Assembly: GCF_002895945.1 (NCBI RefSeq)
Contig: NZ_NPZB01000001.1
Coordinates: 511,501-575,500 of the forward strand
Reading direction: 5' to 3'
Source of the DNA: Solilutibacter silvestris
GTDB lineage: Bacteria; Pseudomonadota; Gammaproteobacteria; Xanthomonadales; Xanthomonadaceae
DNA: 64,000 nucleotides
In this document: piece after piece, positions 1 through 64,000 of the stretch
How the letters are laid out: the number at the start of each line of letters is the position of its first letter
Numbering within the stretch: the stretch's first letter is position 1
Translations under genes and position numbers: made by a program
Notes under the pieces: generated by a model
What the model saw: the letters and a program-made list of their open reading frames with translations, nothing else
What the model was told of the DNA's origin: nothing
The model's database searches: none

Positions 1-600
1 CCATGAGGATCCGTGTGACTTGCCACCCCAGAGGAATCCGATGCGACTGTGACCGAGCTGGATCAGGTGTTCGGTGATCTCGTAGGCGGCGTCGCGATCG
101 TCCACGAAGACGCAGGCACTGCCGTCCTGCGGATCGGCGGCGGCGGAGACGATTCGCACCAGCGAGATGCCGTGGTCGACCAGTTCCTTCACCAATTCGT
201 TGCGTTCCGACATCGGCGGGGCCAGCACCACGCCGGCCAAGCGCGCGTGCTGGGCGATGGCGATCAGTTCGCGCGCGAGATTGGGCGATGACGAATCGCA
301 GGGATGGATCTGCAGGCCGTAACCGTTCTCGCGGCACACCGACAGCACGCCGTTCTGCACCGCGATGACGTAATACGGATTGGGATTGTCGTACATCAGG
401 CCGATCGCATACGACTGCGCACTGCGCAGGCTGCGCGCCGAGGGATCGGGCTGATAGTCGAGTTCGGCGATGGCGACCTGCACGCGATCGCGCGTGCTCG
501 CCTGGACGCCGGCCTCGTTGTTGATGACGCGCGACACCGTCTTCAGTGACACCTGCGCGCGTTCGGCGACATCCTTGATGGTGAATCTGCGCAATGTCAC
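1..600 (-). CDS. LacI-family transcriptional regulator, C-terminus cut by window edge
   Basis: Translating the minus strand from a GTG at 600 gives an uninterrupted frame to the window edge (200 codons). It opens with the LacI helix-turn-helix: FTIKDVAERAQVSLKTVSRV followed by INNEAGV, then the hinge-like segment DYQPDPSARSLRS. The next part (SYAIGLMYDNPNPYYV) is the start of the periplasmic-binding-protein-like effector domain. The gene lies beside a sugar transporter, glucokinase, TonB receptor and hexosaminidase, so it probably represses this amino-sugar/chito-oligosaccharide locus. The two palindromes at about 1980 and 2149 have the central-CG symmetry typical of LacI-family operators. 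The effector cannot be read from sequence. The start is a GTG without a strong ribosome binding site; a TTG two codons later is possible. Confidence 0.9.
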   Translation of the reverse strand, partial: MTLRRFTIKDVAERAQVSLKTVSRVINNEAGVQASTRDRVQVAIAELDYQPDPSARSLRSAQSYAIGLMYDNPNPYYVIAVQNGVLSVCRENGYGLQIHPCDSSSPNLARELIAIAQHARLAGVVLAPPMSERNELVKELVDHGISLVRIVSAAADPQDGSACVFVDDRDAAYEITEHLIQLGHSRIGFLWGGKSHGSSW

Positions 601-622
601 GGGATGAATCGTCTCTCTCGGG

Positions 623-1906
623 TCACGATCCCATCTTCGCACGCCCGGCGTCATGGCCGCGCAAGGCGAAATAGAGGATGTAGAGATAGCAGGGCACCAT
701 CAGCAGCAGGAACACCAGTTGGAAATCGTGCGTCTGTTTCAGGTGCACGAACAGCTGCGGGATCACCGCGCCGCCGGCAATCCCCATGATCAGCAGCGCC
801 GAACCGTATTCGGTGAAACGGCCCAGGCCCTGGATGCCGAGCGGGAAGATCGCCGGCCACATCATCGCGTTGGCGAAGCCGAGCGCGGCGACGAATGCCA
901 CCGAAGCGTAGCCCTTGGTCAGGAACGCACCGACGACGAGCAACACGCCGAGAATCGCCGACCACGCCAGATAGCGTTCCTGCGAGATGAAGCGCGGGAT
1001 CGCGATCAGTCCGACCACATAGCCCAGCAACATGCCGAACAACGTGAACGAGGTGAAGAATTTGGTCTGGTCGAGCGGCAGGCCGAAACCGGCGCCATAG
1101 GTGCCGATGGCGTCACCCGCCATCACTTCGACGCCGACGTAGACGAAGATGCACAGCGCGCCCAGCCACACGTGCGGATACTGGAAGAGGCTGGTCTTGC
1201 CGCGACCGCCCCCGTTGCTGTTCACTTCCTCGGCGCGGATTTCCGGCAACGGCGAGAACAGGATGCCGACCGCGAGCAGCGCCAGCAGGCCGGCCATGAT
1301 CATGTACGGGCCGTGGATGCGCGCGGCAAAGGCGTCGAGCAGCTGCGTCTTGGTCGCGGCATCGGCGCTGGCGACCTGCGCCGAGAGATCGCCCATGCCA
1401 TGCATCACCAATGCGCCGATCACCAGCGGCGCGATCATGCCGGCCAGCTTGTTGCAGATGCCCATCACCGCGATGCGCTGCGCCGCGCCTTCGATCGGGC
1501 CAAGGATGCTGATGTAGGGATTGGACGCCGTCTGCAGGATCGCGAGGCCGGCGCCGATGATGAAGACGCCGGCGACCGCGCCGGGATACACGCGCTGGGT
1601 GGTGAATTGCCCGAACACCAGTGCGCCGACCGCCATCAGGAACAGGCCGATCGCCATGCCTTTCTTCATGCCGGTGCGGCGCAGGATCAGCGACGAGGGC
1701 AGCGCCAGGCAGAAGTAGGAAATGTAGAACGCGCTGGGGATCAGGAAGGCCAGGGTTTCGCTGACGTCGAAGGCGAGCTTGGCGAACGAGATCAGCGGGC
1801 CGTTGAGCCAGGTGACGAAACCGAAGATGAAGAACAGCGCGCCGACGATCGCGATCGATCCGGTATTGCTGCGCGCGCTGCTGGCGGTGTTGGAGGTGGT
1901 GGACAT
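623..1906 (-). CDS. nagP: FucP/NagP-type sugar MFS transporter
   Basis: A roughly 427-residue inner-membrane protein with about 12 hydrophobic segments. The first helix carries FIFGFVTWLNGPLI, and a later segment reads LQTASNPYISILGP; both are hallmarks of the FucP/GluP/NagP family of sugar:proton symporters. I start it at MSTTSN (1906) because the reading frame upstream to 1978 is Arg-rich and overlaps the likely promoter/operator region. Position next to a LacI regulator, hexosaminidase and sugar kinase favours N-acetylglucosamine or another hexose released from chitin or glycans as substrate (inference). It is divergent from the glucokinase gene, with two LacI-type palindromes between them. 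Confidence 0.85.
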   Translation of the reverse strand: MSTTSNTASSARSNTGSIAIVGALFFIFGFVTWLNGPLISFAKLAFDVSETLAFLIPSAFYISYFCLALPSSLILRRTGMKKGMAIGLFLMAVGALVFGQFTTQRVYPGAVAGVFIIGAGLAILQTASNPYISILGPIEGAAQRIAVMGICNKLAGMIAPLVIGALVMHGMGDLSAQVASADAATKTQLLDAFAARIHGPYMIMAGLLALLAVGILFSPLPEIRAEEVNSNGGGRGKTSLFQYPHVWLGALCIFVYVGVEVMAGDAIGTYGAGFGLPLDQTKFFTSFTLFGMLLGYVVGLIAIPRFISQERYLAWSAILGVLLVVGAFLTKGYASVAFVAALGFANAMMWPAIFPLGIQGLGRFTEYGSALLIMGIAGGAVIPQLFVHLKQTHDFQLVFLLLMVPCYLYILYFALRGHDAGRAKMGS

Positions 1907-1972
1907 TGCTGGTTGGCTCCCGGTGCGCCGGCGGTGTGGTGACGAATGGTTGGCCCGGTACGCCAACAATTG

Positions 1973-1986
1973 GCGCAACGTTGTCA
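1973..1986. promoter_or_regulatory. Imperfect LacI-type operator
   Basis: The core CAACGTTGTCA matches 11 of 14 positions of the perfect palindrome at 2142-2155. It lies in the divergent nagP-glk region, about 70 bp upstream of the transporter start. A further inverted repeat, GCCAA-CAA-TTGGC, abuts it at 1962-1974. Binding by the neighbouring LacI-family protein is inferred. Confidence 0.5.
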
Positions 1987-2141
1987 GAGACGCGGCATCA
2001 ACCTCGACACTACAGGATTTCGAGCGTTTTAATCAGGATTCGAATGGTGGATCGGCCGGCTGCCGATGCTGCGCTGCCGCAGAAAAATTCAGTTAAATCG
2101 ATCCAAATTGATGCTGGCAATGCTGAATGCGAGACAAGCGT

Positions 2142-2155
2142 TGACAACGTTGTCA
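2142..2155. promoter_or_regulatory. Perfect LacI-type operator palindrome
   Basis: TGACAACGTTGTCA is a perfect 14-bp palindrome with the central CG typical of LacI-family operators. It sits about 45-60 bp upstream of the glucokinase start and shares its core with the site at 1973-1986. It is the best candidate binding site of the regulator at the start of the window. Confidence 0.65.
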
Positions 2156-2200
2156 GAGAGGGGCCAATGTCGCGCCGTCACATTGATGCCGGGGTCTGGC

Positions 2201-3247
2201 ATGCAAGGCAATCTGGGGTCCATCGCCGAACGCTTCGTCGCCGCCGACATCGGCGGCACGCATGCGCGCGTCGCGTTGGTGCAGGTCGCGGGCGACGGCG
2301 CCATCGACGTGCAGGCCTACCGCAAGTACAACTGCGCCGAATTCCCCAGCCTGACCGCGATCCTCGCCGACTTCATCGCCGGCCAGCAGGGCGGCACCGA
2401 GCGCATGGCCATCGCCAGTGCCGGCGTGGTGCTGGATGGCGAGGTCATCAACTCCAACCTGCCATGGCGGGTGTCGCTGGCGGAAATGCGGCGCGAACTC
2501 GGTTTGCGCGAATTGCATGTCATCAACGATTTCGCCGCCGCCGCGCATGGCGCCGGGCGATTGGCCACGGGCGACCTGCGCCTTCTGACGCCGGGTGTGG
2601 ACACGTCTAGGTCGGGGCCGATGCTGGTGATTGGTGCCGGGACCGGGTTGGGTGCGGCGATCTGCATCTCCACCGTCCACGGCAACGTGGTGCTCCCGAC
2701 CGAAGCCGGCATGACGGCGTTCGCGCCGGTGACGCCGCGCGAAATCGAGATCCTGCGCTGGCTGCAGCGCGACAGCCGCCATGTCGCGGTCGAACAGCTG
2801 GTGTCCGGGCCCGGTTTGGCCAATCTCTATCGCGCCATCTGTGCGATCGATGGCGTGGCCACGCAGTTCACCACGCCCGCCGACATCAGCAACGGTGCAC
2901 GCGCCGGCGATGCGCAGGCGCGCGATGCCGTGCTGTCGTTCTGCGCATTGCTCGGCAGCGTCATCGGCGATCTCGCCGTGATCAGTTGCGCCGGCAGCGT
3001 GCATGTCGCCGGTGGCGTGCTGCCGCAACTGCTGGAGTTCCTGCCACACAGCGATTTCCGCGCGCGCCTGGTCGACAAGGGCGCGATGCGCGTCTTCAAC
3101 GAACGCGTGCCGGTGTGGCTGATCGAAAACGAACGACTCGGCGTGCTCGGCGCGGCGAGCTGGTATCAGCAACACCTCAGGGAATGCGCGGATGACAGCC
3201 GCGCCGACAACAACACGGCCCGGCAGGAGTGGGCTGGCACGGCATGA
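2201..3247 (+). CDS. glk: Glucokinase (Glk family)
   Basis: Phosphorylates glucose (or a related hexose) with ATP, feeding sugars imported by the adjacent transporter into central metabolism. The protein starts with the phosphate-binding motif FVAADIGGTHARVALV, has the catalytic-Asp segment VINDFAAAAHG, and the second phosphate loop IGAGTGLGAA; these order as in E. coli-type glucokinases. I choose ATG 2201 (348 residues, close to family length). The frame is open back to 2066, but that stretch runs through the operator and lacks family similarity. Substrate could be glucose or N-acetylglucosamine; sequence alone does not decide. It reads away from nagP and toward the TonB receptor. Confidence 0.85.
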   Translation: MQGNLGSIAERFVAADIGGTHARVALVQVAGDGAIDVQAYRKYNCAEFPSLTAILADFIAGQQGGTERMAIASAGVVLDGEVINSNLPWRVSLAEMRRELGLRELHVINDFAAAAHGAGRLATGDLRLLTPGVDTSRSGPMLVIGAGTGLGAAICISTVHGNVVLPTEAGMTAFAPVTPREIEILRWLQRDSRHVAVEQLVSGPGLANLYRAICAIDGVATQFTTPADISNGARAGDAQARDAVLSFCALLGSVIGDLAVISCAGSVHVAGGVLPQLLEFLPHSDFRARLVDKGAMRVFNERVPVWLIENERLGVLGAASWYQQHLRECADDSRADNNTARQEWAGTA

Positions 3248-3324
3248 CGACAACCAGACCCGAAGGTCCTGCACAAGACAGGCCGGGGCCACCTTACCGA
3301 ACTTACTGACCGGAGAACCAGACA

Positions 3325-6102
3325 ATGCAACTCAAGAAGACACTGTTGACGATCGGAATCGTGACCGCGCTCGGCGCTGCCGGCAACGCGATGGCCCAGG
3401 ACGCGCAGCCCGCACAGGCACCAGCAACGACCAAGGCCGAGAAGTCGAATGAACTCGACAAGATCGTGGTCACCGGCATCCGCGGTGCGCAGGAGAAGTC
3501 GCTGGACGTCAAGCGCAATGCCAACTCGCATGTCGAGGTGGTGACCGCCGAGGACATCGGCAAGATGCCCGACAAGAACGTCGCCGACTCGCTGTCGCAC
3601 ATCCCTGGCGTGTCGGTGAGTTCGGCCGGCGCCACCGAAGGCGGCTTCGACGAGAACGATCGCGTGTCGATGCGCGGCACCAACCCGAGCCTGACCCAGA
3701 CCCTGTTCAACGGGCACAACATCGCTTCGGGCGACTGGTTCGTACTCAATCAGGCGGGCACCGTTGGCCGCAGCGTGAGCTATACCCTGCTGCCATCGGA
3801 GCTGGTCAATCAGGTCGTGGTGCACAAGACGTCGGAAGCCAGCATTGTCGAAGGCGGCGTCGCCGGTTCGGTCGACATCATCACGCGCAAGCCGCTGGAA
3901 TTCTCCAAGCCGTTCACCGCCAGCGCGTCGCTCGGCGCGGTCTATTCCGATCTGCCGAACAAGACCGAGCCGCAGGTCAGCGGGTTGATCAGCTGGAAGA
4001 ACAAGGCGAACAACTTCGGCATCCTGGTGCAGGCGTTCTCGGAGACGCGCAGCCTGCGTCGCGATGGCCAGGAAATCCTCGGGTATGAGCAGATCGCACC
4101 TGGCTCTGCCGTTGCCACGTCGCATCCGGATCTTGCCGGCGTGTGGTATCCGCACCTGATCGGTTCGGCGCTGTTTGAACAACGCCGCAAGCGCACCGGC
4201 GGCCTGATCGATGTCCAGTTCAAGCCGACCACCGATCTCACCCTCGACTTGAATGCCTTCTCTTCCGATCAGAAGGCCAGCAACTACAACCGCAATTACA
4301 TGCTGTGGACGACACACATCGTCAATTTCGGCGCAGGCCAAGCCCCTGATCCGGGCTATGTGGTGCGCAATGGCACGCTGGTCAATGCGAATTTCACCGG
4401 CCAGCCCGGCACCACCTATGGTGTGTACGACCAGATTTCGCGTCCGAACGCGCGCTCGAAATCCAACTATGTGTCCCTTGATGCGAAATGGGATGTCAGC
4501 CAGAAACTGGTGTTCAAGGGCCAGGCCGGAACCTCGAAGGGCAGCGGCCAAACGCCGACCCAGGATGTCGCCGAATGGAACACTGGCATCGGCACGGGTG
4601 GCGGCTATCAGTTGAATGGCGTTGGCGCGGCCGACTGGCATTTGAACGAAAGCCCGTCGAAGCAGACCACGGCGCTGGGCTGGATCTTTGGCGACCAGAA
4701 CGTGGATGTGAGGGACAAGGAAGATTGGGGCCAGATCGACGGCCAGTACTTCATCGATCGCGGCCCGCTGTCTTCATTGCAGTTCGGTGTTCGCCAAGCC
4801 AGGCACGGCCGCTCTTCGTTCGGGGTGATCGGCCAAGGCCCGGGTTGCATTGATTCCAGTGGCAAGGTCGTTCCGTTCGATTGGTCACAGGCCAATTGGT
4901 GCCCGGTCGGCACGCAATCCCCCAACGATCCCGCCAACATCCCGCTGGCAAGTGGCATGTATCCGGGCAACTACGCGGCGTTTGGCGGCAACTTCCCGCG
5001 CAATATCTGGTATCTCGATGCAGGCCAATTGCGCGCTTACGACCGCTTGACCAACCGCGCAACCGATGGTTCGCGCGAGGACTGGCCAAGTGAATTCGCG
5101 CTGCGTGAAAGGAGCACGGCCGCCTACGCGCAATTGAATTTCGAAAGCGGAAGCTGGAATGCCAACGTTGGCTTGCGCTTCGTCAAGACCGAAGAGAACA
5201 TCCTCAACAACGTCACGGCCGATGCGACCACGCCGGGGGCCGTCACAGCGTCCGCGTTCGGTCCCTACCTGCCGGTGACCGTCAAGCACAACTACTACAA
5301 CTTGCTGCCCAGCGCGAATTTCAAATACAACATCAACAAGGATCTGGTATTGCGTCTCGCGGCTTCACGCACGATGACCCGCCCCGATTATTCGGCGTTG
5401 TCCGGCGCAGTGAACTTCGGGGGCGCGCAGAATCCAGGTGATGTCGGCCAGGGCAGCGGCCCCAATCCCGACCTGAAACCGATCCAGTCCACCAATTTCG
5501 ACGCGGCATTGGAGTGGTATTTCGCACCGCGCGCCCTGTTGGCCGGCAGCGTGTTCTACATGGATCTGAAGGATTACGTCGACTACGGCCAGGTCAACCG
5601 GCAGTACATGACGTTCAACAATGTGCATCCGCAGGGCTTCCTTGCGAACTACATCATCACTACCCCGATCAATGCCAATGGCAAGGTCAAGGGTTTCGAG
5701 TTGACCTATGAGCAGCCGATCGGGGCGTACTTCGGGATCAGTGCCAATTACACCTTCGCGGATGGCAAGGCCGCGAATGGACACGATCTCGTCGGGACCT
5801 CGAAGAACACCTACAACCTGGGTGGCTACTTCGAGAACGAACATTTCAATGCGCGCGTGACCTACCTGTTCCGCTCCTCCTTCTACAGCGGGCTTGATCG
5901 CCAGACGGCGTTCTACCAGGACAAGACAGCCGTGCTGAATGCCTCCTTGGGATACAAGTTGAACGCGAACATATCGTTCAACCTGGACGGCCTAAACCTC
6001 AACCAGCCGAAGCTGAAGTACTACGCGTTGAACCGCGACCAGCCGCGCTCGATCTACATGAATGGTCGTCAGTACTACTTCAACGTTCGTTTCAGCTTCT
6101 GA
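3325..6102 (+). CDS. TonB-dependent outer-membrane receptor
   Basis: A 925-residue protein with a cleavable signal peptide (MQLKKTLLTIGIVTALGAAG, Ala-rich cleavage region near residue 24) followed by a TonB-box-like region (DKIVVTGIRG), a plug domain (VVTAEDIGKMPDKNVADSLS ... IPGVSV) and a large barrel that ends in the typical terminal aromatic residue (NVRFSF). Such receptors of Xanthomonadales import oligosaccharides across the outer membrane in TonB loci. Its placement between glucokinase and a GH20 hexosaminidase indicates chito-oligosaccharide or glycan uptake (inference). A good ribosome binding site (GGAG) precedes the ATG. It is followed by a GC-rich hairpin at 6136-6157. Confidence 0.92.
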   Translation: MQLKKTLLTIGIVTALGAAGNAMAQDAQPAQAPATTKAEKSNELDKIVVTGIRGAQEKSLDVKRNANSHVEVVTAEDIGKMPDKNVADSLSHIPGVSVSSAGATEGGFDENDRVSMRGTNPSLTQTLFNGHNIASGDWFVLNQAGTVGRSVSYTLLPSELVNQVVVHKTSEASIVEGGVAGSVDIITRKPLEFSKPFTASASLGAVYSDLPNKTEPQVSGLISWKNKANNFGILVQAFSETRSLRRDGQEILGYEQIAPGSAVATSHPDLAGVWYPHLIGSALFEQRRKRTGGLIDVQFKPTTDLTLDLNAFSSDQKASNYNRNYMLWTTHIVNFGAGQAPDPGYVVRNGTLVNANFTGQPGTTYGVYDQISRPNARSKSNYVSLDAKWDVSQKLVFKGQAGTSKGSGQTPTQDVAEWNTGIGTGGGYQLNGVGAADWHLNESPSKQTTALGWIFGDQNVDVRDKEDWGQIDGQYFIDRGPLSSLQFGVRQARHGRSSFGVIGQGPGCIDSSGKVVPFDWSQANWCPVGTQSPNDPANIPLASGMYPGNYAAFGGNFPRNIWYLDAGQLRAYDRLTNRATDGSREDWPSEFALRERSTAAYAQLNFESGSWNANVGLRFVKTEENILNNVTADATTPGAVTASAFGPYLPVTVKHNYYNLLPSANFKYNINKDLVLRLAASRTMTRPDYSALSGAVNFGGAQNPGDVGQGSGPNPDLKPIQSTNFDAALEWYFAPRALLAGSVFYMDLKDYVDYGQVNRQYMTFNNVHPQGFLANYIITTPINANGKVKGFELTYEQPIGAYFGISANYTFADGKAANGHDLVGTSKNTYNLGGYFENEHFNARVTYLFRSSFYSGLDRQTAFYQDKTAVLNASLGYKLNANISFNLDGLNLNQPKLKYYALNRDQPRSIYMNGRQYYFNVRFSF

Positions 6103-6135
6103 TCGCTGCGACAGATGCATCAACGAAACAACCCG

Positions 6136-6157
6136 CGGGCCCGGTCATCCGGGCCCG
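6136..6157 (+). terminator. GC-rich hairpin after the TonB receptor
   Basis: Nine-base-pair perfect stem (CGGGCCCGG / CCGGGCCCG) with loop TCAT, 34 bp after the receptor stop. No T-run follows, so it may be a weak terminator or an mRNA 3-prime stabiliser between the receptor and hexosaminidase genes. Confidence 0.5.
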
Positions 6158-6197
6158 TGTGGTATCTACCCGAAAGAAGTCTTCGTGTGAGAACGAC

Positions 6198-8534
6198 ATG
6201 AGCCAGCGCAGTGCGACGTTCGCCCGTTTCACATGGTCTTGCCTCCTGGTCGTAGCGGTCGTGTTCGCACCCGCGCGCGTAATGGGTCAAACACCCTTGT
6301 CGCTGGAAGCGCAAGCAACACCGGTGATCCCGCGTCCGGCCAATGTCCGCGTCGATGCCGGCACATTCCGCCTGACACCGACAACGCGCTGGAGCGCGAC
6401 GGATGGTGATGCCGCGGTACTGCGCATCGCCCGCGATTTTTCGGCGCGGATCAAGCGTTCGCGCGGCTTCGCACCGCTGCAGGCACGCGACACCAAGGAA
6501 GCCGCGATTCGGTTCGCGATCGACCGCAAGGCGACACTTGCGAACGACGAAGGCTATCTCCTCGATGTCACGCCGCGCGGCGTGACGATCACCGCGCGCG
6601 CACCAGCGGGACTGTTCCACGGCGCGGTCACGTTGTGGCAACTCGCCACCGCCAATGATGGCAAGGGCGCTACCACCATCGCCGCCCAGCACATCGACGA
6701 TGCCCCGCGTTTCGCCTGGCGCGGACTGATGCTCGATGTCGCCCGCCATTTCCGCAGCGTCGATGAAGTGAAAGCACTGATCGACCAGATGGCGCTGCAC
6801 AAGTTCAACACCTTCCACTGGCACCTCACCGACGACCAGGGCTGGCGCATCGAGATCAAGCGTTATCCCGAACTCACCAGGATCGGTGGTTGTCGCATTC
6901 CCGCCGGCGCCGCCGGCCGTGACGCCGATGGCAAGCCGCATCCGTATTGCGGCCACTACACCCAGGCGCAGATCCGCGACGTGGTGAAGTACGCCAGCGA
7001 TCGCTACATCACGGTGATTCCGGAGATCGATCTGCCGGGCCATGCGCAGGCCGCGATCGCCGCGTATCCACAACTCGGCGTGATTGGAACGCGTCCGCCG
7101 GTGTCGCCGGACTGGGGCGTCAATCCGTCGCTGTACAACGTCGACGATGGCACCTTCAAGTTCCTCGAGGACGTCCTCGACGAAGTGATGGCGCTGTTCC
7201 CGTCGCGCGACATCCATCTCGGTGGCGACGAGGCGCTGAAGGACCAGTGGATCGCCTCGCCTGCAGTGCAGGCGAAGAAGCACGAACTCGGCGTGAAGAA
7301 CGAGATGCAATTGCAGAGCTGGTTCATGGGCCGGCTGGCGACCTACCTGCAACAGCACGGCCGACGCATGCTCGGCTGGGACGAGATTCTCGAAGGCGGC
7401 ATTCCCGGGGATGCGGTGGTGATGTCGTGGCGTGGCACCCAGGGCGCGATCGATGCCGCGCGCGCCGGCCACGACGTGGTGCTGTCGCCAGCGCCCGATC
7501 TCTATTTCGATCATGTGCAAAGCGATCGCGCCGACGAAACTCCCGGCCGCCTCGCGGTGATGGATCTCAAGCACGTGTACGACTTCGAGACGATGCCGAC
7601 GGTGCTCGATGCCGGCCAGCAGGCGCATGTGCTCGGTGCGCAGGCCAATATCTGGACCGAGCACCAGCGCACCAACCAGCGCGTGCAGCGCACCGCTTTC
7701 CCACGCGCCGCCGCCCTGGCCGAAGCGACGTGGACGCCGGTCGCGCGGCGTGACTGGGCCGATTTCCTGCAACGGATGGCAGTGATGCAGGCGCGATACC
7801 GCGGCGCCGGCTTCGATGCCTCCGACAGCGCGTTCGCGGCGAACTTCAAGGTCGAACCTCAGGGCGATGGCCGCGCGCGTGTTGCCATCGACACCCAGAG
7901 CGGATTCGGTACATTGCGTTACACGATGGATGGCAGCGCGCCGACGCCGCAGTCTCCGGCATACGACCAGCCACTGGATCTCGCCGTCGCGGGGCAAACC
8001 ATCGTCGCCACGGCCTTCGCCGGCACGCGTGCGTTGGCCGCGCCGCGCCGTTTCGTGCTGGATGCGCACGGCCTGCGCGCGCGCCGCAGCACCGCATTGC
8101 GTCAGTGCAAAGGTGGATTGACCCTGCGCCTGGAAGACGATGCCCCGCGCGACGGCGAACGTGCCGTGGTCGATGTCGATCTCTTCGATGCCTGCTGGAT
8201 CTATCCGCAGGCCGATCTCGACGGCATGGCGACCTTGTCCGCGCGCATCGGGCAGCTGCCGTTCAATTTCCAGCTCGCGCACGACAGCGACAAGGTCGTC
8301 ACCCGGCCGGCGACGATGCCCGGTGGTGCGCTGGAAGTCCGGCTCGACAGCTGCAGCGGCCCGCTGGTCGCGACATTGCCGTTGGCGCCGGCGCGCGTGT
8401 CGCCGGCATTGACCACGCTGGTCGCGCCGTTGCCGAAAACGCAGGGCCGCCACGATCTCTGCTTCACCTTTGCGTCGGGGACGCATGATCCGCTGTGGAT
8501 GATCGACGAGGTCGCGCTGCTGCCGCGCCCTTGA
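6198..8534 (+). CDS. Beta-N-acetylhexosaminidase, glycoside hydrolase family 20
   Basis: A 778-residue exported GH20 enzyme that releases terminal N-acetylhexosamine from chito-oligosaccharides or glycoproteins. After an N-terminal hydrophobic signal (FTWSCLLVVAVVFAPARVMG) come the GH20b-like domain and the catalytic barrel: RGLMLDVARHF, KFNTFHWHLTDDQGWRIEIK, and the catalytic pair in DIHLGGDEALKDQW (Asp344-Glu345). The last ~240 residues have the chitobiase C-terminal-like segment (GFGTLRYTMDGSAPTPQSP), then an extra beta-rich tail. Start chosen at MSQRSA rather than 6159 because the signal peptide follows it directly. It supplies monosaccharide to the nagP-glk genes upstream. Confidence 0.93.
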   Translation: MSQRSATFARFTWSCLLVVAVVFAPARVMGQTPLSLEAQATPVIPRPANVRVDAGTFRLTPTTRWSATDGDAAVLRIARDFSARIKRSRGFAPLQARDTKEAAIRFAIDRKATLANDEGYLLDVTPRGVTITARAPAGLFHGAVTLWQLATANDGKGATTIAAQHIDDAPRFAWRGLMLDVARHFRSVDEVKALIDQMALHKFNTFHWHLTDDQGWRIEIKRYPELTRIGGCRIPAGAAGRDADGKPHPYCGHYTQAQIRDVVKYASDRYITVIPEIDLPGHAQAAIAAYPQLGVIGTRPPVSPDWGVNPSLYNVDDGTFKFLEDVLDEVMALFPSRDIHLGGDEALKDQWIASPAVQAKKHELGVKNEMQLQSWFMGRLATYLQQHGRRMLGWDEILEGGIPGDAVVMSWRGTQGAIDAARAGHDVVLSPAPDLYFDHVQSDRADETPGRLAVMDLKHVYDFETMPTVLDAGQQAHVLGAQANIWTEHQRTNQRVQRTAFPRAAALAEATWTPVARRDWADFLQRMAVMQARYRGAGFDASDSAFAANFKVEPQGDGRARVAIDTQSGFGTLRYTMDGSAPTPQSPAYDQPLDLAVAGQTIVATAFAGTRALAAPRRFVLDAHGLRARRSTALRQCKGGLTLRLEDDAPRDGERAVVDVDLFDACWIYPQADLDGMATLSARIGQLPFNFQLAHDSDKVVTRPATMPGGALEVRLDSCSGPLVATLPLAPARVSPALTTLVAPLPKTQGRHDLCFTFASGTHDPLWMIDEVALLPRP

Positions 8535-8590
8535 CGCGGGCTTGCATCGTGGACGATAAGGTAAGCGTTTCTACCGACGGAAATTCCCCC

Positions 8591-9070
8591 ATGCCGAAGG
8601 AACTGGTATTGATCCGCCACGCGCACGCCGAGCCGCCAGGCCCGGGCCAGTCCGACCTGGAGCGCGCGCTGTCGGCGATTGGCCACGAGGAGGCCACCAA
8701 GGCCGGTGTCTGGCTGAAGGCGCACGCGCAACCGCCTGATCGCGTGCTGTGCTCGCCGGCGAAACGCACACGCGAGACGCTGGACGACATCATGCTTGCC
8801 ACCGGACCGTTGCCGGTGCAGGAGGAGGCCGCGATCTACGAGGCCGGCGTCGGCACCCTGATCGGCTTGATCGAAGGCGCGCGCGACGCCCACGCGCTGT
8901 GGTTGGTCGGACACAATCCGGCGCTGGAACAACTGTCGGCGTTCCTGTCGGAAGGACGCAGTGGCGAAGCGCGCGGACTCCCGCCGGGTGGCACCGTGAT
9001 CCTGCGCCTGCCCGACGATGTCGCGATCGAACCCGGCGTGGCCGAAGTGCTGGCCTTCTGGTGGCCTTGA
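8591..9070 (+). CDS. sixA: SixA-type phosphohistidine phosphatase
   Basis: A 159-residue histidine phosphatase with the N-terminal signature LVLIRHAHAEPP (catalytic His10 in the RHxxA context), the central CSPAKRTRETLDDI and the second catalytic His in WLVGHNPALEQL. Small single-domain members of this kind dephosphorylate phosphohistidine, including HPt domains and NPr. No phosphorelay partner is adjacent. The start at 8591 aligns with the family; the frame extends upstream to 8495 without similarity. Confidence 0.85.
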   Translation: MPKELVLIRHAHAEPPGPGQSDLERALSAIGHEEATKAGVWLKAHAQPPDRVLCSPAKRTRETLDDIMLATGPLPVQEEAAIYEAGVGTLIGLIEGARDAHALWLVGHNPALEQLSAFLSEGRSGEARGLPPGGTVILRLPDDVAIEPGVAEVLAFWWP

Positions 9071-9119
9071 GCGGAAGCGACGATACTGCTGCGCCGATGC
9101 GCGTGCCACGATCATTGCG

Positions 9120-10985
9120 ATGATGTTCCGCTCCATCCGCAACACCGCGCTTTGCCTGCTCGCCCTCGCGGCGGGCGGCTGCACCACGTTGTCGGCGTCG
9201 GACCACGCACACGCCGAAGCGATCGCGATTGCCGCACGCAGTGACGCGATCGATTGCCAGCGCGCCGACCGTTGCGCCGATCCTTCCGTCTTCGACAATG
9301 CCACGCCGCGGTCCGGCAACCGCACGCTGCTGCTCGACGATGGCCAGGATGCGTTGCTGGCGCGCATGCACATGATCCGCAGCGCACGCCAGCGCATCGA
9401 CCTGCAGACCTACATCTACAAGGAAGACGACGTCGGTCGCATGATCCTGCGCGAACTGGTCGGCGCAGCGCGGCGCGGCGTGCAGGTGCGCGTATTGATC
9501 GACCAGCTATCGGCGATGGAATCGCCCGACACGCTCGCCGCGCTGTCCGGCATCCACCGCAATTTCCAGTTGCGCATCTACAGCCCGCTGTTCAACCTCG
9601 GGCGCCCGAACTATGCCGACTACGTGCTCGCCAGTGTCGTGCGCTTCCGCCAGCTCAACCAGCGCATGCATACCAAGGCATTGGTGGTCGATGGGCAGGT
9701 CGGCGTCACCGGCGGCCGCAATTTCAGCGACGAATATTACGACTGGTCGCAGACCTACAACTTCCTCGATCGTGACGTGCTGGTTTCCGGACCCACGGCG
9801 AAGGCGATGCAGGACAACTTCGATGCCTTCTGGGTGGCGCCGCAAAGCGTTCCCGTCGAACAGCTCAACGATGTCGCCCGTATCCTGCTCGCGCGCGGGG
9901 TGCCGGCGTTGTCGGACAAGCGCTATGAAGTGCCTGAACGCGTGCAGGCGATGCAGAACCTGTCCAGTGATACGACGCTGCTGCGCACGCGTCTTGGCGA
10001 TGAGCTGATGCCGGTAGCCGAGGTCCAGTTCGTCGCCGATCCTCCGGGCAAGCATGATGTCAACGAGTCCGATCGCGCCGCCAATGCGCCAGCATCCGTG
10101 GTGCTGCGCGATGTCGTGGATGCGGCGAAGCATGAAGTGGTGATGCAGACGCCCTACCTGGTGTTGTCGCATGGCGCGCAACGCCTGTTCCAGTCGCTGC
10201 ATCGTCGTCCCGATGCGCCGCGCGTGATCGTGTCCACCAGCAGCCTGGCCGGCATCGACAATGCGTTGACCTATGCGATGGCCTACAAGTATCGTCGCCG
10301 CTACATCCAGCGTTTCGGCTTCGAGATGTACGAACTCAAGCCCTTCCCGCAGGACGTTCCGATGCGGGTCGACGAATACGAAGCGGATGACGATGACGGA
10401 TCCACCGTCACCGCGGACGGCCATCGCCACCATCCGTTGCCGGCCAATACCGAGGATGCATCGCGGCGCGGCGTGCTGCTGTATCGCCTCAATCGCCAGC
10501 AACCGCGGTCCGATCTTCCGCGCGTCGGCTTGCACGCGAAGTCGATCGTGGTCGATCGCAGTGTCGCCGTCGTCGGCACGCACAACTTCGATCCGCGTGG
10601 CGTCAACTACAACACCGAGAGTGCATTGGTCATCCGCGACCCGGCGTTCGCCGCGCTCGTGGCCGACAGCATCCAGCGCGAGACCTTGCCGGCGAACGCG
10701 TGGGTGATCGCGCCGCGTGAACCCGGCATCGCCGAGGTCGATGACGCCATCGTGCGCGCCAGCGAACGCCTGCCGCTCTTCGACTTGTGGCCGAGCCGCT
10801 ATGCCACCGCCTTCGAGTTTCGTGCCGGGCCCGAGTGCCCGAAGCCACTGCCCTTCCGCGACCCGGGCTTCTACCGTTGCTACCGGTCGGTCGGTGATTT
10901 CCCGGGTGTGCCTCTGCTGGGCGTGAAGTGGTGGATGACCCGTGTCGTCACCGCCTTCGGTGCCGGGATGACGCCGTTTCTCTAG
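9120..10985 (+). CDS. Phospholipase D / cardiolipin synthase-like lipoprotein
   Basis: A 621-residue protein with two HKD motifs: HTKALVVDGQVGVTGGRNF (His184) and HAKSIVVDRSVAVVGTHNFD (His472), defining the PLD superfamily. The N-terminus (FRSIRNTALCLLALAAGGC) looks like a lipoprotein signal, placing the enzyme in the periplasm or on a membrane face. Paired HKD motifs with a long insert resemble ClsC-like phospholipid synthases/hydrolases. Start: two adjacent ATGs at 9120 and 9123; the longer frame back to 9018 would precede the signal peptide and is rejected. It follows sixA closely but no functional link is evident. Confidence 0.88.
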   Translation: MMFRSIRNTALCLLALAAGGCTTLSASDHAHAEAIAIAARSDAIDCQRADRCADPSVFDNATPRSGNRTLLLDDGQDALLARMHMIRSARQRIDLQTYIYKEDDVGRMILRELVGAARRGVQVRVLIDQLSAMESPDTLAALSGIHRNFQLRIYSPLFNLGRPNYADYVLASVVRFRQLNQRMHTKALVVDGQVGVTGGRNFSDEYYDWSQTYNFLDRDVLVSGPTAKAMQDNFDAFWVAPQSVPVEQLNDVARILLARGVPALSDKRYEVPERVQAMQNLSSDTTLLRTRLGDELMPVAEVQFVADPPGKHDVNESDRAANAPASVVLRDVVDAAKHEVVMQTPYLVLSHGAQRLFQSLHRRPDAPRVIVSTSSLAGIDNALTYAMAYKYRRRYIQRFGFEMYELKPFPQDVPMRVDEYEADDDDGSTVTADGHRHHPLPANTEDASRRGVLLYRLNRQQPRSDLPRVGLHAKSIVVDRSVAVVGTHNFDPRGVNYNTESALVIRDPAFAALVADSIQRETLPANAWVIAPREPGIAEVDDAIVRASERLPLFDLWPSRYATAFEFRAGPECPKPLPFRDPGFYRCYRSVGDFPGVPLLGVKWWMTRVVTAFGAGMTPFL

Positions 10986-11103
10986 GCCCCCAGGGCCAAT
11001 TCGGACCATGACTCCAGTTGTGTGACTTCTGGCACGGGCCAAAGTCGATTTGGTGTTGTACTTTACCAACACACCGAAACAACATCACACCAAGGAGTCC
11101 CCC

Positions 11104-11289
11104 ATGAACGTCTACACCATGCCCAAGACCGTCCGCACCGCCAACCCGCAAGCGGCCCATGCCAACCCATCCACCTATGAACGCCAGGAAGCCGCTCCGT
11201 TCGGCACCGGCTACGGCCGCAGCAGCGGTTATGTGCAGCGTCCCCGTTACACCCGCGACTGGGCACCGGCCCGTTTCACCATGCGCTGA
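11104..11289 (+). CDS. Small conserved-looking protein of unknown function
   Basis: A 61-residue basic, Tyr/Arg-rich protein (MNVYTMPKTVRTANPQ ... VQRPRYTRDWAPARFTMR) with a strong AAGGAG ribosome binding site 8 bp upstream. No transmembrane segment or known domain is visible. The frame opens earlier (11050), but the ribosome binding site selects ATG 11104. A GTGTTG ... CAACAC inverted repeat lies just upstream (11053-11072). I do not recognise the family. Confidence 0.65.
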   Translation: MNVYTMPKTVRTANPQAAHANPSTYERQEAAPFGTGYGRSSGYVQRPRYTRDWAPARFTMR

Positions 11290-11341
11290 TCGCCCGACCA
11301 CGGGTTAGGCTGGACACCCGATTGCCCCGGTGCCAGCCAGA

Positions 11342-11764
11342 ATGATGTTCCGCCGCCAGACCACGCTCGAGCAGTTGAATGCCCTGTCCCGCAATACCCT
11401 GATGGAGCCGCTCGGCATCGTCTTTACCGAATTGGGCACCGATTTCCTGCGCGCGACGATGCCGGTGGGTACCCGCACCCATCAGCCATACGGGCTGTTG
11501 CATGGAGGCGCGTCGGCGGCGCTGGCGGAAACACTGGGCAGTACTGCCGCCGGCCTGTGCGTCGGCGAAGACGAAGGCGTCGTTGGGATCGAAATCAACG
11601 CCAATCACCTGCGCGGCGTGCGCGAGGGCGTGGTCACGGGGACCGCCCGCCCCCTGCATGTCGGTCGTTCGACCCAGGTCTGGGAGATGCGGATCGAGGA
11701 CGCCGCTGGCGAACTGGTCTGCATCTCGCGCCTGACGCTGGCGGTGATCCGCCGCCGCAGCTAA
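11342..11764 (+). CDS. Hotdog-fold acyl-CoA thioesterase (PaaI/MenI type)
   Basis: About 140 residues with the hotdog signature [20 protein letters not shown], in which the conserved His/Gly pair and the Glu/Asp on the following helix form the active site, and the beta-strand pattern [20 protein letters not shown]. Members hydrolyse aromatic or 1,4-dihydroxy-2-naphthoyl CoA thioesters. Two start positions are possible (11330 and 11342). The stop codon overlaps that of convergent aqpZ by four bases. Confidence 0.85.
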
Positions 11765-12498
11765 GCGGTCGTCGCTTCATCTCCCAACCAACGGTAGATC
11801 AGTCCGCCGAGGACCGCCCCGATGGCCGGTGCCACCCAGAACAGCCACAGCTGGCTCATCGCGCCGCTGCCGGCGAACAATGCCACGGCCGTCGAGCGCG
11901 CCGGATTCACCGAGGTATTGGTCACCGGGATGCTGATCAAGTGGATCAGGGTGAGTCCGAGGCCGATCGCGATCGGCGCGAATCCGGCCGGCACCAGCCG
12001 ATGGGTCGACCCCATGATGATGATGAGGAACAGCGCCGTCATCACCACTTCGCACAGGAAGGCCGCGCCGAGACTGTAGCCGCCGGGCGACAGCGCACCG
12101 TAGCCGTTGCTGGCGAATGCGCCTGCGGTGGAGTGATCGTCCAGTGCGGCCGGAACCAGATGGAAGTCGGGGTTGCCGCTGGCGATCTGATAGAGGACGA
12201 AGGCCGCGAGTGCGCCGCCGAGCACCTGGGCGATGACATAGCCGGGCAGATCCTTGGCCGGCAGTCTTCCGCCCACCACCAGTCCGAGGCTGACCGCAGG
12301 ATTGAAGTTGCCGCCGGAAATATGGCCGAACGCATAAGCGCCGGTAAGGACGGTCAGGCCGAATGCCAGTGCCACGCCGACGAAACCGATGCCGAGGGGG
12401 TTGCTGTCGCCGCCGAACTTGGCCGCCAGCACCGCGCTGCCGCACCCGCCCAGCACCAGCCAGAACGTGCCGAGGAACTCCGCCACAAGTTTCTTCAT
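11761..12498 (-). CDS. aqpZ: Aquaporin Z
   Basis: A 245-residue six-helix membrane channel with both half-helix NPA motifs in NFNPAVSLG and [12 protein letters not shown], and the N-terminal [20 protein letters not shown] characteristic of AqpZ. Mediates water flux across the inner membrane. Arg immediately after the second NPA is the selectivity-filter residue. Tail-to-tail with the thioesterase gene. Confidence 0.95.
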
Positions 12499-12574
12499 TT
12501 CGGGACTCCCCCTGAACGCCGGATCGGCGCCGCCGAACTATCGCACGGGCCTGTCAAGAGACGTTGACTGGCCC

Positions 12575-12597
12575 GGAATCCGAGGATTCCGTATACT
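12575..12597 (+). promoter_or_regulatory. Palindrome plus -10-like element before cytochrome c5 gene
   Basis: A perfect inverted repeat GGAATCC-GA-GGATTCC (12575-12590) is followed immediately by TATACT (12592-12597), an excellent -10 hexamer for the downstream cytochrome gene. No well-spaced -35 is apparent. A protein bound at the palindrome would cover the -35/spacer region, so this may be an activator or repressor site. Confidence 0.4.
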
Positions 12598-12647
12598 GAA
12601 CAGCTATGTGCGGCCGGGGCCGCAGGCCTCACAGCACAGGTAAACGC

Positions 12648-13172
12648 GTGAATCGATCCGATCTCGACTTCCTGAAGAAATTCTCGGTGGTGATTGCCAT
12701 CTTGCTGTCCACCACCATCGTGCTGATTTTCCTTGGCAGTCACCTGGCGGAGAAGTACCACAAATACGAAGTGACACCGCAGGCCGCGGCCCAGACCGAA
12801 GCGCGCATCGCGCCGGTGGGTGCGGTGTTCGCAGGTGAAGCAGGCAAGATCGAACACGCCGCCGCCGAAGACGCCGCGAAAAAGCGCGCCGCGTCGGAAG
12901 TCGCCTACGGCGGCACCACTGACGGCAAGATCATCTTCGGCAACCTCTGCACCGGCTGCCACACCAGCGGTGCCGGCGGCGCACCGACGCTGGACGCCGC
13001 GCACTGGGCCGCGCGCGCGGCCGAAGGCAAGGACACGCTGTACCAGCATGCGATCAATGGCTTCACCGGCAATTCCGGAGTGATGCCGGCCAAGGGCGGC
13101 AACCCGGCGCTGACCGATGCGCAGGTCAAGGCGACGGTGGACTGGATGGTGGCGCAGGCCACCGGCAAGTAA
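12648..13172 (+). CDS. Membrane-anchored cytochrome c5-type monoheme protein
   Basis: A 174-residue protein beginning at GTG 12648 (VNRSDLDFLKKFSVVIAILL), with one N-terminal membrane anchor (about residues 10-28), an Ala/Glu-rich linker, and a C-terminal class I cytochrome c domain. It has one heme-binding motif, LCTGCH (Cys101, Cys104, His105), and an axial Met in GVMPAKGG. Likely a periplasm-facing electron carrier. The GTG start is chosen because the anchor follows directly; an ATG at 12606 lies close to the -10 element. Confidence 0.85.
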   Translation: MNRSDLDFLKKFSVVIAILLSTTIVLIFLGSHLAEKYHKYEVTPQAAAQTEARIAPVGAVFAGEAGKIEHAAAEDAAKKRAASEVAYGGTTDGKIIFGNLCTGCHTSGAGGAPTLDAAHWAARAAEGKDTLYQHAINGFTGNSGVMPAKGGNPALTDAQVKATVDWMVAQATGK

Positions 13173-13174
13173 AA

Positions 13175-13822
13175 ATGTCCGATGCGTCCCTGCAATTGGC
13201 GGGGCCGGTCGGCGCGCTGGAAGCGAAACTCGAATTCCCCGATGCCGGCGTCGCGCGACGGGCCGGCTGCGCCATCGTCTGCCATCCGCTGCCCACCGAC
13301 GGCGGCACCATGGACAACAAGGTGGTGACGACGACCGCGCGGGCCTTGCGCGAACTCGGCATCACCACGCTGCGTTTCAACTTCCGCGGCACCGGGCAAT
13401 CGGCCGGTCACTTCGATGGCGGCGCCGGCGAACGCGACGACCTGCGTGCGGTCGCTGACTGGCTGCGCGCGTCGCGTCCCGATGATGTGTTGTGGCTCGC
13501 CGGCTTCAGCTTCGGCAGCTATGTCTCGCTGCGGATGAATGGTGAACTGGCGCCGGCCGCGTTGATCTCGATCGCGCCGCCGGTCGGGCGCTGGGAGTTC
13601 GATCAGGTGCCGACGCCGCCGATGCCGTGGTTGGTGGTGCAGGGCACGGCCGACGAAATCGTCGATCCGCAGGCAGTCGCGCGCTGGTTCGCCGGCCTCG
13701 GCGCGCCGCAGGGTGCGCTGGTGGAATTGCCGGAGACCTCGCACTTCTTCCATCGCAAACTGATCGATCTGCGCCAAGTCCTTCAGCACTGGGCGCAACC
13801 ATTGTTGCCGCCCGTGGCATGA
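13175..13822 (+). CDS. Alpha/beta hydrolase (dienelactone hydrolase-like)
   Basis: A 215-residue cytosolic hydrolase. The nucleophile elbow is GFSFGSY (Ser112), the oxyanion-region segment is IVCHPLPTDGGTMDNKVV, and a terminal ETSHFFH holds the catalytic His. This pattern (CHPHP-like motif, short size) fits the conserved bacterial hydrolases annotated as alpha/beta hydrolase or serine aminopeptidase S33-like. Substrate unknown. It begins 3 bp after the cytochrome stop and ends 10 bp before zapE, so the three genes may be co-transcribed. Confidence 0.8.
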   Translation: MSDASLQLAGPVGALEAKLEFPDAGVARRAGCAIVCHPLPTDGGTMDNKVVTTTARALRELGITTLRFNFRGTGQSAGHFDGGAGERDDLRAVADWLRASRPDDVLWLAGFSFGSYVSLRMNGELAPAALISIAPPVGRWEFDQVPTPPMPWLVVQGTADEIVDPQAVARWFAGLGAPQGALVELPETSHFFHRKLIDLRQVLQHWAQPLLPPVA

Positions 13823-13832
13823 GCGCGGACCG

Positions 13833-14942
13833 ATGAGTGCAGAATCCGCGCCATTACCCAGCCAGCGTTACGGCGAAGGCGTGGCGCGCGGCGATTGGCA
13901 GGACGATCCGGCACAACGCGCGGTGCTGGTCGAACTCGATCGCATCCAGCGCGCAGTGCTGGCGCAACCGGCGCGGGCATCGGGATTGCTGTCGCGATTG
14001 TTCGGCGGCGATGCCGTGGCGCGCGAGGTGCCCGGCCTGTACCTGTGGGGTGGCGTCGGTCGCGGCAAGACCTTCCTGGTCGACCTGTTCTACGACGGCC
14101 TGCCGATCGCGCGCAAGCAACGCACGCATTTCCACCGATTCATGCGCGAACTGCATGCGCGGTTGCGCACGCATGCCGGCGAAAGCGATCCGTTGACGAT
14201 CGTCGCGCGCGAGTGGCGCGAGAAGCTGCAGGTGCTGGTGCTCGACGAATTCGTGGTCACCGACATCGGTGACGCAATGCTGCTGTCGCGATTGCTGCGC
14301 GGCCTGTTCGAGGGTGGCGTCACCCTCGTCACCACCTCCAACACGGCGCCCGGCCAGTTGTATCGCGATGGCCTGCAGCGCGCGAGTTTCCTGCCTGCCA
14401 TCGACCTGCTGGAACAGCATTGCCACGTACTGGAAATTCCCAGCGCTACCGACTACCGCCTGCGTGCATTGACGCGATCGCCGGTGTACCGGACGCCGCT
14501 GGATGCGCACTCGGATGCGTGGCTGCAGCAGCGCTGGCGCGAACTCGGTGGCGACGATGGCCATCGCGATGCCAGCCTCGACATCGAAGGTCGGCGCATT
14601 CCGGTGCGCGCGCGCAGCAAGGGCTTGGCCTGGTTCGATTTCAACGCGTTGTGCGATGGCCCGCGCGGCACCACCGACTACATCGAGATCGCGCAGGAAT
14701 TCCACGCAGTGCTGATCGGCGGCATTCCGGTGTTCGATGGAAACAACGACGATCCCGCGCGCCGCTTCATCAACGCCATCGACGAGTTCTACGATCGTCG
14801 CGTCAAACTGGTGTGCACCGCAGCCGCGATGCCGCTGGAGTTGTATCGCGGCGAGCGGTTGGCCGCGATGTTCGAGCGCACCACGTCGCGCCTGATCGAA
14901 ATGCAGAGCACGGAGTACTTGACGCAACAGCATCTGGGTTGA
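13833..14942 (+). CDS. zapE: Cell division ATPase ZapE (AFG1-like)
   Basis: A 369-residue AFG1/ZapE-family P-loop ATPase with Walker A in LWGGVGRGKTFLVDLFYD (about residues 71-88), Walker B in LQVLVLDEFVVTDIGDAM, and the family C-terminal pattern FIN-IDEFYDRRVKLV. ZapE interacts with FtsZ at constricting division sites in E. coli. The length is normal and no key residue is missing. Preceded by a hydrolase gene with a 10-bp gap. Confidence 0.93.
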   Translation: MSAESAPLPSQRYGEGVARGDWQDDPAQRAVLVELDRIQRAVLAQPARASGLLSRLFGGDAVAREVPGLYLWGGVGRGKTFLVDLFYDGLPIARKQRTHFHRFMRELHARLRTHAGESDPLTIVAREWREKLQVLVLDEFVVTDIGDAMLLSRLLRGLFEGGVTLVTTSNTAPGQLYRDGLQRASFLPAIDLLEQHCHVLEIPSATDYRLRALTRSPVYRTPLDAHSDAWLQQRWRELGGDDGHRDASLDIEGRRIPVRARSKGLAWFDFNALCDGPRGTTDYIEIAQEFHAVLIGGIPVFDGNNDDPARRFINAIDEFYDRRVKLVCTAAAMPLELYRGERLAAMFERTTSRLIEMQSTEYLTQQHLG

Positions 14943-14978
14943 GGTAGGATCGGCCGGACACGACAAGGGGAGAAGTCG

Positions 14979-15686
14979 ATGCGCGCAATCGTGCTTTGGG
15001 GAATATTGGCTGTTGCTTCGGTTGCGCACGCGGGAACCCCGCTGCCCGATGGCCCGCATGTGGTGACGAGTGGTGAAGGCAAGTTGTCGGTGGCGCCGGA
15101 CATGGCAACCCTTCGTCTTGTCGTGGAGAAGCGCGACGCATCCCCAGCAGTCACAAAGCAGCAAGCCGACCAAGCCGTCAATCGTTTTCTCGATGCGCTG
15201 GCCAAGCGCAGAGTCGCGGCCGCGGACATCACTGCTTCCGATCTCGGCTTGTCAGAAGACAACGGACGTAACGATGCCGGCAGGCGCGTCTCGAACGGAT
15301 TTGTCGCGGAGCGTTCGATTGAAGTGAAATTGCGCGACGTGAAACAACTGGATGCCGTTCTTGATGATGCGCTGGCGGCGGGTGTCAATCATTTCGGCGA
15401 CACCACGTTCGGATCGTCGCGCGAAGAGGCATTGGTCGCGCAGGCGCGCTTGCTCGCGGCGCAGGATGCGCGGCACAAGGCCGAGCAGCTGGCCAGAGGC
15501 GTCTCGGCGCAAGTCGGCAAGGTTTACAGCATCGACAGCACGGGCTCAAGCAACAGTGCGCGTTATCGCGGCGATGAGCTCGGCACCATCACCGTCACGG
15601 CGTCGAAGGACGTTCCAGCGCGCTATCTGCAACCGCAAATCGAATTCAAGGAACGCGTCCAGGTCGTGTTCGACCTGCAACGCTGA
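14979..15686 (+). CDS. Secreted SIMPL-domain (DUF541) protein
   Basis: A 235-residue exported protein with signal peptide MRAIVLWGILAVASVAHAGT followed by a SIMPL/DUF541 domain: HVVTSGEGKLSVAPDMATLR and VEKRDASPAVTKQQADQAVN, ending with FKERVQVVFDLQ. Family members are periplasmic or outer-membrane proteins linked to oxidative stress and envelope stability; the molecular role is unclear. Good GGGGAG ribosome binding site at -10. Convergent with the antiporter gene, 12 bp apart. Confidence 0.85.
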   Translation: MRAIVLWGILAVASVAHAGTPLPDGPHVVTSGEGKLSVAPDMATLRLVVEKRDASPAVTKQQADQAVNRFLDALAKRRVAAADITASDLGLSEDNGRNDAGRRVSNGFVAERSIEVKLRDVKQLDAVLDDALAAGVNHFGDTTFGSSREEALVAQARLLAAQDARHKAEQLARGVSAQVGKVYSIDSTGSSNSARYRGDELGTITVTASKDVPARYLQPQIEFKERVQVVFDLQR

Positions 15687-15698
15687 CGCGATGCGGCG

Positions 15699-17522
15699 TC
15701 ACACCGCCGGCAACGTTTCCTCGCTGTCTTGCTTCGCCGCCGAACCCAGCAGCCCTTCGCCGAGGTCGGCGGCGAACAGTTGTTCCAGCTCCTTGCGCGC
15801 GTCCGCCGAAGTCTGTTTCAACGCATCCTCGTCGTCATAGACCAGGTGTTGTGCGGCCAGCACGCGTTCGTCGGCGGCCTTGAAGCGGCGCATGCGATCG
15901 TCGGCGATTTCCGGCGGCATGCCCAGCGCGACCAAGGCGTCGCGGCCAGTCCTGAGCGCGGAAAAGAACGTTTCGCGAATCGGAGTGACGCCGAAATCCA
16001 TCAGCTGCCAGGCGTGGCGGCGATCGCGCGCGCGGGCAAGGATGGTCGCGGTCGGGTTGATGCGCTTGATCAGGCGCACCGTGCGCAGGCTGTCCTCGAC
16101 GCTGCCCATCGCCACCACGAACAAGCGGATGTGCTGGGCGCCGGCGGAGCGCAACAGTTCCGGCTTGGTGGGATCGCCGTAGTAGATCGGATTGCCGAAG
16201 CGGCGGAAAAATTCCACCTGTTCGACGTCGGAATCGATGGCGACGAAACGCACGTTCTGGGTGAACAGCAGGCGCGCGACGATCTGGCCGAAGCGGCCGA
16301 AGCCGGCAATCATCACCTGCGGCTGGTCGTCGGGAATCGTGTCGAACGGACGGTCATCGCGCTTCTTGCGTTCGCGCCCCACCAGTTTGCTGACGCCGAT
16401 CAACAGCACCGGCGTCACCGCCATCGACAAGCCGACGATCGCAGTCAACTGGTCGCGCACGACAGGCGTCAGCAATTGCACGCTCTGCGCCTGGTTGAAC
16501 ACCACGAAGGCGAATTCGCCGCCCAGCGACAACACCGAGGCCAGCAACAACGCGCCGCGCGCATCGAGCCGCCCCGGACGCAGGCCGATCGCGAACAGGA
16601 TGGCGAACTTCACGGTCATCAACACCGCGACGCCCGAGGCGATCAGCAGTGGTTGCGCGGCGATCTGCTTGAGATCGATGCTCATGCCGACGGCCATGAA
16701 GAACAGGCCGAGCAGCAAGCCTTCGAATGGCTGGATCTGCGATTCCAGCTCGTGGCGGAATTCGGAATCGGCGAGGATCACGCCGGCGATGAAGGCGCCA
16801 AGGCCGGCGCTGAGGCCGGCGAGTTCGAGGAACCATGCGCTGCCCAGCACCACCAGCAATGCCGCCGCGGTGAACACTTCCGGCATGCCGGTGCGGGCGA
16901 CGACGTTGAACAGGTGTCGCAACAACAGGCGACCGCCCAACAGCAATATCGCGATCGCGCCGACGCCCTTGGCGACAGCCAGCCATGGTGACGTAGCTGC
17001 GTGTTGCACGCTGCCGAGCAACGGGATCGCCGCCAGCAGCGGGATCGCCGCGATGTCCTGGAACAGCAGGATGGCGAAGGCGAGGCGACCGTGGTTGCTG
17101 CCGAGTTCGCTGCGTTCGGACAACAGCTGCAAGCCGACGGCGGTGGACGACAATGCCAATGCGACACCGACGACCAGTGCCGCATTCGAGGTGAAGCCGT
17201 AGAACCAGCAGATCGTGCCCATCGCCAACGCGGTCAGGACGACCTGCAGCGCGCCGACGCCAAACACCGCGCCACGCATCACCTTTAGCCGCGGCAGCGA
17301 CAGTTCCAGGCCGATCACGAACAGCATCATCACCACGCCGATCTCGCTGGCGGTAAGCACGCCTGCGGGATCGGAGACGACTTTCAGCGCGTGCGGGCCG
17401 AGCAGCACGCCAGCGGCGAGATAGCCGAGCACTGCACCGAGGCCGAAGCGCTTGAACACCGGCACCGCGATCACCGCGGCCAGCAGGAAGACAAGGGCGA
17501 GTTGCAGACCGCTATCGGGCAT
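15699..17522 (-). CDS. Kef-type (CPA2) monovalent cation:proton antiporter with RCK domain
   Basis: A 607-residue protein. The N-terminal ~380 residues form a CPA2 antiporter domain with many membrane segments ([36 protein letters not shown]), followed by a TrkA-N/RCK Rossmann domain beginning [17 protein letters not shown], and a short acidic tail. KefB/KefC proteins export potassium in exchange for protons in response to electrophiles. Start chosen at [14 protein letters not shown] (17522); the frame remains open to 18233 but that part overlaps queF on the other strand and has no family similarity. Divergent from queF with a 57-bp shared promoter region. Confidence 0.9.
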
Positions 17523-17579
17523 GTGGTTTCCTCCGAAGGGCATTATGCGGGTGTTACCGCGTCGGGCGATAATTCCATC

Positions 17580-18392
17580 ATGCATACCCCCGAAGACAGC
17601 CAGCTCGGCCGCGAGGTCGACTATCCCCGGCACTACGATCCCGCGCTGCTGTTCCCGATCCCGCGCACGCAAGGTCGCGACGAACTCGGGATTCGCGCCG
17701 ATGCGTTGCCGTTCATCGGCCACGATCGCTGGCAGGGTTACGAACTCGGCTGGCTCGACGCGCGCGGCAAGCCGGTGGTCGCGACCGCGACGTTCGAAGT
17801 GCCGGCGACATCGCCGAACCTGGTCGAATCGAAATCGTTCAAGCTCTACCTCAATTCCTTCAACGCACATCGCATCGAATCGCCCGAGGAATTGCAGCGG
17901 ATCCTCGAGCGCGATCTGGCAAACGTCGCCGGTGCACCAGTGCGAATGCGTTTCGGCGTACCGCCGTTGCGCGAGGAGGATGGTGGCGAGTGCATCGACG
18001 GGCTCGATATCGCCATCGACCATTACGGGCCACCCGATCCGGCATTGCTGATCTGTGCTGGCGCCGATGTCGAGGAGGCGCTTGTTTCCCATCTGCTGAA
18101 ATCGAATTGCCCGGTGACCGGGCAACCCGACTGGGCAACATTGCAGATCCGTTACCTCGGCCCGCGCATCGATCGTGCAGGGCTGTTGCGCTACATCGTC
18201 GGTTTTCGCGACCAGCGCGAATTCCACGAACAATGCGTGGAGCGGATTTTCGTCGATGTGCTGGCACGTTGCCGGCCGCAGGTATTGTCGGTGGAGGCGC
18301 GTTACACCCGCCGCGGCGGGCTAGACATCAACCCGTGGCGGGCGACGCCGGGCAGCGAACCACCGGAAGTGTGGAGAACACCACGGCAATGA
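17580..18392 (+). CDS. queF: NADPH-dependent 7-cyano-7-deazaguanine reductase QueF
   Basis: A 270-residue bimodular (E. coli-type) QueF that reduces preQ0 to preQ1 in queuosine tRNA modification. The nucleophilic Cys177 and proton-donor Asp184 are in [20 protein letters not shown], and the substrate/NADPH motif is [13 protein letters not shown]. Shows that the host makes or salvages 7-deazaguanines, which is relevant to the QueC-like enzyme of the island at 58.0 kb. Start at MHTPED; the frame upstream overlaps the antiporter gene. Confidence 0.95.
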
Positions 18393-18483
18393 CCAGCAAA
18401 ATGAATACGGGCGTGATGCCGCTTTAACATCCGTCGTGGCATCGTCATGGGCCACCTCGTCATCAAGACCCAAGGAGTTCAAC

Positions 18484-18750
18484 ATGAGTGGAAACGCAGA
18501 AGACGTCGATCCCCTGTTCAAGGATGCGCAGACCGGTTCCATGTCCACCGAACAGCCCGCGGATGGCGGCGGCGGTGCGGGCGAACAGAGTTACACGGTC
18601 AAGTCGGGCGACACATTGTCGGCGATCGCCAAGCAGTTCTATGGCAGTGCCAACAAGTATAACGTGATTTTCGAAGCCAACCGCGACATTCTCGACGATC
18701 CCAACAAGATCAAGCCGGGCCAGACCCTCAAGATCCCGGCCGCCGAATAA
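18484..18750 (+). CDS. LysM-domain protein
   Basis: An 88-residue protein with an acidic, Gly-rich N-terminal half and one C-terminal LysM module ([20 protein letters not shown] to [11 protein letters not shown]), which binds peptidoglycan. No signal peptide is seen. This layout resembles the LysM half of YgaU/Kbp-type proteins but without a BON domain. Good AAGGAG ribosome binding site upstream. Confidence 0.85.
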
Positions 18751-18795
18751 TTCCGGTATTTCCGTTTCGCCACCCATATTCGAGAGAACGAATCC

Positions 18796-19287
18796 ATGAA
18801 GCAGACCCGTCTTTCGCTGGTCCTGTCCTCGGCGCTGATCGCCAGCGTCGCCATCGTCGGTTGCAAGAAGAAGGATGAAGCGCCGCCGCCCGCGCCGGCT
18901 GCAACCGCTCCCGCGCCTGCCCCGGTTGCGGCCGCTGCTACCGCTTCCGTCGCTGCGGTCGATCTCGGCAGCGCCGTCGGCGCCGATCTCAAGATCACCG
19001 CGCCGGCCACCACCTTCAAGCCCAAGGACACGGTCTATGCGTCCGTGACCACCGCCACCAGCGATCCCGCCGCCACCGTTCCGGGCAAGCTGACGGCCAA
19101 GTGGTCGTACGACAAGGCCGGCACGCAAGTGAAGGCCGGCGAAGAAACCAAGGAAGTGAACTTCTCTGGTCCCGGTACCACCGACTTCTTCCTGAAGATG
19201 GCATCGGGACTCCCGGTCGGCAAGTACAAAGTCGAAGTGTCGCTCGACGGTGCCGTGGTCCAGACCAAGGAGTTCGAGGTCAAGTGA
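18796..19287 (+). CDS. Putative lipoprotein of unknown function
   Basis: A 163-residue protein with a lipoprotein signal (LVLSSALIASVAIVGC, lipidated Cys about residue 22), a Lys-rich patch, a Pro/Ala linker (APPPAPAATAPAPAPVAAAA), then a roughly 100-residue beta-rich domain (FKPKDTVYASVTTATSDPA ... KYKVEVSLDGAVVQTKEFEVK). Likely anchored in the outer or inner membrane with a periplasmic domain. I do not recognise a named family. Follows the LysM gene by 45 bp and may share its transcript, ending at the terminator 19340-19370. Confidence 0.75.
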   Translation: MKQTRLSLVLSSALIASVAIVGCKKKDEAPPPAPAATAPAPAPVAAAATASVAAVDLGSAVGADLKITAPATTFKPKDTVYASVTTATSDPAATVPGKLTAKWSYDKAGTQVKAGEETKEVNFSGPGTTDFFLKMASGLPVGKYKVEVSLDGAVVQTKEFEVK

Positions 19288-19303
19288 CCTGACCGCCGCC
19301 TGA

Positions 19304-21607
<2,304 letters not shown>

Positions 21608-21633
21608 TCGTCAGGCTGCACTGGTGAAACGAA

Positions 21634-21658
21634 AACAGGGCGCCACTGGCGCCCTGTT
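21634..21658. terminator. Bidirectional terminator between icd and MHYT gene
   Basis: Eleven-base-pair perfect stem AACAGGGCGCC / GGCGCCCTGTT with a three-base loop, preceded by an A-run and followed by T-rich bases, centred between two convergent genes. Confidence 0.8.
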
Positions 21659-21679
21659 CTGTATCGAACCACGCGATGT

Positions 21680-22426
21680 TCAGATCGTGATGTCGGCGCG
21701 CTTCTGGCGACGCAGCATCGTGACCACCAGGGTGACCGAGAGCAGGATCGTCGCCACCGCGAAGATGCCCATGCCAAGGTAGGCGCCGCCAAGGGTACCG
21801 GTCGCCGCAGCACTTGCATCGACGGGCACGAACTTGGCCGCGGCCATGCCGGTGTAGTGCATGCCGCACACCGCCACGCCCATCACCAATGCGCTGCCGA
21901 GCATCTGCGCCCAACCGCGAAGGTTGAAGGCCAGCCACAGCGCCACGCACGATGCCACGATCGCGATCGCGACCGAAGCGATCACCAGCGTGCCGTCGTA
22001 CTGGATTTCCGCAGGCATCCGCATCGCCGCCATGCCGGTGTAGTGCATGCCGGCCACGCCGAGTCCGGTGAGGATGCCGGCGAGCACCAGCTTGCCCATG
22101 TTGAACTGGCCGATGCCGACGATGGCGAGTCCGACCGCGACCGCCGCGAAGCCGATGATGGCCGAGAGGATGGTGAGTGGCATGTCATAGGTCACCGGCA
22201 TGTCCATCTTGCAGGCGAGCATGGCGATGAAGTGCATCGCCCAGATCGCGCCGACGCCGAGCGCTGCCGCGGAACCGAGCACCGATTGCCAGCGTTGCCC
22301 GGCCGTGCGCGCCGCCGGAATCGACACCGCCAGCTGCAGCGCGGTGAAGGAGCCGAGCACCGAAACCACATAAGACAGAGCGACAAGCAATGGATCGTGG
22401 ACGCATTGGATCGCATGATCGTGCAT
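21680..22426 (-). CDS. MHYT-domain integral membrane sensor
   Basis: A 248-residue protein made almost entirely of an MHYT domain: seven hydrophobic helices with repeated Met-His motifs (WAMHFIAMLA, GMHYTGMAAMRM, GMHYTGMAAAKF) that are proposed to bind copper and sense a diatomic gas or redox state. Here there is no attached GGDEF, EAL or kinase output, so it is a stand-alone sensor. It lies 57 bp downstream of a V4R-type gene on the same strand, which may be its partner. Confidence 0.88.
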   Translation of the reverse strand: MHDHAIQCVHDPLLVALSYVVSVLGSFTALQLAVSIPAARTAGQRWQSVLGSAAALGVGAIWAMHFIAMLACKMDMPVTYDMPLTILSAIIGFAAVAVGLAIVGIGQFNMGKLVLAGILTGLGVAGMHYTGMAAMRMPAEIQYDGTLVIASVAIAIVASCVALWLAFNLRGWAQMLGSALVMGVAVCGMHYTGMAAAKFVPVDASAAATGTLGGAYLGMGIFAVATILLSVTLVVTMLRRQKRADITI

Positions 22427-22483
22427 GGGTATTCCCCTTTTTCGTGGGTGATGGAGGACGGCGTGATGGGCGCTGTCGCCGGA

Positions 22484-23272
22484 TTACGCGTGGAACTCGA
22501 ACCTGCAGCAATCGTCGCCACGCGCGCAGCAACTGCTCTCGCTGACGCGTACCGTTCCGAGGTGCCCGGATTCGTTGAGCAGGCCTTCCAGGTAGCCGCG
22601 GAAGAAGTGGCATTGCGGCGTCGGCAGCGCCTTTTGTCCCGGCGTGCAGAACGGGCTGCTGGTGGTGGAAAGCGTGTCGCCTTCCTGCTTCACCGCGATG
22701 AGTTGTTTCAGCGCCGGCAGGGCGACATGGGCGATCGACCCGGACAGCGGCTGGTGCGCGCCGAGGACGAAGTCGCGCTTGAACACCCACGCACCGACGC
22801 GTGCGCCGATGTGGCGCATGGTGGCCTCGCGTTGCGCCGGATCGACACTGCGTTCGAGCGCCAGCACGGTGCCGAAAACCTGCGGGTAGTCGCGCGCGAC
22901 CTGCGGCAGCATCTGTTCGATGCGTTTCTGGTCGGGGATGTCGCTTTGCGCGGGTTGTGCCGGCGCGGCGGGTGCAGCGGTAGCGATGGGCGTCGCGGCG
23001 GTTGCTTGCGGGATCAGGGGCGCGTTGCCCGAATTCGGATCGAAGATGCCGGATTCGAAGCTGCTCACCATGTGATGGGTGCCGAGTTGTTCTTCCATCC
23101 GCAGCAGGTTGGCTTCCGGTCCCTTCACCAGCAACGACATGACGACGCCGCTGTCGGTATTCGCGCGGCGATGGCGCAACAGGGTGAACTGGTTGGCAAG
23201 CAGAGTGTCGCTCAACGCGATCAGCAGGCCTTCCTTGTAACTGGACACTACCCGCAATTCGACTTCGATCAT
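22484..23272 (-). CDS. V4R-like domain protein with N-terminal ACT-like region
   Basis: A 262-residue cytosolic protein. Residues 1-80 (MIEVELRVVSSYKEGLLIAL) resemble a small alpha/beta regulatory domain. An Ala/Pro linker (about 85-110) separates a C-terminal domain whose end, CHFFRGYLEGLL then VSESSCCARGDDCCRFEF, matches the Cys-rich terminus of V4R (4-vinyl reductase/ligand-binding) domains. Such domains bind small hydrophobic ligands or metals and often regulate transcription factors. Paired with the MHYT membrane sensor downstream. Assignment rests on the C-terminal motif, so the class is likely but the function unknown. Confidence 0.6.
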   Translation of the reverse strand: MIEVELRVVSSYKEGLLIALSDTLLANQFTLLRHRRANTDSGVVMSLLVKGPEANLLRMEEQLGTHHMVSSFESGIFDPNSGNAPLIPQATAATPIATAAPAAPAQPAQSDIPDQKRIEQMLPQVARDYPQVFGTVLALERSVDPAQREATMRHIGARVGAWVFKRDFVLGAHQPLSGSIAHVALPALKQLIAVKQEGDTLSTTSSPFCTPGQKALPTPQCHFFRGYLEGLLNESGHLGTVRVSESSCCARGDDCCRFEFHA

Positions 23273-23455
23273 TCCTGTTCCCCTTGTTGCCGTTTCCGGT
23301 GCCGGTTACATCGATCCAATGCACGGCGATCGACCCCCCGATCGACACCGTGGCACGGTGTGAAACCCGTCTTCGCGAAGATGAACGGATGCGCTGAATC
23401 TACCTGAATTCTTCAGCTATATGCAATCGGGTATGGTGCGATTTCTCCCATTCAG

Positions 23456-24037
23456 ATGAAGAAGAGCGGCACTGATCGCAAAACCGGGATGCTCATCGCG
23501 TTCAACAAACCGTATGGCGTGCTCTGCCAGTTCACTGATCGCAGCGTGCCGCCACGACCGACTCTGGCGCTGTTCGAGTTGCCGCCGCGGGTCTATGCCG
23601 CCGGGCGGCTCGATCACGACAGTGAAGGGCTGCTGTTGCTGACCGACGATGGGGCGCTGGTGCATCGCATCAGCCATCCCCGTCACACGCTGGGCAAGCG
23701 CTATTGGGTGCAGGTCGAGGGGGATCCCGGCGAAGACCAGCTGCGGCGCCTGCGCGATGGCGTGTCGCTCAACGATGGCCTGACCCTGCCGGCCGAGGCG
23801 CGACGCATCGACGCTCCGCCGATGTTGTGGCCGCGCGATCCGCCGATCCGCGTGCGCAAGACCGTGGTCGATGCCTGGCTGGAACTGCGCATCCACGAGG
23901 GACGCAATCGCCAGGTGCGGCGGATGACGGCGGCGGTCGGCTTGCCGACGTTGCGCCTGGTTCGCCATGCCATCGATCGCTGGCAACTCGATGGCCTGCA
24001 ACCGGGCGAATGGCGCGAAGTCTCGCCGCAGGGATGA
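23456..24037 (+). CDS. rluE: RluE-type 23S rRNA pseudouridine synthase
   Basis: A 193-residue RsuA/RluE-family enzyme without an S4 domain. The catalytic Asp is in AAGRLDHDSEGLLLLTDDG, and the family motifs LIAFNKPYGVLCQFT and EGRNRQVRRMTAAVGLPTLRLVR are intact. RluE modifies U2457 of 23S rRNA in E. coli. Starts at 23456 and 23489 are both plausible. Confidence 0.88.
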   Translation: MKKSGTDRKTGMLIAFNKPYGVLCQFTDRSVPPRPTLALFELPPRVYAAGRLDHDSEGLLLLTDDGALVHRISHPRHTLGKRYWVQVEGDPGEDQLRRLRDGVSLNDGLTLPAEARRIDAPPMLWPRDPPIRVRKTVVDAWLELRIHEGRNRQVRRMTAAVGLPTLRLVRHAIDRWQLDGLQPGEWREVSPQG

Positions 24038-24090
24038 TCTACACTTGTCCGGCCATGTCGCAGGCGTGGCAATAGAGACGGGGAGGGAAT

Positions 24091-25185
24091 TTGTCAGTCG
24101 TGACACATGCCGGTCGCATCCTGGTGGTGGATGACCAGGCCATCAATCTGCGCGTGGTGTCGTCGTTGCTGGAGCGCCAGGGCTATCAGGTGTCCTGCGC
24201 CAGCGGCGGCGAAGAAGCGCTGCAGGCGTGCCGGACCTCCATTCCCGATCTGATCCTGCTCGACATGATGATGCCGGGCATGGATGGCTTTTCCCTGCTC
24301 AAGGCGATCAAGTCCGACGAGTCGTTGCTGCGCGTTCCGGTGATCTGCCTGACGTCGGTGCAGGATCGCGACCTGCTGGTGCAGGCGTTCGAGGCCGGTG
24401 CGGTGGACTATGTCACCAAGCCGTTCATCGCCGAGGAGTTGCTGGCGCGCGTCGGCGTGCATGTCGGTTTGAAGATGACGCGCGATCGCCTGGAACGCGT
24501 TGCCAACGAACGCCAGGAGCTGGTCAATCTGGTTGCGCACGATCTCAAGAATCCGCTGACCAGCATCCTCTTCGCCAGCGACATCCTGGTGAACAACGGC
24601 GTCAAGCCGGAGCGGGTGCCACGCTATCTGCAGATGATCCACGAGAGTGCCAGCGATGCGTTGGGATACATCCGTCGCTATCTGGAATCGCAGGCACCGG
24701 GTGAAGAGGACGCAGTGGTCGACGCCGTCGCCGATCTCGATGCCGCGCTCGACTGGCTGGGCCAACGCTACGAATTGCAATGCGAAAGCAAGGGGCTGGT
24801 GTTGCGCATCAGTCATTCCACCAGCGATGCACGGGTGCAGATCGAACAGTTGGTGCTGCGCCAGGTGGCGGAAAACCTTGTCACCAATGCCCTGAAGTAC
24901 GCGGCCAAGGGCGGCGAATTGCATCTGGCCGCGCAGGCGGGCGCGCCGGGATTCTGGCGTTTGGTCGCGGAAGATCGCGGCCCGGGCATCAGTGCGCAAC
25001 AGCAGCGCAAACTGTTCAAGCCGTTCATGCGCCTCACCGATGGCGATCCGCTGGACGGGGTTTCCAGCGGTCTCGGCCTGTCACTGGCGCGGCATATCGT
25101 GATGAGTGCCGGTGGCCAGTTGTTCTACGAGGATCGCGAGGGCGGCGGCGCGCGCTTCGTGATCGAGTTGCCTGCCGCCGAGTGA
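24091..25185 (+). CDS. Response regulator receiver-histidine kinase protein
   Basis: A 364-residue cytosolic protein with domains in the unusual order REC then kinase. Residues ~8-125 are a receiver (ILVVDDQAINLRVV, phospho-Asp in LILLDMMMPGMDG, Lys in YVTKPF); then a HisKA dimerisation helix with LVNLVAHDLKNPLTS and an HATPase domain (QVAENLVTNALKYA, EDRGPGIS, SGLGLSLA). No membrane segment. It starts at TTG 24091 behind an exceptionally good GGGGAGGG ribosome binding site. The receiver probably gates the kinase or receives phosphate from another kinase. Target unknown. Confidence 0.88.
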   Translation: MSVVTHAGRILVVDDQAINLRVVSSLLERQGYQVSCASGGEEALQACRTSIPDLILLDMMMPGMDGFSLLKAIKSDESLLRVPVICLTSVQDRDLLVQAFEAGAVDYVTKPFIAEELLARVGVHVGLKMTRDRLERVANERQELVNLVAHDLKNPLTSILFASDILVNNGVKPERVPRYLQMIHESASDALGYIRRYLESQAPGEEDAVVDAVADLDAALDWLGQRYELQCESKGLVLRISHSTSDARVQIEQLVLRQVAENLVTNALKYAAKGGELHLAAQAGAPGFWRLVAEDRGPGISAQQQRKLFKPFMRLTDGDPLDGVSSGLGLSLARHIVMSAGGQLFYEDREGGGARFVIELPAAE

Positions 25186-25427
25186 GTTGAGTTGCGGCGA
25201 CGCGCGGCGTACCACAGCAGTCCGGCACCAGCGACTGCGGCGACCGCGAGCACGGGATTGCGCTTGATGGCGGTGCGGGCGACGCGCGATCCGGTCTTGA
25301 TCGCGCCGATCGCTGCGCCGGTTTCGATCCAGCGCATGGCATGGTCGGGGAGATGTTCCTTCACCGCATCGCCGACCTTGCCGGCGAGATCGGCCACGCG
25401 ATCGGTATAGGAATCGAGTTTGTTCAT
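25125..25427 (-). CDS. Small YqjD/DUF883-like ribosome- or membrane-associated protein
   Basis: A 100-residue protein: an amphipathic N-terminal half (MNKLDSYTDRVADLAGKVGD), a hydrophobic segment near the end (NPVLAVAAVAGAGLLWYAA) followed by Arg residues. This plan resembles the YqjD/ElaB/DUF883 group, though the family match is weak. Start at MNKLDSY (25427); the upstream frame is Arg-rich and unlikely. Its 3-prime end overlaps the convergent kinase gene by about 60 bp. Confidence 0.6.
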   Translation of the reverse strand: MNKLDSYTDRVADLAGKVGDAVKEHLPDHAMRWIETGAAIGAIKTGSRVARTAIKRNPVLAVAAVAGAGLLWYAARRRNSTHSAAGNSITKRAPPPSRSS

Positions 25428-25503
25428 GGCGAGGTTCCGTGCGGGCTGATGATCAGTGTCGGACGCGGAATGTTGTGGCGGCGTGAGGCGACGTATCCGG
25501 CGT

Positions 25504-27999
25504 TCACGTTCCGCGCGGTTTCGCGCGATGCGTCGCCGTCGCATTCCACGGATCGTCCGGCCACGGATGCCGGGGATAACGCCCCTTCATCTCTTTTTTC
25601 ACATCTGGATAGGTGCGATCCCAGAATCCGCGCAGATCCTGCGTCACCTGCAACGGGCGCCCACCCGGCGACAACAGATGCAGGGTGAGGGCGATGCGGC
25701 CATCGGCGATCCGCGGCGTTTCCGCCAATCCGAACAATTCCTGCAACTTCACTGCCAACACTGGCGATGCCGGCGTGCCGTCATCGTGCAAGGCGTATTC
25801 GATGGTCCGCTCCAATCCCGATGGTACCAGGGTGCGTGTCGGTGCCAGCGCGTCGATGCGTTGCCGCAGCGACCAATCGACCAACCCGCGCAATGCCTCG
25901 GATAACGCCGAAGTATCCAGCGCATCGATGCGACGCAGACTGACAAACGCTGGCCGCAGCCAGTCGTCGAGTGTCGCCAGCAACGCGGCATCGGAGAAAT
26001 CGGGCAGCGCGAGTTCCGGCATCCATGCGTGCAGGCATTGCACGCGGATGCGCCATTGCGCGAGTGTATCGTTCCATGGCAGCAGATCGAGTCCGCTTTC
26101 GCGCACGGCTTCGGTGAGCGCGGCGGCAGCGAGATCGGGATCGATCTTCCCTGCCGGACGCGCCGACAACACGATGCCGTCGAAGCGTTCGATGCGTTCG
26201 CTCAGCAGTGCCTGTTTCGCCGTATCCCAGCGCACTTCGTCGGATTCGCGCCAATGGGGGGCGAAGTCCGCGCGCAACCGCCGTTCATCGACGGGCAATG
26301 CGCGCAGGATCAATGCTTCGCGTGCTTCATGGCGCAGTTCGGCGATCACCAGCCACGGCTCGCCATACAGCGCGCTGTCGTCGAACAGGCGGGCGCCGCG
26401 ACCATTGCTCAACTGATAGCGCCGGGGATCGGAAGGATGCTGGCGGGCGATGCGGTCGGGATAGGCGTGCGCGAGCAGTGCGCCAAGTTCATGCGTCGCG
26501 ATTTGTGCGGGTGGTGCGGTGTCGATGCGCAACCGGCGCCGCCATTGCATCGCGGCGGCATCGATGGCGGCCAGCGCGGAACGATTGGCATCGGCAGGCG
26601 TGCGGCCGTTGCGGAACGAGGAAAGTGCCTGCCAGCGTTCGGCCAACGCGTCGCTGCGACTGCGCAAGGGATCGCGCGCTTCCAGCAATGCGGCGAGATC
26701 GCAGGCCAACGCGCGTGAAGTGTTGTCGCGGGCGGACAACAGCATCGCGGCGAGTCGCGGATGGGTGCCGAGCGCCAGCATGCGCCGGCCGCGCTCGCTG
26801 ATGTGGCCATCGGGCGTGATCGCCTCGAGGCGTTGCAGCAGATCGCGCGCGGATGCGAGAGTTCCGGGCGGTGGCGCATCGACGAAACGCAGGTCGCTGC
26901 CGCCCCAGGCCGCGAGCTCCAATGCCAGTGCGGCGAGATCGACTTGCGAAAGTTCCGGTCGTCGCTGCGGATCGAGTCGCTTCGATTCCGGCCACAGTCG
27001 ATAGGCATGGCCCTCGGCGACGCGACCGGCGCGACCGGCGCGCTGATCGGCGGACGATTGCGCGATCGCCACCGTGTCGAGTCGCGAGAAGCCGCTGTTG
27101 GGATCGAAACGCGGTTCGCGCGCCAGCCCACTGTCGATCACCACGCGCACGCCGGGCAGTGTCAGGCTCGATTCGGCGACATTGGTCGCCAGCACGATGC
27201 GGCGGCGACCGTCGGCATCGGGTTGCAGCAGGCGCGATTGTTGTTCCACCGGCAATTCGCCATGCAGGGCGAGGATGTCGATGCCCGGCAATGCGCCTTC
27301 CAGCAAGCGTTGCGCGGCCGTGATCTCGCGCAGGCCCGGCAGGAACACCAGCACGTCGCCGGGATGTGCGGCGATGGCATCGACCACCGCGCGCTTGACC
27401 TGATGTTCCAGCGCTTCGTCGCGCCGTGCCGCGAAATGATCGACGTGCACCGGGAAACTGCGACCGGCGCTGCTGATGCGCGGTGCATCGAGCCAGCGCG
27501 ACAGCGATTCGCCATCGAGCGTCGCCGACATCACCACGATGCGCAGGTCATCGCGCACTGAGGCCTGCACGTCAAGTGCCAGCGCGAGACCGAGATCGCT
27601 GGCGAGATGGCGTTCGTGGAATTCATCGAACAGGATCGCGCCGATGCCTTCCAGCAACGGATCGTCCTGCAGCATGCGGGTGAGGATGCCCTCGGTCACG
27701 ACTTCGATGCGAGTGCGCGCGGAGACCTTGTTGTCGAAACGGATGCGATAGCCCACCGTCTCGCCGACGCGTTCGCCCAATTGCGCCGCCATGAAACCGG
27801 CGGCGGCGCGCGCGGCAACGCGACGCGGTTCCAGCATCAGGAGTTTGCGGCCTTCCAGCCACGGCGCATCCAGCAGGGCCAATGGCAGTTGCGTGGTCTT
27901 GCCGGCGCCGGGCGGCGCTTCCAGCACCAGCCGCGTGTGCGTCGCCAGCGTGGCGCGCAACTCGGGCAAGATGGCGGTGATCGGGAACTGCATCTGCAC
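25504..27999 (-). CDS. hrpB: ATP-dependent RNA helicase HrpB
   Basis: An 831-residue DEAH-box helicase. Motif I is LEAPPGAGKTTQLPLALLDA (about residue 30-49), motif II is LFDEFHERHLASDLGLA, motif III SATLDGESL, and motif VI QSSADQRAGRAGRV. The C-terminal HrpB domain ends with LSPGGRPLQVTQDLRGFWDR and YPRHPWPDDP, diagnostic of HrpB. Role in bacteria is poorly known; it affects mRNA processing in some species. Start at 27999 or the Met two codons later. Confidence 0.93.
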   Translation of the reverse strand: MQMQFPITAILPELRATLATHTRLVLEAPPGAGKTTQLPLALLDAPWLEGRKLLMLEPRRVAARAAAGFMAAQLGERVGETVGYRIRFDNKVSARTRIEVVTEGILTRMLQDDPLLEGIGAILFDEFHERHLASDLGLALALDVQASVRDDLRIVVMSATLDGESLSRWLDAPRISSAGRSFPVHVDHFAARRDEALEHQVKRAVVDAIAAHPGDVLVFLPGLREITAAQRLLEGALPGIDILALHGELPVEQQSRLLQPDADGRRRIVLATNVAESSLTLPGVRVVIDSGLAREPRFDPNSGFSRLDTVAIAQSSADQRAGRAGRVAEGHAYRLWPESKRLDPQRRPELSQVDLAALALELAAWGGSDLRFVDAPPPGTLASARDLLQRLEAITPDGHISERGRRMLALGTHPRLAAMLLSARDNTSRALACDLAALLEARDPLRSRSDALAERWQALSSFRNGRTPADANRSALAAIDAAAMQWRRRLRIDTAPPAQIATHELGALLAHAYPDRIARQHPSDPRRYQLSNGRGARLFDDSALYGEPWLVIAELRHEAREALILRALPVDERRLRADFAPHWRESDEVRWDTAKQALLSERIERFDGIVLSARPAGKIDPDLAAAALTEAVRESGLDLLPWNDTLAQWRIRVQCLHAWMPELALPDFSDAALLATLDDWLRPAFVSLRRIDALDTSALSEALRGLVDWSLRQRIDALAPTRTLVPSGLERTIEYALHDDGTPASPVLAVKLQELFGLAETPRIADGRIALTLHLLSPGGRPLQVTQDLRGFWDRTYPDVKKEMKGRYPRHPWPDDPWNATATHRAKPRGT

Positions 28000-28040
28000 A
28001 TTGTAGAAGCGCCGGGCCGCCGGCCCGGTAAAATCGCCCC

Positions 28041-28874
28041 ATGCAACTCATCGACATCGGCGCCAACCTCACCCACGACAGCTTCGATCGCGACCGCGCT
28101 GCCGTCCTTGCCCGCGCGCAAGAGGCCGGCGTGGCACAACTGATCGTCACCGGCGCCAGCCGCGAGCATTCGCCGCAGGCGCTGGAGCTCGCACAAGCGC
28201 ATCCGGGCGTGCTGTTCGCCACCGCCGGCGTGCATCCGCATCACGCCAGCGAGTACACCGACGAATGCGATGCCGAGATGCGCGCGCTGCACGCGCATCC
28301 GCAAGTGGTCGCGGTCGGCGAGTGCGGCCTCGACTATTTTCGCGATTTCTCGCCACGGCCATCGCAGCGCACGGCCTTTGAGCGCCAGTTGCAGATCGCC
28401 GTCGACTTTTCTACCAACGGCGTGGGCAAGCCGCTCTTCCTGCACCAGCGCGATGCCCACGCCGACTTCATGGCGATGATGAAGAACTTCGACGGTCGTA
28501 TCGGCCCGGCGGTGGTGCATTGCTTCACCGGAACCCGCGAGGAGTTGTTCGACTACCTCGACAACGACTGGCATATCGGCATCACCGGCTGGTTGTGCGA
28601 TGAGCGCCGTGGCGCACATCTGCGCGAACTGGTGAAATCCATTCCGGCGAATCGATTGATGATCGAAACCGACGCGCCCTACCTGTTGCCGCGCACATTG
28701 AAGCCACTGCCGAAGGATCGCCGCAACGAGCCAGCCTTCCTCGCCCATATCGTCGAAGAGTTGGCACGCGATCGCGGCGAATCGCTGCAACAGGCCGCGG
28801 ATGCGAGCACGAACGCCGCACGTGCGTTTTTCCGCTTGCCGGATGCCGTGGCAGGTTCAATGTTAACAGGTTAA
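28041..28874 (+). CDS. tatD: TatD-family metal-dependent deoxyribonuclease
   Basis: A 277-residue TIM-barrel hydrolase. Metal ligands: IDIGANLTHD at the N-terminus (the usual HxH region has N in place of the first His, as in E. coli TatD), AVGECGLDYFRDFSPRPSQR, FLHQRDAHADF, VVHCFTG and the catalytic Asp in LMIETDAPYLLPR. TatD acts as a 3-prime to 5-prime exonuclease in DNA repair. Divergent from hrpB with a 41-bp gap. Confidence 0.93.
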   Translation: MQLIDIGANLTHDSFDRDRAAVLARAQEAGVAQLIVTGASREHSPQALELAQAHPGVLFATAGVHPHHASEYTDECDAEMRALHAHPQVVAVGECGLDYFRDFSPRPSQRTAFERQLQIAVDFSTNGVGKPLFLHQRDAHADFMAMMKNFDGRIGPAVVHCFTGTREELFDYLDNDWHIGITGWLCDERRGAHLRELVKSIPANRLMIETDAPYLLPRTLKPLPKDRRNEPAFLAHIVEELARDRGESLQQAADASTNAARAFFRLPDAVAGSMLTG

Positions 28875-28907
28875 ACTTCGCGGAAGATCCTCTTTCGGAA
28901 GTGTTCC

Positions 28908-30023
28908 ATGTCCTTGTCGATCCGCAGGCTCGCACTCGTCGCCTGCCTGCTCGCCATCGTGTTGCCGGGCTGCAAAAAGCAAGATGATGCCGCCACGAAA
29001 GCCGCCGAGCCTGCGCTCACCGTCAGCGTCATCCCGGTGCTGCAACAACAAGTCGCCAATGGACTCACGGTCTCCGGGCCGGTGTCGCCGGTGGAAGAAA
29101 TGCAATTGGGCGTGGAGATCAGCGGCCAGCGCGTCACCGCGCTCAAGGTCGATGTCGGCCAGTGGGTGAAGGCAGGCCAGGTGCTGCTCACGCTCGATCA
29201 CCGCACGCTCGATGCCGCGCTCGCGCAAGCGGATGCGAACCTGAAGCAGGCGCAAGCCGGTGCAGTGCTCGCCAAAGCCAACCTCGTGCGCGGCGAAGGC
29301 TTGGCGAAGGATCACTACATCAGCGCGTCGCAGCTCGACCAGCTGCGTGCAGCGAAACTGCAGGCCGATGCCCAGCTCGCGACGGCGCAGGCCGCGCGCG
29401 ATGCGTCCGCCTTGCAACGCAGTTTCGCCGAGTTGCGCGCACCGGCGAACGGCCAGATTTCCAAGCGGCTGGTGCAGCCGGGCCAGATCGCCGCGGGTGG
29501 CACCGAACTGATGCGCCTGATTCGCGATGGCAAGCTGGAGTGGCGCGCGGAACTGCCGGCATCGCAACTGTCGCTGGTCAAGCCGGGCGATCGCATCGCG
29601 TTGCGCGGTCGTGACGGCGAAATGGTCGAAGGCCGCGTGCGAGCGGTGAGTCCCGGCGTCGATGCCAGTTCGCGCACCGGCACCATGTACGCCGATCTGC
29701 CGCAACCGCAGGGCCTGCATCCGGGCACGTATCTGGAAGGACGCATCGACACCGGCCTCGCCGATTCGCCGGTGGTGCCGAGCGCGGCGATCGTGTTGCG
29801 TGACGGCTTCCAGACCGTGTTCGTCGTCGATGCGCAGAACAAGGTGCACGCGACGCGCATCGACACCGGCAGCAAGGACGGCGGACAGGTACAGGTGTTG
29901 CGCGGCCTCAAGGCCGGCGATCGCGTGGTGGTCGAAGGCACCGGCTTCCTCGCCGATGGCGATGTGGTGAAAGTGGTCGCGCCGAGTGCTGCCGGCGTCG
30001 CGAAAACGGGAACCACGCCATGA
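28908..30023 (+). CDS. RND efflux periplasmic adaptor (membrane fusion) lipoprotein
   Basis: A 371-residue HlyD/AcrA-family adaptor. The N-terminus carries a lipoprotein signal (LALVACLLAIVLPGCKK). The order is barrel-sandwich (GPVSPVEEMQLGVEISGQRV ... VGQWVKAGQVLLTLD), a coiled-coil hairpin (AQADANLKQAQAGAVLAKAN), the lipoyl return half (LRAPANGQISKRLVQPGQIA), then beta-barrel and proximal domains. Links the inner-membrane pump encoded next (4-bp overlap) to an outer-membrane channel that is not encoded nearby. Confidence 0.92.
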   Translation: MSLSIRRLALVACLLAIVLPGCKKQDDAATKAAEPALTVSVIPVLQQQVANGLTVSGPVSPVEEMQLGVEISGQRVTALKVDVGQWVKAGQVLLTLDHRTLDAALAQADANLKQAQAGAVLAKANLVRGEGLAKDHYISASQLDQLRAAKLQADAQLATAQAARDASALQRSFAELRAPANGQISKRLVQPGQIAAGGTELMRLIRDGKLEWRAELPASQLSLVKPGDRIALRGRDGEMVEGRVRAVSPGVDASSRTGTMYADLPQPQGLHPGTYLEGRIDTGLADSPVVPSAAIVLRDGFQTVFVVDAQNKVHATRIDTGSKDGGQVQVLRGLKAGDRVVVEGTGFLADGDVVKVVAPSAAGVAKTGTTP

Positions 30024-33000
30024 GTGGTGGCGGTAGCGTTTCGTCGTGGGCGATCAGGCGACCGCTGCCGGCGATCATGGTGTTCTTCGTGTTGTGCGTG
30101 GCCGGATTGTGGGGCTACCACAAGTTGCCGGTCGCACGCTTCCCCGATATCGCCTTCCCGATGACGGTGGTGACGGTGATCCAGCCGGGCGCATCGCCAT
30201 CGCAACTGGAAACCGAAGTCACCCGCAAGATCGAGGATTCGGTCGCGACGATTCCCAACATCAAGCGCGTCACTTCGACCGTGGTCGAAGGCACCTCGAC
30301 CACTGCGATCGAATTCAATCTCGACACCGACCTGATGGTGGCGCTCAACGACACCAAGGATGCGGTGACGCGCGTGCGCACCGACCTGCCGCAAGACATC
30401 CAGGAACCGATCGTCTCCAAGGTGAACATCGGCGGTTCGTTGCTGACGTACTCGGTGTCGTCACCGGGCATGACGGCGGATGAGCTGTCGTGGTTCGTCG
30501 ATCGCGATGTCGCGCGCGCCGTCTACGGCGTCGAAGGCGTGGCCGCGGTCAATCGCATCGGCGGCATCGATCGCCAGGTGCGCGTCGATCTCGATCCGCA
30601 GGCGCTGGAAGCCTATGGCGTCACCGCCGGCGAAGTGAGCCAGCAACTGCTGGCGATGCAGGTCGAACGGCCCGGCGGCAAGGCCGAACTCGGTGGCGCG
30701 CAGCAGACCATCCGCACCATCGGCACGGTGAAGGATGCACAGCAGTTGCGCGATTACAGCATCGCGCTGGCCGATGGTCGCGCGGTGCGGCTGTCGTCGA
30801 TCGCCACGATCACCGATGCCGCCGCCGATCCCACGCAGGCTGCCTTCCTCGATGGCAAGCCGGTTGTCGGTTTCTCGATGTCGCGCACCCGCGGTTCCGA
30901 CGAACTCAAGGTGAAGGCGGGCGTCGAAGCGGCACTTGCCGAATTGCACAAACTTCATCCGGCGATCAATTTCAATCTCGTCACCGACAATACCGTCGAG
31001 ACCTGGAACAGCTATTCCTCCTCGATGGAAATGCTGGTCGAGGGCGCGTTGCTGGCGTTGCTGGTGGTGTGGCTGTTCCTGCGCGACTGGCGCGCGACGT
31101 GGGTCTCGGCGGTGGCGTTGCCGTTGTCGATCATCCCCACGTTCGCGGTGATCTATTTCCTCGGATTCACCCTCAACATGATCACGTTGCTGGCGATGTC
31201 GGTGGTGGTCGGCATCCTGGTCGACGATGCCATCGTCGAGATCGAGAACATCGTGCGCCATCTCGGCAACGGCAAGTCGCCGATCGATGCCGCGCGCGAA
31301 GCCGCCGACGAAATCGGCACCGCGGTCATCGCGACCTCGATGACGCTGGCGGCGGTGTTCGTCCCGGTCGCCTTCATGCCCGGCATCGCCGGCAAGTTCT
31401 TCCGCGAATTCGGCTGGACGGCCGCGACCGCCGTGCTGTTCTCGCTGCTGGTCGCGCGCCTGCTGACGCCGATGATGGCGGCCTACACGCTGAAGGGCGC
31501 GCACGGCCACGAGCAACCCGACGGCAAGCTGATGACGCGTTACCTCAAGCTGGTCGACTGGGCGCTGCGCAATCGCTGGAAGACGCTGGCAATCGCGACG
31601 GTGCTGTTCTTCGCCTCGCTGGCGATCATTCCGTTCATCCCGGCCACCTTCATTCCGCCCGGCGATCGCGGCCTGAGCAATCTCAGTGTCGAACTCGCGC
31701 CGGGCGCACAGATCGAGGACACCACGCGCATCGCCGAAATCGCACGCGGCAAATTGAAGTCGGCGATCCCCGAACTCAAGCAGGTGTTCACCATGGCCGG
31801 CAGCGTGCCGGACGTCGGCGATCCGGCGAAGTCGGGCGTGGCCGATCCGCGCCGCGCGACGCTGGTGCTCGACTGGGGCGCGAAGGGTGACCGCAAGCGT
31901 TCGCAGGAACAGTTGGAACAGGCCGCGCGCGCAGCGCTGGTCGATCTGCCGGGCGTGAAGATCAGCTACATCAGCAGCGAACCGGGCCAGCAGATGATGC
32001 TGGTGCTGGCCGGCGACGATCCCGACAAACTGGAAAGCGCGGCGTCCGCGGTGGAACGCGATCTGCATACCATCAAGGGCATCGGCAGCATTTCCTCGTC
32101 GGCATCATTGCTGCGGCCGGAATTGCAGATTCGTCCGGACTCCGCGCGCGCCGCCGATCTCGGCGTGTCGACCGCGGCAATCGCCGAAGCCGCGCGCATC
32201 GCCACCGCCGGCGATTACGTGCAGCGCATGGCCAAGCTCAATCTCGCCGATCGCCAGATCCCGATTCGCGTTGGTTTCGCCCTCGACCAGTTGCGCGATC
32301 CCGCCACCATCAGCCGCATGAAGGTGCGCGGGAAATCCGGGCCGGTGCCGCTGGACGCGGTCGCCGACATTCGCCCCGGCAGCGGGCCATCGGTGATCTC
32401 GCGCTACAAGCGCCAGCGCAACGTCACCCTCACCGCCGAGCTCAACGGTCGTCCGCTCGGCGACGTGATGAAGGAAGTGCAGGCGCTGCCGTCGGTGAAG
32501 CGACTGCCAGCGGGCGTGCAATTCCAGAACACCGGCGACGCCGAGATCTTCGTCGAACTGTTCACCGGCTTCCTGCTGGCGATGGTCGCCGGCATCGTCT
32601 GCATCTACATGGTGCTGTTGCTGTTGTTCAACCACGCCACGCAGCCGCTGACCATCCTCGCGGCGATCCCGTTGTGCGCGGGCGGTGCCTTCGGCGCGTT
32701 GCTGATCACCCAGAACATGCTGTCGCTGCCGGCGCTGATCGGCTTGCTGATGCTGATCGGCATCGCCACCAAGAACTCGATCCTGCTGGTCGATTACGCG
32801 GTGATGGCCGAGGACGAACACGGCATGAGCCAGCACGATGCCGTGGTCGATGCCTGCCACAAGCGTGCGCGTCCGGTGCTGATGACCACGATCGCGATGG
32901 GCGCCGGCATGTTGCCGCTGGCGCTCGGGTTCTCCGGCGATTCCAGCTTCCGCGCACCGATGGCGGTGGCGGTGATCGGCGGCCTGATCACCTCGACCCT

Positions 33001-33112
33001 GCTCAGCCTGATCGTGATTCCGGCGACCTATACCGTGCTGGATGATTTCGGCAGCTGGGTGGCGCGGAAGTTCCATCGGAATCCGCATGCACAGGTGGCG
33101 AACGATTCCTGA
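30020..33112 (+). CDS. RND-family multidrug efflux pump, inner-membrane subunit
   Basis: A 1030-residue proton-driven RND transporter. It starts SSWAIRRPLPAIMVFFVLCV and shows the two-fold repeat of transmembrane and periplasmic domains; signatures include MSVVVGILVDDAIVEIENIV with the proton-relay acidic residues of TM4, and LIGLLMLIGIATKNSILLVD in the second half. Size and order are those of the HAE-1/MdtBC-like branch. Overlaps the adaptor gene by ATGA, so the two are translationally coupled. Substrates cannot be predicted. Confidence 0.94.
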   Translation: MSGGGSVSSWAIRRPLPAIMVFFVLCVAGLWGYHKLPVARFPDIAFPMTVVTVIQPGASPSQLETEVTRKIEDSVATIPNIKRVTSTVVEGTSTTAIEFNLDTDLMVALNDTKDAVTRVRTDLPQDIQEPIVSKVNIGGSLLTYSVSSPGMTADELSWFVDRDVARAVYGVEGVAAVNRIGGIDRQVRVDLDPQALEAYGVTAGEVSQQLLAMQVERPGGKAELGGAQQTIRTIGTVKDAQQLRDYSIALADGRAVRLSSIATITDAAADPTQAAFLDGKPVVGFSMSRTRGSDELKVKAGVEAALAELHKLHPAINFNLVTDNTVETWNSYSSSMEMLVEGALLALLVVWLFLRDWRATWVSAVALPLSIIPTFAVIYFLGFTLNMITLLAMSVVVGILVDDAIVEIENIVRHLGNGKSPIDAAREAADEIGTAVIATSMTLAAVFVPVAFMPGIAGKFFREFGWTAATAVLFSLLVARLLTPMMAAYTLKGAHGHEQPDGKLMTRYLKLVDWALRNRWKTLAIATVLFFASLAIIPFIPATFIPPGDRGLSNLSVELAPGAQIEDTTRIAEIARGKLKSAIPELKQVFTMAGSVPDVGDPAKSGVADPRRATLVLDWGAKGDRKRSQEQLEQAARAALVDLPGVKISYISSEPGQQMMLVLAGDDPDKLESAASAVERDLHTIKGIGSISSSASLLRPELQIRPDSARAADLGVSTAAIAEAARIATAGDYVQRMAKLNLADRQIPIRVGFALDQLRDPATISRMKVRGKSGPVPLDAVADIRPGSGPSVISRYKRQRNVTLTAELNGRPLGDVMKEVQALPSVKRLPAGVQFQNTGDAEIFVELFTGFLLAMVAGIVCIYMVLLLLFNHATQPLTILAAIPLCAGGAFGALLITQNMLSLPALIGLLMLIGIATKNSILLVDYAVMAEDEHGMSQHDAVVDACHKRARPVLMTTIAMGAGMLPLALGFSGDSSFRAPMAVAVIGGLITSTLLSLIVIPATYTVLDDFGSWVARKFHRNPHAQVANDS

Positions 33113-33123
33113 TCGCACAAATG

Positions 33124-33148
33124 AAAAGCCCGGCAATGCCGGGCTTTT
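33124..33148. terminator. Bidirectional terminator after RND pump
   Basis: Perfect 11-bp stem AAAAGCCCGGC / GCCGGGCTTTT with loop AAT. The terminal T-run on one strand and A-run on the other let it serve both the pump operon and the convergent small gene. Confidence 0.9.
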
Positions 33149-33167
33149 CGCTGTGGTCAATGATCGA

Positions 33168-33560
33168 TCAGTGACTGTTGTTGCCTTTTGAATCCGTGTC
33201 TTCGGCGCGACCTTGGCCATTGCGCGACGTCCAGGATCCACTGGTGCGCGCTTGTGGGCATACCGACAAATATTGGTTGAGCGAGTCGTAATCGGCCTGT
33301 TGCCAGTTGCGCACGCCGTAATAGTTCTCCGGCCGGCAGAGGAAGGTCGGCGTCCATGCCCCGGTATACGGCGGCAGGGGCACCCAGCACTGCGGCGACT
33401 GGATCTCGTTGTGCTGGATCGACGCAGCCTGCGTGCAGAACACGAATGGATCGTCCTGACGGTAACGCAATTTCTCGTAGTAACCCTTCTGCTGGGCCAC
33501 GGCGACGCCGGACAACGCCAATGCTGTCCCCGCGATCAAAAGAACCTGACGCTTCATCAC
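33168..33560 (-). CDS. Secreted 130-residue protein of unknown function
   Basis: Signal peptide MKRQVLLIAGTALALSGVAV-AQQ, then a mature domain of about 107 residues with four Cys (VFCTQAAS, PQCWVPLP, FLCRPENYY, SVCPQAR) that could form two disulfides, and many aromatic residues. The C-terminal tail is hydrophilic (GRAEDTDSKGNNSH). No family recognised. Preceded by an AGGGGG-like ribosome binding site; two adjacent ATGs are possible starts. Confidence 0.7.
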   Translation of the reverse strand: MMKRQVLLIAGTALALSGVAVAQQKGYYEKLRYRQDDPFVFCTQAASIQHNEIQSPQCWVPLPPYTGAWTPTFLCRPENYYGVRNWQQADYDSLNQYLSVCPQARTSGSWTSRNGQGRAEDTDSKGNNSH

Positions 33561-33622
33561 ACGACCCCCTCCGCTCCCGTTTGTGCGGATCGTAGCATAG
33601 TGTGATTGCAGTCAAGAAACCG

Positions 33623-35698
33623 TCAAGCCAGCGCCTCCAGCTGGACGATCCCGCCGAGCAGGCGGTCGAGCTGGCCGAGCAGGGCCAGGCGGTTGCGGCG
33701 GATGGCCGGGTCGTCGGCGTTGACCATGACCTGGTCGAAGAACTGGTCGACCTGTGGGCGCAGTCGCGCCAGCCGGGTCAGGGCGGCGACGTAGTCGTGG
33801 GGATCGTGGCCGCTGACGTGCAGTTCGCCGTCGGTCGCGGCCACGGCTTCGGCCAGTTCGAGCTCGGCCGGTTCCTTCAGCAGCGACGGATCGACCTCGG
33901 CGGGAATCTCGCCCTCGGCCTTGCGCAGGATGTTGCGAATGCGCTTGTTGGCGGCGGCGAGCGCTTCGGCTTCCGGCAATCGCGCGAATTCGCCGATGGC
34001 ATCGATGCGGCGGTCGAAGTCGTACAGCGAATGCGGGCGCTTGCCGGCCACGGCGTTGAAGTGCGTTGCCGGCACGGACTTGTCGGCGTAGTAACCCTTG
34101 AGGCGATCGAGGATGAAGTCGTAGAGCTCGTTGACGTCGGCCTGCACGTTCTTCGCCGCGAGCCCCGCATTGGCGGTGGCGAGCAGATGGGCGAGATCGA
34201 GATCAAATCCGCTCTCGATGATCGTGCGCGCCAGTCCCAGCGCATTGCGTCGCAGCGCGAACGGATCCTTGTTGCCGGTTGGCTTCAACCCCGCCGCGAA
34301 TCCGCCCGCCAGCGTGTCAAGGCGTTCGGCGATCGCCAGCACCTTGCCTGTTTGCGACAGCGCGATGTCATCGCCGGCGAAGCGCGGTTGATACGCCTCG
34401 TCGATCGCCAGCGCGATGTCCGATGATTCACCAGCAGCCTGCGCGTAATGACGTCCGGCAATGCCCTGCAGTTCCGGGAATTCGTTGACCATGCGCGATT
34501 GCAGGTCATTCTTCGACAATTCCCCGGCACGCTTCGCCTGCACCGGATCGGCGCCGACGTCCTGCGCGATCGTTTCCGCCAATGCGGCAACGCGTTGCAC
34601 CTTGTCGGCGACGCTGCCGAGTTTGGCCTGATAGGTGACGGTCTTGAGGCCATCGCCCATCGCCACCAGACCCTGCTTCAAATCCTCGTCGAAGAAGAAC
34701 TTGGCATCGGCGAAGCGCGGGCGGATCACGCGTTCGTAACCCTTGCGCACTTCCACCACGTCCTTCGAGGGAATGTTGGCGATGCCGATGAAGTGTTCGC
34801 TCAACTGCTGCGCACCATCGAGCACCGCGAAGAACTTCTGGTTGGTCTCCATCGTCGAGATCAGCGCTTCGTGCGGCACGGTGAGGAAGTCGCGCTCGAA
34901 CTGGCAGGCGACAGCGACCGGCCATTCCACCAGACCGTTCACTTCTTCCAGCAAATCGTCGGAGATGCGGGCGTGGCCGCCGACCGTCTTCGCGGCCTGT
35001 TGTGCTTCGCTGCGGATGCGTTCGCGGCGTTCGTCGGGATCGACCAGCACATTCGCATCGCGCAGCGCAGCGACGTAATCGTTCACCGCATTGATCCACA
35101 CCGGCTTGTCGTGCAGGAAACGATGGCCGCGCGACATCCGGCCCGACTTGGTGCCCATCAGTTCGCAATCGACCACGTCGTTGCCGAACAGCAGCACCAG
35201 CCAGTGCACCGGTCGCGCGAAGGCGTAGTCGTGATCGCCCCAGCGCATCGGCTTGGGGATCGGCATCGCGGCGATGGCCTCGCGTACGATCTCCGGCAGC
35301 AGGTCGGCGGTGCGTGCACCGGTGCGCTTCGAGCGATGGACGAAGCGTTCACCCTTGTTGTCGCTGGTGCGTTCGAGTTGCGTCCACTCGATGCCGGCCT
35401 TGGCAGCGAACCCTTGCAGTGCCTTGGTCGGCTGACCGTCCGCGTCGAGCGCGATGTTGAGATACGGGCCGAGCACTTCGCTCGCTTGCTCCGGCTGCTC
35501 GGTGGCGACCGCGGGCAGCAGCACCGCGAGTCGGCGTGGCGTGTACAGCGGCTTGGCGTCGCCGCGTTCGCAGGCGATGCCGCGCGCTTCCAACCCCTTG
35601 GTCACGCCATCGAAAAACGCCTGTGCAAGGCCGGGCAGCGCCTTGACCGGCAATTCGTCGGTGCCGAGTTCGATCAAGAGCGGAAGTTGTTGACTCAT
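33623..35698 (-). CDS. glyS: Glycyl-tRNA synthetase beta subunit
   Basis: A 691-residue beta subunit of the bacterial alpha2-beta2 GlyRS, starting [20 protein letters not shown] and including the HD-like region and C-terminal anticodon-binding (DALR) domain. The length is normal. It is required with GlyQ to charge tRNA-Gly. It is separated from glyQ by a GST gene on the same strand, an arrangement that keeps the subunits in one transcript. Confidence 0.96.
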
Positions 35699-35734
35699 GG
35701 TTTGGACCTTGCGGAGTGTTTCTGTCGAGCGGAT

Positions 35735-36370
35735 TCAGTTCGGCGTCGGGGCGTCGAAGGGAACGTAGAACTGCTTGAATGTCGGCAATGCTTCGTAACC
35801 ATCGACGCGTGCCTGCAACGCCGGGAATGCGGCAAGATCGATCGGCACGGCATCACGGAGATAGGTGGCGGCGCAGGCGAGCATGATGTCAGCCTGCGAG
35901 ATCGCATCGCCAACCAGCCACTCGCGATCGGCACGTTCGCGGCAGATGCGCTCGAGTTCCGCCAGCGATGCTTCGCTTTGCGCGCGACAACGCTTCAGCC
36001 AAGGTGCGTGATGCAATTCGACCGGACGGAAGATGCGTTCGTAGACCAGCATAATGCCCTTGTCGAGTGCGCCGACGGCGAGTGCGATCAGCTTCAGCGC
36101 ATCGCGGCGCTGCGGATCGTTGGCCGGCAACAACTGATGTTCATGGCCGGGCAGGCGATCAAGCCAGTCGATGATCAGCGCTGATTCCGTCAGTGCTTCG
36201 TCGTCGTCCAGTACCAGGACCGGCACGCGGCCCTGAGGATGGAATTCGCGGATCTTCGCGGCATCCTTGCCCACCGACCAGTCGCGATGCTCGAACGTCA
36301 TGCCGAGCAATGACAGACTGATGGCGACGCGCCGCACATACGGCGAGTCGTACATGCCGATCAGGATCAT
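35735..36370 (-). CDS. Glutathione S-transferase
   Basis: A 211-residue GST with an N-terminal thioredoxin-like domain ([40 protein letters not shown] is the glutathione-binding strand and SNAIL/TRAP-like ES motif) and an all-helical C-terminal domain. Its ATG overlaps the glyQ stop by four bases and glyS follows after 36 bp, so it is embedded in the glyQS operon. The frame continues upstream to 36904 inside glyQ but that is not GST-like. Confidence 0.9.
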
Positions 36371-37290
36371 GCGGCCTCCTTTGCTTGTTTCTTCAGTCCG
36401 GGGAATCCGAGTTTCTCGCGCTGGGCGAAATACGCTTCGGCGACGGCCTGCGACAACTTGCGCACGCGCAGGATGTAGCGCTGCCGTTCGGTGACGCTGA
36501 TGGCGCGACGGGCGTCGAGCAGGTTGAAACTGTGGCTGGCCTTCATCACCTGCTCGTAGGCGGGCAATGGCAAGCCGACTTCGACCAGTTTCATCGCTTC
36601 CGCTTCGCAGGCATCGAAGCGATGGAACAGTTCGGTGACGTCGGCGTATTCGAAGTTGTAGGTGCTCTGTTCGACTTCGTTCTGGTGGTAGACGTCGCGA
36701 TAGGTGACCGCTGTGCCATCGGGACCGTAGGTCCACACCAGGTCGAACACGTTGTCGACGTTCTGCAGATACATGCACAGCCGTTCGAGGCCATAGGTGA
36801 TCTCGCCCAGTACCGGCCGGCATTCGAGACCGCCGGCCTGCTGGAACCAGGTGAACTGGGTGACTTCCATGCCGTTCAACCACACTTCCCAACCCAGCCC
36901 CCACGCGCCCAGCGTCGGCGATTCCCAGTTGTCCTCGACCAGTCGCAAGTCATGCACCAGCGGATCGACACCGAGCGCCTTCAGCGACTCGAAATACAGC
37001 TCGACGATGTTGTCCGGCGACGGCTTCATCACCACCTGGTATTGGTAGTAACGCTGCAGGCGATTGGGGTTCTCGCCATAACGGCCATCGGTGGGACGGC
37101 GGCAAGGCTGCACGTAGGCGGCATTCCACGGCTCGGGGCCGAGCGCGCGCAGGAAGGTGGCGGGATGGAACGTGCCGGCACCGACTTCCAGATCGAGCGG
37201 CTGGATCAGCACGCAGCCAAGATCGCCCCAGTAGGCGTTGAGGCGCTGGATGAGTTGCTGGAAGGTGATGGAAACGCGCGCGGCAGGCAT
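36367..37290 (-). CDS. glyQ: Glycyl-tRNA synthetase alpha subunit
   Basis: A 307-residue catalytic alpha subunit of bacterial GlyRS, with the class II motifs in [40 protein letters not shown] and [20 protein letters not shown]. Works with GlyS. First gene of a glyQ-GST-glyS operon, divergent from the amidotransferase gene. Confidence 0.96.
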
Positions 37291-37355
37291 CGGGAAGGCC
37301 GTAAATTCACGAGTTCATTAGTATAGATGGCGTGCCCGCCCGCCAAGGTGCATCG

Positions 37356-38075
37356 ATGCCGCCACGCTTCCTCATCCTCCAGACCGGCCAGCCGGTGGCC
37401 AGCCAGCGCCGCCACGGCGGATTCGCGCACTGGATCCGCGTCGCCGCCGGCTTGGAGCGCGCGCAAGCGGATGTAGTGGACGTCGAGGCTGGCGAAGCGT
37501 TGCCGCAACATCGCGACTACTCCGGCGTGCTGGTGTCGGGGTCGCCGGCGATGGTGACCGAGCGTCGCGACTGGAGCGAGCGCAGTGCCGAATGGTTGCG
37601 CGATGCCGCGGAAGCGGGTGCGCCGATCCTCGGGATCTGCTACGGCCACCAGTTGCTGGCGCACGCATTGGGCGGCGAAGCCGGTGACAACCCACGTGGC
37701 CGCGAGATGGGCACGGTGGATGTGCGGTTGGAAAACACCGCCGGCGATCCGCTGTTCCATGGCCTGCCCGATACCTTCCGCGCTCAGGTGACGCATCTGC
37801 AGAGCGTGTTGCGGATGCCCGATGGCGGCGTGCGGCTGGCGACGTCCGAGCTCGATGGTTGCCAGGCCTTCCGTTGGGGCCGCGCGACCTGGGGCCTGCA
37901 GTTCCATCCCGAATTCAGCGCCGCGCGCATGCACGGCTACGTGCGCGCCCGCGCCGACGCCTTGCGCGCGGAAGGGCATGATCCCCACACAATGTCGCGT
38001 AACATCGGCGCCGCACCGGTGGCCCGCAAGGTGCTCCGCCGATTCATCCAGCACGCACGCAATCACGGAACCTGA
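37356..38075 (+). CDS. Class I glutamine amidotransferase (GMP synthase-like)
   Basis: A 239-residue stand-alone GATase1 domain. The nucleophile Cys is in ILGICYGHQLLAHALGG, the oxyanion segment VSGSPAMVTE precedes it, and the catalytic His/Glu are in GLQFHPEFSAARM. It lacks the synthase domain of GuaA, so it belongs to the free amidotransferases of unknown acceptor, often annotated GuaA-like. Its stop overlaps the next start (TGATG). A GTG at 37332 is an alternative start. Confidence 0.85.
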   Translation: MPPRFLILQTGQPVASQRRHGGFAHWIRVAAGLERAQADVVDVEAGEALPQHRDYSGVLVSGSPAMVTERRDWSERSAEWLRDAAEAGAPILGICYGHQLLAHALGGEAGDNPRGREMGTVDVRLENTAGDPLFHGLPDTFRAQVTHLQSVLRMPDGGVRLATSELDGCQAFRWGRATWGLQFHPEFSAARMHGYVRARADALRAEGHDPHTMSRNIGAAPVARKVLRRFIQHARNHGT

Positions 38076-38977
38076 TGACGATGGACGAAATTCGCAAGCC
38101 GGCCTCGAACGAGATTCGCAAGGTGCCCGCCTCCGCCGGCGCGCAATGGCTGATCGATGGCTTCGCAACGCTGAAGGCATCGCCGACCGGGTTCGGGGCG
38201 ATGGGGTTGGTGTACGGCGTGCTCGCGGCATTGATGGCGGGCGTCGTGATGTTGCTGCCGCAGGCCGCATTCGTGGTGCAGACGCTGTGGTTCCTTGCCG
38301 CGCCGGTATTGACGGCGGGGCTGGTCTGGGCCGCGCGTGAAGTCGCCGAAGGGCGTCATGTTGGCGTTGCCGCTTACTCCGAGCCGGCAAGGCAAGGGAA
38401 AGTGCCGTCGTTGCTCGCCACGCTGTTGCCGCAATTCGTTGCCGCGGTGTTGATCGCCGGGCTCGCCTTCGTGCTGATCGGATACGACAACGTCCGCACG
38501 ATGATGGAGGTATTCGAAAAGATGCGCGATGCCCCACCGGGAGCGCAACCGGATCCTGCGTTGCTGGCTGCATTGCCCGCCGGTGGGGTTCTGTTGTGGA
38601 TGCTGTGCGCGATATTGATCGGGTTCGCGATGTTCTTCGTGACCTTCATCGCCGTTCCCGGAATCATGCTTGGTGGCAAGGACGTGTTCACCGCATTGCG
38701 TGCCAGCTGGCGCGCCAGCCTGCGCAACTTGCCGGCGATGCTGGTGTTGATCGTGCTGCTCATCATCATGCTGATCGGCATCGCCCTGCTGGCCGGCATC
38801 GTCGGCGCGATCGTCGGCATTGTTGCCGGACAGGTGATGCAGATGCTGGTGGTCCAGTTGGTGATGATGACCGTGCTTGCACCGGTGATGGCGGCTGCCG
38901 CGACCAGTGCCTGGCGCTCGATGCTGGGCGCAGACGCCGGCCCACCAGCGCTGCCAGTGGGGCAGCTGCAAGCCTGA
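38075..38977 (+). CDS. BPSS1780-family multi-pass membrane protein
   Basis: A 300-residue protein with a short cytosolic start (EIRKPASNEIRKVPASAGAQ) and about six hydrophobic segments, the last ones very Ile/Leu-rich (LVLIVLLIIMLIGIALLAGI). The N-terminal plan and size resemble the BPSS1780 family of uncharacterised proteobacterial membrane proteins. Translationally coupled to the preceding amidotransferase. Confidence 0.7.
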   Translation: MTMDEIRKPASNEIRKVPASAGAQWLIDGFATLKASPTGFGAMGLVYGVLAALMAGVVMLLPQAAFVVQTLWFLAAPVLTAGLVWAAREVAEGRHVGVAAYSEPARQGKVPSLLATLLPQFVAAVLIAGLAFVLIGYDNVRTMMEVFEKMRDAPPGAQPDPALLAALPAGGVLLWMLCAILIGFAMFFVTFIAVPGIMLGGKDVFTALRASWRASLRNLPAMLVLIVLLIIMLIGIALLAGIVGAIVGIVAGQVMQMLVVQLVMMTVLAPVMAAAATSAWRSMLGADAGPPALPVGQLQA

Positions 38978-39002
38978 GGCAATCGCGCAACAGCGATCGC
39001 TG

Positions 39003-40781
39003 TTACTGCGATCCTCCCAACAAGCGCTCACTCAACGGCACCAGTCGCAAGCCCACTTGCGCGACGCGATCGTCGTGCAGGCGGTGGACGGTGAGGATGG
39101 CATTGCCGATGGACAGTTGATCGCCGGGTTGCGGCTGTTCGTCGAAGCGTTCGTCGAACAAGAGTGCTGCGGTGTGTTTCGCGAATCGTTTCGGCAGATT
39201 CAGGCCATAGAACTCGGCGATATCGCCCAGCGGGGCGTCGCCGCCGAACAGGAATTCGCCGAAACCGGGCTGCGGCGAGTTCGCGGAATCGGCGCCGCGG
39301 GCGACGAAGTACCAGTCGAGCCGCCGCGCCGACGTGGTCGGCGCCAGCATGTAGGCGTAGTCACCCGGGCGCAGGTCGCCGGCCTCATTGCCCTGCACGA
39401 TGCGACCATCGCGCACCACCATCGCCACCCGCACGTCGAGTGGCCAGGTTTCGGTCGCGAGGGCGCGCGCGCCGGGCGCGACGCGATAGCCGAGCAATTC
39501 GTATTCAAGCTGGCCGGGCAGGTCGAGGTGGACGCGGCGGGTGTCGGGATCGTTGCGCGGCACCGCGACGCCGAATGCGTGCGCGGCGCGCTCCAGCGTC
39601 CAGCCTTGCACGATCAACGAGGCGAGGACCACGACGAATGCGACATTGAAGTACAGCCACGCATCGGGCAGTTGCGCCAGCAAGGGAATCGATGCCAGGA
39701 AGATGCTGACCGCGCCGCGCAGCCCGACCCAGGCGATGAAGCCGATCTCGCCCCAGCGATAGCGGAATGGCAGCAGGCATACCAGCGTGGTCACCGGGCG
39801 TGCGACCAGCATCAGGAACGCGGCGACGCCGAGTGCTGGCCACAACACCTGCAACAGCGCGTGTGGCGTAGCCAGCAATCCGAGCAGCAGGAACATCAGC
39901 AATTGCGCGAACCAGGTCGCGGCGTCCTGCACCGACATCACTTCATGGCGGGCGCGCACCGGGCGATTCGCCACGATCACGCCAGCCGCGTACACCGCCA
40001 GATAACCGCTGCCACCGATCAGGTTGGTGAGCGCGAACAGCGTCACCGCGCCGGCCATCGCCAGCCATGGATGCAGGCCCGACGGGAAGTCGTAGCGGTT
40101 GAGCGCGGCCACGATCAGGCGGCCGCCGCCGTAGCCCATCAACGCGCCGCAGCCCATCGCCCAGATCACCTGCAGGATGATCACGAACACGCTGCCTTGG
40201 CCGTTGCCGGCGACCCAACCGGCCAGCGCGACGGTCAGGAACACGGCCATCGGATCGTTGGCGCCGGATTCGATTTCCAGCGTGCTGCCGGCGCGTCGTT
40301 CCAAGTGCAGGCCGCGCGCGCGAATCAGGAAGAACACCGCGGCGGCGTCGGTCGAGGCGAGCACGGTGCCGAGCAAAAGTGACTGCAAGGTGCCGAGAGC
40401 CAGCAGCCAGTGCGCGGCGACCGCGGTCAGCGACGCGGTGATCAGCACGCCGACGGTGGACAGCACCAATGCTGGCTTGATCGCCCCTCGCACCTGCGAC
40501 GCGCGTGTCTGCAGGCCGCCATCGAACAGGATCAGGCACAGCGCCAGCGCGCCGATCTGGTAGGTGAATCCGGTGTCGTCGTAGCGGATGCCGCCGGGGC
40601 CATCGACGCCCAGCAGCAAGCCGAGGATCAGGAACACCAGCAGCAACGGTGCGCCGAAACGCCGCGCCAGCAATGACGAACCGATTCCGGCCAGCACCAG
40701 AACGGCGTAGCCAAGCAAACGATTGTCGATGTGGTGCAGCTGTTCCAAACGCGCGTCCGTTCCGCCGGATGATGCATTCAT
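39003..40781 (-). CDS. cvrA: CvrA/NhaP2-type potassium/proton antiporter
   Basis: A 592-residue CPA1-family antiporter. After a short N-terminus come about 12 membrane segments including GGIRYDDTGFTYQIGALALC, LGTVLASTDAAAVFFLIRAR and IESGANDPMAVFLTVALAG (the ion-binding Asp region), followed by a cytosolic part with a TrkA-C domain (AHAFGVAVPRNDP ... LGYRVAPGARAL) and a C-terminal CorC/HlyC-like domain. Likely exchanges potassium for protons in volume or pH control. Confidence 0.9.
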   Translation of the reverse strand: MNASSGGTDARLEQLHHIDNRLLGYAVLVLAGIGSSLLARRFGAPLLLVFLILGLLLGVDGPGGIRYDDTGFTYQIGALALCLILFDGGLQTRASQVRGAIKPALVLSTVGVLITASLTAVAAHWLLALGTLQSLLLGTVLASTDAAAVFFLIRARGLHLERRAGSTLEIESGANDPMAVFLTVALAGWVAGNGQGSVFVIILQVIWAMGCGALMGYGGGRLIVAALNRYDFPSGLHPWLAMAGAVTLFALTNLIGGSGYLAVYAAGVIVANRPVRARHEVMSVQDAATWFAQLLMFLLLGLLATPHALLQVLWPALGVAAFLMLVARPVTTLVCLLPFRYRWGEIGFIAWVGLRGAVSIFLASIPLLAQLPDAWLYFNVAFVVVLASLIVQGWTLERAAHAFGVAVPRNDPDTRRVHLDLPGQLEYELLGYRVAPGARALATETWPLDVRVAMVVRDGRIVQGNEAGDLRPGDYAYMLAPTTSARRLDWYFVARGADSANSPQPGFGEFLFGGDAPLGDIAEFYGLNLPKRFAKHTAALLFDERFDEQPQPGDQLSIGNAILTVHRLHDDRVAQVGLRLVPLSERLLGGSQ

Positions 40782-40820
40782 CCTAGCAATAGCGTATTGC
40801 GCCGCGCTGGCACGCGGCGA

Positions 40821-41423
40821 TCAGGCGTACGGCGTGGCCGGCCGATAACCCAGCGCCTCGCCGAGATGCGCGGTGGCGATGTCGCTGCCGTCGTCGAGGT
40901 CGGGATCGAGATCGGCAATCGTGCGGGCGACGCGCAGGATGCGGTGCATCGCGCGGGCCGACAATTGCAGGCGCTCGACCGCGGTTTCCAGCAGGAGTTG
41001 ATCCTGCGCTTCGAGTCGGCAATCGCGTGCCAGTTCGCGTGGTTGCAGGCGGCTGTTGATGGTGCCGGCACGGCTGAGCTGGCGATTCCGCGCGGCGGTG
41101 ACGCGTTCGCGCACGTGGCTGCTGCATTCACCGCGCGCTGCATCGGGACGCAATTCGGCGGCCGGGAGGCGCTGCACGTGGACATGGAGATCGATGCGGT
41201 CGAGGATCGGCCCGGAAATGCGGCCGCGATAGCGCTGGATCATCTCCACATTGCAATTGCAGCGACCGCTGATGTCGCCTGCCCAGCCACACGGGCAAGG
41301 ATTCATCGCGGCGACCAGCTGGAAGCGCGCGGGATATTCCGTTCGCCGTGCCGCACGCGCGATGTGCATCGTTCCGGTCTCCAGCGGTTCGCGCAGCATT
41401 TCCAACGTGTGCCGGCCCCACTC
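40821..41423 (-). pseudogene. comM: comM (yifB) Mg-chelatase-like ATPase, truncated to the C-terminal part
   Basis: The minus strand from 41423 reads EWGRHTLEMLREPLETG, then AARRTEYPARFQLVAAMNPC, PCGWAGD, a Cys-pair zinc-like segment (GRCNCNVEMIQRYRGRISGP), ILDRIDLHVHV and a normal C-terminus ending ALGYRPATPYA. These are the conserved C-terminal segments of ComM, a hexameric helicase aiding DNA uptake and branch migration. The ~300 N-terminal residues, including Walker A and the Walker B LDELPE, are absent: upstream of 41423 the frame loses family similarity and meets a TAG at about 41475. The missing part presumably lies beyond the right end of the island. The residual gene cannot encode an active ATPase. 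Confidence 0.88.
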
Positions 41424-41689
41424 GGACTGGAAGATTCCAAGGATCCCCTCGGTGAGGGCTTCCCGCTACTGGTGCGCCACGGGCTAGTCGGGCCTGCGCT
41501 TTTGACGGGAAATACCGCGATAGCGCTACTGGTCTCCATGTAAGTGACGTCTACTCATGGATACTCCCGCCTTCTCAATAGGGCAAGTGGACAAGCGGGA
41601 TATCTGGCGAGTAGCAATTTGACCCGGTGTAAGTGCGCAATACGCACTTCAAGGCCAACTCAAATCCGGACGTTATGCTTTGGAGAAGT
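41424..41689. other. Island left junction, no gene
   Basis: About 265 bp with no supportable coding sequence. It contains an inverted repeat AAGTGCG-CAATA-CGCACTT at 41631-41649 and becomes progressively AT-rich toward the sigma-54 promoter. Any terminal repeat or target duplication of the island should lie near 41424, but cannot be recognised without the right end. Confidence 0.5.
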
Positions 41690-41705
41690 GTCCGAAATCG
41701 GACAA
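41690..41705. promoter_or_regulatory. Enhancer-like palindrome upstream of sigma-54 promoter
   Basis: TGTCCGA-AA-TCGGACA is a perfect inverted repeat with 7-bp arms and 2-bp spacer. Its centre is about 84 bp upstream of the predicted transcription start, the usual place for a bacterial enhancer-binding protein site. The NtrC-type regulator encoded downstream in the same cluster is the obvious candidate ligand. Half-sites recur at 56.01-56.12 kb. Confidence 0.65.
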
Positions 41706-41755
41706 TTTGAGATCCGCACGAAATATATCCTATTGATTTAATTGAATATTATTCT

Positions 41756-41771
41756 TGGCACGGCTCATGCT
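41756..41771 (+). promoter_or_regulatory. Sigma-54 (-24/-12) promoter
   Basis: TGGCACG-GCTC-ATGCT matches the sigma-54 consensus (TGGCACG, 4-bp spacer, TTGCW) at all but one conserved position, with the invariant GG (41757-58) and GC (41769-70) exactly 10 bp apart. Transcription would start at about 41782, one base before the ATG at 41783. The following cluster contains a sigma-54 activator, which supports the call. Confidence 0.85.
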
Positions 41772-41776
41772 GACAT

Positions 41777-43057
41777 ATGGCCATGGACGTTCTCAAGAAC
41801 AAGAGTGCTGGAAAGTGGCCGAGTTGGGTGCCATCAAAGTTGCGTCGACCCCGCTCGCTCATAGTCGCCGTGTTGGTGGCAATTGTGCTCATGGCTGTCG
41901 GCTTCTGGGGGTTGGGAAAGGCATCACCAAGCATTCAACGGAGCGAGCTTTGGATCGATACTGCAGTAAAAGGGGATATGAAACGCGAGATACGAGCGAG
42001 TGGTGTACTCGTTCCGAAGGACATACGTTGGATCGTTGCGAATGTGCCTTCAAGGGTAGAAAGAATTGTGGTTGAACCGGGAGCGACAGTGACTGAGGAC
42101 ACAACTGTCCTCGTGCTTACAAACCCCGAGATCCAGACCTCATTAGAGCGTGCTCAAGCCGCTCTATCCGGGGCGGAATCCGAAGTGCTTGCTACTCGTG
42201 CTTCGATGAAGTCCCAAGTATTGGACCAAGAGGCTATACGCGTCGGCGCAGAATCCGACTGGAAATCGGCGGCGATACAGGCTGCCGCATACAAGCGCGC
42301 ATATGAGGGGGGTGCAATTCCTGGGATCGAATTGAAAAAAATTGAAATTACAGAGCAACAGAACCGACAAAAAGCTGACCTGCAAGCACAACGAGTAGTT
42401 GCAGCAAAAGAAAATATGAACGCACAGCTCAATGCTGCTATAGCTCGACGGGATCAGGCCGCAGGTGCGCTGCAAATCGTCAAGCAACAGATTGAAAGCC
42501 TACAAGTTAAAGCAGGCATAAATGGAATATTGCAGCAGATTGATGTTGAGCCTGGGCAGCAAGTCGAAATAGGCGCGAAGCTTGCACGTGTTGCTAAACC
42601 AGATGCATTGATTGCACGGGTGCAAGTCCCGGAAATATTGGCCAAAGACTTGGCACTAAACCTCCCGGCCACAATAGACCTCCGAGTGGCAAGCGTTCCA
42701 GGGAAAGTGAGCAGAATTGATCCGGCGGTTAGGAACGGAAGTGTTGCCGTGGACATTGTCTTCGATGGCGAGCCGCCTTCCGCGGCACGGCCTGATCTCG
42801 CCGTTGAAGGGCGCATATTGCTGGGCAATCTGCGCAACGTCGTGAGTATTGAGAAGCCCTCGTTGGCAGCTCCGTTGACGACGTCTACCTTGTTTGTACT
42901 TAGACAAGGAGATCATATTGCCCGAAGGGCACGAGTAAGTTATGGCGTCGCATCAAGCGATCGCATCGAAATTCGCTCCGGCGTGAATGCTGGAGACCAA
43001 GTGGTCCTTTCGGATACTAGTCGCTGGAAAGACGAAGATTCCTTACAAATTCGCTGA
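41777..43057 (+). CDS. HlyD/MacA-like membrane fusion protein
   Basis: About 424 residues: a short basic N-terminus, one inner-membrane anchor (SLIVAVLVAIVLMAVGFWGL), then a barrel-sandwich half (KREIRASGVLVPKDIRWIVA ... VEPGATVTEDTTVLVLTNPE), a long coiled coil (about residues 110-235), the second lipoyl half (VKAGINGILQQIDVEPGQQV) and a beta-barrel. It is the periplasmic adaptor for the ATPase and permease encoded next. ATGs at 41777 and 41783 and a GTG at 41828 are possible starts; the predicted transcription start at 41782 excludes the first and would make a message starting at 41783 leaderless. Confidence 0.85.
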   Translation: MAMDVLKNKSAGKWPSWVPSKLRRPRSLIVAVLVAIVLMAVGFWGLGKASPSIQRSELWIDTAVKGDMKREIRASGVLVPKDIRWIVANVPSRVERIVVEPGATVTEDTTVLVLTNPEIQTSLERAQAALSGAESEVLATRASMKSQVLDQEAIRVGAESDWKSAAIQAAAYKRAYEGGAIPGIELKKIEITEQQNRQKADLQAQRVVAAKENMNAQLNAAIARRDQAAGALQIVKQQIESLQVKAGINGILQQIDVEPGQQVEIGAKLARVAKPDALIARVQVPEILAKDLALNLPATIDLRVASVPGKVSRIDPAVRNGSVAVDIVFDGEPPSAARPDLAVEGRILLGNLRNVVSIEKPSLAAPLTTSTLFVLRQGDHIARRARVSYGVASSDRIEIRSGVNAGDQVVLSDTSRWKDEDSLQIR

Positions 43058-43068
43058 CTGGAGGAAAG

Positions 43069-43824
43069 ATGGAAAAGTTAGCTGGCAAGCCCGTAATTAA
43101 CCTCGATGCACTTGGGAAGGTCTTCCAAACGGAAGACATCGAAACTCATGCGCTCTCTGAGGTCTTCCTTGAGATAGATCAGGGGGAATTTGTGGCAATC
43201 ACCGGTCCTTCCGGTTGTGGCAAGTCGACGCTTTTGTCGATTCTTGGCCTGTTGGATACGCCAAGTAGTGGGATTTATAAGCTGGATGGGAAAGATGTTG
43301 CGTCGCTCGACAATAGAGCAAGGGCGGCTATTAGAAATACACAGATTGGTTTCATATTTCAGGCATTTAATCTCATTTCCGACCTAACGGTCGAAGAGAA
43401 CGTAGCGCTTCCACTGACCTACAGAAATGGCTATTCACGACTGGAAGCTAAGCGAAAGGTCGAAGAAGTTCTCGAAGTTGTCGGTATGAATCATCGGCAT
43501 CGACATTACCCTTCACAGCTATCTGGTGGACAGCAACAGCGTGTGGCTGTTGCAAGGGCATTGGTAGTTAACCCAAAGATACTGCTTGCAGATGAGCCAA
43601 CAGGAAATCTCGATAGTCACAATGGCGAAGCCGTGATGCAGCTGCTTGAAGAACTCCACAAGAGCGGGGCGACGATCTGTATGGTCACGCATGACGTCAC
43701 CTTTTCACGTCGAGCAAGCAGAGTCGTGTACATGCTGGATGGTCGAATTGTGGATGAAGATACCTTCGAGCGACTTCGCCATGAAAAGGACATTCCGATG
43801 AGAATCCTCGCGGAGATCAACTAA
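43069..43824 (+). CDS. MacB/LolD-type ABC transporter ATP-binding protein
   Basis: A 251-residue ATPase with Walker A ITGPSGCGKSTLLSILGLLD, signature LSGGQQQRVAVARAL, Walker B ILLADEPTGNLDS and the switch His in MVTHDV. The pattern DLTVEENVALPL after the Q-loop (GFIFQAFNL) is that of the LolD/MacB/FtsE group that powers FtsX-like permeases. Eleven bp after the adaptor stop and overlapping the permease start (TAATG), so one operon. Confidence 0.93.
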   Translation: MEKLAGKPVINLDALGKVFQTEDIETHALSEVFLEIDQGEFVAITGPSGCGKSTLLSILGLLDTPSSGIYKLDGKDVASLDNRARAAIRNTQIGFIFQAFNLISDLTVEENVALPLTYRNGYSRLEAKRKVEEVLEVVGMNHRHRHYPSQLSGGQQQRVAVARALVVNPKILLADEPTGNLDSHNGEAVMQLLEELHKSGATICMVTHDVTFSRRASRVVYMLDGRIVDEDTFERLRHEKDIPMRILAEIN

Positions 43825-46280
43825 TGGGTATCAATGGGCTGACATGGCTCGCTGAACTTAAGCAAGCGTGGCGAGGCTTGTTGCGCCGTCCGGACTACCT
43901 TTTGGTCGCAAGCTTGACATTAGCGCTAGGCGTGGCCACTACATGTTTGGTGTTTGCGCTATTGGATCAGGCGCTTTTTCGGCCATTGCCATTCATTGGC
44001 GCAGATCGGCTTGTAACGGTAGGGTTACAAACGGGAGAGCCGGGATCTGCCGCCCAGACGAATGTTGGAGCGCCAGGATTTTACGCTGCGACTAAGCGCA
44101 TGGATCAGTTTGAATCAGTTGGAACGATCCAGACAGCAATACGTAATGTAAATATAGCTCTTAACGACACAGCTTCTGTTGTTCCAGGCGCCTATGCCGA
44201 TAAGGGTTTTCTTCAGACCTTGGGGTTGCAACCCGTCTTTGGCAGAAACTTCAGCGAACAGGAAGATGCGGTCAACGGGCCGCAATCGGCTCTCCTGAGT
44301 TATGACCTTTGGCAACGTAGCTTTGGCGCGGATCCTGGGATTTTGAGTCGCTCAATTCAGGTTGAAGGTAAGCCAGTACCAATTATTGGCGTGCTGCCGA
44401 AAAATTTTGCGTGGCCAGATCGTTTCGATCTTCTCTTATCTCTTCAGCCTGACCTTACAAGTACTTCAACAGCAACAAACCAGTTCATCGTTGCTAGACT
44501 CAAGCAGGGCGTGAGTCGGGATGCTGCGAGCGCACAAATAGATGCAGCGCTTCGGTCGGTCATGCGGACGCAGATGTCCTCCGACGAAGCTGCAAAATCT
44601 CTTTCCAAATTGACATTTGGTGCGTTGCCGATTGGAAAGAGCATTTTTTCCAGCCGGTCAAATAATATTCTTTGGATGTTTTTGGCCGCGGCTTTGTGCG
44701 TTTTGGCCATCGCCGCTGTCAACTTGGCAAACTTAATGTTGTTACGCACAATTTCGCGCGATCACGACACAGCGATTAGAGCGGCGCTGGGTGCCTCTCC
44801 AGGGCGTCTGGTCTCGCCTGCGGTTGCAGAGGCGGTTCTGATTGGCCTTTGCGGAGCGATTATTGGACTTGCAATGGCGTGGCTTGCGGTTCCGATTCTT
44901 GGAAAATGGATCCCAATCGAATGGGTCCGCGGACAGCCCCTAAAAATAGGTTCCGGCACGGTAATTTTTAGTCTCGTCTCCGGCGTGGCTGCGGCGCTTC
45001 TTGGAGCCACAATTGCAATACTCCGTAGTCGTCGAAAGGAAGCGCTCGCGGAGCTGGGGAGTGGCGCCAAGAGTGGTTTGGGGCGGGGGTCGAAAGTGTT
45101 GGCGCGTGCGCTGATCGTTGTTCAAATTGCAGTAGCAACAATACTTCTCTTGGGCGCGTCTCTATTTGCACGTAGTTTGCAAAAACTTTCTCAAGTGCCT
45201 ATGGGGTTTCAGAGTCAATCTATCGTGACATTTGATCTCTCTCCGCTGCGGGAGCGAGTGCGCGATATTGATGCCGTTGCACAGCAAACCGGCAAAATAG
45301 TGGATCTGCTTCAAAATCAGCCTGAAGTTCAAATGGCAGGAGCCTCAACGAACCTGCCAACAGGTTCACAGCTCAACATGTATATGCAGTTCTCAAATGG
45401 ATCTGGTGCCAGTACCCAGTATCGTCCGGTGTCCCAGAACGTTCGTGCAATATTTGGCATCCCGTTGCTATCAGGGCGAGACTTCGATGAAAAAATAGAT
45501 CGCGTTGATTCAACCCCGGTATGCATCATCAGCGCCTCTCTTTCAAACGACCTTCTGGCTGGGAAGGGGCTGGACCAAGTCATTAACCTCATGACTGAAT
45601 CCGGTCCATTGCCAATGCGCGTTGTAGGCATTGTCGGGGACGTCAAGCAGTTCGGTCCTGCGGAGCCCGCACCGCCGATTGTGTATGTGCCACTTGGTCA
45701 AGTTCCAAGCGGAATATGGACTCTTCTTCGAGATTTTCGTCCTTTGAGTTATGCGGTCAGTGTTCATCCAGGGACAGAAGCACAGCTAATGCAGCGACTT
45801 CCAGGGCTCATTCGACAAGCATCCCCAGATCAACCAATTTCTTCGATTGGAACAATGACTGCTATTGTTGCAAGTACCACACAAGGGCAGCGACTTAATC
45901 TTCTAATTGTTGGAGTTTTTTCCACACTAGCATTGTTGCTGGCTGCTGTCGGTCTATATGCGGTCATGTCGGTTGCGGTTGCGAGTCGAACGCATGAGTT
46001 TGGCGTTCGAGCAGCTCTTGGAGCGACGCCTGCAAAGCTTCTTCAGGCCGTACTGAGGGAAAGTCTCGCGCAATTGGCACTAGGCCTGGTAATTGGGTTG
46101 ATCGTTGCTTTAGCGCTGTCACGGCTGGCGGAACGCTTCCTATACCAGATTAGTGCAGCTGATGTAACTGCAATTATGTCGGTGACATTTGTACTGTTGA
46201 TGGCCGGAATCGTTGCTACGTTGATTCCAGCTTGGCGCGCTTCGAAGGTTCACCCGATGGAAGCTCTGCGCGTCGAATGA
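43824..46280 (+). CDS. Duplicated FtsX-type ABC permease (ADOP/MacB-like)
   Basis: An 818-residue permease with two tandem MacB-PCD/FtsX units. The first starts LKQAWRGLLRRPDYLLVASL with a helix (TLALGVATTCLVFALLDQAL), a periplasmic domain, then a three-helix FtsX block (ILWMFLAAALCVLAIAAVNL); the second unit follows at about residue 420 and ends with LMAGIVATLIPAWRASKVHP, the FtsX C-terminal signature. MacB-type systems are mechanotransmitters that extrude peptides, antibiotics or lipoproteins from the periplasm. In this island the likely roles are export of, or immunity to, a peptide (inference). Confidence 0.88.
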   Translation: MGINGLTWLAELKQAWRGLLRRPDYLLVASLTLALGVATTCLVFALLDQALFRPLPFIGADRLVTVGLQTGEPGSAAQTNVGAPGFYAATKRMDQFESVGTIQTAIRNVNIALNDTASVVPGAYADKGFLQTLGLQPVFGRNFSEQEDAVNGPQSALLSYDLWQRSFGADPGILSRSIQVEGKPVPIIGVLPKNFAWPDRFDLLLSLQPDLTSTSTATNQFIVARLKQGVSRDAASAQIDAALRSVMRTQMSSDEAAKSLSKLTFGALPIGKSIFSSRSNNILWMFLAAALCVLAIAAVNLANLMLLRTISRDHDTAIRAALGASPGRLVSPAVAEAVLIGLCGAIIGLAMAWLAVPILGKWIPIEWVRGQPLKIGSGTVIFSLVSGVAAALLGATIAILRSRRKEALAELGSGAKSGLGRGSKVLARALIVVQIAVATILLLGASLFARSLQKLSQVPMGFQSQSIVTFDLSPLRERVRDIDAVAQQTGKIVDLLQNQPEVQMAGASTNLPTGSQLNMYMQFSNGSGASTQYRPVSQNVRAIFGIPLLSGRDFDEKIDRVDSTPVCIISASLSNDLLAGKGLDQVINLMTESGPLPMRVVGIVGDVKQFGPAEPAPPIVYVPLGQVPSGIWTLLRDFRPLSYAVSVHPGTEAQLMQRLPGLIRQASPDQPISSIGTMTAIVASTTQGQRLNLLIVGVFSTLALLLAAVGLYAVMSVAVASRTHEFGVRAALGATPAKLLQAVLRESLAQLALGLVIGLIVALALSRLAERFLYQISAADVTAIMSVTFVLLMAGIVATLIPAWRASKVHPMEALRVE

Positions 46281-46328
46281 CACACTACTTTCTTCCCATC
46301 GAACATCACAATAGCTTTCAAGACTGAC

Positions 46329-47729
46329 ATGCATAGTTCCCGTCCCACAAGCAATCCACAGCGAATTCTTGTCGTCGACGATCAGTCGGATGTGCGTGAT
46401 GCGCTGCGGCTTCTCTTAAAGGCGGCGGGCTATATTCCTATTGGCGCGGCTTCGCCTCAGGAAGCAATTGCGCGCCTCCAAACAGAGAGCATCGAAGCTG
46501 TGCTTGCTGATATGAATTTCAGCATAGATACAACGTCTGGAAGCGAAGGATTAGAGCTAATAAAGCAACTGAATGAGCACTGGCCAGGGTTGCCTGTCAT
46601 TGCGATGACTGCATGGGCGAGCATAGATCTTGCGGTCGAGGCCATGCGTTGTGGAGCGGTAGATTTCATAGAAAAGCCTTGGCAGAACGCGAGAGTCTTG
46701 TCCGTCTTAAAGGGGAATCTAGACCTTACTCGCAGCCAACGAGAAGCGAAGAAAATGAGTGCGGCGAATGCTCTTCTGCTCTCAGAAGGGGAGTTCGGTT
46801 TCATTGCCAGATCTTCGACAATGCAAAGGGCAGTTGACGATTTGAGGCGAGTAGTCGATAGCGATGCCGCTATCCTGCTTTTAGGGGAAAATGGGACAGG
46901 AAAAAGCTTGCTGGCGCAACTAGTTCATCATTGGTCTGCTAGACGAAGCCAGCCCTTTGTTAAGGTTGATATCGGGAGCCTCGCGCCAAATTTACTAGAA
47001 ACGGAACTCTTTGGGCACTCGAAAGGGGCCTACACCGATGCGCGCCAAGAGCGGGTCGGTCGTTTTGAGTTGGCCGATGAAGGCACATTGTTTTTGGACG
47101 AAATAGCAAACTTACCGTTTGAGCAGCAGCCGAAGCTCTTGAGGGCGATCGAAGATGGTGAATTTGAACGAGTAGGGTCCTCTAAAACTCAAAAAGTCGA
47201 TGTTCGAATCATTACTGCAACAAATGCAAATCTCGATGCGATGGTGTCCTCCGGTCGTTTCCGCCAAGATCTGCTTTATAGGCTAAACACTTTTCAAATA
47301 ACCATTCCTCCATTGCGAGAAAGGCGTGACGATATCCTACCGCTCGCGCGGCACTACCTTGCAGGAGCATGCAAGAGATATCGAAGGACAGTACCAGAAT
47401 TAGACTCGGACGCTCAGCGGGTGTTGTGCAACTATGCATGGCCCGGTAATGTGCGGGAATTGGCCCACGTTATGGAGCGAGCTGCATTGTTTGCGAGTGG
47501 CAGCACGTTGAGCGCGTTCGACTTGCGGCTTCAGCAAGCAGTTGTTCCGGAGGATTCAGACCTCGGTGAAGTAACACTAGAGCAGGCAGAGAAGATTGTC
47601 ATGAAGCGCTCCCTCGAGCGTCACAGATGGAACTTGCAGCGCTCTGCAGACGAGCTTGGCATCACTCGGCAAGCACTTTATAGACGGCTGGGCAAATATT
47701 CATTGCGAAAAGATGACGCTGAGGATTGA
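46329..47729 (+). CDS. NtrC-type sigma-54-dependent response regulator
   Basis: A 466-residue regulator: REC domain (RILVVDDQSDVRDALRLLLK, phospho-Asp61 in VLADMNFS), AAA+ domain with Walker A GENGTGKS (186-193), the sigma-54 contact loop GAYTDA (233-238) in place of the canonical GAFTGA, Walker B GTLFLDEIANL, and a Fis-type HTH at the C-terminus (SLERHRWNLQRSADELGITR). It overlaps the kinase gene by 17 bp and should activate the -24/-12 promoter at 41.76 kb through the TGTCCGA palindrome. GAFTDA-like loops occur in a recognised subset of these activators, so the change need not be inactivating. Confidence 0.92.
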   Translation: MHSSRPTSNPQRILVVDDQSDVRDALRLLLKAAGYIPIGAASPQEAIARLQTESIEAVLADMNFSIDTTSGSEGLELIKQLNEHWPGLPVIAMTAWASIDLAVEAMRCGAVDFIEKPWQNARVLSVLKGNLDLTRSQREAKKMSAANALLLSEGEFGFIARSSTMQRAVDDLRRVVDSDAAILLLGENGTGKSLLAQLVHHWSARRSQPFVKVDIGSLAPNLLETELFGHSKGAYTDARQERVGRFELADEGTLFLDEIANLPFEQQPKLLRAIEDGEFERVGSSKTQKVDVRIITATNANLDAMVSSGRFRQDLLYRLNTFQITIPPLRERRDDILPLARHYLAGACKRYRRTVPELDSDAQRVLCNYAWPGNVRELAHVMERAALFASGSTLSAFDLRLQQAVVPEDSDLGEVTLEQAEKIVMKRSLERHRWNLQRSADELGITRQALYRRLGKYSLRKDDAED

Positions 47730-49023
47730 TCAAAATTTCCGCTGGGGATGGCTTATTGCTCTCCCTGGGATATCTGCACTTTTGCTGGTGCTCCTGGCAA
47801 AGGCCCCTTCATTGGGGGCGGCAACAATTCTCTTTCTTCTAGTCATTCTGCTTACATCCATTGCGGTTAGGTGCACTGGGGACCGCCGTCATAACGGATT
47901 GAGAACCATTGATGGCCTTCTAAAGACTCTAGTGGAGGGAGATTATTCTGTAAGAGCGAGTGCTCTGAAGCATGATGATGAGTTGCGCCGAGTTCTCGGG
48001 CATTTAAACGAGCTCGCCTCTCGTCTGCAAGATGAGCAGAGAAGTCAACAAGAGCACCTGCATCTTTTAAGCAAAACTCTCGCGTCTCTTGATGGTGCCG
48101 TGCTGGTTTTTGAGCATGAAGATCGTCTTGTCATGATTAACCCCGCAGGGGAAAAGCTCCTGGGCGCCAGTAATCATTTGGGCCTCAGTGCATCAGAGCT
48201 TGGTATTGAGCATTTATTCAACCTCACAACAGGCAGTGTGTGGTGTAACACATCGCAAGGTAAGCAAATACGCCTGCAGGTTAGCCATACCTTGCTTCGT
48301 AGACGCAGTAAAGTCGGGCGTCTATTGGTGTTGCAGCCCATTGAGCAAGCATTGCGCGAGGAAGAGGCGCAGGCGTTTCGTAAGCTGTTACGCGTCGTGA
48401 GCCACGAAATTAATAATTCTTTAGCTCCAATTGGCTCAATGGCTGACACATTGCGTCAAATTATTCCTAGACCAGGGGAGCAGATGGAAGAGGAATTATT
48501 CACGGATATGCGTCACGCATTTGATGTCATCGGCCAAAGGAGCAGTGGCCTCCAAAACTTCATTGCTGGTTATGCGCAATTGGCGCGGTTACCACCCCCT
48601 AAGTCCGAAGCTGTGAGCATTAATAAGCTCTGTGACGATGTAACGCGACTCATCGGCGAGGATCTTGTAGAGATAGGGTCGAGAAGCGAAGCGAGGGCTC
48701 AATGTGACCCAGTTCAAGTCACGCAAGTTCTGATTAATCTTCTCCGCAATGCAATTGATTCTGGAGGAAAGGCAAGAGTCTGTTTAAGGTGGGAGATGCG
48801 GGATGGTCGTGTGGCCATCGACGTGATTGATAGTGGGCATGGCCTTCCATCAAGCGGAAATTTATTCGTGCCGTTCTTTACGACGAAACCAGGTGGAGCA
48901 GGCATTGGTCTCGCACTCTCACGAAGCATCATTGAGGCTCAAGAGGGCACTCTCGTCCTGAAAAACAGAGAGGATGGTCGCGGGGCGATAGCAACTATAA
49001 CGCTACCTGCACGTGGGAATTGA
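47713..49023 (+). CDS. NtrY-like membrane sensor histidine kinase
   Basis: A 436-residue kinase: two adjacent membrane segments at the N-terminus (LIALPGISALLLVLLA and TILFLLVILLTSIAV) with almost no periplasmic loop, a HAMP-like and PAS region (LDGAVLVFEHEDRLVMINPA), a HisKA box with His231 (RVVSHEINNSLAPIGSMADT), and HATPase motifs (QVLINLLRNAID, VIDSGHGLP, GGAGIGLALSR). The short loop suggests sensing within the membrane or through an ABC partner, as in kinases paired with MacB-like permeases. Start at ATG 47713 inside the end of the regulator gene. Confidence 0.9.
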   Translation: MTLRIDQNFRWGWLIALPGISALLLVLLAKAPSLGAATILFLLVILLTSIAVRCTGDRRHNGLRTIDGLLKTLVEGDYSVRASALKHDDELRRVLGHLNELASRLQDEQRSQQEHLHLLSKTLASLDGAVLVFEHEDRLVMINPAGEKLLGASNHLGLSASELGIEHLFNLTTGSVWCNTSQGKQIRLQVSHTLLRRRSKVGRLLVLQPIEQALREEEAQAFRKLLRVVSHEINNSLAPIGSMADTLRQIIPRPGEQMEEELFTDMRHAFDVIGQRSSGLQNFIAGYAQLARLPPPKSEAVSINKLCDDVTRLIGEDLVEIGSRSEARAQCDPVQVTQVLINLLRNAIDSGGKARVCLRWEMRDGRVAIDVIDSGHGLPSSGNLFVPFFTTKPGGAGIGLALSRSIIEAQEGTLVLKNREDGRGAIATITLPARGN

Positions 49024-49241
49024 AGGTCCGGGAATACTTGTTCAAATGCCGAAAGGCTATCGTATTCGTTGTTGTCGCAAAAATCTGGGCGTGATGGAAG
49101 GCCCACGTTTAAAGCGAGCCAAAACCTTTTTTCACGTCAGCACTGTCTCAAGATGCCGATTCTGCGAATCGATTGAAGTAACTCAAAAATATCGTCGATT
49201 ACGCCCGCGCGAGACATTACATTCAGATATAGGGAACAAGC

Positions 49242-49970
49242 ATGGAACCAACTGGACTTATCTTGTTTACGATGAATCCGTTGTATTTATTTTTATTCTT
49301 CATACTTATCGCAATAACTTTTCATATTGCGCTGGTTCGGCATTGGCCGCTCAATGAATTAAATTGGAAGAAAGTCGATTATCTATGGATATCATTATCA
49401 TTGATAAGCATCATTGGGCTATCCGCGACCATTAGAACGGACTGGTACAGCACTACCCTCATCATTGATCGCTATGCCCGCCAGTCTCGCTTAGAAGACT
49501 TGAAACACGCGTTGGCTGACGCCACTGGCGCGGCGATCTGTCGCGCGACTTTGAGAACAGAGTATTCGCCAAGTAACATAGATCAAATCGTTGCGGAATA
49601 TCAAAGCGCGTGTGAAGTTTTTAAGAAATTGTCTTCAATTGATACGCTTAATAATAAAGACGAAGCAAGGGGCTTCGTAGAGCTGCTTCCAGAGTCTCTG
49701 CAGCCGCTAAGAAGAAAATTTAATCAACCAGAAATTATTGAGGAGTTCGATAGCATCGAGAATGCTCACAATGGATTCCTCAAGTCGATCCAAGAAGAAA
49801 ATAAAACGCGCAATCTAGCATCAAAGTCGGATTTCGAAAAAATCATGAGTATTTTTGCGGCGCCGTTACTTGTTATAGCACTCGCATTGCGTCTCACAAA
49901 AGTGACTGGAGAGATTTCATTGAAAAAAGTAATGAAGCACTCAAGTCAAAATCCGGATCAACAAAAGTAG
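49242..49970 (+). CDS. Three-helix membrane protein of unknown function
   Basis: A 242-residue protein with strong AT-rich codon use. It has two N-terminal membrane segments (NPLYLFLFFILIAITFHIAL and VDYLWISLSLISIIGLSATI), a ~130-residue charged, helical soluble domain, and a third membrane segment near the end (MSIFAAPLLVIALALRLTKV) followed by a basic tail. No family recognised. The TM-soluble-TM plan resembles small membrane effectors of nucleotide-signalling defence systems and also simple immunity proteins, but nothing in the sequence decides. Preceded by a 218-bp untranslated stretch. Confidence 0.7.
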   Translation: MEPTGLILFTMNPLYLFLFFILIAITFHIALVRHWPLNELNWKKVDYLWISLSLISIIGLSATIRTDWYSTTLIIDRYARQSRLEDLKHALADATGAAICRATLRTEYSPSNIDQIVAEYQSACEVFKKLSSIDTLNNKDEARGFVELLPESLQPLRRKFNQPEIIEEFDSIENAHNGFLKSIQEENKTRNLASKSDFEKIMSIFAAPLLVIALALRLTKVTGEISLKKVMKHSSQNPDQQK

Positions 49971-50506
49971 AAGAAATCAATTTGGATATTTACCCGGGAG
50001 GTTGCATTCGCTCAGCTAGGATTCCCTTATGCAAGAACGATTGCGTTGAAAACGGATGTATTAGGCATCGCAATTCTTGATGTTATATGCGCCTTTCACA
50101 GGCGTTCAACGCTCGACTGAACACACCGATGAAGTCGATCAGGCAGAGCGCTGGAGCGCACCCAGCGCACTGGCGATTTGATCAGATCGTAGGGCAGGCC
50201 AATTTGGAAACGTTAGGTGATTACCACAGGGTTTCTGGATCTTGCCAAAGTTCAATCCATGCAACGTCAAGAACTTATGTGGGGTTCGAGCTAATCACGC
50301 CCATTGGACGGGTATGCGTCCCAGAGCCTATGAGTTGACAGAAACCACTCCAGGATCATCGATGTGTTTTTCCGGAAATGCCCGTAATGCTTACGCCGGC
50401 GTCCACATCAGTAGATTGAACCACAATTATCATAGTCGCCAAATATGCAATAAGACGGCTTACGACCTGTTGCAGCATTGGGCGTTAACGGAAGACTGGC
50501 CGATTC

Positions 50507-50537
50507 GCAATTGGGCAGCAGCCTGCTGCCCAATTGC
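50507..50537. repeat. Perfect hairpin repeat, copy 1
   Basis: Arms GCAATTGGGCAGCA and TGCTGCCCAATTGC (14 bp) with loop GCC. Related in sequence and shape to copies 2 and 3: all fit AATnnGGCAaCA on the left arm and its complement on the right. Confidence 0.8.
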
Positions 50538-50616
50538 AGCTACCCGCACTCGTCAATTGGCTAGCGACTGTTAGCCGATTTCGTCCTTGCCTCGGCTATG
50601 GGCCAAACAGCAGCTA

Positions 50617-50643
50617 AATTTGGCAACAGCTTGTTGCCAAATT
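50617..50643. repeat. Perfect hairpin repeat, copy 2
   Basis: Arms AATTTGGCAACA and TGTTGCCAAATT (12 bp) with loop GCT. Same family as the hairpins at 50507 and 50956. Confidence 0.8.
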
Positions 50644-50757
50644 GCCGAGCGGTGCGCTGCCAAGTGTCCTTAGTACCAAACGCCAGCGATCTGGACAGCG
50701 CCGCCAAACAAACTGATCAGGTCCACCAAATAAACTGATCGGCCAAGCCAACACGGT

Positions 50758-51172
50758 CTTAGGGTGTCTCGCGGGCCTGTTCCGCGGGCAGTGGCAACCG
50801 TGCCTCGAAGTTGGGGATCTCCTTGCCCCTGCGCTCCAGCAGTTGGTCGCGAAGGGTGCTGTGCGACCAGCCGTCGGCGATGGCTGCCTGGGCGCAGCGC
50901 AGGCGCTCGGCCGGGTCTTTGAGTTAGTCAGCAGTAGGACGTGGTCGCCCAAGGTAATAGGGCAACACCTAGTTGCCCTATTTCGGCGTCCACCCATGCC
51001 TGGCAAAAGACGCATGTATTTCAGGTCGGTGCGGAAAACTCTTCATTCCGGGAACTTCCCACGCAGATCGCTGGCCAGCCGATCTATGCCCCAAAGCCCT
51101 GTTGAGCTCGGCGATCAAATATGTCGCGGCCAATCTACCTTGACCGCTCAAAAAATCGTGGGTACCTAACAT
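50758..51172 (-). pseudogene. Decayed DUF1016/YhcG-type nuclease gene fragment
   Basis: On the minus strand, 50930 to 50758 translates to LKDPAERLRCAQAAIADGWS, HSTLRDQLLERRGKEIPNFE, ARLPLPAEQARETP then a stop. This matches the N-terminal region of DUF1016 (YhcG/PDDEXK-like) proteins, including the LKDP and NGWS-type motifs. An upstream piece in another frame (KSFPHRPEIHA, then ITLGDHVLLLT) fits the preceding LPWGH region. Stops and frameshifts separate the pieces and the C-terminal nuclease domain is absent, so this is a remnant of an earlier cargo gene. Confidence 0.65.
50956..50982. repeat. Perfect hairpin repeat, copy 3
   Basis: Arms AATAGGGCAAC and GTTGCCCTATT (11 bp) with a five-base loop ACCTA. 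It lies inside the decayed DUF1016-like sequence, at the point where the reading frame breaks, so it may have been inserted there. Confidence 0.75.
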
Positions 51173-51338
51173 TCACTTCCGGCCGGAAATTAACACTAGA
51201 TTAGTGGTCGCATCGATTCACTGATCATCCCAATTGGTTGTGGCGATCAGCTTTATCGGTGTTCGTACAATGGGTCGGAAGCTGTCGTTTAGCGCATTGA
51301 TCTACGCCTGATCAAGCTCTAGATCTACCGGATCAACT

Positions 51339-52976
51339 CTATCGGTATGTGCATTCGACGAGACGTGATTCAGGATTCGCCCTGTCTTCAGGCATGACTG
51401 TTCTCACATCTGCTAGGCTATTTGAATCGAGTGTAAAGTGCACATTAAACTCTGACTGTCGTTCCCTATCACCATGGAGAACAACGACAAGAGTTTTTTC
51501 AACGGTCTTTTTCAAGATAAGGGTAAAGAGCGTATCTTTACTGCGCTCATCAAGATTCGCTAGTGGCTCATCGAATATGTACAAGTCTGCATCCTGAGCC
51601 AACGCCATCGCAATTTGAAGCTTTCTTTGTTCTCCCGCTGAAAGCAGCGTAGGGTTTGAATTACGTAGTCCGCTGATTCCAACAAGTTCCAGCCAGTTCT
51701 CTGCTCCCCGAACTCCGGCAATCTCCGCAACATTCTCGAAAACCGTTCCCGGGAAAAAAGCGGGGTCAGTGAATTGACAGCTAATTCTTCCCTTTCCCGG
51801 CAAATGCGCTGCTCCAGAAATCGGATCTTTTAGCCCGCAGATTAGATCCACTAATGTAGATTTTCCGGTGCCGTTTGGACCAGAAATTAGCATTCGGTCC
51901 CCCGGAATTAGGCTAAATGAGATGCCACATAGCATTCGCTTTTCATCTAGCTGAGCGGCAGCACGGTCAAGCACAATGGTTGCATTGTCCTGATAGCATT
52001 CACGGTCATTTTTGCAACTCGCAAGCATTTTAAATTCTTCCAAGCGAGCGGCGACCCCGTTCATGGTGGCAAGCTGCGGCGTGAGTTCAATTAAGCTCTG
52101 AGCGCCGCTTACGGCACGCCAGTACGCTCCCATGAAGCTAAATAGGCCGCCGATTGTTAGTCCACCCGATATTACGGCAATGCCGGAGCCCAGAAGTACG
52201 GCCATCTCTGCATAGGACAAAAGAATTCCGCTAATCAAAGCGAAGATAGCAGTATGTTTTGTAAGTGTCAGTCGCGATTGCACGTTTTTCGAAAGAGCAT
52301 CAGACAATGCACTATGAGGAAGTAGTGCCCGGCGCATTGTGTTGTAGAGTTTGAAGCTGCCGACAACTTGCGATAGGGTTGTTCGCAGCTGTCCCTCGGT
52401 CTCTTGAACTTCCGAACTAGAATTCGAGATGCGACCAGAATAGCGTTTAGAAATGATCAGCAACACAGGAACGATCAAGCTAACGGCTAGGGCAAGTTGC
52501 CATGAAAGCCATACGCACACTGCAAGCGCGCTTATGAATCCCACAATCGATTTGTAAATCCCTATGACGGTATCAAGAGCCCCGGCTAATTCTTTAGACT
52601 CGTCGTATATCCGCCCCGTGTAATAACCATCCCCTTTCTCCCGGATGGAATTGTAGGGTTGATCAAAGTACAGCTCAGCATATTGTTTGGTGTAATCAGA
52701 CATTAAAGCGAGCCTGACTTTCACTTTGAAAATTGAATATAGGTAATCCATTACGCGCATTGCAGTGAAAAAAATTACCGCACATACACCAATGATTTCA
52801 AATCTGTGCATATCTCCTTGCTGAAGAGAATCAACCAACCACTTCAATACAAGAGGGTCTCCTGCTGTTGCAATGGTGGTTTGAACGGTCACGAATACAA
52901 GCAGCAACAACAACAGCTTCCATCTTTGCCGAAGCAAGGAAGTCAAAAGGCGACGAACGCGATCGGGGATCCACAT
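51339..52976 (-). CDS. ABC transporter (fused TMD-NBD), lanthipeptide exporter
   Basis: A 545-residue half-transporter: six membrane segments in residues ~15-310 (LLRQRWKLLLLLLVFVTVQT onward) and an ATPase domain with Walker A ISGPNGTGKSTLVDLICGLK, signature LSAGEQRKLQIAMAL, Walker B LYIFDEPLANLDE and switch HGD (VVVLHGDRE, with the usual TH replaced). No N-terminal C39 peptidase is present, as expected for class III lanthipeptide exporters, where the leader is removed by a separate protease. It starts 7 bp after the LanKC stop on the same strand, so it most likely exports the modified peptide. Confidence 0.88.
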   Translation of the reverse strand: MWIPDRVRRLLTSLLRQRWKLLLLLLVFVTVQTTIATAGDPLVLKWLVDSLQQGDMHRFEIIGVCAVIFFTAMRVMDYLYSIFKVKVRLALMSDYTKQYAELYFDQPYNSIREKGDGYYTGRIYDESKELAGALDTVIGIYKSIVGFISALAVCVWLSWQLALAVSLIVPVLLIISKRYSGRISNSSSEVQETEGQLRTTLSQVVGSFKLYNTMRRALLPHSALSDALSKNVQSRLTLTKHTAIFALISGILLSYAEMAVLLGSGIAVISGGLTIGGLFSFMGAYWRAVSGAQSLIELTPQLATMNGVAARLEEFKMLASCKNDRECYQDNATIVLDRAAAQLDEKRMLCGISFSLIPGDRMLISGPNGTGKSTLVDLICGLKDPISGAAHLPGKGRISCQFTDPAFFPGTVFENVAEIAGVRGAENWLELVGISGLRNSNPTLLSAGEQRKLQIAMALAQDADLYIFDEPLANLDERSKDTLFTLILKKTVEKTLVVVLHGDRERQSEFNVHFTLDSNSLADVRTVMPEDRANPESRLVECTYR

Positions 52977-52983
52977 GGCAGCG

Positions 52984-55650
52984 CTACGCCTTACGGCTTT
53001 GGTTGATCATGGGGAGATCGTGCATAAAACGACTGTTGCCATTCTGTAAGCGGTGCATAAACGAGCCAACACCTGAGGCGCCATATGCATAGTCACAGCT
53101 CAGGCGTTGGAGTCCGCGTCCAAGAAATCCAAGACTCCTCTGCCCCTGGACGCGGTATAAAGAAACATTCTTGGCAAGAATCCGTGCCCGCTCTAAGTAA
53201 AGGGCGTCCCCAGTGAGTTGATGCATATCCAACATAAACTCGCCAATACCGCTCATGCCTTCAAATTGCCCGGGGTGGACGGTAAATGCTGAAAAGCAGC
53301 TGTCTGCGGCTTGCCGTGCAAGATCGGTGTATCGGGGATCGTCCAACATACATCCGAATCGAATGAGAGCTGAGCCAACGCCACTTGCACCGTGTAGCCA
53401 GTAAGGTTCCGAGACGCTTGCAGCTGGGGTTGCACCCCACGAAATGTGCTTACCATCACTGATAGCCAAGTCAATCTCCGCATCGATGGCGTTTTTGGCT
53501 GCAAAAATTATTTGTTCATCGTTCAAAAATGTCCCTAAGTAAAGCAGCGACAAAGCGACGCCAGATCCGCCAAATGCATAGCCCAGATGGTGCTTTCCAT
53601 GGGCACTGATTTCCCATGATTTGTTATTCGTTGAATTGCTCTTACTCTCCCGGAAAATTAGCTGTCTTGCTATCTTTGTCGCTACTGAAATTGCCTCTGG
53701 ATTTTGGGAGAAAGCATCACAAAGCAATGTGCTGAGGACAACTCCGGCGTCGCCTTGAAAGAGGTTGCTCTCCTCACCAATTAAAGGAGATGTTAGAGCT
53801 TGCTTGAGCAGCCGTTTTCCTTCGGCAATGTATCCGGCTTGGTGCAGAATTACCGCAATACCGGCGCTGCCGTTATAGAGGCCCGGTGGTAATTCATTAG
53901 AACGTTCAATTGCGTTCAAGTACCAGGTCTCTTGGGTGCTGGTGAGCCCCATGCGGAGTGACAAATATTGCATGGGGCCGCCGCAGCCATAAGCGACGCT
54001 TAGCGGGTTCGTATTGAATGATTCCGGGTCGGATGGCCATAGGCGATCTGTCCGCTCTGGTTGGCATGTAACGCCTAGGAATTTATCGATACCATCAAGG
54101 ACCTCGGCTATTAGGGGAGCAATATCCCTGTTGGCAGTGGGCTCTTTTCGATGTTCAATGGGGCTTTGTGAACTTGTCAGCATGCGTTGGAAGTGGGCGG
54201 ATGCCATCACCGGTTCTGCCTTCCATAAAGCATGAATTGCTAGGCCCATCTCTTCTGGCAACCCTGCAGAACTCGAAAGTTCTTCAAGGAATTGTTCAAC
54301 GTTCGATGCATCAAAATCGAATAACGATTGAATCGGCAGTATGGCACTGAACACGATCATTCCAAGGGCGTACCAGTCATCCTTCTGGCTGACATCCTGG
54401 TGCTCAGCTTTGCTCTTGTCTCTGAACCCAGAGGTTGCCCACATGGACGTAAATGTTTTTGGAATAGTCCCGCCTACAACCGAAGCTCCCTCAAAATCAA
54501 TCAGAGTTATCTCCAAGGTATTTGGATCTATTAGTAAATTCCCTGGGGACAAATCTCCTACAACAACATCATGACGATGTATTTCGTCTAAAATTTCAAT
54601 TGCTTGTAAGGCGATCTTCGAGATTTTCGTGCAGAAATTTTTGGCCTTCTCCTCGTCGCGCTCAAAAGGCAGGAGATTGATGTCACTTCTGGCTCGAAAT
54701 CGTGTAAACGGTACACCTTCGAAGTATTGCTCTACTAGGAATGTATGCTCCCAATCTTGGATGATGTCGTAAACATCAATTACCCCATTGATGGATATAA
54801 GTCGAGAGAGGACATCAAATTCATGGCGCAGCAGCATCGACGCATCTAAGTCCCCAGTATCTAATCTAAACTGTGCAGCATGGGGTCTTGCCTCTTTCAA
54901 AACGACCTTTCGATCGTTGCAGATGGTATCTGTCGCGAGATATATGCCCCCGCCGTTTGAGAAGGTCAGCGCTTTTATGACCTTATAGCGTCCACCAACG
55001 AGACCAGAGCCTTCGCTACTGGATCCATCGTGACTATCAGGGAATGGTTCCGTTACCCACGGCGGAAGTTTGTAATAGGGCAGACGATCTTCTTTATAGG
55101 TTGATCCGTCTGGAGCATATAGTTCGCTCTGGCGTGTCCCCGAAATGGTTAATTTTGTGTGCGAGACGATTTCCCCATACCTGTAGTAGACAACTCCGGT
55201 CTGGGTATAGCGCTTGTCAGAGAGAATGTATGGCCCTTCAAAATTCTGAGTTGCATCATGCAAAAGAGGAGCAATTATGAGGAACTGCTCCTCGTCTTGG
55301 GGATAAATGGTCATCAACTTCCCAGCATTGCCTCGAGGGTAATGCTTCGAGTTCATAACGGACAACATCAGAGGATCTCTCGCTATCTTGAAAGAAATTC
55401 CCTGTTCGAAACAGATACGGGAACCAGCGCGGATAACATCCTCAGCATGAGTTGCCTTTGCTGATAGATGAATTTTGAACCCATGCGGCCGAAGTTTCCT
55501 TTCAGGGGGATGAGCTGCCAGCCAAACGCCGCTTATGCTTGTTGTCCACTCTGCAGGTAGATTTTCTAGAAGGACATCCTGAAATTTAGAGTTGTATTCT
55601 ATATTCGCGATGTCTTCGAAGAAATTTTTGTCGGCTAATGTATGCAGCAT
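52984..55650 (-). CDS. Class III lanthipeptide synthetase LanKC
   Basis: An 888-residue three-domain enzyme. Residues 1-200 are the phosphoSer/Thr lyase domain (TGVVYYRYGEIVS at ~152-164). Residues ~218-500 are a Ser/Thr kinase: RYKVIKALTFSNGGGIYLAT, Lys252 in VVLKEARPH, catalytic loop VVGDLSPGNLLID (Asp366, Asn371) and DFE (Asp385). Residues ~560-888 are a LanC-like cyclase with GYAFGGSGVALSLLYLG, YWLHGASGVGSALIRFG and YAYGASGVGSFM. The cyclase zinc ligands (the Cys-Cys-His of LanC and class IV LanL) are missing, which defines class III. It phosphorylates and dehydrates Ser/Thr of the precursor and forms (labionin/lanthionine) rings. It lies 60 bp after the precursor gene. Confidence 0.93.
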   Translation of the reverse strand: MLHTLADKNFFEDIANIEYNSKFQDVLLENLPAEWTTSISGVWLAAHPPERKLRPHGFKIHLSAKATHAEDVIRAGSRICFEQGISFKIARDPLMLSVMNSKHYPRGNAGKLMTIYPQDEEQFLIIAPLLHDATQNFEGPYILSDKRYTQTGVVYYRYGEIVSHTKLTISGTRQSELYAPDGSTYKEDRLPYYKLPPWVTEPFPDSHDGSSSEGSGLVGGRYKVIKALTFSNGGGIYLATDTICNDRKVVLKEARPHAAQFRLDTGDLDASMLLRHEFDVLSRLISINGVIDVYDIIQDWEHTFLVEQYFEGVPFTRFRARSDINLLPFERDEEKAKNFCTKISKIALQAIEILDEIHRHDVVVGDLSPGNLLIDPNTLEITLIDFEGASVVGGTIPKTFTSMWATSGFRDKSKAEHQDVSQKDDWYALGMIVFSAILPIQSLFDFDASNVEQFLEELSSSAGLPEEMGLAIHALWKAEPVMASAHFQRMLTSSQSPIEHRKEPTANRDIAPLIAEVLDGIDKFLGVTCQPERTDRLWPSDPESFNTNPLSVAYGCGGPMQYLSLRMGLTSTQETWYLNAIERSNELPPGLYNGSAGIAVILHQAGYIAEGKRLLKQALTSPLIGEESNLFQGDAGVVLSTLLCDAFSQNPEAISVATKIARQLIFRESKSNSTNNKSWEISAHGKHHLGYAFGGSGVALSLLYLGTFLNDEQIIFAAKNAIDAEIDLAISDGKHISWGATPAASVSEPYWLHGASGVGSALIRFGCMLDDPRYTDLARQAADSCFSAFTVHPGQFEGMSGIGEFMLDMHQLTGDALYLERARILAKNVSLYRVQGQRSLGFLGRGLQRLSCDYAYGASGVGSFMHRLQNGNSRFMHDLPMINQSRKA

Positions 55651-55670
55651 TCGGCGCCCCTACCAAAGAA

Positions 55671-55701
55671 AGCTGGCGCTGGAGAAATACCAGCGCCAGC
55701 T
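55671..55701 (-). terminator. Hairpin between precursor and LanKC (attenuator-like)
   Basis: Perfect 12-bp stem (AGCTGGCGCTGG / CCAGCGCCAGCT) with a 7-base loop, 8 bp downstream of the precursor stop in the direction of transcription. The following bases on the transcript strand are TTCTTTGG, a weak U-tract. This would give partial termination or 3-prime protection, raising precursor over synthetase. Confidence 0.75.
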
Positions 55702-55709
55702 GGTGTAAA

Positions 55710-55850
55710 TCAGAACCCTTGGAACTTGGTGCTGCCACCGCAGTTGTAGCTCACGCCGCTCGCCGAAGTGCAGCCAGCGCTTAGGCCACTGTTCCCTTCG
55801 CTTGCCGTTTCTTCGAGTTCCAGTGTTTGCAGAGAAAGAATCGCGTTCAT
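55710..55850 (-). CDS. Class III lanthipeptide precursor peptide (LanA), 46 residues
   Basis: Read from ATG 55850 on the minus strand: leader MNAILSLQTLELEETASEGN, then core SGLSAGCTSASGVSYNCGGS and STKFQGF at the end. The leader contains I-L-S-L-Q (residues 4-8), matching the ILxLQ-type motif by which LanKC enzymes recognise precursors. The core has two tandem Ser-x2-Ser-x2-Cys units: Ser21/Ser24/Cys27 and Ser31/Ser34/Cys37, the pattern that class III enzymes convert to labionin (or lanthionine) rings. AAGGAG lies 8 bp upstream of the ATG. Gene order precursor-synthetase-exporter supports the call. Additional Ser/Thr (Thr28, Ser29, Ser40, Thr41) could be dehydrated. Confidence 0.92.
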   Translation of the reverse strand: MNAILSLQTLELEETASEGNSGLSAGCTSASGVSYNCGGSTKFQGF

Positions 55851-56486
55851 TTCAATACTCCTTGTAGTTTTGAAGAAATGTCGCCTGACACAAAGGCGGG
55901 TTTATGCCCGCTTTCCAGTTGTGTCCTGTCCCGCGGGTGAATCGAAACCTAACAACGCGAATTTTCGAAAACAACACAGCTTTCACACTTTTATCGATAA
56001 ATATTTCTATGCCTGTCCGAAGTTGAAGATGATGTTCGAATTTGGACTGATAACGTAGGCGTGGGTGTCTTATTGACATGACGGAATGCAACATCGGACC
56101 GTTCAATCGAATTCGGACGTCCGATTTCGATATATCGCAATCAGTGTTTTTTGAACGAGCGCACGATTTCTTAATGGCGCCAATGAGTTCGCAAGAAGAA
56201 GACCAACAAGTCAGCTGCTTGAATGCTGATTAATCTGCGGAAAAATGCTATTAAGTCAGCGGAGGTGGACGTTTTTCCGGTTGTATCGCTCTTATGCGGC
56301 GGTCAAATTCACTCATGGGGATAAATAGTGAAGCGGTCTGCATGAATTGTTAATGTGCGTAGATCGGGGAAGACCACTTGTTCACAGCCGGTATCTGTAA
56401 GGGGTTGGCCCGTGTTCTGTACAGACTGATTTAATCAGTGCGACGAGTCGCATTTAACTAAAGGCATTTAACAGGAGAGTTGCGTT
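55851..56486. other. Divergent regulatory region between lanthipeptide and QueC-like operons
   Basis: About 636 bp with no supportable gene. On the lanthipeptide side it has a GC-rich imperfect hairpin (AAGGCGGG / CCCGCTTT around 55893-55914), and TGTCCGA (56014-56020), TCGGAC (56094-56099) and the large palindrome 56106-56131. The remaining 350 bp upstream of the small-protein gene are AT-rich; I see no clear promoter consensus. Confidence 0.5.
56106..56131. promoter_or_regulatory. 26-bp near-perfect palindrome upstream of lanthipeptide operon
   Basis: Left arm ATCGAATTCGGAC and right arm GTCCGATTTCGAT differ from perfect symmetry at one pair. The centre TCGGAC-GTCCGA carries the same half-site as the enhancer palindrome at 41690-41705, in everted order. 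It lies about 260 bp upstream of the precursor ATG, a distance suitable for an enhancer-binding protein. Confidence 0.5.
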
Positions 56487-56813
56487 ATGTCTGGATCTGG
56501 AAGTGGTTTCGGGGGTGGGCTGAGCGATGATGTGGCAATTTCTTGCGATCGCCTCATCATTGAAACGACGATTTCCTCTCCGAAGGAATCTGTCATTGCA
56601 AAGTTGTCGGCCAACAATTTTCTACAGGTTGAACTCGAGCAAGTAGGCGCAACTAGTGTCGTTGTCTTGATGTATCAGCGTGAAAAAGCGGGTGGCATCA
56701 CGCATGCGCAGACGAATAGATTACGCGAGTGCATCCAAGGAGGGACAAAATATACGGCCACAGTGATTTCCAAGTCCGACGGCCAGGTCCGAGTTCGAAT
56801 CAAACCCGTCTAA
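56487..56813 (+). CDS. Small Gly-rich N-terminus protein, first gene of the QueC-like operon
   Basis: A 108-residue protein with a flexible start (MSGSGSGFGGGLSDD), followed by a compact beta-rich domain: CDRLIIETTISSPKESVIAK, LEQVGATSVVVLMYQREKAG, and an end YTATVISKSDGQVRVRIKPV. The ribosome binding site is strong (AGGAG). I recall no function for this family. As the first gene of an operon with a kinase/deoxyribosyltransferase fusion and a QueC-like enzyme, it may be a carrier, substrate or scaffold. Initiator Met followed by Ser-Gly would normally expose an N-terminal Ser. Confidence 0.75.
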   Translation: MSGSGSGFGGGLSDDVAISCDRLIIETTISSPKESVIAKLSANNFLQVELEQVGATSVVVLMYQREKAGGITHAQTNRLRECIQGGTKYTATVISKSDGQVRVRIKPV

Positions 56814-56840
56814 CGGCCACAACTCTGCAGGGGGATCAAT

Positions 56841-58052
56841 ATGCTGGCGATCGTTGGCGGCGTATATCGGGAGCAATGTATGCGTCCCAATTGGGACGAG
56901 TTCTATGGTTCAGCGGGGCGTGCGGTAAGTGCGGTCGCTAAATTGGGTGGCCAAGCGGCTTTGCATTGCTACCTGACACCTACTGCAAAAGACGTTATAG
57001 ATGCTCGGAAAACAGCGGAGGGGTTCGTTGTTCGTGACTCCGTAACTATCGAAAACATCAGTTTCTACTATGAACATGGATTGGCTCGCCCAAAGTTTTG
57101 GCGCCCTACGAGTCAACTCTCTCCGTTGCAAGTCAAGGATGACCTTGTTTTACGCTACGGCATGTTGGAGAGCACGGCCGTCGTTAATGCGGATTACGCT
57201 GTGTTCGATCCGCAAAATGTCGACATGCCAGAGTCCTTTCACCACAACGGATCGACAGCCAATCACTTGGCATTGGTATTGAATCGGTACGAGGCGCGTG
57301 CCCTGCTTAGGGCGGCCGAAAGTCTTCCGTTGGATCAAGTTGCTCAGCAGCTAGCCCAGCAAGAAAGGGCCGAAGTCGTAGTCATCAAGTGCGGTCCACA
57401 AGGGGCACTTGTCTGGCACAGCGGCAAGGCAACCCAGGTTCCAGCCTACGAAACAACCAAAGTTTGGAAGATAGGTTCAGGCGACCAATTCGCGGCCAAC
57501 TTTGCTTATGCATGGATGGAAGAGAGGCGTGATCCGGTTGAGGCTGCAGATCGAGCGTCTCGCGCGACCGCGTTCTACTGCCAACACCTCGGTTTTCCCA
57601 CTGCTGCCGAACTCGACAATTACAAACCGGATCCCATCCTTGTTTCGGGCGACTACAAAAACGGAGTTCGGCGTAAGGTGTATCTTGCTGGTCCGTTCTT
57701 CACACTCGGAGAGCTGTGGGTAGTCGATCAGGCACGGCGAAGTTTGCTCGACATGGGATTGGACGTTTTCTCTCCCTATCACGACGTCGGCCCAGGCGAT
57801 GCTGCAGATGTTGTACCCAAGGACATCGAAGGCATTCGTGACTGTGACTTATTGCTGGCCATCATGGACGGTTCCGATGCCGGTACTGTCTTCGAGGTCG
57901 GTTTCGCTTATCGCGATGGGAAGCCGGTGATTGTCTATGCCGAGAACGAGACAGCCGAGAACTGCAAGATGATGGTTGGGTCGGGATGCTTCATGCGGCA
58001 GGACTTTGTCAGTGCGATCTATAAGACCGGATGGGTCGCCGCTTCTCTATGA
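56841..58052 (+). CDS. PfkB-type kinase fused to a nucleoside 2-deoxyribosyltransferase-like domain
   Basis: A 403-residue fusion. Residues 1-~265 are a PfkB/ribokinase-like sugar or nucleoside kinase: LAIVGGVYREQ start, a substrate-binding region, VVVIKCGPQGALVW, and the anion-hole/catalytic motif KIGSGDQFAANFAYAW (Asp215). Residues ~278-403 are an NDT-like Rossmann domain: VYLAGPFFTLGELWVVDQAR, DIEGIRDCDLLLAIMDG, and GTVFEVGFAYRDGKPVI with catalytic Glu352. The first activity would phosphorylate a nucleoside; the second would transfer or cleave a (deoxy)ribosyl-base bond. The stop overlaps the start of the QueC-like gene (ATGA), so they are coupled. Confidence 0.85.
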   Translation: MLAIVGGVYREQCMRPNWDEFYGSAGRAVSAVAKLGGQAALHCYLTPTAKDVIDARKTAEGFVVRDSVTIENISFYYEHGLARPKFWRPTSQLSPLQVKDDLVLRYGMLESTAVVNADYAVFDPQNVDMPESFHHNGSTANHLALVLNRYEARALLRAAESLPLDQVAQQLAQQERAEVVVIKCGPQGALVWHSGKATQVPAYETTKVWKIGSGDQFAANFAYAWMEERRDPVEAADRASRATAFYCQHLGFPTAAELDNYKPDPILVSGDYKNGVRRKVYLAGPFFTLGELWVVDQARRSLLDMGLDVFSPYHDVGPGDAADVVPKDIEGIRDCDLLLAIMDGSDAGTVFEVGFAYRDGKPVIVYAENETAENCKMMVGSGCFMRQDFVSAIYKTGWVAASL

Positions 58053-58654
58053 AGACAGCACTGTTGCTCTCTGGCGGAATGGATTCCATCGCTTTGGCGT
58101 GGTGGAAGCGCCCTAAACAGGCCTTCACAGTCGACTACGGCCAGCTCGCTGCAACTGCCGAGATTGATGCGTCAGTTGCGATTTGCCGTGTCTTGGATAT
58201 CCCACATACGGTAATTCACTTCGACGCCAAAGCATTGGGCTCGGGTGATATGGCGGGCACTCTGCCGGACCCGAATGCGCCGGCCAGCGATTGGTGGCCG
58301 TATCGTAACCAGCTGTTGGTGACGCTGGTTGCGATGAAGGCTGTGGCGAGTGGCACTCAGCGGCTCTGGATGGGCGCAGTTGCGTCGGATGGCGTTCACA
58401 AGGACGGTACGCCAGAGTTCTTTATGCACATCAGCCGCCTGCTTTCTTATCAGGAAGGGGGTATTGTTGTTGAAGCGCCAGCGATCGGTTTGAGGACAGT
58501 GGATCTGGTTCGTAAATCCAATATTCCGCGATCGATGCTCGCTTGGGCCCACAGTTGCCACAAGGCTGATGTTCCCTGTTGCGACTGTCGTGGATGCAAC
58601 AAGTATTTTGAGGTTCTGCAGGAGCTGGATCGCGATGTGGCCACTGGGGACTGA
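58049..58654 (+). CDS. QueC-like ATP-dependent 7-deazaguanine-type enzyme
   Basis: A 201-residue PP-loop ATPase related to QueC (preQ0 synthase). It has the PP-loop LLLSGGMDSIALAWW (8-13), the YRNQLL motif corresponding to the GRN of QueC, a shortened central part (ASDGVHKDGTPEFFMHIS) and the C-terminal zinc site SCHKADVPCCDCRGCNKYFE (Cys170, Cys177, Cys180, Cys183). Canonical QueC converts 7-carboxy-7-deazaguanine to the amide and nitrile with ammonia and ATP. No queD, queE or folE lie here, so this is not a queuosine operon; QueC homologues also occur in the Qat and type IV CBASS anti-phage systems. It overlaps both neighbours, so it is a core member of this operon. Confidence 0.88.
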   Translation: MKTALLLSGGMDSIALAWWKRPKQAFTVDYGQLAATAEIDASVAICRVLDIPHTVIHFDAKALGSGDMAGTLPDPNAPASDWWPYRNQLLVTLVAMKAVASGTQRLWMGAVASDGVHKDGTPEFFMHISRLLSYQEGGIVVEAPAIGLRTVDLVRKSNIPRSMLAWAHSCHKADVPCCDCRGCNKYFEVLQELDRDVATGD

Positions 58655-59306
58655 CCCTGTACCTCGCGGCGCGCCCAACCCTTACGCCCCCATTGAATGG
58701 GAGATAACGGAGCGTCGCTCTTTAGCGATCTCTGATGGAGGTGCGTTGGCGCCGATGGCGACAGCTTTAGACGCAAGGCGTAGCGAACGAACGTTTGCGC
58801 CTATTCCTGAAGCGCTATTGGGTGCTTTGTTGTGGCATGTCGCACGGACGAAGGAATCGGCGCCATCCCCGTTTGGATTTCAGATCGAATATCGACCGTC
58901 GCCCTCAGCGGGTGCAATTCATCCCATCCATCTAGTTATCCAACTTGCAGATGAAGATAGTTGGGCACGTTACAACCCCCAAGAACACAGTCTGGACCTT
59001 TTAGCGAATGGCAATAGGCTTTTGCAGCCGTTACTCGATTACAGCGGACAGGTAATGCCGCAGGGCGGTGGCCGCTTGATCCTGTTTGTAGCTGAGCCTG
59101 GAAAAACTGCTGCCAAATATCAGAACCCGGAAAGCTTGGTTTGGCGTGATGCGGGAGTTTTGCAGAGCAGCATTGCGTTGGTCGCTGCAGCTTTGGGATT
59201 GAACTACTGCCTGCTTGGTATTACCGGCAACCCATGGGTTGCCCAACTATCCAATCAGGGCAAGTTGCAGGGAGTCGGTGTCGCGATCCTTGGGAAGAAA
59301 CCTTGA
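58635..59306 (+). CDS. SagB-type flavin-dependent nitroreductase-family oxidoreductase
   Basis: A 223-residue nitroreductase-fold protein. It shows the SagB-like segments: ALDARRSERTFAPIPEALLG, then FQIEYRPSPSAGAIHPIHLV (FMN-binding Ser/Ala/Gly stretch) and WRDAGVLQSSIALVAAALGL followed by NYCLLGITG. SagB enzymes oxidise azolines in peptide maturation, while other members reduce or oxidise small molecules. Here the partner is a QueC-like enzyme, not a cyclodehydratase, so the substrate may be a nucleobase (inference). ATG 58635 lies within the end of the QueC-like gene behind GGAG. Confidence 0.82.
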   Translation: MWPLGTDPVPRGAPNPYAPIEWEITERRSLAISDGGALAPMATALDARRSERTFAPIPEALLGALLWHVARTKESAPSPFGFQIEYRPSPSAGAIHPIHLVIQLADEDSWARYNPQEHSLDLLANGNRLLQPLLDYSGQVMPQGGGRLILFVAEPGKTAAKYQNPESLVWRDAGVLQSSIALVAAALGLNYCLLGITGNPWVAQLSNQGKLQGVGVAILGKKP

Positions 59307-60092
59307 AATCGCATGCTTTTGCTTGAATTTTCCGTCGGGTAGCGATTCCATCACAGTGGCGACGGTGCGTGGTGATGCCATCATTTCCCACCAGATTACT
59401 GCGTCGAGCTCCGACGCCCGCACTCCTAAAGCTTTGCTGAAAGCGAGGAATTGCTGTTCCAACTTAAGGTAATGACGTTCGACTGTCAGTTCAGCGTCTA
59501 GGAATTTCGCAAGAGCACCAGCACGCAAGATATGGATATCGAGAATTGCCACGTCATCGGCATTGAGCCAGTTGCGGGCGATCCATGAGGCCGTCTTGAA
59601 CCCGATCCCTGGAATGCCGAGTAGCCAATCGCGTAACTCGCGTCCGGAATTCTCTGGTGAGGGTTCAGTTGCGAGCGCCTCTAGTGCTCCAGCAAGGTAT
59701 CGTGCCTTTTGTGCAGCGAAACGGTAATGGACGCGCTTGCCATCGATCTCTATTGGCTCTGACAACCAGTCACGCAAAGTTGCTTCATCTGGATCGGAAC
59801 TATCAAATGCACCCTTGGCTTTCAGATGTTCGAAAGCCAGAAGCCCAATGCGAGCTGGGATACCATGGCCACCTAGCAGGCAGGCACCAACTTCTTCACG
59901 CAGGGTCCGACCTAACCGATAGTTGATCGAGCGGTCCTCAATGCGTCGTGCGATGACTTGGTATGCCCAATATGCTGGGGAAGGAAAAGCTTCGACCTGC
60001 CCCCATTGAACACCCGGCATGACCTCCGTCTCGGGCGTCGGCAAATCGACACAGACTGCCATTGATTCCAGCATCACGTAGGCGCGCTGCAT
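59247..60092 (-). CDS. OGG-like HhH-GPD DNA glycosylase
   Basis: A 281-residue helix-hairpin-helix glycosylase: DWLLGIPGIGFKTASWIARN contains the HhH with catalytic Lys166, and VAILDIHILRAG the catalytic Asp185 (GPD equivalent). The N-terminal region (VQWGQVEAFPSPAYWAYQVI) lacks the long OGG1 beta domain. It could excise a modified or oxidised base. OGG-type proteins accompany QueC-like proteins in type IV CBASS. It is convergent with the nitroreductase gene and overlaps it by 60 bp. I start it at ATG 60092 because GGAG lies 8 bp upstream; the frame extends to a TTG at 60128. Confidence 0.85.
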   Translation of the reverse strand: MQRAYVMLESMAVCVDLPTPETEVMPGVQWGQVEAFPSPAYWAYQVIARRIEDRSINYRLGRTLREEVGACLLGGHGIPARIGLLAFEHLKAKGAFDSSDPDEATLRDWLSEPIEIDGKRVHYRFAAQKARYLAGALEALATEPSPENSGRELRDWLLGIPGIGFKTASWIARNWLNADDVAILDIHILRAGALAKFLDAELTVERHYLKLEQQFLAFSKALGVRASELDAVIWWEMMASPRTVATVMESLPDGKFKQKHAISRFLPKDRDTDSLQLALIG

Positions 60093-60262
60093 GTGCTTCT
60101 CCAATCCGAAATCAGAACCAAGGGACAAGCCGATGGGTCAAGGACAGCTGCGCAACAAACACTTTAGAGCTGGCACTTAATCACTTGGAACGCTAATCGA
60201 AAGTGACAGTGATCAAGAGCTGGTGGGGTGCGTGTTTGCGCGGGGCTTTCTTACAGGGGAAG

Positions 60263-60287
60263 TATGCCATAAAATATGCGTATATGC
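60263..60287. promoter_or_regulatory. TATGC repeat cluster at XRE gene start
   Basis: TATGC occurs three times in 25 bp (60263, 60275, 60283), and CATA-AAA-TATG (60268-60278) is an inverted repeat. It overlaps the putative start of the XRE regulator gene, a common position for an autoregulatory operator. Functional assignment is inferred. Confidence 0.35.
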
Positions 60288-60646
60288 CAATAAGGACAGC
60301 CACAACTCATCCTTTAATGATCCAGCTCCCGGCTGCGTTGCGGGCACGTATGAATGCAAGTGGACATACGCAAAATGACGTAGAAAAGGAAACTGGAGTG
60401 CCCCAGTCACAGATCAGTCGTGCTCTCAATGGTCAGCGAAAACGGCCGACGAACGAGATGCTTAAATTATGCCGATATGCTGATTTATGTATTGAGAATG
60501 AGAGCGTCCCAGTGCTGGAAGAGCTTTCCAAGCTGCTAGAGCAAATCGCCTCAGGGGGGCCGGTGGCAACGGCATGTGCGCGGGGAATTCTCGGGAGTTT
60601 GGCGCTGTTGCTGAGGGATTCGACGGAGCGCAAAGGTAAGGCATAG
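60284..60646 (+). CDS. XRE-family HTH regulator
   Basis: About 120 residues with a Cro/CI-type HTH: LRARMNASGHTQNDVEKETG followed by VPQSQISRALNGQRKRPTNE, then a short helical tail (LEELSKLLEQIASGGPVATA). Starts at ATG 60284 or 60317 (MIQLPAALRARM); the frame back to 60203 precedes a TATGC repeat cluster that is probably the operator. Upstream of an ImmA/IrrE peptidase gene, the usual pairing in which the peptidase cleaves or inactivates an XRE repressor on damage or infection. Confidence 0.82.
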   Translation: MPIRTATTHPLMIQLPAALRARMNASGHTQNDVEKETGVPQSQISRALNGQRKRPTNEMLKLCRYADLCIENESVPVLEELSKLLEQIASGGPVATACARGILGSLALLLRDSTERKGKA

Positions 60647-61086
60647 CGCTAAGGCATTACCCTTCTAGGTGTCTTCGGAAAGTTGTGCGCCCAACATTAA
60701 GTGGACGTAAAGACAACGATGCGGCAGGACCCGGCGTCGAAGCCTCTAGAGGGCGCGGGGGGTGGCGCCGAGAGATGTCGGCCAACGCAAGCGTTGTGCG
60801 ACCCAAGACCTAAAGCAATGCCAGCCGCCGGCAGGGAGCGGCACACCAAGGCTGGATTGGATCTCCCTGTATCAAGGGCTAGCTTTAGCGGCGCAGGGGG
60901 TTGTCGGGTAAAGCCATAATGACCGCTCGGCCCCAAGGACTTGCCGGCGCGCAGGTCGGGCGCAACTATTGAGACGGGACTACCATAGCGTGGAGCCTGC
61001 CGACCTAACCCTTCCGTAAACAGCCATTTTGGTACACTACCGGCCGTGGAAAATCGCGCCAATATGCCGGTCTACTGGGGTCCACA
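60647..61086. other. Local GC-rich stretch without supportable gene
   Basis: 440 bp between the XRE and ImmA/IrrE genes. From about 60.70 to 61.00 kb it is clearly more GC-rich than the surrounding island and contains a hairpin CAACGC-AA-GCGTTG (60783-60796) and other short GC-rich inverted pieces. A minus-strand frame stays open through it (60697-61062) but has no ribosome binding site or recognisable domain. A structured non-coding RNA or an inserted fragment is possible. Confidence 0.4.
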
Positions 61087-61638
61087 ATGAACATTCAATC
61101 CATTGATAGAAGCAAGTGGAGCGAGCCCACCGCATTGGGGTTTTCCCGCGGTGAGGTTTCAGCGTTCGCGAGCAATATCGCAACGAAGCTTGGCTACGCG
61201 CCTGGCGAAGCGTTGGAGCCACTGGTCGAACGCCTAGGGGGCGTGATTGAGTACGGCGATGACATGGATCAATCCGAGTCGGGTTCCATTCGTATTTTTC
61301 CTGGCGGCTTCAAGATATACATTTCGATGGACACCAGTCCGTTGCGGGACCGCTTCACCACCGCCCATGAGTTGGGTCATTACGTACTGCACTATCTTTA
61401 CGCTAACCAGCACCGCAACGCGAATATCCAGTATCTGCGTGCCCAGCGTTATGGGTCTGGCCCAGCGGAAAATGAAGCCAACTGGTTTGCTGCGGCATTT
61501 CTGATGCCGGGCGATAAATTCCGCGCCAAGTTCGATGAATTCAAGGACAGCAGTAATCGCGATTTGCGTTTGGCTGATTTCTTCAAAGTGTCCCAACAAG
61601 CGGCATCCATTCGGGCCAAATCCTTGAGCTTGGAATAA
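61087..61638 (+). CDS. ImmA/IrrE-family metallopeptidase
   Basis: A 183-residue zinc peptidase with the HExxH motif in FTTAHELGHYVLHYLYANQH and the third-ligand region ENEANWFAAAFLMPGDKF, both diagnostic of ImmA/IrrE. ImmA cleaves phage or ICE repressors; IrrE controls DNA-damage responses. Here it is translationally coupled to the cyclase-like gene (stop TAA overlaps ATG at 61638), and an XRE regulator lies upstream. It probably acts as the trigger or control element of this module. Confidence 0.92.
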   Translation: MNIQSIDRSKWSEPTALGFSRGEVSAFASNIATKLGYAPGEALEPLVERLGGVIEYGDDMDQSESGSIRIFPGGFKIYISMDTSPLRDRFTTAHELGHYVLHYLYANQHRNANIQYLRAQRYGSGPAENEANWFAAAFLMPGDKFRAKFDEFKDSSNRDLRLADFFKVSQQAASIRAKSLSLE

Positions 61639-62780
61639 TGGATAGCGGTGTCGTAGATGCGGCGGCGATAACTCTCGCCCCTAGGCCAACGTTGCGCCGG
61701 AAGTTGTTGCTGTTCCTGAGCGCTGACATCGTCGGGTCGACTGCCTACAAGCAGAGGAGCAAAAGCAGCAGCGACTGGTTCGATACTGTGGGCCGATTTT
61801 ACAGATACGCAGAAACCACATTTCTGCGGTTTTGGAAGGTTGCCCAGGCCCATAATCCTGAAACGAAGGATGAGTTGTTCGGAACTTCGGAGCCGGTCTT
61901 GTGGAAGACCATAGGTGATGAAGTGCTTTTCACCAAGGAAATCGATACCCCATCCCAAGCCGCCGCATGCATGCAGGTATGGCTGAACGCACTCAAGGAG
62001 TATCGTGAATTTCTCGCGAAGGCTGATCCAGCTCTGGACATCAAATCGACGGCATGGCTGGCTGATTTCCCTATCAGCAACCGGGAAATTATCCTGCGAG
62101 TAGGCAACGACGAGGACGACGAGAACTTTGCGTGGGCGAATGATCGGCTCCTTCAGGAATATGAGAAGGGCACGACTGGTTTGACGCGCGATTTTGTTGG
62201 CCCTGCCATCGATACCGGGTTTCGCTTGGGAGCAGCGTCCTCCACTCGACAGCTGATGCTATCGGTTGAACTTGCCCATTTGCTCAGTGGGGAAGAATGC
62301 GGCGCAAGCGAAAAGTACTCTGCTGGTCCGTACCAGATGCCATGGAGCAAGTTGAGGTACTCGGGACGTCAGACGCTCAAGGGCGTTATGAATGGCCTTC
62401 CCTATCCCCAACTCTGGATCGACGCCAATCCGACCAAGGCGATCAATAAGGCCGAAGACGTGCTCATCGCGCGTCCTGAGCCACGATGCGAGCAGATCCA
62501 TGCGTTCACCACTGCATTCATTGAAGAGCATCCGACTAAGTTTTGCACGGGCTTGAGTTTTGCCCACGGCCCCGCTCCGGCCGCGTACATGGAATATTGC
62601 AAAGCCATCAACGAGCAGATTCTCGCGGACGAGAAGAATTACCTCGAACATGAGCAAGCTCAGAAAGAGCGGTTGGACGCGGCGGTCATTCCGGAATCGT
62701 CTCCAGCCAAAATGATTGAGGATATCGATATCCCTGGGCCTGCCGCGAACACTTCGCCCACATTGCCGGTCGCCGAGTGA
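61638..62780 (+). CDS. Class III nucleotide cyclase-domain protein
   Basis: A 380-residue protein whose N-terminal ~230 residues form a class III cyclase homology domain: LLLFLSADIVGSTAYKQRSK with metal ligand Asp30, VLWKTIGDEVLFTKE with Asp94 and Lys90, and DFVGPAIDTGFRLG, which aligns with the DxWGxxVNxAxRL motif of adenylate cyclases (Asp185 at the base-specificity position, Arg196 retained, but the transition-state Asn replaced by Asp192). The last ~150 residues are a hydrophilic domain of unknown type. No membrane segment. It could make cAMP or another cyclic nucleotide; Pycsar defence cyclases belong to the same superfamily. Coupled to the ImmA/IrrE gene. Confidence 0.8.
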   Translation: MDSGVVDAAAITLAPRPTLRRKLLLFLSADIVGSTAYKQRSKSSSDWFDTVGRFYRYAETTFLRFWKVAQAHNPETKDELFGTSEPVLWKTIGDEVLFTKEIDTPSQAAACMQVWLNALKEYREFLAKADPALDIKSTAWLADFPISNREIILRVGNDEDDENFAWANDRLLQEYEKGTTGLTRDFVGPAIDTGFRLGAASSTRQLMLSVELAHLLSGEECGASEKYSAGPYQMPWSKLRYSGRQTLKGVMNGLPYPQLWIDANPTKAINKAEDVLIARPEPRCEQIHAFTTAFIEEHPTKFCTGLSFAHGPAPAAYMEYCKAINEQILADEKNYLEHEQAQKERLDAAVIPESSPAKMIEDIDIPGPAANTSPTLPVAE

Positions 62781-62837
62781 TAGCTAAACCAATAACGAAT
62801 CCCGAGGCAAAAGTCTGAAGTTGGATCGGACTGGGCC

Positions 62838-63608
62838 TTAGCGAACCGTCGCGTAAACCAGGCCGACAAAGCCGACTGCGACAACGACATGGGCAATGAA
62901 GATGGCGCGACGATGCATCTTTTCGCCTTGCTTGATTCGATTCCATTCCGGTTTAATGACCAGATTTCCTAGTAATGTGGCGCGCATGATCTTCTCGTCG
63001 ATCTTCTCGTAAGCACCTTCGGTGCCCATCTTGTCGTAGTCACCGAGCATACCGGTCAGTAGCTGATCGAGTTCGCTCACCAGCTCAATGGCGGCAGGAG
63101 TCGCTTGTTCCAAGCTATCTAGCTTCTGACTCTTTTTCTTTGCTTCCAGCAACAGTCGTTCTGCCAACGTTCTTGGATTGTCGCTCAGGCGCCTCCAGAT
63201 GTCCTCTGGGCTACGACCTCTAGTTTGCGGGGGGTTTGTACGCTCGCAAAACAGCTGGACGCTCGTTTCGGCAAAATTCAAGTGCAATAGTACGTCCCTA
63301 TAGGAACGGCGGTAGTTGTTCCAATGCGCGATGAGCTCGCCCTCGAGCTTCTCACGGTCAAAGGGAGAGAGCTTCACGGAAGCCTCCGGGATGCCCTGTG
63401 CTGCCGCAATATGTTTGATGCGAATTTTGATACGACCGGCAATGACATGGGCCTCCCCCAAACATTCGGCCAGCGCAGCTCTGAAGGTAGTGATCCAGTC
63501 CTTTCTGAAATCGGAAATCTTGCCTTCCTTGTCGGAGACAAGCTTGGAGGTAGCCAATATCGCCGTCACGACGGCAGCCGTGACGGCCAACATATCCTTT
63601 GCTTCCAT
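62838..63608 (-). CDS. Membrane protein with N- and C-terminal helices, possible effector
   Basis: A 256-residue protein with one membrane segment at the N-terminus (MLAVTAAVVTAILATSKLVS), a long charged alpha-helical central region, and one at the extreme C-terminus (FIAHVVVAVGFVGLVYATVR). I start it at ATG 63608 because AGGAG lies 6 bp upstream. It is convergent with the cyclase-like gene, 57 bp apart. The TM-helical-TM form would suit a membrane-disrupting effector or a receptor-less anchor. No family recognised. Confidence 0.7.
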   Translation of the reverse strand: MEAKDMLAVTAAVVTAILATSKLVSDKEGKISDFRKDWITTFRAALAECLGEAHVIAGRIKIRIKHIAAAQGIPEASVKLSPFDREKLEGELIAHWNNYRRSYRDVLLHLNFAETSVQLFCERTNPPQTRGRSPEDIWRRLSDNPRTLAERLLLEAKKKSQKLDSLEQATPAAIELVSELDQLLTGMLGDYDKMGTEGAYEKIDEKIMRATLLGNLVIKPEWNRIKQGEKMHRRAIFIAHVVVAVGFVGLVYATVR

Positions 63609-64000
63609 AATGCTCCTTCCCAAAGTGATCGTTCAAGCGTGGCCGGCCGCGCAAGAAGTGCCCCGACTCTTGATTTTGCTCGCTGCACGACAACCCTTCA
63701 TATTTACCAAACTTTTAACAACTCGTCGACTATGCGTCCGTGCACATCAAGTCTTCAGAATGGGGGGAGGGCCGATCGCGGATATGGTGTGCGCGCCGGG
63801 ATGCCTGGGTCAGTTGACCGAGCTGTGATGATCAAGTTGTCGACGGCACGATCAGGTTGCTTCCGGCCCGAAGCGGACTTCGTCATTAAGAAAAGTCGTA
63901 CGGCTAATTTTTTTAGCGCCTAATCTTTCATGGGCGAGACTGATGTACGACTCATGATGAGGTATAGCATTCGATAGTGCCGGATATAAATAGTTGATTA
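63609..64000. other. Window end, no gene seen
   Basis: About 390 bp upstream of the membrane protein gene without a supportable coding sequence. It presumably holds that gene's promoter. The last 100 bp are AT-rich. Confidence 0.5.

Follow-up and report, generated by a model that had tools for sequence, protein, structure and literature searches.

The cassette in the window

The window is a 64,000-nucleotide stretch of the Solilutibacter silvestris genome, in which a cassette of five genes is followed by a gene for an HTH regulator. Each of the five cassette genes was checked in the window and is an intact open reading frame.

56487-56813, + strand: Gly-rich small protein (gene 1), 108 aa; tail MSGSGSGFGGG..., then a predicted HIRAN-like domain; proposed N-terminal nucleobase acceptor
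56841-58052, + strand: PfkB-type kinase fused to a nucleoside 2-deoxyribosyltransferase (PfkB-NDT), 403 aa; PF00294 and PF05014 above cut-off
58049-58654, + strand: QueC-like ATP-dependent enzyme, 201 aa, "Cluster 4" of PMC13329287; PF06508 (QueC), E = 5.8e-18
58635-59306, + strand: relative of SagB-type flavin dehydrogenases, 223 aa; TIGR03605, E = 2.6e-16, below cut-off
59247-60092, - strand: OGG-like HhH DNA glycosylase/lyase, 281 aa, convergent; PF22175 (Ogg-HhH), E = 2.1e-14
60203-60646, + strand: HTH regulator; HTH_3, E = 4.3e-8; the listed start is GTG and a later start is possible

The remaining Pfam matches are Nuc_deoxyrib_tr (1.6e-16), PfkB (6.7e-13) and Nitroreductase (1.2e-7). The initial annotation described four tightly overlapping genes, which is accurate for the PfkB-NDT/QueC-like junction (a 4-nt ATGA overlap) and the QueC-like/SagB-like junction (20 nt), but the Gly-rich gene and PfkB-NDT are separated by a 27-nt gap. 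The OGG-like gene overlaps the SagB-like gene convergently at its 3' end by 60 nt. The GC content of the cassette is 54.2%, compared with 59.7% for the window. The HTH gene, which was missing from the initial list and whose homologues often lie beside OGG, probably belongs to the cassette in the form found here.

PADLOC and Pfam scans covered 10 window proteins, encoded by the genes within 52984-63623. Among these ten, neither a CD-NTase nor a TGT nor a Qat partner was detected, in agreement with the initial annotation, and Pfam identified no YcaO-type cyclodehydratase. A homologue of the Dam-type methylase described below was not found in the window, and no gene inserting a base into DNA was recognised by Pfam in the window cassette.

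Recurrence, mobility and genomic neighbourhood

Homologous loci were gathered into a set of 92 sources, composed of the window and 91 fetched sequences with some duplicates, for which 80 of 436 genome matches were kept and examined. Co-occurrence elsewhere had been named beforehand as one of the observations on which the initial reading would stand or fall, and the set of Gly-rich protein, PfkB-NDT, QueC-like and SagB-like proteins indeed recurs across the 92 sources, in many organisms. QueC is present in 91, OGG in 89, SagB in 85 and a Dam-type methylase in 54, while HTH homologues occur in 27, mostly adjoining OGG and in a few cases distant from it. Since the same gene set is encountered in so many organisms, the cassette lies far beyond chance.

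Cassettes occur in bacteria and archaea (haloarchaeal plasmids), on plasmids and on phage contigs, with integrases and Tn7-type genes nearby. Their distribution is patchy, with 7 of 398 genomes of the phylum carrying one (the window's own genome counted) and one cassette type found in 10 of 5426 E. coli. Versions without SagB persist, and two phage copies (L142, L143) and locus L077 are reduced to the putative acceptor, PfkB-NDT and the QueC-like enzyme, beside or near repressor, CII-like or replication genes and without OGG or Dam. The neighbourhood was assessed with PADLOC on flanks from 20 of the 92 sources (at most seven proteins each, dGTPase and HTH genes kept), which returned 255 families as against 3 in the flanks of canonical queC in the same 20 genomes. 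These counts are of families and not of distinct proteins, and one protein may match many models, so the ratio is overstated; the control also speaks to the location of the genes and not to their function. Together, this neighbourhood, the patchy distribution, the plasmids and the three-gene phage copies suggest that the cassette is very probably a phage-defence system. The initial view, that enzymes of the base and nucleoside type form a conserved cassette in defence-like surroundings, for which enrichment in defence islands had been proposed as a check, is upheld by recurrence and neighbourhood.

The NDT portion of the fusion protein scores 60.9 bits against PF05014 (gathering score 28.8), and its PDB matches are 6evs and 1gqt. 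D215 and E352 are conserved in 89/89 homologues and D346 in 87/89; D346 and E352 we take to be the NDT catalytic Asp and Glu. The SagB-like protein reaches 59.6 bits against a TIGR03605 cut-off of 78.4 (E = 2.6e-16) and is accordingly a relative of SagB, not a member of that family by the cut-off rule. Its best PDB matches are CyaGox 5lq4 and 8pz5 (1.2e-5). Tyr184 is found in 76/76 sequences and a preceding Lys in 63/85 by a script pattern, with a few more recognised by eye; this Lys-Tyr pair is presumably the catalytic pair of SagB-type dehydrogenases.

OGG is an established partner in type IV CBASS. The OGG-like protein belongs to PF22175 (53.9 bits, gathering score 27), matches 9o00 and 3fhf in the PDB, and has what are presumably the HhH catalytic Lys and Asp at the expected places, in 80/80 sequences each (K178/D197 counted from a TTG start, K166/D185 from ATG). 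The Dam-type methylase is encoded on the same strand as OGG, often overlapping it, and DPPY is present in 54 of 55 Dam hits. The frequency of both genes (89/92 and 54/92), their arrangement and their intact catalytic residues would suit a form of restriction in which the OGG-like enzyme cleaves phage DNA wherever a particular base, or a modified one, occurs, the Dam-type enzyme protects the host, and the other proteins make or read the mark. Such restriction is improbable, given that the window has no detected Dam homologue, that L142, L143 and L077 have neither enzyme, and that the window cassette has no recognised gene for inserting a base.

The QueC-like enzyme and its proposed acceptor

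The motifs SGG.DS, YGQ(x)5E, P(Y/F)RNQ, HxDG and CH(x)5CxxCxGCxK are conserved in 46 QueC-like sequences. SGGxDS, YGQ...E, CH(x)5CxxCxGCxK and the PfkB-NDT neighbour place the enzyme in Cluster 4 of PF06508, although the gap from YGQ to E is five residues here and six as written in PMC13329287. Against canonical QueC (TIGR00364) it scores 57.7 bits, where the cut-off is 150.3, and the canonical YxQxHxxE, VPxRN and YPDC motifs appear instead as YGQ(x)5E, P(Y/F)RN and HxDG, with RN and the Asp kept. This Asp, which reads the Watson-Crick edge of the base, is thereby retained, whereas the stacking Tyr of QueC and Cap9 is replaced by His and the Cys of YPDC by Gly. The GQ(x)5E spacing, one residue longer, is shared with two Cap9 sequences, and a profile of the family matches Cap9 (9nto, 7.7e-14) and QueC (2pg3, 6.9e-14) about equally in the PDB.

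In a QueC tree, a long branch separates Cluster 4 from canonical QueC, from Cap9 and from the TIR-type proteins, and Cluster 4 is not nested with Cap9. The program flagged eight long end branches with a warning that long branches meet, and one row (TIR_L146) was translated from wrong coordinates and is meaningless in its placement. A sister relationship of Cluster 4 and Cap9 is not supported by this tree. GSG[DE] was likewise considered as a motif exclusive to Cap9 and the cassette enzyme and was dropped because canonical QueCs contain a similar GGSAL stretch. The possibility that the QueC-like protein is a housekeeping preQ0 synthase, which would have refuted the initial annotation, is rejected: it falls far below the TIGR00364 cut-off, and the window genome encodes a separate canonical QueC with QueE adjoining (G000:C1, about 1096680-1097962) as well as QueD.

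Libby et al. 2026 (PMC13329287, July 2026) describe the QueC-like/PfkB-NDT pair as PF06508 Cluster 4 and read it as purine salvage. The pair is therefore not undescribed, as the cassette had initially been called, but the rest of it was not found in print. The main text of that paper mentions no SagB, nitroreductase, OGG or glycosylase, its Cluster 4 account, in the parts consulted, no small acceptor protein, and a literature search on QueC with SagB, PfkB or HIRAN (for HIRAN, among 20 of 125 titles) found nothing beyond it.

Under salvage, PfkB-NDT and the QueC-like enzyme would recycle a nucleobase and the other genes would be incidental. The kinase and NDT folds are of the salvage type, and a gene of the VUT family, which in L015 carries a queuosine-salvage annotation, lies 3' of SagB in L015, L086 (the same plasmid) and L084. 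Some hosts also seem to be without de novo synthesis of the expected base. L067, L083 and L098 have neither canonical-level QueC (E < 1e-50, a line of our own choosing) nor a QueD or QueE match, and L068 likewise has neither canonical-level QueC nor QueD, its QueE-like match being weak; QueE was sought in 15 of 49 carrier genomes with one model made for gammaproteobacteria. As PF01242 missed QueD in four genomes having canonical QueC (G526, G531, G534, G535), joint absence of the genes was used and not that of QueD alone, and by this measure the known route to 7-carboxy-7-deazaguanine may be missing in L067, L083 and L098. However, 41 of the 49 carriers already possess a canonical-level QueC, and the patchy occurrence in the phylum and in E. 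coli, together with the defence-island and phage locations, is not what salvage would predict. Nor does salvage explain why a HIRAN-like protein of the same operon should have an N-terminus that is fixed and resembles an acceptor, and we consider it an unlikely account of the cassette.

At E up to 0.05, gene 1 matches no Pfam family, HIRAN included, and by sequence it matches none of the solved PDB structures. Its predicted structure consists of a disordered tail and a domain, mainly of strands, that adopts the HIRAN fold in the model, with a best Foldseek E-value of 3.2e-3 and nothing below 0.001; the domain is thus predicted to be HIRAN-like. The HIRAN fold binds DNA. Neither this fold nor an acceptor role for gene 1 had been seen initially. 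The start codon reads into MSG or MTG in 88 of 95 homologues (85 Ser, 3 Thr) when starts are chosen by the motif itself; the other seven do not have it, one of them having lost its start. M1 and G3 are invariant, and the remaining tail varies in length and sequence. A comparison with other genes, in which the commonest pair for PfkB was seen in 21/96, is weak in that it used uncorrected first starts.

Proteins that are known or proposed to accept a conjugate from QueC-family ligases are described as beginning similarly, with MGGS in the CD-NTase of type IV CBASS and MGTS in QatB. A G2D change is described as blocking both modification and defence in CBASS, and as blocking defence in Qat. The M[ST]G start, which is nearly invariant, resembles these and so, among the signal, protein conjugate and DNA or RNA mark that the initial annotation had entertained, favours the protein conjugate. 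By this analogy, gene 1 is the probable acceptor of conjugation, and its tail is likely to be the substrate of the QueC-like ligase.

Signalling nucleotides are common in defence, and the QueC-like enzyme and PfkB-NDT might instead make a free nucleotide signal sensed by the HIRAN protein, with SagB, OGG and others as possible effectors and the Gly-rich start as a linker. Linkers drift, yet the opening residues hardly change here although the tail behind them differs in length and sequence, and unrelated proteins (TIR, CBASS cyclase) beside other QueC-like enzymes also start Gly-rich, all of which makes a free signal improbable.

Position 2 of gene 1 is Ser or Thr in 86 of 87 SagB-bearing loci, the exception (L047) having lost its start; the count includes three starts corrected by eye (L051, L080, L082), where the script took an upstream start with MSG lying further in. 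In L080 and L082, both SagB-bearing, the upstream ATG would read MGGES if it were the real start. Gly or Cys at this position was seen only in SagB-less loci, 9 of 18 of which also have Ser, with L060 and L069 counted as SagB-less though SagB lies with another cassette copy nearby. A proven link between SagB and Ser/Thr2 was not upheld: Fisher's test gives 6.7e-5 over 90 loci, which relatedness confounds, and an independent-pairs test, with three pairs to compare, had no power. The cassette could also be read as a ribosomal-peptide (azole) pathway in which gene 1 supplies the precursor and SagB acts as the azoline oxidase. The resemblance of SagB to such oxidases and the Ser/Gly-rich start would fit, but this pathway is very improbable considering that no YcaO-type cyclodehydratase was identified in the 10 scanned window proteins, that gene 1 has a predicted folded domain and that SagB-less versions persist.

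Proposed mechanism and its implications

The sequences show the gene set, its motifs, a predicted fold, mobility and the defence neighbourhood; from these, each chemical step below, the nature of the base and the anti-phage role are inferred. On balance, the cassette appears rather more likely to be a mobile anti-phage module built on N-terminal nucleobase conjugation than to be anything else, and its best reading, by analogy, is as a third family of nucleobase-conjugating immune modules. Following loss of Met, the mature gene 1 product would begin Ser-Gly-Ser-Gly on a flexible tail ahead of the HIRAN-like domain. The QueC-like enzyme would act on a purine-like base, adenylating its carboxylate, and join the activated base to the N-terminal amine of the tail, as Cap9 does in type IV CBASS. 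The best candidate for this base is 7-carboxy-7-deazaguanine or a relative, although the chances that it is a 7-deazaguanine are no more than even. PfkB-NDT, in the place of the CBASS TGT-type enzyme, would handle sugar, either freeing the base from a (deoxy)nucleoside for the ligase or adding deoxyribose and phosphate to the tagged base. The SagB-like flavoenzyme and OGG-like glycosylase would be frequent but dispensable finishing or effector parts, and the tagged HIRAN protein would then act at phage DNA ends.

If a ring forms on Ser/Thr2, SagB may oxidise it, although that it makes an azole is doubtful. A fuller and distinctly unlikely version would reuse the two ATP-driven half-reactions of QueC on the protein. 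The first would join the carboxylated deazapurine to the N-terminal Ser/Thr, and the second would activate the amide formed in this way. The hydroxyl of Ser/Thr would then close an oxazoline, and SagB would oxidise this to an oxazole before NDT and PfkB add deoxyribose and phosphate. The result would be a DNA-binding protein with a nucleotide look-alike on its tail, maybe presented or joined at phage DNA 3' ends. To our knowledge, no nucleobase-azole protein modification has been described.

Until type IV CBASS provided a case in which the base is attached to a protein, QueC-family enzymes were known as makers of a nucleic-acid base. If N-terminal conjugation is correct, QueC chemistry would serve immunity more generally, with acceptors that can be exchanged (CD-NTase, QatB, HIRAN, TIR), spanning bacteria, haloarchaeal plasmids and phage contigs. 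A QueC cluster at present assigned to purine salvage would gain both a function and a substrate that can be tested, and there would be a hint as to why sugar-handling enzymes (TGT, NDT-PfkB) and OGG accompany these ligases. The three-gene phage copies are small enough for reconstitution.

Comparison with known systems

With Cluster 4 as described in PMC13329287 the cassette shares CH(x)5CxxCxGCxK, HTH neighbours and PfkB-NDT, which adjoins about 89% of that cluster. In type IV CBASS, the QueC-like enzyme Cap9 is described as attaching a nucleobase to a protein N-terminus. That system and the cassette share a QueC-like enzyme with GQ(x)5E spacing, a Gly-rich acceptor N-terminus, OGG and a defence context. 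Unlike the cassette, however, type IV CBASS has a CD-NTase acceptor, an MGGS start and TGT (Cap10), in contrast to the HIRAN-like proposed acceptor, MSG/MTG start, PfkB-NDT and SagB found here.

Qat, too, pairs a QueC-family enzyme with a partner whose flexible N-terminus bears a motif (MGTS). The cassette is not a Qat system, as PADLOC found no match to QatA, QatB or QatD among the 10 window proteins. QatB is helical, whereas gene 1 is predicted to be mainly of strands, and the cassette enzyme, at about 200 aa, does not have the extensions of QatC and keeps the Asp, whereas in QatC the base-reading Tyr/Asp is replaced by Thr. The proposed acceptor residue is Ser/Thr, compared with Gly in both CBASS and Qat.

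Further relatives cluster PfkB, TIR, OGG and QueC-like genes in four Rhizobiaceae loci (L104, L105, L136, L137) and a viral contig (L146). Like the cassette, the rhizobial loci combine PfkB, OGG and a QueC-like enzyme with a Gly-rich-start protein, but there a TIR protein, with the start MGGGSS or MGGGGGG, is the proposed acceptor, and no SagB match is present. In L105 this TIR is of the ThsB type, the PfkB has no NDT match, and another TIR gene matches TGT weakly (22.7 bits, cut-off 26.3). In haloarchaea, the proposed acceptors start MGGGGSS, MCGGGS or MGGGSGG, followed, as judged by eye, by two HIRAN-like repeats, and a gene annotated as a CBASS cyclase starts MGGSGGG. As far as these sequences indicate, the relatives appear to exchange the acceptor yet retain its Gly-rich start.

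Cassette composition and conservation

All five genes that the initial annotation placed at 56487-60092, four on the plus strand and a convergent one for a glycosylase, are present as claimed, with slight corrections to their bounds. Gene 1 encodes a Gly-rich protein, the putative acceptor, and is accompanied by genes for a PfkB-NDT fusion, a QueC-like protein, a SagB-like flavoenzyme and an OGG-like glycosylase (OGG). The tight overlap attributed to the four genes holds for genes 2 and 3, which share 4 nt, and for genes 3 and 4, which share 20 nt, but not for genes 1 and 2, which are separated by 27 nt. In Pfam, the window cassette proteins match PfkB and Nuc_deoxyrib_tr, QueC, Nitroreductase and Ogg-HhH, with no match to gene 1 in Pfam or NCBIfam scans. 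The flavoenzyme is closest to the SagB dehydrogenases of NCBIfam, below cut-off, and its nearest PDB structures are CyaGox and a SagB-type dehydrogenase. The cassette, at 54.2% GC, is poorer in GC than the window as a whole (59.7%) and the window's first 50 kb (62.0%).

A PfkB-NDT alignment scanned against bacterial and archaeal genomes returned 436 relatives out of 532 pattern matches, the best 80 of which were examined. Adding the window, nine loci from plasmids or E. coli and two more that duplicate L021 and L055 brought the total to 92 sources, including near-identical entries (e.g. L011/L026/L029 and L015/L086). Iterated profiles detected gene 1 and PfkB-NDT in all 92, the QueC-like gene in 91, OGG in 89 and the SagB-like gene in 85; among accessory genes, Dam was found in 54, HTH in 27 and dGTPase in 15 (L014, L016-L019, L023, L024, L040, L041, L058, L059, L064, L072, L087 and L088). 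Carriers among the best 80 of 436 include Pseudomonas, Acinetobacter, Lysobacter, Massilia, Brevundimonas, a Melainabacteria MAG, Coraliomargarita, Sphaerochaeta, Pedobacter and Geobacter, and distant versions occur on haloarchaeal plasmids.

In most gamma- and betaproteobacterial copies OGG lies downstream and convergent, often in contact with Dam, and in most alphaproteobacterial copies it lies upstream in the same orientation as the other genes, usually together with a divergent HTH gene. The dGTPase gene replaces SagB in Moraxella L016, where it overlaps QueC, and an Mrr-type restriction endonuclease gene (L108, 6772-7488) follows the QueC-like gene in SagB's usual place. L060 and L069 have a second cassette copy a few kb from the first, that of L060 being partly broken. 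L098, L099 and L144 are divergent cassette copies that lack SagB and carry two gene 1/PfkB pairs side by side in tandem; in L098 and L099, both gene 1 copies lack the M[ST]G start.

Distribution and genomic surroundings

The distribution of the cassette is patchy. Full-length PfkB-NDT occurs in 2 of 99 other relatives (G037 and G070), with only partial kinase matches in five more genomes. Across the phylum, 7 of 398 genomes have it, counting that of the window itself. One E. coli type reaches at least 80% query coverage in 10 of 5426 genomes, and when the window cassette served as query in a looser DNA search, 18 were touched, over 25-33% of its length. Copies are plasmid-borne in Pseudomonas, Citrobacter, Synechocystis, Moraxella and others, and full-length PfkB-NDT or a relative was found in 5 of the 80 viral contigs kept. 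In two of these viral contigs, L142 and L143, the profiles detect gene 1, PfkB-NDT and the QueC-like gene only; of all versions, this trio gives the best indication of what the working core is. A phage repressor match lies directly downstream in L143, followed by a CII-like activator and an origin-nicking protein; the last is also encoded in L142, and repressor and CII-like genes are near the Buttiauxella copy L077. From this gene set, we take phages of this type to be P2-like.

PADLOC (E <= 1e-10) was run on 137 proteins flanking 20 cassette loci and, for comparison, on 140 proteins flanking canonical queC in the same 20 genomes. The former matched 255 families and the latter 3, which is not a fold enrichment because many models can match one protein. 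Cassette-flank matches include dGTPase (5 proteins), MADS2 (4), type I methyltransferase and specificity subunits, AriA and CapP, among others, and those of canonical queC are mad3 and two ZorB models. Mobility genes in the cassette flanks comprise five phage integrases, three TniQ, two TnsD and two TniB. The module is widespread and defence-like, and a role in phage defence is predicted.

In the window, a lanthipeptide-type locus (51339-55850, minus strand) adjoins the cassette, and further genes follow it.

Genes neighbouring the cassette in the window
51339-52976, minus strand: ABC-transporter-like gene, assigned by eye
52984-55650, minus strand: LanKC-like synthetase (Pfam RamC_N, kinase, LANC_like)
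55710-55850, minus strand: candidate lanthipeptide precursor, 46 aa, containing Ser/Cys
61087-62780: M78 metallopeptidase resembling CapP (PADLOC similarity) and, directly after, a 380-aa protein
62838-63623, minus strand: encodes 261 aa with, by eye, an apparent membrane segment at the C-terminus; convergent with the gene for the 380-aa protein

The 380-aa protein carries LFLSADIVGSTAYKQ, which we take to resemble a nucleotide-cyclase motif, and had no match in Pfam, PADLOC, NCBIfam or PDB sequence searches; with the metallopeptidase it possibly forms a separate signalling defence system. The 261-aa protein had no match in Pfam or PADLOC.

Catalytic residues, putative acceptor and relation to QueC-type systems

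The PfkB Asp, the NDT Asp/Glu and the OGG Lys/Asp are essentially invariant across homologues, which suggests that all three activities are likely retained. Tyr184 of the SagB-like protein is invariant (n=76), usually preceded by Lys. Across 105 loci, three SagB-bearing starts having been corrected by eye, position 2 of gene 1 is Ser or Thr in 86 of 87 loci with SagB (the exception is L047); in the 18 without, it is Ser in nine, Gly in three and Cys in one, with another residue or no motif in five. For L080 and L082, two of the corrected loci, an alternative start would give Gly. This pattern prompted the idea, which we consider improbable, that an oxazoline closes on the base-bearing Ser/Thr2 and is oxidised to an oxazole by the SagB-like enzyme; an independent-pairs test yielded three pairs, too few to decide.

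As to the base, the window genome has QueC, QueD and QueE. Canonical-level QueC is found in 41 of the 49 carrier genomes screened, as is a QueD-family match, in a different set of 41. L067, L083 and L098 have neither, and QueE is also unmatched there (one model, 15 genomes); L068 likewise lacks both, with a weak QueE-like match. In such genomes the base would be salvaged, or would not be 7-carboxy-7-deazaguanine, a reading weakened by draft assemblies. A VUT-family gene, tied by annotation to queuosine salvage, is next after SagB in L015/L086 and L084.

Relatives of the cassette exchange the putative acceptor. Four Rhizobiaceae loci cluster PfkB, OGG and QueC-like genes with a TIR protein of Gly-rich start (MGGGSS in L104 and L105, MGGGGGG in L136 and L137). 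In L105, the one Pfam-scanned, this TIR belongs to the ThsB type. NDT is unmatched in the PfkB protein of that locus, and TGT matches a second TIR gene under cut-off (22.7 vs 26.3 bits). Viral contig L146 is similarly arranged, with MGGSS at an internal start. Haloarchaeal putative acceptors begin MGGGGSS, MCGGGS or MGGGSGG, phage copy L145 has a possible MGGSGGG start, and an annotated CBASS cyclase on a Pseudanabaena plasmid begins MGGSGGG. The Rhizobiaceae-type loci hint that the PfkB cassette is linked to type IV CBASS and its QueC/TGT set, and that NDT and TGT may be interchangeable.

Libby et al. 2026 (PMC13329287) place the QueC-like family in Cluster 4, with PfkB-NDT neighbours in ~89% and frequent HTH neighbours, and assign it to purine salvage. 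Published precedent found is limited to this QueC-like/PfkB-NDT pair, a weak negative from a search thin on subscription papers and bioRxiv. The QueC-like protein retains the ATP loop, Cys motif, RN and base-edge Asp, but the stacking Tyr of QueC and Cap9, the type IV CBASS ligase, is replaced by His. It shares with Cap9 one additional residue after YGQ and matches Cap9 and QueC structures equally well. Most likely, the cassette adds a third family to the QueC-type systems that conjugate nucleobases to proteins, one with a HIRAN-like acceptor.
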